Source: Fusobacteriota bacterium
GTDB taxonomy: Bacteria > Bacillota > TC1
Direction: 5' to 3'
Assembly: GCA_022615965.1 (NCBI GenBank)
Contig: JAKEGG010000044.1
Span: 1 to 32,544, forward strand
Length of the DNA: 32,544 nucleotides
The position numbers and the translations under genes are program-made. The notes under the pieces are model-generated. The model searched no databases, had not been told where the DNA came from, and saw only the letters and a program-made list of their open reading frames with translations. Shown in pieces: positions 1-32,544 of this stretch (the first letter of the stretch is position 1; every line of letters starts with the position of its first letter).

Positions 1-387
1 AAATCAGAGATTTTTTCCAGGCTGAAATATCCTGATGAGGTATCCATCTATGAGATCAAAGGAGCATTTTTCTTTGGGGCTGCCAGCAAGTTTATTAAAA
101 CTATTTCCAGAAGGGAGATCAATGAAAGAATTTTGATCATAGATATGGAAAAGGTTCCAGTTATGGATGGTACTGCCTTCGAGACCTTTGATCACCTCCT
201 TGAGGCTTCAATAAAGAAAAGGATCAAGATAATTCTGCTTAATGTTCAGGAACAACCCTACAGCCTTTTGGAAAAATATGGCTTTATCCCAAAATTTGGT
301 GCTGAAAACTTTTGTTCTGACATCGAAGCCGTAATAACCAGAGCAAATCAAGTCCTTGCTGACAAAAACAGTAATGATAAACAATAG
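1..387 (+). CDS. C-terminal STAS domain of a SulP-type anion transporter (5' truncated by window edge)
   Basis: Frame 1 is open from base 1: KSEIFSRLKYPDEVSIYEIKGAFFFGAASKFIKTISRREINERILIIDMEKVPVMDGTAFETFDHLL; typical STAS 'YxIxGxFFFG...' and 'DMxxVPxMDxTA' motifs. The ORF track's TTG start at 133 is internal. Confidence 0.85.
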   Translation, partial: KSEIFSRLKYPDEVSIYEIKGAFFFGAASKFIKTISRREINERILIIDMEKVPVMDGTAFETFDHLLEASIKKRIKIILLNVQEQPYSLLEKYGFIPKFGAENFCSDIEAVITRANQVLADKNSNDKQ

Positions 388-403
388 TAATCGATTTTAA
401 AGC

Positions 404-440
404 AAGGACACCTTTGAGCTTTCTTCAAAGGTGTCCTTTT
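404..440. terminator. Bidirectional intrinsic terminator between convergent SulP and DUF368 genes
   Basis: Perfect stem aaggacacctttga / tcaaaggtgtcctt with 7-nt loop, T-run after. Confidence 0.85.
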
Positions 441-453
441 AATATATAGATTT

Positions 454-1305
454 TTATTTTTTAAAATATATTTTGATTCTATCCAGAACAAATATCAACA
501 AGGCACCGATAAAAAAGAAGATAAAATCAAAATTGCCAAGATTCATAGCTTCATGAGGCACTGGCAAAGTAGTTGGACCCATAAATACTGCATATAAGGA
601 GCCAAGCATCAAGCCTAGCACTGTATAAATTGCCTGAGCTCTATGTTTCTTCAAGACCCACCTGATCAATCGGACACTTGTCGCAAAACCAGTCATTATT
701 CCCAAAGCAAATATCATTACAATTGGTAGGTACTCTAGATTAAAGAGCATCACTTCCTTGATTGCACTGATTATGGCTGTATATAAACCAAAAATCAATA
801 AAATAGTCGATCCAGAAATTCCTGGTAGCACCATAGCTGAAATTGCAATCATTCCAGCTAAAAAGACATAAACAGCCAAACCTAAACTCATATTATCTAA
901 GCCTAAAGAAACTCCCCCTCCAGAAGCATAAGGGTTCAAAACAGTTAAGGCTACCACGATCAATATACCTGTCAAGGTACATATAAGATGCCGATACTTG
1001 CCAGTTATTACTTCTTTTTCTTCATGTATTATCACAGGTATCGATAATAATATAAAACCAACAAAAAGTGAACTAACGCTATATATGTGCTTTTCAAATA
1101 AAGAAGTCAGAAAGAATATAGATATAACTGCTCCGATGATCCAGCCTAGCCCTATTTTTCCTAAAAACCTTAAGGCAACAGACTTTTCCTTCAGGCTGTT
1201 TTTAGACATCAAGCTGTTGATCGAATTTATGAAATCATCATAAAAACCAAGGATAAATGCTATAGTACCTCCTGAAACTCCTGGCACACTGTCTGCTAAG
1301 GCCAT
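454..1305 (-). CDS. DUF368 domain membrane protein
   Basis: MALADSVPGVSGGTIAFILGFYDDF...VLPGISGSTILLIFGLY; paired PGVSGGT/PGISGST motifs; AGAGGT RBS upstream of ATG. Confidence 0.88.
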   Translation of the reverse strand: MALADSVPGVSGGTIAFILGFYDDFINSINSLMSKNSLKEKSVALRFLGKIGLGWIIGAVISIFFLTSLFEKHIYSVSSLFVGFILLSIPVIIHEEKEVITGKYRHLICTLTGILIVVALTVLNPYASGGGVSLGLDNMSLGLAVYVFLAGMIAISAMVLPGISGSTILLIFGLYTAIISAIKEVMLFNLEYLPIVMIFALGIMTGFATSVRLIRWVLKKHRAQAIYTVLGLMLGSLYAVFMGPTTLPVPHEAMNLGNFDFIFFFIGALLIFVLDRIKIYFKK

Positions 1306-1398
1306 TAAAAAACCTCTATAAAATTTAAAATTATCACTGATACCCTTCTTTATATATATTCTATATAAAATTTTTATTCTTATTTGTTATTATCATAA

Positions 1399-3207
1399 TT
1401 ATTCTACAGTAACACTCTTTGCTAGATTTCTGGGATGGTCTACATCATTGCCCTTTAAGACAGCTGTATAATAAGCTAATAGCTGTAAAGGTACTACTGT
1501 AAGTATAGGTGCCAGCTCATCTATAATATCTGGTAAGGTAAATAAGTAATCAACATCCTTGATATCTCTGACATTCTTAAAGGCAATACAGTAGGTAATA
1601 GCCTCTCTGGTCTTAACTTCACTAATATTGCTGATAGTCTTGTCCACCAGTTTTTTGCTGGTAGCAATAGCCATTACAGGCACAGCTTTTGTAATCAACG
1701 CCAGAGTACCATGTTTCAACTCTCCTGCCGGATAGGCTTCTGCATGGATATAGGATATTTCTTTAAGCTTTAAAGCACCTTCCAGACAGCTGACACTATC
1801 TAAACCTCTGCCAATAAAAAACATACTGGCTGCATCCTTGATGTTTTTAGCAAAGCCTTCTAAAACCTCAGAGCGGTTTAAAATTTCCTCTATCTTTTCT
1901 GGTACAGCTTCAAGCTCTGACAACCAGCTAGCAACTAATTCTTTATTTAAGATTTCTTTTCGATAACCAAAATCAAGAATAAAAAGATATAAGGCTATCA
2001 ATTGTGTAATATAGGCTTTGGTAGACGCTACAGAAATCTCAGGACCAGCCTGAGTATAAATCACATAATCAGACTCTCTAGGAATAGAGGAATCCAGAAC
2101 ATTGGTTATAGTAAGTATTTTTGAACCTTTGCTTTTAGCCTCTCTTAACCCAGCTAAAGTATCTGCTGTTTCTCCAGACTGGCTTATGACTATAGTCAAA
2201 GTATTTTCATCCACCAAAGGATTCATATATCTGAATTCTGAAGCAAAGTTTACCAGCACTGGAATTCTTAATCTGGACTGGATGATATAGGCAGCTACCT
2301 GTCCTGCATAATTAGCAGTACCACAAGCTACAATAGCTATTTTATCTATTTTATCAACCTCAATATCCAGGTCGAGGTTTACTGTTCCTTCTTTTATTCT
2401 ACCTGCTAAAGTTTTTCTGACAGCACCTGGCTGTTCGAATATTTCCTTTAACATAAAGTGAGGATATCCTTGCTTTTCAGCAGTCTCCAGGCTCCAATTT
2501 ACTTTCACCAGCTTTTTATCCACCAATTTTCCTTGGCTGTCATATACTACCACACCTTTAGCAGATACTACTCCTATTTCATCATCTTCAAGAACAAATA
2601 TTTTTTTAGTATGCTCCAATATGGCTGGTATATCAGAAGCAATAAAGTTTTCCTCTTCACCAAGCCCAATGATCAAAGGACTTTCTTTTCTAACTACCAG
2701 AATTTCTTCGGGATAATCGCTACTGATCACACATAAGGCATAAGATCCTTGTAAAACCTCAATTACCTTTCTAACAGCTTCTAATAAATTGCCCTGATTA
2801 TATTTTTCCAAAAGCACTGGAACAACTTCAGAATCAGTTTCTGAAGCAAAGGAATAGCCCTCTTGAACCAGCATATTCTTTAGCTCTTCATGATTTTCAA
2901 TGATCCCATTATGGACTACAGAAAATTTAGCATTATTGCTAACATGTGGGTGGCTGTTGATATCAGATGGTTTGCCATGTGTAGCCCATCTGGTATGGCC
3001 AATGCCTATCTTGCCATTGTCTTTATGGTTGAGAATACTTTCCAGATTAGCTATTTTACCCTGGGTTTTCTTGATTATGACTTGATTTTTATCGTTTATC
3101 AAAGAAATACCAGCAGAATCATATCCTCTGTATTCTAGTTTTTTTAGTCCATTTATTATAATGCTTTGAGCGTCTTGTTTACCAATATACCCAATTATTC
3201 CACACAT
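1399..3207 (-). CDS. glmS: Glutamine--fructose-6-phosphate aminotransferase (isomerizing)
   Basis: MCGIIGYIGKQDAQ N-terminal Cys glutaminase, SIS domains (SQSGETADT, ASTKAYITQ), C-term HPRNLAKSVTVE. Confidence 0.98.
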   Translation of the reverse strand: MCGIIGYIGKQDAQSIIINGLKKLEYRGYDSAGISLINDKNQVIIKKTQGKIANLESILNHKDNGKIGIGHTRWATHGKPSDINSHPHVSNNAKFSVVHNGIIENHEELKNMLVQEGYSFASETDSEVVPVLLEKYNQGNLLEAVRKVIEVLQGSYALCVISSDYPEEILVVRKESPLIIGLGEEENFIASDIPAILEHTKKIFVLEDDEIGVVSAKGVVVYDSQGKLVDKKLVKVNWSLETAEKQGYPHFMLKEIFEQPGAVRKTLAGRIKEGTVNLDLDIEVDKIDKIAIVACGTANYAGQVAAYIIQSRLRIPVLVNFASEFRYMNPLVDENTLTIVISQSGETADTLAGLREAKSKGSKILTITNVLDSSIPRESDYVIYTQAGPEISVASTKAYITQLIALYLFILDFGYRKEILNKELVASWLSELEAVPEKIEEILNRSEVLEGFAKNIKDAASMFFIGRGLDSVSCLEGALKLKEISYIHAEAYPAGELKHGTLALITKAVPVMAIATSKKLVDKTISNISEVKTREAITYCIAFKNVRDIKDVDYLFTLPDIIDELAPILTVVPLQLLAYYTAVLKGNDVDHPRNLAKSVTVE

Positions 3208-3300
3208 ATATTTCTCCTAATTTTCAACGATCAATAAATCGTTGGATATTTTTACAACTATTTTATTTTATATTTTTAAGATATAAAAATCAAGTTATCC

Positions 3301-4629
3301 TTAGCGCAGCTTCCTGGCCAGCTTGCTAACCAGTTCTTCGATTTCTTCGATATCTTCACCTTCAGCCATAATTCTGATCAAAGGTTCAGTTCCTGATGGT
3401 CTGACCAATATTCTTCCACGATCACCTAGTAATGCTTCAGCTTCTTTCACCCCATCTATAAACACCTTGTTTTCCATACCTTTATCTTTATCTTTAACTT
3501 TGACGTTAACCAAAACCTGAGGATAGGTTTTCATCATATCAGCTAGTTGAGACATTTTTTTCCCACTTTCCTTTAAAACCTTTAAGAGAAATAAGGCAGT
3601 CAAAGGACCATCGCCAGTTGTGTTGAATTCTTTAAAAATCACATGACCAGACTGTTCTCCACCAATTATCCCTCCGCTTTTTTGCAGCTCCTCTAAAACA
3701 TATCTGTCTCCTACATTGGTTGCAATAAATTCGATACCTTCTTCCTGGCAGAATTTTCTTAAGCCAAGGTTGCTCATTACAGTTCCTACCAGCTTGTTGT
3801 CTGTGAGCTTGCCTTTATCTTTAAGGTATTTGCTACAGATGGCCATGATTTTATCACCATCAACTAAACGTCCTAATTCATCAACTGCTAGCATTCGGTC
3901 TGCATCACCATCATGGGCAATGCCAATATCTGCTTTATACTGTATAACATGATCTCTTAAATTTTCCATATGAGTTGAGCCACAGTCATCATTGATATTT
4001 GTGCCGTTAGGTTCATCAGACAAGGAAATCACCTCAGCTCCAAGGTCTTTTAACAGCTTAGGCATAACTCCAGAGGCTGCACCATTTGCTGAATCTACCA
4101 CGATCTTCATACCATTTAAATTATCTGAAAAAAATTTCTTTAAAAAGCTGCTGTAAATATCCTTACCTTTATCAAGGAGAATGATCCTGCCTACATTTTT
4201 ACCTGTTGGTCTAGGGAGCTCATCCTTGCGTTCTAAAACAAAGCTGCTGATTTCATCTTCTATTTCATCTGAAAGCTTATAGCCATATTTATTGAAGAAT
4301 TTAATACCATTATCTTCCATCTTATTGTGAGAGGCAGATATCACTGCTCCAGCATGGGCTTTTAAATGTCTGGTCAGATAAGCTATTGCTGGAGTTGGGA
4401 CTACCCCTAATAAATAAACATCAACTCCACTGGAGCAGATACCTGCAGCTAAAGCTGCTTCTAGCATGTCTCCAGATATTCTAGTATCCTTACCTATGGT
4501 GATAACCGGTTCCTCATATTGACTGGCCAACACATAAGCTACTGATCTTCCTAATTCAAATGCCAGCTCAGGTGTTAATTCCTTATTGGCTATTCCTCTT
4601 ATTCCATCAGTTCCAAATATTCTACTCAT
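3301..4629 (-). CDS. glmM: Phosphoglucosamine mutase
   Basis: FGTDGIRGIAN, ISASHNKMEDNGIK phosphoserine loop, DGDADRMLAVD, RPSGTEPLIRIMAEG. Confidence 0.98.
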   Translation of the reverse strand: MSRIFGTDGIRGIANKELTPELAFELGRSVAYVLASQYEEPVITIGKDTRISGDMLEAALAAGICSSGVDVYLLGVVPTPAIAYLTRHLKAHAGAVISASHNKMEDNGIKFFNKYGYKLSDEIEDEISSFVLERKDELPRPTGKNVGRIILLDKGKDIYSSFLKKFFSDNLNGMKIVVDSANGAASGVMPKLLKDLGAEVISLSDEPNGTNINDDCGSTHMENLRDHVIQYKADIGIAHDGDADRMLAVDELGRLVDGDKIMAICSKYLKDKGKLTDNKLVGTVMSNLGLRKFCQEEGIEFIATNVGDRYVLEELQKSGGIIGGEQSGHVIFKEFNTTGDGPLTALFLLKVLKESGKKMSQLADMMKTYPQVLVNVKVKDKDKGMENKVFIDGVKEAEALLGDRGRILVRPSGTEPLIRIMAEGEDIEEIEELVSKLARKLR

Positions 4630-4632
4630 CAG

Positions 4633-6234
4633 TTATTCTCCTAAACCTCTGTATTCTAAAATAATATTTTCTCCTGTCCTTAGTCCATCTATAGCTGAAC
4701 TAACTATGCCTCCGGCAAAGCCTGCACCTTCTCCTATTGCATACACTTCATTATACCCTAAAACTTTATTTAATTCATCTCTTGAAAATTGAATCGGTGA
4801 TGAGGTTCTGGTTTCAGGTCCAGTTAAAAAACCCTCCTTGATAAAGCCTGGCAGTTTGCGATTAAAATCTAACAGAGCTCCTTTTATTGCCAGGCTGACT
4901 TCCTTTGGTAAAAGTTGATTAAAATCACCTAAAGTGATGCCTGGCTTATAGCTAGGTTGAAAATCAACCTTGATATCTTCACTTGCCTTGCCTTCAATAA
5001 AGTCAGTAGCATTTTGTCCTAAAGCCTTATAGTTTTGACCAGTTATCTTATAGGCTTCTTTTTCAATTATTTCTTGGTAAGCCAATGCCTCAAAAGGATC
5101 ATCACCAAAATCTTCACTATTAACTGTTGCTACTATTGCACTATTGCTTAGCTCCCCTCCTCTGTCACTGTAGCTCATTCCATTGGTCACTATTTCTTCT
5201 TTGTTGGAATTACTTGGAACCACATAGCCTCCTGGACACATACAGAAAGAATATACTCCTTTTTCTCCTTTATAGGTCAGATGATAGTCACTGTTGCCTA
5301 AGAGCTTTTTAACTATTTCATCATCTCTGCCATATTGGCTTTTATTGATAAAGGTAGCTTTATGCTCTATTCTAAAACCTACGCTAAAGCCTTTGGCTTT
5401 AGCAGGTAGCCCTTTGTTTAAAAGCCTTCTGGTTGTAGCTCTGCTGCTGTGACCAATGGCCAGCACTAGAAGTCCAGACTCTATCATACCCTTATCGGTT
5501 TCTATTCTGATAAAGTCTTGTTCAAGGTCCTGTTGAAAATCCAGAAATCTGGTTTCAAAATAGAATTCCCCTCCTAGTTCTATGATTTTTTCCCTTAGTC
5601 CTAAAACTACTTTTCTTATTCCATCTGTACCAAGGTGTGGATTATTGACATAGAGTATTTCCTCAGCAGCACCAAATTCAACCAAGGTCTCAAGCACCTT
5701 TACTAATAATGGATTTTTTGATCTTGAGGTTAGCTTGGCATCTGAGAAGGTTCCAGCTCCTCCTTCTCCAAAAGCTATATTGGTGCCTTCTTTAAATATT
5801 CCTTGGGTTATATATTCATTCACTATTTTGATTCTTTTTTCTAAAGCAGCACCTTGTTCGATTATTATTGGTTTAAAACCATTCAGGGCCAGCTGATAAG
5901 CACAGAATAATCCTGCTGGGCCGCTGCCAACTATGACTGGCGGCTTAGCTAATATTCTTTGTCCTACGGGTAATTTTCTTTCTGGTATTTCTTGATAATG
6001 GCTAATAGTTTTTTTCTTTAATAAGATTTCTTGATCTTTTCCTGTTACTTCTATGATAAATTTCAGATTAAAGTATAACTTTGGTTTTTTTCTGGCATCA
6101 AGTGATTTTCTTATCAAGTAGCAGGATAACAGCTTTTCTCTAAGTTTTAGTTTTTCTTTTACCAGTTGGTTTAGGTTTTTAGCATATTTTTCGTATTCTT
6201 CAATTGTTACATTGGTGTTGTATTGGAATTTCAC
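4633..6234 (-). CDS. NAD(P)/FAD-dependent dehydrogenase, COG2509-like
   Basis: PPVIVGSGPAGLFCAYQLALNGFKPIIIEQG dinucleotide fold; C-term YAIGEGAGFAGGIVSSAIDGLRTGE. GTG start at 6234 follows GGAGG RBS (ORF track starts upstream at 6261). Confidence 0.88.
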   Translation of the reverse strand: MKFQYNTNVTIEEYEKYAKNLNQLVKEKLKLREKLLSCYLIRKSLDARKKPKLYFNLKFIIEVTGKDQEILLKKKTISHYQEIPERKLPVGQRILAKPPVIVGSGPAGLFCAYQLALNGFKPIIIEQGAALEKRIKIVNEYITQGIFKEGTNIAFGEGGAGTFSDAKLTSRSKNPLLVKVLETLVEFGAAEEILYVNNPHLGTDGIRKVVLGLREKIIELGGEFYFETRFLDFQQDLEQDFIRIETDKGMIESGLLVLAIGHSSRATTRRLLNKGLPAKAKGFSVGFRIEHKATFINKSQYGRDDEIVKKLLGNSDYHLTYKGEKGVYSFCMCPGGYVVPSNSNKEEIVTNGMSYSDRGGELSNSAIVATVNSEDFGDDPFEALAYQEIIEKEAYKITGQNYKALGQNATDFIEGKASEDIKVDFQPSYKPGITLGDFNQLLPKEVSLAIKGALLDFNRKLPGFIKEGFLTGPETRTSSPIQFSRDELNKVLGYNEVYAIGEGAGFAGGIVSSAIDGLRTGENIILEYRGLGE

Positions 6235-6287
6235 TATTTCCTCCAAAAAAAATATAGGCAAGCCTATACTTTTTTATAATTTTATTT

Positions 6288-7334
6288 TTACTGTTTTTTA
6301 GTTTTTTTCTTGCCGATAGGTCCTGTTGATTCACCTTTGACTAGTTCTACCTTGATCACTTTCTGTTTTGGGGCAATCGTTCCTTCAGAATCGAATTTTT
6401 CTAATATTGCTTCTGCAGCCATAACTCCTAGTCCGTAAGCTGGATAGTCTATAGTGGTTATTGCAGGTGTCAGGACTTCTATTTCCGGGAAGCTGTCATA
6501 GCCTGATATCGAAAAGTCTTCTGGTATCTTGTAGCCTAATTTTATTGCGGTGTTTACTACTCCTATGGCTATGACATTGGAGCTACAGACTATTGCTGTA
6601 AATTCTTCTTTTCTATCTAGAAGCTTTTCTAAGCCTTTTTTTCCTCCGCTAAAAGTATAGCTGGTGTTGATATAGCAATTTTTCATTTCTGGCAGATCAT
6701 ATTTTTTCAAGGCCTTTATGAAGGACTTGGTGATGTTCTGGGTATTATAGCTGGTGGTTTCTCCTGATATATAGGCTATTTTCCTGTGTCCTAGTTCATA
6801 TAAGTGTCTGACTATTTTTCTCATGGCATCATCATTATCTATTTCCAGTCTATCTACCAGATTGGTTTTTTCGGCTCTTTCAATTAAGACTATAGGCATT
6901 CTTTTAGACATTTGGGAAAAGTCAATTTGAGGTCCACATTGGGCTATGAAGATCACTCCTTCTACCAGCTTGTCTGATAAGCTTAAAAAGGCTTTTTTTT
7001 CTTTTTCTGGATCTTCATCGGAATTAAAGAGCATCATGTCTACCTGTCTGTTATGTAATGTCTGTGATATGCCTTTTATTGTATCTGCTAAGGCATAGTT
7101 CATTATATTGGGTACTATTACCGCTACTTTGAATACCTGTTTCTTTCCTAAGGTTCTGGCTGCTGGATTGGGAACAAAATTCAAGTCGGAAATTGCTTGT
7201 AGAACTTTTTGCTTTTTTTCTTCTTTTACTATGTCTTGGTTATTCATTACTCTTGATACAGTTGCTACAGATACTCCGGCTTTCTTAGCTACTTCTTTGA
7301 TGGTAGTTCTTTTTTGATTTCTATTATCGTTCAT
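6288..7334 (-). CDS. LacI-family transcriptional regulator (CcpA-like)
   Basis: TTIKEVAKKAGVSVATVSRVMNNQDIVKEEKKQKVLQAI HTH; periplasmic-binding-protein-like effector domain. Confidence 0.95.
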   Translation of the reverse strand: MNDNRNQKRTTIKEVAKKAGVSVATVSRVMNNQDIVKEEKKQKVLQAISDLNFVPNPAARTLGKKQVFKVAVIVPNIMNYALADTIKGISQTLHNRQVDMMLFNSDEDPEKEKKAFLSLSDKLVEGVIFIAQCGPQIDFSQMSKRMPIVLIERAEKTNLVDRLEIDNDDAMRKIVRHLYELGHRKIAYISGETTSYNTQNITKSFIKALKKYDLPEMKNCYINTSYTFSGGKKGLEKLLDRKEEFTAIVCSSNVIAIGVVNTAIKLGYKIPEDFSISGYDSFPEIEVLTPAITTIDYPAYGLGVMAAEAILEKFDSEGTIAPKQKVIKVELVKGESTGPIGKKKTKKQ

Positions 7335-7390
7335 TTGTTTCTCTTTCCATTATTTTATATATTTTTATATTCTTTATCATCAACATTTTT

Positions 7391-7427
7391 ATTTTACTAT
7401 AAAATTTTCTTTTTGTAAATGTTTTCA
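7391..7427 (-). promoter_or_regulatory. LacI gene promoter with cre-like operator overlapping the -35
   Basis: Minus strand TTTACA (7414-7419) - 17 nt - TAAAAT (7391-7396). TGAAAACATTTACA (7414-7427) is a near palindrome similar to cre (TGWAANCGNTNWCA). Confidence 0.6.
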
Positions 7428-7443
7428 GAAACAAATATTGATT

Positions 7444-8055
7444 TTACTTTTCTACCCTAACCATTTCCTCAAAGCTGATAAATTCCCTTACGCCTATTTC
7501 TTCATTATTTAACCCAAAGGGCATCTGGCTGATCAGTCTCCACTGAGGAGGCAGGCTCCACTCTTTTTTGATATCCTCTTCTATTAACTGATGATAGTGT
7601 TGTAATGAAGCACTATAACCTTCAGCTGTTAATAGGAGCCATACTGCATATTGAATGATCCCACTACCTTGGTCTGACCATCTCGGGAAGGTATCCTTAT
7701 ATGATTTAGCAATATTGCCTTTTTCATCCACTACTGCCATATCTTCAAAAAAGACCAAGGTACCATTACCTCCACGAAAGCCTTGTATTTTTTCTTTTTG
7801 TCTGGTTTTTTCAAATTTTTCTATACCTAATTTTTCAAACAGTTTGTTTTCTATCAGGTCCCAGAGCTTATCGCTTTTTTCTCCAAACAAGGCGACTATT
7901 CTATAGCTTTGCATATTGAATGCTGAAGGTACTAGCATAGATTCTTTGAGTATTTCAAGAATAAGGTCCTGGTTAAAGCCTTCCTTTTTGATCAGCTTTC
8001 TGGTTGATCTTCGTTTTTTTATAGTTTCTATTAGTTTTGCTTCTTGATTTAACAC
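7444..8055 (-). CDS. Nitroreductase family protein (Hbn1/Frm2-like)
   Basis: IETIKKRRSTRKL...LVPSAFNMQSYRIVALFG...FEDMAVVDEKG...FPRWSDQGSGIIQYAVWLLLTAEGYSASLQHYHQLI; GTG start with aaggagg RBS. Confidence 0.85.
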   Translation of the reverse strand: MLNQEAKLIETIKKRRSTRKLIKKEGFNQDLILEILKESMLVPSAFNMQSYRIVALFGEKSDKLWDLIENKLFEKLGIEKFEKTRQKEKIQGFRGGNGTLVFFEDMAVVDEKGNIAKSYKDTFPRWSDQGSGIIQYAVWLLLTAEGYSASLQHYHQLIEEDIKKEWSLPPQWRLISQMPFGLNNEEIGVREFISFEEMVRVEK

Positions 8056-8082
8056 AATATACCTCCTTGATATTTATATATC

Positions 8083-8113
8083 AAAAAGAAGAATGCTGAA
8101 CATTCTTCTTTTT
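8083..8113. terminator. Intrinsic terminator (bidirectional) at the 3' end of the structured RNA, just upstream of the nitroreductase RBS
   Basis: 13-bp perfect stem aaaaagaagaatg / cattcttcttttt, 5-nt loop. Confidence 0.85.
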
Positions 8114-8305
8114 TGTCTCAGTTGTATCCCCCCTATTTTGTGAACCTATTGTGAAATAGGTGGGTGTCCTAAGCTTTACTTCTATTTTCCACTGCCTGGT
8201 AGGAATATGTGGCCTAATATTATTAAAGCAATTTGAACTCCTTTTAAAAAAGTGTCGATTCAAAATATGGGGGGAGTGGTGTGATTTCTCACATGTTTCT
8301 TCTTA
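8085..8305 (-). ncRNA. Candidate structured RNA (6S-like ncRNA or leader attenuator of the nitroreductase gene)
   Basis: Perfect-consensus sigma-A promoter upstream; CCCCCC-[A]-UAUUUUG pairs with CAAAAUA-GGGGGG about 135 nt apart; internal hairpins (CCUAUU-UCAC-AAUAGG; GCUUUA/UAAAGC; UGUGA-GAAA-UCACA); ends at an intrinsic terminator. Confidence 0.55.
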
Positions 8306-8311
8306 CTTAAG

Positions 8312-8339
8312 ATTATACTCTTTTCTAAAATAGTGTCAA
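8312..8339 (-). promoter_or_regulatory. Perfect-consensus sigma-A promoter for the structured RNA
   Basis: Minus strand TTGACA (8334-8339) - 16 nt - TATAAT (8312-8317). Confidence 0.75.
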
Positions 8340-8355
8340 TTCATTTAATTATCTC

Positions 8356-8386
8356 TTGACTATTACCAATGGTAATAGTTTATACT
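8356..8386 (+). promoter_or_regulatory. MerR-type promoter/operator of the TipAS regulator
   Basis: -35 TTGACT (8356-8361), 19-bp spacer, -10 TATACT (8381-8386). Perfect 21-bp palindrome ACTATTACCAATGGTAATAGT (8359-8379) sits in the spacer, as for MerR-family operators. Confidence 0.85.
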
Positions 8387-8404
8387 TTAATAAGGAGGTG
8401 GATC

Positions 8405-9166
8405 ATGGCTTTTAAAATTCATGAAGTAGCATCTATCAGTGGTTTGTCAATCAGAGCCTTACAGCATTATGATAAAATCAACTTACTAGTCCCTTCTAGT
8501 AGAGGTGAGAACAATTATCGATATTATGAAAATAAGGATCTGGAAAAGCTACAGCAGATCTTGCTTTTAAGAGAAATGGGGTTTTCCCTTAATAAAATCA
8601 AAGAGCTTTTGATCATGTCAAGTTATGATCGTCAGCCAGCTCTAAAAGCACAACTTGTTTTTTTAGAAAAACAAGCTAATAGATTAAATAGCTTGATTGA
8701 ATTGGTAAATAAGACAATAGAAAGTATGGGAGGTAAAATAAAAATGGATAGTAAAGATTTATTTAAGGGTTTTGATTATGATTCTATGAAAGAAGATCAA
8801 AAAAATTATGAGGATGAAGTTAAAGAACGCTGGGGTGATACTGATGCCTATAAGGAGTCTGCAGATAGAGCTGCTAAATATTCTCAAGGAGACTGGGAAA
8901 ATATTATGTCTACACAGTCTGAATATCTTCTTGAACTAGCTTCCTTATTTAAAGAAGGTGTTTCTGCTGATGATTCTAGAGTGCAGATCATAGTTAATAA
9001 CAATAGATTTTTGATTGATAAGTATTTTTATTCTTGTTCAAAGGAAATGTTTGCTCAGTTAGGTGAAATGTACGTAGCAGATGAGCGTTTCAAGTCTTTT
9101 TATGATCAGATTGCTAATGGTTTGGCTGAGTATTACAGGGAGGCTATCAGATTTTATTGTAAATAG
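8405..9166 (+). CDS. MerR-family regulator with TipAS antibiotic-recognition domain (Mta/TipA-like)
   Basis: MAFKIHEVASISGLSIRALQHYDKINLLVPS...YRYYENKDLEKLQQILLLREMGFSL HTH; TipAS-like C-terminus. ATG at 8405 follows AAGGAGGTG; the ORF-track start at 8369 lies inside the operator. Confidence 0.9.
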   Translation: MAFKIHEVASISGLSIRALQHYDKINLLVPSSRGENNYRYYENKDLEKLQQILLLREMGFSLNKIKELLIMSSYDRQPALKAQLVFLEKQANRLNSLIELVNKTIESMGGKIKMDSKDLFKGFDYDSMKEDQKNYEDEVKERWGDTDAYKESADRAAKYSQGDWENIMSTQSEYLLELASLFKEGVSADDSRVQIIVNNNRFLIDKYFYSCSKEMFAQLGEMYVADERFKSFYDQIANGLAEYYREAIRFYCK

Positions 9167-9193
9167 CTTGTTTTCTGTTAATTTGTAATATAA

Positions 9194-9229
9194 ATTGTGG
9201 TAATATTGTTTTATCTATATTACCACAAT
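9194..9229. repeat. Perfect 13-bp inverted repeat with 10-nt loop
   Basis: attgtggtaatat - tgttttatct - atattaccacaat; no T-run follows, so not a standard terminator. Confidence 0.8.
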
Positions 9230-9456
9230 AAGGAGAATTTTCGTTTTTCTTTCTATCAGTTTTTTTCCTGAGCTGGTTTTTCATATTATTTTATTTTTTA
9301 GCAGCTTGTTGGTTTTCCCTTCTGTTTTTTTAGGTATGTTGGTTTTATCTTGAAATCCTGGTCGTTTTCCTAGGGCTTTTAGTATTCTTGGTCTTATTTT
9401 TAGTTTGTTTTTTTATTTATTGATTTTTTAGTTTCTTGTTTCTTTCAATATGATTA

Positions 9457-9487
9457 AAGGTAACATTCTCGTTACCTTGTTTTTTTG
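9457..9487 (+). terminator. Intrinsic terminator
   Basis: aaggtaac - attctc - gttacctt followed by gttttttt. Confidence 0.75.
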
Positions 9488-9491
9488 TAAT

Positions 9492-9512
9492 AAAAAAAGT
9501 CCTGATGGACTT
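9492..9512 (-). terminator. Intrinsic terminator of the tRNA-Leu transcript
   Basis: Minus strand aagtcc - atca - ggactt followed by ttttta. Confidence 0.75.
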
Positions 9513-9520
9513 ATTTATTA

Positions 9521-9607
9521 TGGTGCGGATAAGAGGACTTGAACCTCCACGATGTTGCCATCACTAGAACCTGAATCTAGCGCGTCTGCCTATTCCGCCA
9601 TATCCGC
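9521..9607 (-). tRNA. tRNA-Leu(CAG), CCA encoded
   Basis: GCGGATATGGCGGAATAGGCAGACGCGCTAGATTCAGGTTCTAGTGATGGCAACATCGTGGAGGTTCAAGTCCTCTTATCCGCACCA; loop TTCAGGT, long variable arm. Confidence 0.95.
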
Positions 9608-9621
9608 ATACAGTATTTATT

Positions 9622-9705
9622 TGGTGCGAGGAATGGGACTTGAACCCACACGATGTTACTCACACGCCCCTCAAACGTGCGCGTCTGCCATTCCGCCACC
9701 CTCGC
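9622..9705 (-). tRNA. tRNA-Leu(GAG), CCA encoded
   Basis: GCGAGGGTGGCGGAATGGCAGACGCG...TTGAGGG anticodon loop...GGTTCAAGTCCCATTCCTCGCACCA. Confidence 0.94.
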
Positions 9706-9811
9706 TAAAACCAACATAAAAATTATACCACACAAAAACCAAAAAACCAAAAAATTTGATATAATAAACTAAGAAAATAAAAACAAGGAAGCAGTAAGAA
9801 AAGGAGACAAC

Positions 9812-11023
9812 ATGAAAATAACAGGAAACGCCATCATAGCCCAAGGCGGAGGACCAACAGCAGTCATCAACCAATCATTGGTAGGGGCCATACAAGAAAT
9901 GAAAAAACACCCGGAAATAAAAGAAATATACGGAGCCCTACATGGAGTAAGAGGCATAATAGAAGAAAACTTCCTAGACTTAAGACAAGCAAGCAATGAA
10001 AACCTGGAACAAGTAGCCAACACTCCCTGCGCAGCTTTACTCTCAACCAGAGATAAACCAGATCTGGAATATTGCGCCAAAATATTCCAGATTTTCAAAA
10101 AACACAACATCAGATACTTCTACTATATAGGAGGCAATGACTCCTCAGATACTGTAAGACTCGTCAACGAATACGCTATCAAAGAGCAATATGAATTTAA
10201 GGCCTTCCATATACCTAAAACCATCGACAACGACCTGGTGATCAATGATCACACACCAGGTTTTGGCTCAGCAGCCAAATTCGTAGCAGAAGCCTTTATG
10301 GGAGCTAACCTGGAAACCAAAGCCCTGGAAGGAATCTACCTTGGTATAGTAATGGGCAGACACGCAGGCTTCCTGACAGCAGCCAGCGCACTAGGCCGTA
10401 AAGACCAAACAGAAGGACCACATCTAATTTACCTGCCTGAAAGACCATTTAGCATAGATAGCTTTCTTTCAGATGTTCAAAAAGTCTATGATCAATATGG
10501 ACGTTGTGTAATCGCCATCTCCGAAGGTATAACAGATGAAAATGGGATGCCTATTGTTGCCAAACTGAAAGAAAATGTCACAAAAGATGCCCATGGCAAC
10601 ATAGAACTTGCCGGAGGGGAACTAGGAGATATGCTGACCAAAGCCATTAAAGATCAACTGAAAATAGGTAGAGTAAGAGCAGATACCTTTGGCTACCTGC
10701 AAAGAAGCTTCCCTGGCACAGTTTCAGATACTGACCAAAAAGAAGCCAGATTAGCAGGACAGGCAGCAGTAAAATTTTCAATGATGGAAGACTACCAAAA
10801 CGGTTCAGTAGTAATCATCAGAACCAAAGAATATGAAATAGAATATCAACTAACAGAGCTACAAAATATTGCAGCTAAAACCAAGCATATGCCAGAAGAA
10901 TTCATCAATCAAGAAGGCAACAATGTTACCGAAGCCTTTATCCAATATGGCTTACCATTACTTGGAGAAAACTTCAAAAAAACAACTAATATCGAAGCAC
11001 CTTTGGTCAACATAAGTAAGTAG
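9812..11023 (+). CDS. Pyrophosphate-type 6-phosphofructokinase
   Basis: IIAQGGGPTAVINQSLVG, YYIGGNDSSDT (Asp at the PPi-discriminating position), IPKTIDNDL (Lys instead of the Gly of ATP-PFKs), GIVMGRHAGFL. Confidence 0.93.
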   Translation: MKITGNAIIAQGGGPTAVINQSLVGAIQEMKKHPEIKEIYGALHGVRGIIEENFLDLRQASNENLEQVANTPCAALLSTRDKPDLEYCAKIFQIFKKHNIRYFYYIGGNDSSDTVRLVNEYAIKEQYEFKAFHIPKTIDNDLVINDHTPGFGSAAKFVAEAFMGANLETKALEGIYLGIVMGRHAGFLTAASALGRKDQTEGPHLIYLPERPFSIDSFLSDVQKVYDQYGRCVIAISEGITDENGMPIVAKLKENVTKDAHGNIELAGGELGDMLTKAIKDQLKIGRVRADTFGYLQRSFPGTVSDTDQKEARLAGQAAVKFSMMEDYQNGSVVIIRTKEYEIEYQLTELQNIAAKTKHMPEEFINQEGNNVTEAFIQYGLPLLGENFKKTTNIEAPLVNISK

Positions 11024-11053
11024 TCCAAATATAAATATTAAAAGATATTCCAA

Positions 11054-11093
11054 AATCAAAAAGCAAAGGTCTATTCACCTTTGCTTTTTGATT
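11054..11093. terminator. Bidirectional terminator between convergent PFK and Imm5-like genes
   Basis: aatcaaaaagcaaaggt / acctttgctttttgatt, 17-bp perfect stem. Confidence 0.9.
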
Positions 11094-11106
11094 CATATAG
11101 TTTTAT

Positions 11107-11670
11107 TTATTTATCCCTCAATAAAAAAGACGCCCACTTCAAATCAAGCACCCCATCATCTACATGAGCCTCCCAGAAACTTAACCGCTCCAGATAAAAA
11201 TCCAGCTTATCACTAATTATACCAACACAATTATCAAGACCATAAAGATACACCAAAGCACTAAGCTCATAAAAAACCAAACCTAAACCATGCCTTGCTG
11301 AATGAATAGCAGAACAACCCTGACCAACACTATGAGCTAAAAGATCATACACCTTATCATCCATTTCCTTAGCCATACTATGAGCCTCCAAGATATACTT
11401 TTTAGCCACAGGCATCTTCACTTCACCCCTGGCCCAGGATCGACTAACCTCTAAACAAACAGACAACCTCTTATCCAAAGGATACCTTGCCTCAAACATT
11501 GAAACCACAGGACTAAGACAATCAAAACACCAAGCCACAACAGTCCTATGCTTTTGCCTGGCTAAAAGTCCAATCAATAATGCAAGACACTCACTATCAA
11601 AGTCAAACAACAACTGCCTGCCCTTCCTATATCTTAACTCAATGATACTATTCACCACAAAATCAGCCAA
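11107..11670 (-). CDS. Imm5-like putative immunity-domain protein
   Basis: ...AWCFDCLSPVVSMFEARYPLDKRLSVCLEVSRSWARGEVKMPVAKKYILEAHSMAKE...GQGCSAIHSARHGLGLVFYELSALVYL pattern resembles Imm5-like proteins. Probable TTG start at 11670 (GGTGGAG RBS) overlapping the upstream stop; ORF track begins at 11712. Confidence 0.6.
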   Translation of the reverse strand: MADFVVNSIIELRYRKGRQLLFDFDSECLALLIGLLARQKHRTVVAWCFDCLSPVVSMFEARYPLDKRLSVCLEVSRSWARGEVKMPVAKKYILEAHSMAKEMDDKVYDLLAHSVGQGCSAIHSARHGLGLVFYELSALVYLYGLDNCVGIISDKLDFYLERLSFWEAHVDDGVLDLKWASFLLRDK

Positions 11671-12889
11671 GCTTACAATCTCCACCAATAGAAGTAGAAC
11701 CAACAAGCACAAAACCAGCCTTAGTCAAAGCTTCCTTGATATCAGCCAGATGTGCATGATCCCTGGTCTCTAAACCCACAGTAATAAAACAACTATTAAT
11801 AGCCATATTAGGATCACTCCTATCATACTGCACACTAAACACATTACCACCAAGACCAGCAATAACATGAGCAATACCCTCTAGCTGACCAGGCTTATCG
11901 ATAAGAGCAATAGTCAAATTAGAATTACGACCACTATTCACCAAGCCACGAGTAATGACCCTGGACAAAATACTCACATCAATATTACCACCAGACAACA
12001 GACAAACAGTTTTCTTCTCCCCAAGATCAAACTTACCATGCATTATGGCAGCCACGGCCACAGCCCCAGCCCCTTCAGTAACCAGCTTTTGCCTCTCCAT
12101 CAAGGCCAGAACAGCACCAGCAATCTCATCCTCACTAACTGAAACCACTTCATCCACATAATCATTCACATAAGCAAAGGTCAGATCACCAGGTCTTTTA
12201 ACAGCTATCCCATCAGCAAAGGTAAATGCTGAATCTAAGGAAACCTGCTTCCCAGCCTCAAGGCTCCTGACCATTGAAGAGGAATTACTAGCCTGGACTC
12301 CATAAATCTTACAACCAGGATAAAGGCTCTTAACTGCAAAGGCAATCCCACTGATCAATCCTCCACCACCAACAGGCACTACAACAGCCTCTACTTCTGG
12401 AAGCTGATCTAAAATCTCCAAACCAATAGTACCCTGACCAGCAATAACATCATCATTATCAAAAGGATGAATAAAAGTCCTGCCCTCTTCCTTCTGTAAC
12501 TCTAATGCTTTTTCATAAGCATCATCATAACTCCCTGGAACCAGAACCACCTCTGCTCCATAGGACTTTGTAGCTTCGATTTTAGAAAGAGGTGCAGAAT
12601 CAGGAATACAGATCTTAGCAGAAATCCCGCTTTTCTTAGCAGCCAAAGCTACCCCTTGAGCATGATTACCAGCACTACAGGCTATGATTCCTTTTTGTCT
12701 CTCTTCTTCACTTAGCTGACTGATCATATAGTAAGCTCCACGAAGCTTAAAGCTTCCAGTAACCTGTAAATTCTCAGTCTTAAGCCAGATATTCCTATAA
12801 CCACAAAGATCTGGAGCAAAAATCAAATCAGTATTTCTTGCTGCCTTTTTCAAAACATAGGCAGCATGATAAATTTTATCTAAAGTCAT
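11663..12889 (-). CDS. ilvA: Threonine ammonia-lyase with C-terminal ACT-like domain
   Basis: WLKTENLQVTGSFKLRGAYYMI PLP lysine motif, SAGNHAQGVA, PVGGGGLISG, C-terminal ACT-like region; ATG at 12889 with GGGAGG RBS. Confidence 0.92.
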   Translation of the reverse strand: MTLDKIYHAAYVLKKAARNTDLIFAPDLCGYRNIWLKTENLQVTGSFKLRGAYYMISQLSEEERQKGIIACSAGNHAQGVALAAKKSGISAKICIPDSAPLSKIEATKSYGAEVVLVPGSYDDAYEKALELQKEEGRTFIHPFDNDDVIAGQGTIGLEILDQLPEVEAVVVPVGGGGLISGIAFAVKSLYPGCKIYGVQASNSSSMVRSLEAGKQVSLDSAFTFADGIAVKRPGDLTFAYVNDYVDEVVSVSEDEIAGAVLALMERQKLVTEGAGAVAVAAIMHGKFDLGEKKTVCLLSGGNIDVSILSRVITRGLVNSGRNSNLTIALIDKPGQLEGIAHVIAGLGGNVFSVQYDRSDPNMAINSCFITVGLETRDHAHLADIKEALTKAGFVLVGSTSIGGDCKLG

Positions 12890-12910
12890 AAGCAAAACCT
12901 CCCATAATAT

Positions 12911-14626
12911 TTACTCAGTAAAAACCCTGTACAACTCACTATAAGTTCCACCTGAAGACATCAGTTCCTCATGAGAGCCTTTTTCAACAATACCAGATTC
13001 AGTTAAAACCAAGATAGTCTTAGCCTTTCTGATGGTAGAAAGTCTGTGAGCAATAATGAAGGTCGTCCTGTTTTTACATAAAATCTCCATTGATTCCTGA
13101 ACAAACTTTTCACTTTTGGAATCAAGAGCAGAAGTAGCTTCATCAAAAATCAGTATAGCAGGATTCTTTAAAAATATCCTGGCAATTGCAATACGCTGTT
13201 TCTGACCACCAGAAAGTTTAACTCCACGCTCACCTACAAAGGTATCATAGCCCTCTTCCAAAGACACAATAAAATCATCGATGAAAGCTTTTCTGGCTGC
13301 CTCCCTAATTTCCTCCATGGTTGCATCCAGCTTGCCATAGGCAATATTCTCAGCAATAGTCCCAGAAAACAAAAACACATCCTGACTAACGATCCCAATA
13401 TTATTCCTTAAGGAACTAATAGTAATATCGCCAATAGAAATACCATCAATCAAAATATCACCACTATCTATCTCATAAAATCTAGGAATCAAACTACAAA
13501 GAGTGGTCTTCCCCACGCCGGAAGGGCCAACGATCGCTACAGTTTCACCAGCTTTAACATTAAGATCAATGTTCTCTAAAACAAAAGCACCTTCCTCCAT
13601 ATATCTGAAAGAAACCTTTTTAAACTCTATTTCACCATTTACTTTACCAACCTCAACAGCATCACTGCCATCAACAATTTCCGGACTTATCTTCATCAAC
13701 TCATAGAACCTATGATAACCAGCCATCCCTCTTTGATAAAGCTCAGCAAAGCTAGCAACTTTTTTGATAGGTTGAACCATAATACCCATATACAAAACAT
13801 AAGCTACCAGATCACCAATATTGATATAGCCCTTGAAAAGAAAATACCCCCCAGCAACCAGGCTGATCAAAGTTAACATACTGGCAAACCAGAAAATACC
13901 ACCGCTAAAAATACCTAGCAACCTAAAACCCTGGCTTCTTAGATCCTTAAACTTCTTATTGCCAGCATCAAATTTTTCCTGCTCATAATCCTCATTAACA
14001 AAAGACTGAACCACCCTGATCCCCAAAAGGCTTTCTTCAACCCTGCTGTTAACTTCACCTATGATCTTCCTGATGTCCCTGAAATTAGTTCTCATGGACA
14101 CATTGAGCTTAATAGTAAAATAGACCATGAAAGGTATCAGTAAAAAGGTGATCAAGGTCAAAGGAACATTTATTGAAAGCAAAATCACAAAGGTACCAAT
14201 AATCATAACTAAAGAAATAAATATATCCTCTGGACCATGATGGGCTAGTTCAGTGATTTCATTTAAATCATTAACGATCCTGGACATTAGTTGACCAACC
14301 TTAGTTTCATCAAAAAATTTAAAGGAAAATTTCTGAATATGAGCAAATAAGGTTTTCCTCATATCATACTCTATCCTGACACCAAGAACATGGCCATAAT
14401 AGGTTACTATATAATCCAGGAAAAATCTAATAATATATAATATAGCAAATGCTGTACCGAAAATGGCCAATAACCTATAGCTTCCTGAAGGTAAGATATC
14501 ATTGATAAAAAATCTGCTGCCCCAAGGAAAGAGCAAATCCAAAACAGCTAAAAAGAAAGCTGCCCCTATATCTAAAAAAAACAACCTCTTATGAGGCTTG
14601 TAATACTTTATAAAGTCCTTAAGCAC
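12911..14626 (-). CDS. ABC exporter, fused permease/ATPase (MsbA/BmrA-like)
   Basis: N-terminal TM domain; Walker A GPSGVGKTT, signature LSGGQKQRIAIARI, Walker B ILIFDEATSALD. Confidence 0.95.
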   Translation of the reverse strand: MLKDFIKYYKPHKRLFFLDIGAAFFLAVLDLLFPWGSRFFINDILPSGSYRLLAIFGTAFAILYIIRFFLDYIVTYYGHVLGVRIEYDMRKTLFAHIQKFSFKFFDETKVGQLMSRIVNDLNEITELAHHGPEDIFISLVMIIGTFVILLSINVPLTLITFLLIPFMVYFTIKLNVSMRTNFRDIRKIIGEVNSRVEESLLGIRVVQSFVNEDYEQEKFDAGNKKFKDLRSQGFRLLGIFSGGIFWFASMLTLISLVAGGYFLFKGYINIGDLVAYVLYMGIMVQPIKKVASFAELYQRGMAGYHRFYELMKISPEIVDGSDAVEVGKVNGEIEFKKVSFRYMEEGAFVLENIDLNVKAGETVAIVGPSGVGKTTLCSLIPRFYEIDSGDILIDGISIGDITISSLRNNIGIVSQDVFLFSGTIAENIAYGKLDATMEEIREAARKAFIDDFIVSLEEGYDTFVGERGVKLSGGQKQRIAIARIFLKNPAILIFDEATSALDSKSEKFVQESMEILCKNRTTFIIAHRLSTIRKAKTILVLTESGIVEKGSHEELMSSGGTYSELYRVFTE

Positions 14627-14627
14627 A

Positions 14628-15089
14628 TCATACCTCCATCTCCAGATCCAAAGTTAGCAACAAAGCATCTTCAGAAGGCTTCTGATAATAACCCTTCCTT
14701 CTACCTGTTTCCTTAAAACCAAAACCACTGTACAACCTGTAAGCGCCAATATTCGATTCTCTGACCTCAAGATTGACTTCCTTGATTCCAATCAAAATTG
14801 CCTTACTGATCAAACCCTCAAGAATAAGGGAAGCTACACCTTTACCCCTGGTATCAACTGCTACACCAATATTGGTAATATTAGCTTCATCTAAAACCAG
14901 CCACATTCCTCCATAACCAACTATCCTGTCTTTCTCATCAACAGCTACCAGATAAAAGGTAATAGGAGAGGTCAACTCAAGCACAAAGGAATCATAAGAC
15001 CAGGGAGTAGAAAAACACTCTTTCTCAATAGCTACAACCTTACTGATATCAGCTACCTTCATTCTTCTAATCCTGAACATTTTTACCAT
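14628..15089 (-). CDS. rimI: Ribosomal-protein-alanine N-acetyltransferase
   Basis: GNAT fold, IGVAVDTRGKGVASLIL; NIGAYRLYSGFGFKETGRRKGYY; follows tsaB. Confidence 0.92.
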   Translation of the reverse strand: MVKMFRIRRMKVADISKVVAIEKECFSTPWSYDSFVLELTSPITFYLVAVDEKDRIVGYGGMWLVLDEANITNIGVAVDTRGKGVASLILEGLISKAILIGIKEVNLEVRESNIGAYRLYSGFGFKETGRRKGYYQKPSEDALLLTLDLEMEV

Positions 15090-15744
15090 CCAATTTGATA
15101 TCGATCTCAGGCCTTCTTAAGTAATTTGCCTTAGCTTCTGTAGCCAAGCTAAAATTACCTGCTAGATAGAGCTCTATAGCTTTCCTCGCTACTTTGACTC
15201 CTGTTGATCCAGCCTTATTATTATCTAATATTTCAATGTTTAAACCCTTGATACAAAGGCTGTCTATCAGGCTTTTATCAACATCTCCTAATAATAGATA
15301 TTTCTTTGCTCTATCTAGTCCACTTAGAAAATCTTCCAGGACAACTACCTTTTCCTGACCATCAACTGAGGTATAGTACTCATTTTTACGACCATGAATC
15401 AAAGGAATCACCACCGCATCTGCATCATGCTTAAAATCCAGAACAGATAAGGCTTCAAGAGAGCTAACCTTAACTAAAGGAAGATCTCCACCATAAGCTA
15501 AAGAAGCTGCCAAGGATACCCCAATTCTGATGCCAGTAAAGGAACCAGGACCTGAATCAACCCCAATAGCAGTTAGGTCTTTTAAGGTCAATTTACTATA
15601 TTTTAAGATATCAGCCACCATAGGGGCCAATATCACAGAATGATTTTTATCAGCCTGAAAGGTCATTTCTCCTATCACTCTGTTTTCACCTATAATTGCT
15701 ACACTAGCTATACTATGACTGCTTTCTATACCTAAGACCAACAC
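15067..15744 (-). CDS. tsaB: tRNA threonylcarbamoyladenosine biosynthesis protein TsaB
   Basis: LVLGIESSHSIASVAII...GVDSGPGSFTGIRIGVSLA. Confidence 0.95.
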   Translation of the reverse strand: MLVLGIESSHSIASVAIIGENRVIGEMTFQADKNHSVILAPMVADILKYSKLTLKDLTAIGVDSGPGSFTGIRIGVSLAASLAYGGDLPLVKVSSLEALSVLDFKHDADAVVIPLIHGRKNEYYTSVDGQEKVVVLEDFLSGLDRAKKYLLLGDVDKSLIDSLCIKGLNIEILDNNKAGSTGVKVARKAIELYLAGNFSLATEAKANYLRRPEIDIKLDGKNVQD

Positions 15745-16179
15745 CTAGAACACCTCTATTCCCTTGATAATAACTTCTCTTGACTGATTGCTTATATATA
15801 TGATTTCCACCTCGATAACCTGATTTTCAAATAGCTCACGGAATAAATCACTCCACTCAATAGCCACTACAGCTTCTTCACTAAAAAGCTCCTCAAAGCC
15901 TATTTCATAACCTTCAGCAATCGAATCAAGACGATAGGCATCAATATGATAAAATGGTAGTCTTCCATCAGCATAATAATCAATAATACTAAAGGTAGGG
16001 CTGGTGATCTCCTTAGAAACTCCAAGACCAAGGGCTAAGCCCTTGACCAAATGTGTTTTACCACTACCCATCTCACCCTTTATATCTACTACAACAGGTA
16101 TAGTAATAGATTCTCCTAGCTTTTTACCTAAGGCAATCATTTCTTTTGTTGAATCAACCTTCACCTTTACCACCTGCAT
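15745..16179 (-). CDS. tsaE: tRNA threonylcarbamoyladenosine biosynthesis ATPase TsaE
   Basis: KGEMGSGKTHLVKGLALGLG; SPTFSIIDYY; FYHIDAYRL. Confidence 0.95.
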   Translation of the reverse strand: MQVVKVKVDSTKEMIALGKKLGESITIPVVVDIKGEMGSGKTHLVKGLALGLGVSKEITSPTFSIIDYYADGRLPFYHIDAYRLDSIAEGYEIGFEELFSEEAVVAIEWSDLFRELFENQVIEVEIIYISNQSREVIIKGIEVF

Positions 16180-17249
16180 AACTCTCCTTTAATATATACC
16201 TCAAGTATCCTGTCTTTTGGTTCAAAGGGGCTGTGGCTATGAACTACTATATCAGCCTCCTTGCCTGTTTCTAAAGAACCAACTCTATTTTCTAAACCTA
16301 GTATCCTGGCGCTATTAACTGTGATCAGGTCCAGAGCCTTCCCTTCATCAACCCCATACTTAATGGCATCTAACAGGGCATATCTAAGCATATCCGGTGG
16401 ATTAGAGGGGTAATCACTCATAAAAGATACCAAAATATCTTCAGCGACCATTTCTGCTAATAGAAACCTATTAAGACCTGCCATTTCTTTTTTAGGCCTG
16501 CCTACAAAAAAAGGACCTGCTACCAGGCTAACACCTATATCACTGATCATTCCACTCAAGGTTCCACCTTCTGTAGCATGTTCTAACGATAAATCAAGAT
16601 CAAAACACTTGGCCAATTCTAAAAATATTTCTATATCCTCTTTACGGTGACAATGAGCTCTTACCGTTAGCTCTCTTTTTAAAGCCTTGCCGATATTTTT
16701 TGAAGTACTACTAGCAAATTCCTGCCAAAGCCTTTCTTTTAATTGAGAAGCACTATGATCAAAAGGCTTCTCTACATTTTCTCCTAAGGATAATTTCAAG
16801 GCATGTTCAAATTCAACCACCCTGTCAGGGCCAGTAGTTTTAACAATTGCCCCTACCCCTCCGATCAAAGCAGCACTTCCAGGTAGAATACAAGCTGTTG
16901 TAACACCTCCACTAAAGGCAGCCTCTTTAAAACCAATATCCTCAAAATTAATTTGATCAATAATTTTAAAATCTGGAGCTACTAAAATATCCTTTAGATT
17001 TAATCTTTCTTCACCAGTTATTTCTTCATAAATACCTAGATGACAATGTGGTTCAACAAAGCCAGGTAGCAGCTTTTCACCTTGATCATACACCTGATGC
17101 TTACAATCATCAGGTAAAATGATGTCCGACTTTTCTCCAACAGCCTCAATAATTCCCTCATAAAGCACTAACCGCCCATCAAGGATTTTCTTTCCAGCAG
17201 GTAGCCAGATTTCACCATCTATAACTAATTTATCCATCCTATTACTCAT
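16167..17249 (-). CDS. Amidohydrolase-superfamily protein (imidazolonepropionase/dihydroorotase-like)
   Basis: LLPGFVEPHCHLG (HxH), RAHCHRKED, SLEHATEGG, SFMSDYPSNPPD, LGLENRVGSLETGKEADIVV. Confidence 0.88.
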   Translation of the reverse strand: MSNRMDKLVIDGEIWLPAGKKILDGRLVLYEGIIEAVGEKSDIILPDDCKHQVYDQGEKLLPGFVEPHCHLGIYEEITGEERLNLKDILVAPDFKIIDQINFEDIGFKEAAFSGGVTTACILPGSAALIGGVGAIVKTTGPDRVVEFEHALKLSLGENVEKPFDHSASQLKERLWQEFASSTSKNIGKALKRELTVRAHCHRKEDIEIFLELAKCFDLDLSLEHATEGGTLSGMISDIGVSLVAGPFFVGRPKKEMAGLNRFLLAEMVAEDILVSFMSDYPSNPPDMLRYALLDAIKYGVDEGKALDLITVNSARILGLENRVGSLETGKEADIVVHSHSPFEPKDRILEVYIKGELCRW

Positions 17250-18348
17250 TCAGGTAGATCCTAGGAATTCTTTCACTAATATTACAATATATTTCATAAG
17301 AAATAGTATCCAGTAGTTGAGCAAAGTACTCAGCTGGATTATCCTCACCATATATTACAACTTCATCTCCTACCTTGACTTCATCCAGATCAGTTAAATC
17401 CAACATCAGCTGATCCATACAGATGTTACCGATGATCGGAGCCTTGACTCCTTTAACCAGAACCTCTCCTTTATTAGAAAGATTTCTGGCAAAACCATCA
17501 GCATAGCCTAAGGGCAAGACTCCTACCCTGGTTGCCCTGCTAGTAACAAAGGTACCATTATAGCTTACTGGTTCACCTTCATCTACTATTTTGACCTGGG
17601 TAATGATTCCTTTTAAGGTTAATATTTTTTTAAGTGGTATTTGCTGCCTGTTTTCATGATCAGTGGAAAATGAGCCATAAAGCATTAGTCCAGGTCTGAC
17701 CATATCAAGATGTGATTCTTTAATTTCTACAATTGTGGCACTATTAGCCAGATGCTTGATCAGTTTTCTACCCAGTGATTTTTCTACTTTTATGGAAAAA
17801 TTTTTAAATCTTTCCAGCTGCTTATAACTATAGCTGATATCCTCAGAGCCTCCATTTGCAATGTGGGAAAATATCCCTTCTATTTCCAAGTGTTCAAAAT
17901 TCTCTATCAGCTTGATTATCTCCAGAGTATCTTCATTGTCCTTAAATCCCAGTCTGTTCATACCAGTATCTATTTTAATATGAACCTTGGCTCTTACACC
18001 AGCAAGCCTGGCTACTTTATTAAGTTCTACTCCCTGTTTGTAATCATAAATAGTCTGAATAATATTTCTTTCTAATAAAAAAGGGTAATCTTCAAAACTT
18101 GTATAACCAAGAACCAGTATCGGCCTATTTACTCCTGCTTCCCTTAACTGTAAAGCTTCTTCTAGAATAGCTACTCCAAACATATCTATGGTATCTTCTA
18201 TTTTCAGGCTTAAAGGCACTGCACCATGTCCATAGCCATTAGCCTTTACTATAGCCATGACCATAACCTGTGGCCCGACAAAGCTTTTTATAGCCTTACT
18301 ATTATTTTCAATTAAATCTAAATCAACTTCCGCCCAAACTGGTCTCAT
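17242..18348 (-). CDS. alr: Alanine racemase
   Basis: RPVWAEVDLDLIENN; MAIVKANGYGHGA PLP lysine; KIDTGMNRLGF; C-term NISERIPRIY. Confidence 0.97.
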   Translation of the reverse strand: MRPVWAEVDLDLIENNSKAIKSFVGPQVMVMAIVKANGYGHGAVPLSLKIEDTIDMFGVAILEEALQLREAGVNRPILVLGYTSFEDYPFLLERNIIQTIYDYKQGVELNKVARLAGVRAKVHIKIDTGMNRLGFKDNEDTLEIIKLIENFEHLEIEGIFSHIANGGSEDISYSYKQLERFKNFSIKVEKSLGRKLIKHLANSATIVEIKESHLDMVRPGLMLYGSFSTDHENRQQIPLKKILTLKGIITQVKIVDEGEPVSYNGTFVTSRATRVGVLPLGYADGFARNLSNKGEVLVKGVKAPIIGNICMDQLMLDLTDLDEVKVGDEVVIYGEDNPAEYFAQLLDTISYEIYCNISERIPRIYLNE

Positions 18349-18358
18349 ATCGTCTCCT

Positions 18359-19852
18359 CTAATATATCCTTATAATATCTCTGTTGATTCTAACAGCCTC
18401 TTTGATCTTTTTTATTCCAACTGGAATAAAGGCAGCAATATCACTAGCTAACAAGCTGGCCTCACCAATTTCTCTTACAGCCAGGTCACCACTTAAGCCA
18501 TGTAGATATACGCCCAGGACTAGACTATCTATTGTCTTAAGACCCTGCCCTTTTAAACTAGCAATAACTCCAGATAAAACATCACCTGAACCAGGTGTTC
18601 CCATACCAGGGTTTCCAGTTAGGTTGATCCACAACCTATCACCATCAGAGATCAGCGTACGCCAGCCCTTCAAGATCACTGTTGCCTTATATCGTTCAGC
18701 TAAAGTATAGACACATTCTCTTCTATCTCCATAGCTGCCAAGCAGCCTTTCCATTTCCTTGGGGTGTGGTGTTAAAATCAAATCTCCACTGATCCACTCT
18801 CTGTTTATCTTACCTTGCGCCAGCAAGTTTAGACCATCAGCATCTATCAATACAGTTCCCTGAAAACCCTTTAGAATGGTTTCCAAATCAAGTTTCAGGT
18901 CAAGACCTAGACCAGGTCCAAGGATCAGAACATCTAACTCCTTATTAAGTGCCGTATTCCAGGATTCCAGCATCAATTCAGGAGGTCTTAAAGGGAGATC
19001 CTCTAAGCTTTCCAGCCATAAAGTCACTAAACCTGAACCAGTTTTTAAAGCCCCTAGACCACTTAATATAGCTGCCCCTGCCATGTTGTTGCAACCACCT
19101 AAAACACCTATTTTACCATAGCTACCTTTATGAGTATCCTTATTTCTTACTGGCAGCCTGTTACCTGCCTCTTCCTCAAGGTAATAATTAAAGCTTTCCA
19201 AGGCAGAAACCTCTTTCTCCAGACTGGAAGCAAATTCCAGCTTGACTAGATCCAGCCTATTGATCGTATCTGTCAGTAAGTGAGCAGGTTTTAAATAACC
19301 TAAAGCTATAGTATGAGTGTTTTGTACATAAAGATTTTCAGGACCAGAATCTCCATTAAAGCCAGTTGGAATATCTATGGCCACTTTGATAGCTTCTGAG
19401 TTATTGATCATTTTGACCATTTCCTTAAAAACTGGCCCCAGCTCTCCTTGAAAACCAGTCCCTAAAAGAGCGTCAATAATTATATCTGCTTCCCTAAAAA
19501 TACTTTTGCTGCTTTCAGTAAAAACCTCAATCAAAACACCCATTTTCTTTATGACTTCTAATTGTAGTAAAGCTTCTGCAGAAAATCCAGTCTCATGACT
19601 TAAAAGTACTCTGACCTTAATATTTCTATTAAACAATATCCTGGCCAAGGCTAGTCCATCGCCTCCATTGTTACCTTTACCTGCAGCAATCAAAACATTT
19701 TTTCCTTCAAGAGCATAGTTATCCTTAAGAATATCATAGATCCTTAAGGCTGCTTCCTCCATTAAAACTAATCCAGGAAGACCTACCTCCTGAATCATTT
19801 TACGATCTATTTCCCTTGAAGCAAAATTTGATAAACCAAGCATTTTAGCCAA
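18359..19852 (-). CDS. nnr: Bifunctional NAD(P)H-hydrate epimerase / ADP-dependent dehydratase
   Basis: N-term LIAAGKGNNGGDGLALAR; C-term GKIGVLGGCNNMAGAAILSGLGALKTGSGLVT and NPGMGTPGSGDVLSGVIASL. Confidence 0.94.
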   Translation of the reverse strand: MAKMLGLSNFASREIDRKMIQEVGLPGLVLMEEAALRIYDILKDNYALEGKNVLIAAGKGNNGGDGLALARILFNRNIKVRVLLSHETGFSAEALLQLEVIKKMGVLIEVFTESSKSIFREADIIIDALLGTGFQGELGPVFKEMVKMINNSEAIKVAIDIPTGFNGDSGPENLYVQNTHTIALGYLKPAHLLTDTINRLDLVKLEFASSLEKEVSALESFNYYLEEEAGNRLPVRNKDTHKGSYGKIGVLGGCNNMAGAAILSGLGALKTGSGLVTLWLESLEDLPLRPPELMLESWNTALNKELDVLILGPGLGLDLKLDLETILKGFQGTVLIDADGLNLLAQGKINREWISGDLILTPHPKEMERLLGSYGDRRECVYTLAERYKATVILKGWRTLISDGDRLWINLTGNPGMGTPGSGDVLSGVIASLKGQGLKTIDSLVLGVYLHGLSGDLAVREIGEASLLASDIAAFIPVGIKKIKEAVRINRDIIRIY

Positions 19853-20207
19853 CTCCTATAACGAAAGCCAAAGCATACTTTTTTTCATGGCTGATAGAAA
19901 CCTTGAACTCCCTTATCCCCTGAATCTCCATAACTTTTAAGGCTTCTCCAGAAAGTCTGACCTGACCCTTCTCCAACACCTCAATATTTTTAGCCTCCAG
20001 AATCGTCACCTTCTTTAAAATCTTTATTATGGCTTCCTTAACTGCAAATCTAGCAGCCAGTGAGGGGAGTGGATCCTGATGCTTTAAAGCATAGTTGATC
20101 TCATTATCTGTAAAAGTTCTGTGTAGCAGAGTCTCTCTGTCAATAAACTTTTTCAGACGTTTCACTTTAACAATATCGGTGCCAATACCTTTAATGTCCA
20201 TATTCAC
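19845..20207 (-). CDS. acpS: Holo-[acyl-carrier-protein] synthase
   Basis: IKGIGTDIVKVKRLKKFI; SLAARFAVKEAIIK; VSISHEKKYALAFVI. Confidence 0.96.
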   Translation of the reverse strand: MNMDIKGIGTDIVKVKRLKKFIDRETLLHRTFTDNEINYALKHQDPLPSLAARFAVKEAIIKILKKVTILEAKNIEVLEKGQVRLSGEALKVMEIQGIREFKVSISHEKKYALAFVIGVG

Positions 20208-20249
20208 CTCATTTTCTATCTATTAATTTTATCATAATCCCGGCTAATA

Positions 20250-20885
20250 TTAAAGAAAAAGTAGATGTCCGTTAAGCTTGAGCCAATTCTTCCATTGCTT
20301 GTAATCTGGCATAAGTCTTTCTACCTCCTGCCAGAACACCTTACTATGATTCTTTATTTTAAGATGCACCAGTTCATGTAGATAAATATATTCAATCACC
20401 TTGAAAGGAGCTTTCACCAGGTGATAATTCAAATTGATATCTCCACTAGCAGTACAGCTCCCCCAAATTGTTTTTTGAGCCTTTAAAAATATTTTATTGG
20501 CTCTTCCATAAGAGCTCCATTTAGGAATCAGAATTTCTACTGCTTTTTTCATTTCCTGAAGATACAATAATTTTATTTCTTTGTCAGAACTTAGGTATAT
20601 TTTTTGTTTGTCTCTTTCTATCCCAAAATCTCTATTATCACCTTCAACTAAGGTGAATTCTTCACCTTCAAACAAAGTTTTACCTTCTTGTTGAAGTTTA
20701 TAGATAGTTTTCCTCTGCTTATCTATGCTTTCTAATTTCCTTTTTATCCACTTTTCATGGTTGGAAACAAAGATCTCGATTATTTCCATACTTAAATAAA
20801 GAGGTGCTTTGATAGTCACCTCTTTATTTTTATTTATATGTATAGAAATAGTTTTCCTTTTAGATCTTTTCAACTTATATTCCAA
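20250..20885 (-). CDS. YgjP-like M48-type metallopeptidase
   Basis: WGSCTASGDINLNYHLVKAPFKVIEYIYLHELVHLKIKNHSKVFW; HExxH-like HELVH. Confidence 0.9.
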   Translation of the reverse strand: MEYKLKRSKRKTISIHINKNKEVTIKAPLYLSMEIIEIFVSNHEKWIKRKLESIDKQRKTIYKLQQEGKTLFEGEEFTLVEGDNRDFGIERDKQKIYLSSDKEIKLLYLQEMKKAVEILIPKWSSYGRANKIFLKAQKTIWGSCTASGDINLNYHLVKAPFKVIEYIYLHELVHLKIKNHSKVFWQEVERLMPDYKQWKNWLKLNGHLLFL

Positions 20886-21272
20886 CTATTTTTCTTCCTT
20901 TTTTAAAGAATCTCTTATTTCTCTTAGTAAAAGTACTTCTTCAGCTATTGCAGGTTCTTCAGCTTCTTCTGCTTTTTTTCTTTTAAGCTTACTTAAGGAT
21001 TTTACAATCAGGAAAATCACTAAGGTTATAGTTAAGAAATTAATGATAGCATTCAGGAAAAGCCCGTAGCTGATCGTAGCTTCACCAATTGTTAAGACCA
21101 TGGAGGATAGATCCACACCTCCTGTTAAAACGCCAATAATAGGCATAATAATATGATTTACTAAGGAATCAACTATGCCTTTAAACGCAGCACCAATAAT
21201 TACTCCAATTGCCAGATCCATAGCATTACCTTGATTGATAAAGTCTTTAAATTCATTGAAAAGTTTTTTCAT
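20886..21272 (-). CDS. mscL: Large-conductance mechanosensitive channel
   Basis: EFKDFINQGNAMDLAIGVIIGAAFKGIVDSLVNHIIMPIIG; C-terminal EEVLLLREIRDSL. Confidence 0.97.
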   Translation of the reverse strand: MKKLFNEFKDFINQGNAMDLAIGVIIGAAFKGIVDSLVNHIIMPIIGVLTGGVDLSSMVLTIGEATISYGLFLNAIINFLTITLVIFLIVKSLSKLKRKKAEEAEEPAIAEEVLLLREIRDSLKKEEK

Positions 21273-21385
21273 TTTATTCTCCTTTCTCTTGTTCTATTTA
21301 TTTTAAAAAATTTCTTAGTAAGTTGCAATACTTTTTTAACTTTGCTATTCTTTAATTGTACTATTACGAAAATATAGGATAAAAA

Positions 21386-22753
21386 ATGAGCAGTTACACT
21401 TTATTAACACAAAAAAGCATACCAAGCCTACTTTGGACATATGCTAGACCATCAATGTTTGCCTCCCTGATTACCGGGCTCTATGGAATAGTTGATGGTA
21501 TTTTTATTGGGCAGAAAATGGGCCCTCCAGGCTTAGCCGCCATTACATTAGCCTTTCCTATCATTAGTTTTTTAATTGCTATAGGCTGTCTGTTAAGTAT
21601 AGGCACCTCTATTGTGGTCAATCACTCACTCGCAGGTAGAAACAAACATGAAGCTAAACGTTACATTGTTGTTGGCCTAAAGATGCTTTTGATAGCAGGC
21701 TTGCTAACGACCCTTGCCAGCTTTTTCACATCAGAAATAATGGCTTTTTTAGGCAAAGGTACTGATGGTTATGTAGTTGACTTAAGCCAGAGCTTTGTCA
21801 GTGTTATCCTGGCAGGAAGTCTTATTTACATGGCTCCTATTTTTTTCAACGATCTTTTAAAAAACCTGGGACATCCAAAGCTAGCTATGATGGGTATGAT
21901 TTTAGGGACAGTAGTAAATATTATTTTAGACTATATTTTTATCTTTATACTTGATCTAGAATTAGTTGGAGCTGCTGTAGCTACTTTATCTGGTCAGTTT
22001 ATAGCCTTTCTTTTTATTTACTTTTTTATCAGAAAAAATCATGTCTGGAAACTTAAGTTAGAAAAAGCAGGAAAAAACCTGTCGATGGCCTTTAAAATTA
22101 TTAAAACCGGTTTTCCCTCCTTTGTCATACAAATTTCTACTATGTCTCTATTATTGATTCACAACAGGCTTTTTTTACACTATGGCAATGAGCTTTATGT
22201 ATCTGCCTTTGGGATTATTGGATATGCACTTTCTGCCTATTGGCTCATCTCTAATGGCTTTGTTGGAGGTACCCAGCCTATCTTTAGCCACAACTATATC
22301 AAGAATTTGAAGTCAAGGGTCAGAAAAACCTTAAAGCTGACTTTTATCTTTGTAATATCCTTTTCCCTGGTCTATAGTCTTTTCTTTTATATTTTTCCAG
22401 ACCAGATCATTGCTATTTTCAGCAAACATGATATCCAGCTCTATAATATAACAAAATTAGGCTTTAAACTGGTAATGTACGCCTTGCCTTTTGCCGGTAT
22501 CAATGTAATCTCTGCAATGTATTTTCAATCCATCGGCAAAAATAAGACCAGTATTTTTCTGGCTGTTTCCAGGGTAGTCTTCTTTATGATACCTCTTATT
22601 CTGATACTACCAAAAGCCCTTGGTGTCAATGGTATCTTTTTAATCATACCCTTATCTGAGGTTTTCACCTCAGTTTTATCTATTACCTTTATCTATAAAA
22701 ATCTAACCAAGGATAATAGCTATTTTACGGTGAACCATAATGTTGAAACCTAA
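21386..22753 (+). CDS. MATE-family efflux transporter
   Basis: Multi-TM: MFASLITGLYGIVDGIFIGQKMGPPGLAAITLAFPI; repeat structure typical of MATE/NorM. Confidence 0.93.
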   Translation: MSSYTLLTQKSIPSLLWTYARPSMFASLITGLYGIVDGIFIGQKMGPPGLAAITLAFPIISFLIAIGCLLSIGTSIVVNHSLAGRNKHEAKRYIVVGLKMLLIAGLLTTLASFFTSEIMAFLGKGTDGYVVDLSQSFVSVILAGSLIYMAPIFFNDLLKNLGHPKLAMMGMILGTVVNIILDYIFIFILDLELVGAAVATLSGQFIAFLFIYFFIRKNHVWKLKLEKAGKNLSMAFKIIKTGFPSFVIQISTMSLLLIHNRLFLHYGNELYVSAFGIIGYALSAYWLISNGFVGGTQPIFSHNYIKNLKSRVRKTLKLTFIFVISFSLVYSLFFYIFPDQIIAIFSKHDIQLYNITKLGFKLVMYALPFAGINVISAMYFQSIGKNKTSIFLAVSRVVFFMIPLILILPKALGVNGIFLIIPLSEVFTSVLSITFIYKNLTKDNSYFTVNHNVET

Positions 22754-23909
22754 AGTACCAAAAACCATTGAATATATTATCAACAAACTACTGGAAGCTG
22801 GTTTTCAAGCAGGACTAGTTGGAGGCTCATTAAGAAATATGCTTTTAAATATTCCAGTAAAGGATTATGACCTTGCCACCTCAGCCTCAACTAAAGAAAT
22901 CAAAGCCTTGTTTTATCAGGAAAAAATACTTGATCATGGCTTGAAATATGGAACCTTGACCTTGCTTATTGATGGGGAAAGCATAGAGGTCACCACCTTT
23001 AGAAAAGAAACAGGCTATCTGGATCACCGTCATCCTGACCAGGTAGAATTCATCAGTGATTTAAAGACTGATTTAAGCCGTAGAGACTTTACTATCAATT
23101 CTCTTTTCTACAATCAAAAGACCGGTCTGACAGACTATTTTAATGGGTTAGCTGATTTGAAGGACAAACTGATACGATGTGTTGGAAATAGCAATGAAAG
23201 ATTTGAAGAGGATCCCTTGAGAATTTTACGGGCTTTAAGATTTTCCTCTCAGCTTGGTTTTGATATCGAGAAAGAAACTGAAAAAGGAATTCAAACAAAG
23301 TATCCTCTTCTTGTTCATATTTCTAAGGAAAGAATAGCAAACGAGCTTATAGGTATTTTTTCAGGAAATGATTACCTGAAGATCCTTGATAACTATTATC
23401 AGCTATTGTATTTTCTGATACCTGAGCTTAATAAAAAACCTGTTGATAATACCTATTATCAAAAACTACAACTTAGATTGGCTGCATTTTTCTTAAATCT
23501 TCAAGAGGGCTTTTCCTTTAAGGACTTACTGAAACAACTACCTTTGAACGTTAGTCAGGAACTTAACAAAAATGACCTTAAGCAAATCATCATTCTCCTG
23601 GAGCATAAGAACTTTCCATTAACTAAGGATCATGTTTCTCAGATAAGGCTCTGGCAGTCTTTAGGCTGGAATAAGGAGCTGTATCAAATGTGGATTCAAC
23701 TCTTTTATCCAGATAAGTCTTTACCACTTAAAGAGCTGCCTTCATATGAATTTAAAGACTTAAAGATTACTGGTAAAGAATTACTAGAGGCAGGATATCA
23801 GCCTGATCAAATCAAGGATACTCTCAATTACTTATTTCTTCAGGTCGCTACAGGTAACTTGGAAAATATTGACGTGAAACTACTAGATCACATCAAGGGA
23901 AAATTGTGA
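22740..23909 (+). CDS. CCA tRNA nucleotidyltransferase / poly(A) polymerase family
   Basis: AGLVGGSLRNMLLNIPVKDYDLATSAS; RRDFTINSLFYN; FEEDPLRILRALRFSSQLGF. Overlaps the MATE 3' end by 14 nt. Confidence 0.92.
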   Translation: MLKPKVPKTIEYIINKLLEAGFQAGLVGGSLRNMLLNIPVKDYDLATSASTKEIKALFYQEKILDHGLKYGTLTLLIDGESIEVTTFRKETGYLDHRHPDQVEFISDLKTDLSRRDFTINSLFYNQKTGLTDYFNGLADLKDKLIRCVGNSNERFEEDPLRILRALRFSSQLGFDIEKETEKGIQTKYPLLVHISKERIANELIGIFSGNDYLKILDNYYQLLYFLIPELNKKPVDNTYYQKLQLRLAAFFLNLQEGFSFKDLLKQLPLNVSQELNKNDLKQIIILLEHKNFPLTKDHVSQIRLWQSLGWNKELYQMWIQLFYPDKSLPLKELPSYEFKDLKITGKELLEAGYQPDQIKDTLNYLFLQVATGNLENIDVKLLDHIKGKL

Positions 23910-23946
23910 TTATATCACTTATTTTTCTTTTGATCAATAATATAAT
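23906..23946 (+). promoter_or_regulatory. Putative Crp-type palindrome and -10 element upstream of the thioredoxin gene
   Basis: GTGAT-TAT-ATCAC (23906-23918) and TATAAT (23941-23946); no strong -35. Confidence 0.35.
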
Positions 23947-23988
23947 TAGTTCATAAGTAAATTTTAGAAACAACAAAGGAGCAAAATA

Positions 23989-24300
23989 ATGAGTACAATG
24001 CAAATCACTAAAGATAATTATGAACAAGAGGTTTTAAAATCAAATCAGCCTGTTTTATTAGACTTTTGGGCACCATGGTGTGGCCCTTGTAAAATGATTG
24101 GTCCGATCGTTGAAGAAATTTCCAATGAGGTCAGTGGCACTGCTAAGGTTGGCAAGGTCAATGTCGATGAGGAAATGGAATTGGCTCAGGCCTTCAATGT
24201 TATGAGTATCCCTACCTTGGTGGTAGTCAAGGAAGGTAAAATCATCAATTCAACAATTGGCTTTCAGTCTAAAGAAGCTTTGTTGGATCTGTTGAAATAG
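23989..24300 (+). CDS. trxA: Thioredoxin
   Basis: VLLDFWAPWCGPCKMIGPIVEEIS; NVMSIPTLVVVKEGK. Confidence 0.97.
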   Translation: MSTMQITKDNYEQEVLKSNQPVLLDFWAPWCGPCKMIGPIVEEISNEVSGTAKVGKVNVDEEMELAQAFNVMSIPTLVVVKEGKIINSTIGFQSKEALLDLLK

Positions 24301-24310
24301 AGGTCGAAAC

Positions 24311-24631
24311 ATGTTTAATATATTCACAAAATCCTTTGACAGCATTTCTATCAATGAAGTGGACAGTTTGATCGGCCATAAAAACATCATTGATGTTAGA
24401 GAAGCCTATGAATACCAAGGTGGTCATCTTAAAGGTTCCAGGAATATACCTATGAATATTCTGATGATGGACCCTGATAACTTTTTAAATAAGGAAGATG
24501 AATTCTATCTTTTATGTCACTCTGGAGGCAGAAGTGGCAGTGTGGCCAGAGTTCTTAGTTCCAAGGGCTTTAAGGTTATCAATATAAATGGTGGTATTAT
24601 GAGCTATAGTGGAAATAATTTTGAATATTAA
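24311..24631 (+). CDS. Rhodanese-like sulfurtransferase
   Basis: NIIDVREAYEYQGGHLKGSRNIPMN; catalytic loop LLCHSGGRSGSVARVL. Confidence 0.94.
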   Translation: MFNIFTKSFDSISINEVDSLIGHKNIIDVREAYEYQGGHLKGSRNIPMNILMMDPDNFLNKEDEFYLLCHSGGRSGSVARVLSSKGFKVININGGIMSYSGNNFEY

Positions 24632-24634
24632 GAT

Positions 24635-24664
24635 AAAGCCTTAGAGTATATTCTCTAAGGCTTT
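24635..24664. terminator. Bidirectional terminator between convergent rhodanese and Crp-like genes
   Basis: aaagccttagag - tatatt - ctctaaggcttt, overlapping the 3' end of the Crp-like CDS. Confidence 0.85.
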
Positions 24665-25312
24665 TTTATTGATTATTTTGATCTGACCTCTCTTTTGTTC
24701 AATCAAACCTTTATTGGCAAATGACTTCAGTGTTCTCGATACTACCTCTCTGGCACTGCCAATATAGCTGGCAACCTCTTCATGAGTAAACCTGATGGAC
24801 TCATCAGAGGATGATTCTAATTCTATCAGGAGAAAATCTCTAAGTCTTGACTCGATACTGGAAAAAATAATTTTCTCCATCCCTGCCATAATGTCAGAAA
24901 ACTTGGAAACTACATTCTTTAAAGAAAAATTTTCAACTACCACATTTTCCCTGATCAACCTGCTAAAGGTAGAGATATTCAGTAGATAAACCTCTGTATC
25001 CTCTACTGATTCAATATAGACATCAAAAGAGATGCTTTGCAGCAAGCAGGCTGCAGAAAGAACACAAGCATCACCAGCCTCCAGCTTATATAAGGTGATC
25101 TCTCGCCCATCCTCAGATATGATATAGACCCTTAACTGTCCTGACTTAACCATCAAGACACCTATACACTCATACATAGGCGAAAGAATAATGTCACCTT
25201 TACCATAGTTAAAAGAGCTGATATTTTCCAGAAGCAGCTTTTGTTGCTCCTGGTTCAAGTCCTTAAAAAAGGTCAATGTTTCTATAATAAATTGTTTATC
25301 TACTGTTTTCAT
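24641..25312 (-). CDS. Crp/Fnr-family transcriptional regulator
   Basis: cNMP-binding-like beta-roll; HTH FTHEEVASYIGSAREVVSRTLKSFANKGLIEQKRGQI. Confidence 0.94.
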   Translation of the reverse strand: MKTVDKQFIIETLTFFKDLNQEQQKLLLENISSFNYGKGDIILSPMYECIGVLMVKSGQLRVYIISEDGREITLYKLEAGDACVLSAACLLQSISFDVYIESVEDTEVYLLNISTFSRLIRENVVVENFSLKNVVSKFSDIMAGMEKIIFSSIESRLRDFLLIELESSSDESIRFTHEEVASYIGSAREVVSRTLKSFANKGLIEQKRGQIKIINKKALENIL

Positions 25313-25314
25313 CC

Positions 25315-26865
25315 TTACCCCCTTATAGCTACGCCATGATCACCTTGATATTGACCAGATAAATAAGCTACCTGACCATTAACAATAACAGCCTTTATAC
25401 CAGTTGGTTCAATATTTTTATTTAAATAATCTTCTTTATGGCTGAATTCCTCCAGACTAAACAAAACTATATCGGCATGATATCCAGCCTTGATTTTACC
25501 TCTTTTTTCCAGAAGATCATCTCCAGTCATTTTATAAACTGCTTCCTCTAATGTCAAAACCTTAAGCTCTCTGACATATTTACTGATTATTTTTGGGAAA
25601 GCGCCAAAAAGTCTGGGATGGGGGTTATCACCACTAGGAAGACCATCGCTGCCAATAAAAGTATCAGGGTCTCTTAGGAGTTTTGTAATATCCTCTTCCA
25701 AAAACATCTTTTTCACAACCATAGCTGCATTGCCCTTTTCTTTGATCAAAATCTCTACCAGCTTATCAAAAGGTCTTTTTCCTTCCTTTTTAGCCATAGA
25801 TAAAAGATCTAAGCCATATGCAGGGACTAAAATATTTTCATAGCCTACCATTAAAAGAAAATTATCCCAACCTTCAAGCTGGTAATTTTCATCTGTTATT
25901 ATAGACTCAATTTCCTTTAATATGCCTTTATCACCATAGGTAGTGTAGTTTCGATACTGAGGTGGAAAAAGCTGATTTAAAAAAGTGCTGCCGTTGGTAT
26001 AGGGGTGCTGATCAACAGTTAATCTGATACCTTCAGACCTATATTCAGCGAGTTTATTTAAAATTATTTGAGCCGGCTGTCCATATTTCTCATAACCATA
26101 GGAACGGCAATGAGAAATATGTATCCTTACGCCTGTTTCTCTGCCTAGTTGAACAAACTCATCAATGGCAGCAAGCATATTTAGTCCATGACTTCTAATA
26201 TGAGCCATAATGATCCTGTCATATTTTTTAGTTATTCTTGCAAGAGCCAGTAGTTCCTCCTTATTAGCAAAAATACCTGGCAGATATGATAAGCCTAAAG
26301 ACAGACCTAAAGCTCCAGCCTTTAGCTCCTTTTCATAAAGAGCTGTCATCTTCGCTATTTCTCTAGAGTTTAAAACTTTCTCCTTAAAACCACAGACATT
26401 GCTTCTTAAGGTGCTCAAACCAATTAAAAAGCCCATATTATGAGACATTTTACCTTTTATCACCTTAACATATGAATCAAGATCTTCAAAATCCCATTTA
26501 TTTCCAATATCTCCAACTATCGGCTTGATATATTCCTGATAATCTTCCATTCCCTTTTTTGCTACTGGCAGGATACTGACGCCACACTGGCCAACTATTT
26601 CACTGGTTATACCTTGTCTTAATCTAGAGAGTCGATAATCTTCTCTTAAAAGAGGAAGGAGATCTCCATGGCTGTGGACATCTATAAAGCCAGGTGCAGC
26701 CACCAGTCCTGAAGCCTCCAGCTTTTTTTTGCCGTTTAAGCTATCTGTAGAGATACATATGATTCTATCTTCTTTGATACCTATATTTGCCTTTAAGCCT
26801 TTACTACCTGTACCATCTACCACTAAAGCTCCTTCAATCACCAAATCATACATTTTTAAGACCAA
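25315..26865 (-). CDS. N-acyl-D-amino-acid deacylase (D-aminoacylase) family
   Basis: APGFIDVHSHGD; GITSEIVGQCGVSILPV; MAHIRSHG; HISHCRSYG; FIGSDGLPSGDNPHPRLFGAFP. Confidence 0.93.
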   Translation of the reverse strand: MVLKMYDLVIEGALVVDGTGSKGLKANIGIKEDRIICISTDSLNGKKKLEASGLVAAPGFIDVHSHGDLLPLLREDYRLSRLRQGITSEIVGQCGVSILPVAKKGMEDYQEYIKPIVGDIGNKWDFEDLDSYVKVIKGKMSHNMGFLIGLSTLRSNVCGFKEKVLNSREIAKMTALYEKELKAGALGLSLGLSYLPGIFANKEELLALARITKKYDRIIMAHIRSHGLNMLAAIDEFVQLGRETGVRIHISHCRSYGYEKYGQPAQIILNKLAEYRSEGIRLTVDQHPYTNGSTFLNQLFPPQYRNYTTYGDKGILKEIESIITDENYQLEGWDNFLLMVGYENILVPAYGLDLLSMAKKEGKRPFDKLVEILIKEKGNAAMVVKKMFLEEDITKLLRDPDTFIGSDGLPSGDNPHPRLFGAFPKIISKYVRELKVLTLEEAVYKMTGDDLLEKRGKIKAGYHADIVLFSLEEFSHKEDYLNKNIEPTGIKAVIVNGQVAYLSGQYQGDHGVAIRG

Positions 26866-27562
26866 GAACTTTCTTCTTGTATTTTACTTCCAGAGGATTT
26901 TTCATACTCTTAAAGCGATAATCAGGATACTTGCCTTTAATAGCCCATTTAAGGAGAAGATTGACCAGTTCCTGATTATAGACCAATACTGGTCCTAATA
27001 TTCCTGTACCAATCATATGTTTATAGATAATTCCTTCGTCTCGATTATCAGAGCCCTTGATTATCCTGCCCAGGCTTCGATAATTATGTTTTTCCAGTTC
27101 TTTGTTTTCCAGAAAACCTGTAAGATAACACTGTCTACCTTCAAGAACAGACAATAAAACAATTTCTTCTATATCTTTCTCATCTAATTTTTCTACCTTT
27201 AGATCAAGAATCCCAAGTCCAGGTATCATTTCATCCTTCTTTTCCCAGTTTTCTCCTAATATATAGTAGCTGGTACCTGTAAATAAGGCCGCTCCACCTG
27301 AATCGATATATTGTTTTATCTTATCCTTGTAATCCTTCAGATAATCAAGAACCAGTCTTTTTCCTCTGCTATCTCCATTGCCTAGCAGTAATAAGTCTAT
27401 GCCCTCAAGAACCAACTCTTCGTTTAGGGAAAACTCTTTTAATTCATAAGGTATGCTTCTTTCCTCCAAAGCATTGACTAAGGGGAAAATATTGCCACTA
27501 TCAGAGTGATGATCCAGCTGTTCTTTAAATATATGTCCAATGATGATTTTCTTGTTTTCCAT
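26846..27562 (-). CDS. GatD-like type 1 glutamine amidotransferase homologue, predicted glutaminase-dead
   Basis: HHSDSGNIFPLVNALEERSI, LLLLGNGDSRGK, PGLGILDLKVE, DEGIIYKHMIGTGILGP follow the GatD layout, but Cys is Thr in ALFTGTSYYILG and His is Leu in GTGILGP. Confidence 0.8.
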   Translation of the reverse strand: MENKKIIIGHIFKEQLDHHSDSGNIFPLVNALEERSIPYELKEFSLNEELVLEGIDLLLLGNGDSRGKRLVLDYLKDYKDKIKQYIDSGGAALFTGTSYYILGENWEKKDEMIPGLGILDLKVEKLDEKDIEEIVLLSVLEGRQCYLTGFLENKELEKHNYRSLGRIIKGSDNRDEGIIYKHMIGTGILGPVLVYNQELVNLLLKWAIKGKYPDYRFKSMKNPLEVKYKKKVLGLKNV

Positions 27563-27563
27563 C

Positions 27564-28892
27564 TTAAATGCTCCACTTTTTTTCTAGCCTCTTAAGCTGT
27601 TTTTCAATACTTCTAGTATCATCATCCATATTGATGATATAGAGTTTTTTGCCTTTTCCGGAAAGTGCCAGTTTTAAAACGATATTCAGCTCCAGGTCAA
27701 CTATCAGCTTTCTTAAAGGCAGACCCATGGCTTTTAAGGCTAAAGCCATATTATAGGCTTTATCACCAGTTAGATATATTTTTCTGATTTTGTCTTTCTT
27801 TAAATCTTCAATATCGATATCATAAATAATATTGATATGTTCCTTTTCCTCATCATAAATCAATAAAAGATCAATGATTTCATCATCTTCACTTAAATCT
27901 TCAAAGGCTTGCTCTAAGGCACTTATATTCCAGGCTTCTTTAAGAAAAACCGGCTTTTTGATGTAAAAGGTATCTAAACTGTCATCATCGATCTCTATTT
28001 TCTCCAATGCTAGTTCAACTGATTCTAAACCTATTTCTGTTTCTTCAATAAAAGAAATCGCCGCCAGAATATTATAGACATTGTGAAAGCCCTGGGCAGG
28101 TAGATCAAATGGATATTCTTCACCTCTAACTAAAAGATCAAAATAAATACCATTTTTAAGTGAGGTATTAGTAGCCAGATAATCAATTGCAGGCTTGTCA
28201 AAAGCACAGTTTCCACAAGCATATTCTCCTAACTGACCAAAAAATCTATGAGAATAATTTAAACTACCTCCACAATTTGGACAATTCAAGGAACCTGGGA
28301 GTATCTCCTCCTCGACATAGCTATTATCAAGTCCATAATAAAGCTTCTGACCCTTAAATCCTTGACTTAAATAGGTAACCACTGGATCATCGCCATTTAA
28401 TATGAATATAGTTTTATCCAACTGTTCCATTCTATTTTTCCACGCACCAATATATTTTATAAATTCATGCTTGCGAGAAATTTGTTCTTTGAAAAGATTG
28501 GTTACTATCAGATATTCTGGACTTCTGTCCTTGAAGTATTCTAAACTAGCTGGATCTTTTATTTCAAAGATTAGGTAGTCGAACTTCTTTTTAGTAAACA
28601 GAGGCAGCCTTTTGATCAGGGCAGATAAAATTCCATAGCAATCTTTTTTGCTATGTTCATTAATTATGATATTCTTATCTTCCTTCTCTAAAATATCCTT
28701 AAGTAGATGTTTAACTGTAGTTTTACCATTAGTGCCGATAACCAGGACTATTTCACCTTGGGCTCGGGCCAGGAGTTTTGATATCAGGTCTTTATCTAGA
28801 CCTAATACCAGCTTGCTGCCAAAGGTATCTTCCTTAAAAAACAGGCTATCTATCTTTACTAGTATTTTCGCCAATAAGAGTTTAATAAACAC
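27564..28892 (-). CDS. MurT-like Mur ligase family protein
   Basis: VLVIGTNGKTTVKHLL P-loop; FNGDDP-like ILNGDDPVV; zinc ribbon CPNCGGSLNY...YACGNCAFDKP; adjacent to the GatD-like gene. Confidence 0.85.
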   Translation of the reverse strand: MFIKLLLAKILVKIDSLFFKEDTFGSKLVLGLDKDLISKLLARAQGEIVLVIGTNGKTTVKHLLKDILEKEDKNIIINEHSKKDCYGILSALIKRLPLFTKKKFDYLIFEIKDPASLEYFKDRSPEYLIVTNLFKEQISRKHEFIKYIGAWKNRMEQLDKTIFILNGDDPVVTYLSQGFKGQKLYYGLDNSYVEEEILPGSLNCPNCGGSLNYSHRFFGQLGEYACGNCAFDKPAIDYLATNTSLKNGIYFDLLVRGEEYPFDLPAQGFHNVYNILAAISFIEETEIGLESVELALEKIEIDDDSLDTFYIKKPVFLKEAWNISALEQAFEDLSEDDEIIDLLLIYDEEKEHINIIYDIDIEDLKKDKIRKIYLTGDKAYNMALALKAMGLPLRKLIVDLELNIVLKLALSGKGKKLYIINMDDDTRSIEKQLKRLEKKWSI

Positions 28893-28900
28893 TATTTCTC

Positions 28901-29728
28901 CTAACAGCTCACTGCCACAGTACCAGGCCCAACATGGGCACCTATGACTGCACCTATCTCAGAAATCATTTCAACCTTTTCTCCTAGTTCTTTTTCGATG
29001 ATAGCTGCAATTTCCATTACCAGTTCCTTATTTGCTGCATGGACCAAAATAAGTCTGTTGTCTTTATTTCTGTTTTTTCGTACATATTCCACCATTTCTT
29101 TGATAGCTTGTTTTTTGCCCTTGGCCTTGCCATAAGGCAGGATCTTGCCATCCTTGTATATTAGTAGGGCCTTGATATTTAAGATGCCTCCGATCACTGA
29201 CTGAGCAAAGCTGATCCTACCACCTTTTCTTAAATACTCTAGTGTGTCAAGCATGAAAAAAGCTTCTCTTTTATTAGACTTAGCTTCCACTACATTGATT
29301 ATTTCCTCAAGGTCAGCTCCCTTTTCTATCATCTCAGCAGCTTCTATGACCAGGTCAGTAATAAGCAAGGTTACTTGTCTGGAATCAATAACTTTGACCT
29401 TTCCTGGTTCAAATTCCTCCATGGCTTTGACAGCTTCATTATAGGTGCCACTTAAGCTAGAAGCTAAAGTTATGACCAGTACCTGGTCATCTTCATTAAC
29501 TAGCATTTCTCTGATAGCCTCGGCAAACTGTTCCCTGGTCACCTGTGAGGTTTTAGGTATTATGCCTTTTTCAGCTATTTTAGCATAAAATTCTTCAGAC
29601 GTGATATCTATCTGATCATAATAAAATTCATCATCAAAGCTGATACCAAAAGGAACCCATTTTATTCCGTATCGCTCTCTTAGCTCCAAAGGCATGTCGC
29701 TGGCAGTATCCAATAATATTTTAATCAT
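28901..29728 (-). CDS. DegV-family fatty-acid-binding protein
   Basis: IKILLDTASDMPLEL; ITLASSLSGTYNEAVKAMEEF; VIDSRQVT; IGAVIGAHVGPGTVAVSC. Confidence 0.96.
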   Translation of the reverse strand: MIKILLDTASDMPLELRERYGIKWVPFGISFDDEFYYDQIDITSEEFYAKIAEKGIIPKTSQVTREQFAEAIREMLVNEDDQVLVITLASSLSGTYNEAVKAMEEFEPGKVKVIDSRQVTLLITDLVIEAAEMIEKGADLEEIINVVEAKSNKREAFFMLDTLEYLRKGGRISFAQSVIGGILNIKALLIYKDGKILPYGKAKGKKQAIKEMVEYVRKNRNKDNRLILVHAANKELVMEIAAIIEKELGEKVEMISEIGAVIGAHVGPGTVAVSC

Positions 29729-29781
29729 TTTGATCTCCTTAGTTTGATTTCACATATATAAGTAAGATTATATAATAAATA

Positions 29782-29827
29782 AGGAAAAAAATAAACAACC
29801 TACAGGACTTATATCCTATAGGTTGTT
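29782..29827 (-). terminator. Intrinsic terminator downstream of the small membrane protein gene
   Basis: Minus strand aacaacctatagga - tataag - tcctgtaggttgtt (one mismatch) then tatttttttcc. Confidence 0.75.
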
Positions 29828-29871
29828 TTAAATACATTATTTAATAAAGCAGATTATTTGCAGCAACCATT

Positions 29872-30165
29872 TTAATCATTTAGTTTTTGCTTGATCATAT
29901 TGATCTGGTTTGACTTTTTATCTTGTTGCTGAGTAATAGTAATTTTGTTACTGTCAAATGTCCTTACCTTATACATAACCACCCCTCTGATCAGACCACC
30001 AAATAATATTATCGACAATGATAAAACCCCTAGTGTGGTACCAATGATCCCTAATACTAAAGCAGCTTTACCACTACCTTTTTTTTCTTTTTTAGGTTCT
30101 TCATTTTGTTTTTCAGCTTCACCTGTATTTATTTTGTTTTCTACAACTTCGATATTTTCTTCCAT
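29872..30165 (-). CDS. Small single- or two-pass membrane protein with charged N-terminus (DUF4190-like)
   Basis: MEENIEVVENKINTGEAEKQNEEPKKEKKGSGKAALVLGIIGTTLGVLSLSIILFGGLI; RBS AGGAGA upstream. Confidence 0.6.
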   Translation of the reverse strand: MEENIEVVENKINTGEAEKQNEEPKKEKKGSGKAALVLGIIGTTLGVLSLSIILFGGLIRGVVMYKVRTFDSNKITITQQQDKKSNQINMIKQKLND

Positions 30166-30243
30166 AATCAGTCTCCTTTCAAGAATATGTATCTATAGTA
30201 TATCCTTGCTTTGTGAAAATTAAATGAAAAATTTCAGAAAATA

Positions 30244-31335
30244 TCAATCAATTATTTGACCTTTTTCAATATATTTTAACTTGATCAAAAAGCTACCTAC
30301 CAAAAGTCCAAAGCCAAAAATCTCAACGATCATTCCAACCAGGATATTTACGATTGGAATAGCCAGAATAACTCCCATCACAAAGGATAAAATCAATACC
30401 AGTATGATACTATTGCCGCTTTGCCACAACTTGATTTTACTTCCTAAATATTCACTTAAGGCTACTATGAATATGCCATTTGATAAATATATCATGGACA
30501 TTATCATAAACAGGAGTATCAAACCAAAAGCCAAACTAACTGTAGACATGATCAAAAATAAGGATAAAAATAAACCAGCAACTATACTAAGTAGACCATA
30601 AACAAAAAACACCTTGAACTTATTACCTGTAAAAACTACCAAAGTCTTGATTTTTGTTTCCTTGAATAAGAAGTTTAATAAAAACCAAATTACCAGATTG
30701 GAAAAGATAAAGCCAAAGAAAGACAAAACCTTGCTTACACCAATTCCATATAAATATTGAGAAAAATCAAAAAACTCTTCTTCTTGGACCTGCCCTTTGA
30801 CACTACTTCCAGCAATGCTTTCTTCCCCGGCATTATAGTGGAGGCTGCCTTCGATCAGACCTCTTATTACCATGGTATCAGCTGCTAAAATAGTTGTATC
30901 TCTAGTGATTTTGCCATATGCTTCAATATTTCTGGCGAAAATATAGGCACTTCTGGCTACTTGACTATTGTTTTCTAAAAGCACCTGATTGCTGGAAATC
31001 AAATACACATTTCCATCTATTTGCCCATTTATTACAATGTCAGCTGAAAAAGCCAGTAAATCACCTGTAATATGACCATTGACCTGTACCTGTTCCCCGT
31101 AGACTGCTACATTGCCTTCTACTAAACCATTAATTAAAGCCTTCTGGCTATTTATGATCAGATTCCCTGCTACTATACCATTATTTTCAAAATATATACC
31201 TGAATAAAAAATATCATTTTCGACCTTTTCATCCTGATATATGACTCTGGCACCTTCCTCAGATTTTCCAGCCCCTAAAAATATCAGTAACATCAGTGGC
31301 AACAATATTAATATAATTTTTCTAAACCTGGACAT
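30244..31335 (-). CDS. Polymer-forming (bactofilin/DUF583-like) protein with signal peptide and C-terminal TM domain
   Basis: Signal peptide KIILILLPLMLLIFLGAG; repeated NG.I.GN/VNGHITGDLLAFSADIVINGQIDGNVYL beta-helix pattern; about four C-terminal TM helices. Confidence 0.75.
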   Translation of the reverse strand: MSRFRKIILILLPLMLLIFLGAGKSEEGARVIYQDEKVENDIFYSGIYFENNGIVAGNLIINSQKALINGLVEGNVAVYGEQVQVNGHITGDLLAFSADIVINGQIDGNVYLISSNQVLLENNSQVARSAYIFARNIEAYGKITRDTTILAADTMVIRGLIEGSLHYNAGEESIAGSSVKGQVQEEEFFDFSQYLYGIGVSKVLSFFGFIFSNLVIWFLLNFLFKETKIKTLVVFTGNKFKVFFVYGLLSIVAGLFLSLFLIMSTVSLAFGLILLFMIMSMIYLSNGIFIVALSEYLGSKIKLWQSGNSIILVLILSFVMGVILAIPIVNILVGMIVEIFGFGLLVGSFLIKLKYIEKGQIID

Positions 31336-31343
31336 TGTCCCTC

Positions 31344-32516
31344 CTATTTTCCTTTTCTTACCAATCTTATTACAACAATCAGCAACAGCCCTGCTACAAA
31401 GATACCTAGAGAAGCCATTAGGTATTGGTTGGTATTGTAGGCTGGAAGAATCGTTACTTTATCTATCATGAATATCTGCTGGTAGACAGAGCCACTAAAA
31501 GCATCTGGCTGGTTGTCAGAAATCTGAATTTCCAATACATAGTTTCCTTCAGTAGTTAAATATTCTCCTGCTACAGTCAGGTAGTTATCTTTTATTTCTA
31601 GCTCTAATCTTTCCCTTTGGCCATCTGGACTGATCAGATAATATTCTAGCCCTGATCCTAGATTCAACCTATATATATCTAATGCCTTGATGCCAAAGTC
31701 TTCCCCAACTAATCCCTTATTGGCTATCTTGATTATTGCCTTTTGTTCTGTTAAGTCATAGTGCCCTGGAATACCTAATATTTTCTTATAGGCTCCTTCG
31801 TCAATATTATAGATATTATTCTCTGCCAGATCCAGGTAGAACAAGCTATCTAAGTCTTTATACAATGGAGCTAATGAAATCAATTTATTGCTTCTTAAAT
31901 CAAGGATCAATAGTTTTTTTAATCCCCCTAACTCCTCTGGCAAATCAGCGAGAATATTGTTATCTGCTAATAATACCTCTAACTTATTACAACCTTTTAA
32001 TCCAGCAGGAAGCCTTTCCAGACTATTAGAACTAATATCTATTTTTCTTAAATTAACTAGCTTTCCTAGTTCTTCAGATAAAATAGTAAGTTTATTAGCC
32101 CTTAGCGAAAGCTCTTCTAAAAGAATCAAGCCTCCTATTTCCTTTGGTAACTCAGATATTATATTTCCTCCAAGATAAAGAAATTGCAGCTGTTTGAGTG
32201 TTCCTATTTCCGCTGGCAAGGTTGTTATTCTGTTTTCTTCCAGGTTCAAGTATTTTAAGTTGCTGAATATTTCAATTCCCTTGACATTTTCAATGCTTTT
32301 ATCTTTTAAAAGCAGACTAGTGATCCCTGCTGCTTCATCCCTAGTAATGTAGTCTTCTTCTCCCTTATTTAGAATCAGCTTTATTTCACTTTTAAGACTA
32401 TTATCAGGAAACAGGTCTTTGACCTTACCTATTTCACCGTCTGCCTTGACCATAGGTGAAGGTATGAAAAATATGGTGAAAAATAATATTAACAACAGCA
32501 CCACTTTCTTTTTCAT
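31344..32516 (-). CDS. Leucine-rich-repeat surface protein with signal peptide and C-terminal TM anchor
   Basis: MKKKVVLLLILFFTIFFIPSPMVKA signal; tandem LRRs (LKYLNLEENRITTLPAEIGTLKQLQFLYLGGNIISELPKEIGGL...); C-term YLMASLGIFVAGLLLIVVIRLVRKGK. ATG at 32516 after GGAGG. Confidence 0.88.
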   Translation of the reverse strand: MKKKVVLLLILFFTIFFIPSPMVKADGEIGKVKDLFPDNSLKSEIKLILNKGEEDYITRDEAAGITSLLLKDKSIENVKGIEIFSNLKYLNLEENRITTLPAEIGTLKQLQFLYLGGNIISELPKEIGGLILLEELSLRANKLTILSEELGKLVNLRKIDISSNSLERLPAGLKGCNKLEVLLADNNILADLPEELGGLKKLLILDLRSNKLISLAPLYKDLDSLFYLDLAENNIYNIDEGAYKKILGIPGHYDLTEQKAIIKIANKGLVGEDFGIKALDIYRLNLGSGLEYYLISPDGQRERLELEIKDNYLTVAGEYLTTEGNYVLEIQISDNQPDAFSGSVYQQIFMIDKVTILPAYNTNQYLMASLGIFVAGLLLIVVIRLVRKGK

Positions 32517-32544
32517 CGAGCAAGCCTCCATTCTTTAAATATAC

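Follow-up and report, generated by a model that had tools for sequence, protein, structure and literature searches.

A genus-wide, catalytically rewritten MurT/GatD pair under selection in Bacillota

Our analysis reveals a real MurT/GatD pair, here called MurT' and GatD', that is under selection, present across a genus of Bacillota, and catalytically rewritten. The pair is encoded in the window, i.e., the whole stretch of 32,544 nucleotides that we analyzed. We suggest, with somewhat less than even confidence, that both amidotransferase centers were dismantled with ATP binding and assembly kept, giving an ATP-sensing regulator or scaffold of cell wall precursor or D-amino-acid metabolism that would be the extreme of a recurrent loss of the GatD nucleophile in Bacillota. 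Several pathogens cannot live without MurT/GatD, which is under study as a drug target, and GatD is treated in the literature as a cysteine-dependent glutaminase.

The two open frames separated by 1 nt that the initial annotation had described were recovered at positions 26846-28892 of the minus strand (Table 1). MurT' matches the Pfam profiles Mur_ligase_M (1.4e-16) and MurT_C (3.8e-11) and GatD' matches GATase_3 (3.3e-8), so that the adjacent genes combine Mur_ligase_M, a zinc ribbon, and MurT_C with GATase_3, the domain content by which the family is recognized. Their best NCBIfam matches are the MurT equivalog (142 bits against a cut-off of 800) and the GatD equivalog (101 bits against 450), both far below the cut-offs. 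MurT' also matches the solved structures 7q8e/6gs2 (5e-32). Single-chain AlphaFold2 models reached a pLDDT of 88.3 for MurT' and 92.5 for GatD', and the best Foldseek matches were the MurT and GatD chains of solved complexes, respectively (TM of 0.82-0.88 for GatD', with 5n9m at 0.87). The GatD' model has the GatD fold including the C-terminal helix (residues 223-232). Both subunit folds and the gene order are shared with the lipid II isoglutaminyl synthases of Staphylococcus aureus (6gs2), Streptococcus pneumoniae (6fqb), and Streptococcus pyogenes (9sq9), as are the P-loop, the Mg ligand E108, the adenine-site Asn, the zinc ribbon, the GatD C-terminal helix, and several contact residues. In contrast to these enzymes, GatD' lacks Cys94, R128, and G95 (and His189 in the window copy), and MurT' lacks N85, D110, E111, G297-R298, K315, and W352.

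Table 1. Positions in the window of the genes of the unit and of the diagnostic residues of MurT' and GatD'
Feature	Position	Strand	Remarks
degV	28901..29728	-	Opens the conserved unit, with 8 nt to murT'
murT'	27564..28892	-	442 aa; GTG start behind an AGGAG site; Mur ligase central domain, zinc ribbon, and MurT_C
gatD'	26846..27562	-	238 aa; ATG start; fold of a class I glutaminase that lacks the catalytic residues
Amidohydrolase, D-aminoacylase family	25315..26853	-	Shares 8 nt, at its ATG, with the 3' end of gatD'
Crp-family regulator	24641..25312	-	Last in the unit; 2 nt gap
MurT' P-loop Lys57-Thr58 (K59, T60)	28719..28724	-	Retained
MurT' Glu110 (Mg-ATP ligand E108)	28563..28565	-	Retained
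MurT' Lys83 (column of acceptor-carboxylate Asn85)	28644..28646	-	Loop now with the genus-wide HS[KR] motif
MurT' Lys112-Asp113 (D110-E111, second-Mg ligands)	28554..28559	-	Replaced
MurT' Asp304-Ser305 (hinge G297-R298)	27978..27983	-	Replaced
MurT' His352 (column of D349, third triad residue, supplied by MurT)	27837..27839	-	Replaced
MurT' zinc-ribbon Cys204, 207, 226, 229	28206..28283	-	Retained
GatD' Gly96 codon	27275..27277	-	Column of catalytic Cys94
GatD' Leu189 codon	26996..26998	-	Column of catalytic His189
GatD' Lys129 codon	27176..27178	-	Column of glutamine-capturing Arg128

The gene order is degV-murT'-gatD'-amidohydrolase-crp, and the intergenic distances of 8, 1, -8, and 2 nt suggest that the five genes form one transcription unit. 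This order is conserved in all four congeners that we identified (4/4). A contig search with a single protein as the query matched no relatives, and one with an alignment of five sequences retrieved the four congeners and one distant pair from Bacilli. The sister genus has degV-murT-gatD-amidohydrolase with a canonical GatD (CGGYQ, GTYLHGP, GFENHSGRT). In a mixture-model tree built with the GatD catalytic columns removed, the five Cys-less pairs of the genus are one clade (100/100), sister to this canonical pair (100/99). Because of this monophyly and sister position, the nucleophile must have been lost after the split from the sister genus and before the genus diversified. The amidohydrolase is a constant neighbor of the pair in five related genomes, and in the sister genus it already adjoins the canonical pair. 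It resembles D-aminoacylase (1m7j, 4e-63) and N-acyl-D-glutamate deacylase (3gip, 8e-58). Hence, this likeness and the old linkage point to the metabolism of D-amino acids or muropeptides but single out no substrate. Neither the genus-wide loss, nor the canonical pair at this locus in the sister genus, nor the emergence of Cys-less GatDs at least six times in Bacillota was part of the initial annotation.

What remains of the glutaminase? All the motifs quoted in the initial annotation are present, namely ALFTGTSYYILG, GTGILGP, and GFLENKELEKH in GatD' and EIKDPAS, EAWNIS, and EKEHINIIYDID in MurT'. Its nucleophile column, placed at the Thr codon ACA (27278-27280), was off by one: Thr95 occupies the Ile93 column, and the Cys94 column holds Gly96 (codon GGT), both in phmmer alignments to 5n9m/6gs2 and in a MAFFT alignment of 123 sequences. 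The Leu codon was correctly assigned to the His189 column. With Gly96 and Leu189 in place of both catalytic residues, GatD' cannot act as a Cys-dependent glutaminase, as had been claimed. Using the numbering of S. aureus GatD, position 94 is Cys in 105/105 canonical GatDs and Gly in the five members of the genus, which come from separate assemblies, so that neither chance nor error accounts for the change. The Arg128 column reads K/E/E/E/V, i.e., no member keeps the residue that captures glutamine. In total, C94 (100% of the 105 canonical proteins), G95 (99%), Q98 (99%), R128 (98%), E147, H149, and G151 are lost in all five. Published mutants show the weight of these positions: R128A is inactive in S. 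aureus (PMC5871853), and C94 mutants are inactive, G or S for glutamine-dependent amidation and A for glutaminase activity (PMC6113224, PMC5871853, PMC6085368, PMC3266927). Glutamine-dependent amidation by the window pair has thus almost certainly been lost. The five GatD' have no Cys in common and all carry Gly in the nucleophile column, which rules out an alternative Cys or Cys/His pair and leaves the proposal of a ligase using another nucleophile in GatD' unsupported. Part of the site may still be under constraint, since His189 is replaced (by Leu) in the window copy only and kept in the four congeners, and Asp19 is kept in all five. Among the contacts between subunits, G21, G190, P191, E225, and an aromatic residue at 354 are kept in the genus, and some interface positions have changed (A228Y/L, P194A/V).

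The MurT partner had also been described as altered with an intact P-loop (GTNGKTT) and four intact zinc-ribbon Cys, and this holds. The residues kept in all five MurT' are N57-G58-K59-T60 of the P-loop, E108, N264 (itself 95% in canonical MurTs), N267, R138, Q135, D355, and the four zinc Cys. The nucleotide pocket (K59, T60, E108, N264, and N267) is therefore complete in 5/5 members, and K59, T60, and E108 are known to bind Mg-ATP (PMC6113224, PMC5871853, PMC6085368, PMC3266927). The losses common to the five are G83, N85, D110, E111 (to D), D134 (to E), D137, G297, R298, K315, G347, S351, and W352, even though N85, D110, E111, G297, R298, and K315 are found in 100% of 111-113 canonical MurTs. 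The N85 column reads K/D/D/D/E and that of D110 K/K/K/K/S, with D throughout at E111, so neither the acceptor Asn nor the second-Mg ligands remain. The hinge Arg298 is absent in 5/5, and in the column of the triad Asp349 the window has H, three congeners have E, and one has D. MurT N85A and the double Ser mutant D112S/E113S (S. pneumoniae numbering, corresponding to D110-E111) are inactive (PMC6085368), D349N is severely impaired (PMC6113224), and the S. pneumoniae residue equivalent to R298, R304, is the hinge thought to meet ATP (PMC6113224, PMC5871853, PMC6085368, PMC3266927). Read against these structures and mutants, the kept and lost residues show that the nucleotide side is intact and that the side for the acceptor, ammonia, and closure is gone. 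Of the 46 MurT columns that are near-invariant, the genus retains 57% (24/46 in the window copy), the sister genus 98%, and the canonical copy of the same genome (see below) 100%. The loss of N85, D110, E111, G297-R298, and K315, i.e., of the acceptor site and hinge, is the strongest sign of changed chemistry. Since N85 and D110/E111 are gone, lipid II amidation by the window pair has likely been lost altogether.

These patterns lead us to derive the pair from a canonical glutamine-dependent lipid II amidotransferase at the same position of the operon. The sequences show that, in the ancestor of the genus, GatD' lost the nucleophile, the oxyanion-hole glycine, and the glutamine-capture residue, and MurT' the acceptor-carboxylate site, the second-Mg ligands, and the hinge, with the ATP pocket, the zinc ribbon, and the main subunit-contact positions retained throughout. 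Judging from residues and single-chain models, MurT'-GatD' is most likely still a MurT-like heterodimer that binds Mg-ATP, and published mutants suggest that it no longer amidates the D-Glu of lipid II. We put at about one-half the chance that it binds nucleotides without catalysis, as a pseudoenzyme acting as a sensor or scaffold in cell wall precursor metabolism, possibly directed toward the co-encoded amidohydrolase, this last role being a guess.

The retention of the ATP pocket fits a working ligase equally well. The complete Mg-ATP pocket could serve an acyl-phosphate ligase that has changed its acceptor and takes free ammonia or some other small amine as the donor, a reading that we regard as rather unlikely. 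Under this reading, GatD' would have been kept for the stability and closure that MurT-type ligases owe to it. Such a ligase would have a precedent in the S. aureus MurT/GatD_C94G mutant, which lost glutamine-dependent activity and kept NH3-dependent activity at pH 8.5, a reaction that still needs GatD, as MurT alone is inactive (PMC3266927). The acceptor loop changed from N-x-x-G-A-N to N-x-H-S-K/R, with H80 and S81 invariant in the genus, and S83, D111, E134, S137, and Y354 are also new residues fixed across it. This HS[KR] loop looks like a new constraint and argues for such a ligase, being at odds with random drift, as does the retention of His189 and Asp19 described above. However, the hinge Gly-Arg, the second-Mg ligands, and Lys315 are general parts of the ligase and are not specific to the acceptor, so their loss speaks against such a ligase.

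A second, canonical murT-gatD pair, whose possible presence had been raised in the initial annotation, is found on another contig (C31) of the window genome, the assembly of which is 80% complete. Contamination is excluded by three observations. The tetranucleotide correlation of this contig with the window is 0.974 (pieces of the window itself give 0.95-0.96), its CysS is 70-74% identical to those of the congeners and 61% to that of the sister genus, and all five relatives are collinear with its flanks. The congeners have ca. 0.15 kb between these flanks, where the contig holds the pair, and show no second MurT anywhere in their genomes, three of which (G001, G002, and G004) are 94-98% complete. 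The simplest account is therefore that the window lineage acquired the canonical pair; its placement in the mixture-model tree has a support of 35/90. Mur ligases (PF02875) were found in every genome of the genus, whose members can therefore be expected to make peptidoglycan. This bears on whether MurT'-GatD' could still amidate lipid II at D-Glu, having switched to free ammonia. The lack of another MurT in these three congener genomes would favor this, as would the natural change being exactly the published C94G. A parallel exists in vertebrates, whose carbamoyl phosphate synthetase I (CPS I) works with ammonia and no longer has its glutaminase Cys (PMC7657897). Yet, the MurT of the S. aureus mutant is intact and that of the window is also altered, having lost N85 and D110/E111, which are required in S. 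pneumoniae MurT. Moreover, the window genome gained a separate canonical pair, and the ammonia reading suits much better the Cys-less GatDs found elsewhere with an intact MurT. We thus consider it improbable for this genus.

Both murT' and gatD' are under purifying selection. Direct computation on the four congeners gave pN/pS values of 0.16-0.35 for gatD' (dN/dS of 0.08-0.19) and 0.16-0.25 for murT' (dN/dS of 0.09-0.14), close to the values of degV (pN/pS of 0.11-0.17) and the amidohydrolase (0.20-0.32), and the YN00 omega on close pairs is 0.04-0.08. On the grounds of five independent assemblies, open frames, and purifying selection, we reject sequencing errors or decay. A redundant pair in slow decay could account for the additional loss of His189 in the window copy, in a genome that holds a canonical pair, and for the pN/pS of 0.43-0.57 between this copy and the congeners, a comparison in which synonymous sites are near saturation. 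But frames are open in five species even though the window MurT' is only 45-47% identical to the other four, the ATP pocket and the zinc Cys were selectively retained, and the congeners under purifying selection have no canonical copy, which makes such decay very improbable. The part of the initial annotation that held a new use to be likelier than decay therefore stands, and the one that sought this use in another nucleophile does not.

The window genus is not alone in having lost the GatD nucleophile. We surveyed MurT loci from ca. 135 Bacillota genomes and found that Cys94 is absent in 18 of the 124 paired GatDs. On the mixture-model tree, no fewer than six independent changes are needed, and among them the exact C94G recurs several times. 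In a first kind (f29, f22, L022, and L028), MurT is intact, with 96-100% of the near-invariant columns. The f29 clade (L117, L133, L135, and L142) changed Cys to G and kept His, and f22 (L092 and L093, with a full MurT only for L093) changed Cys to A/S and His to Q; these two keep 98-100% of the columns. In L028, a Cys lies one position off and the alignment of the nucleophile is ambiguous. The second kind, with an altered MurT, includes the window genus and another clade (L051, L084, L086, L087, and L088) that lost the DGRD segment and mostly kept N85, D110, and R298. A second MurT was found in none of the Cys-less genomes except that of the window, with two matches near contig ends in G245 that are possibly fragments. 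Since the S. aureus C94G mutant keeps its NH3-dependent activity and loses the glutamine-dependent one, the pairs with an intact MurT are probably ammonia-driven lipid II amidases. CPS I likewise retained a class I glutaminase part after losing the Cys, and its synthetase is active with ammonia, whereas MurT' probably lost the ancestral reaction: a dead glutaminase next to an intact synthetase site is not what we found in the window genus. CPS I is thus a better parallel for the Cys-less pairs with an intact MurT in other families.

We found no description of a natural Cys-less GatD or of a MurT pseudoenzyme in the open-access papers that we searched. The MurE-like subunit of the plastid-encoded RNA polymerase, which was among our Foldseek matches (8r6s_Q and 9epc_Q), is a Mur ligase fold recruited outside peptidoglycan synthesis, but it is of a different Mur family, eukaryotic, and without GatD. 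The MurT-like proteins of pseudomurein archaea, likened here by their description, are also divergent relatives of MurT, although archaea bearing only MurT-like proteins have no GatD (PMC11915815) and the window genus retained GatD'. Our survey turns a laboratory finding of 2012, that C94G keeps NH3-dependent activity, into a testable prediction for wild bacteria. If true, the Bacillota lineages with an intact MurT and a nucleophile-less GatD would amidate lipid II with ammonia. The window pair goes a step further, having lost ligase residues too, and this raises the question of why a disarmed complex stays under selection.

In the window's genome, the canonical murT-gatD pair is an insertion: it is flanked by a 414-aa gene on one side and an ECF-type gene on the other, and these two genes adjoin each other in the congeners. 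The bactofilin-domain and leucine-rich-repeat proteins of the window adjoin the degV-murT'-gatD'-amidohydrolase-crp unit, a place conserved in the congeners, and share only 35-39% identity with their counterparts there. One congener (L048, WTXA01000002.1) was deposited as "Fusobacteria bacterium" and the three others as Bacillota.

Coordinates of the features discussed
Sequence	Positions	Feature
Window	30244-32531	Bactofilin-domain membrane protein and leucine-rich-repeat protein
L041	2002-4082	Canonical murT-gatD of the window's genome
L051	7989-10029	Distant Bacilli pair (roe deer reticulum MAG)
L087	632-4502	Cys-less pair and AsnB-like protein

Cys-less pairs also occur elsewhere in the Bacillota survey. 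The L051 GatD carries a double change (Cys to Gly, His to Leu) that is identical to that of the window's GatD' but of independent origin. At L087, GatD lacks both residues, the paired MurT lacks the Gly-Arg hinge, and an AsnB-like class II amidotransferase (start MCGIAGFF) follows within 9 nt; it is a possible alternative glutaminase partner. In family f22, L092 and L093 have Ala/Ser for Cys and Gln for His, with MurT residues intact at L093; their sister L096 has a canonical GatD. Finally, at four loci of family f29 (L133, L117, L135 and L142), the sole GatD has Gly in the Cys94 column and retains His, and the MurT catalytic residues are intact. These f29 pairs are candidate ammonia-dependent lipid II amidases.
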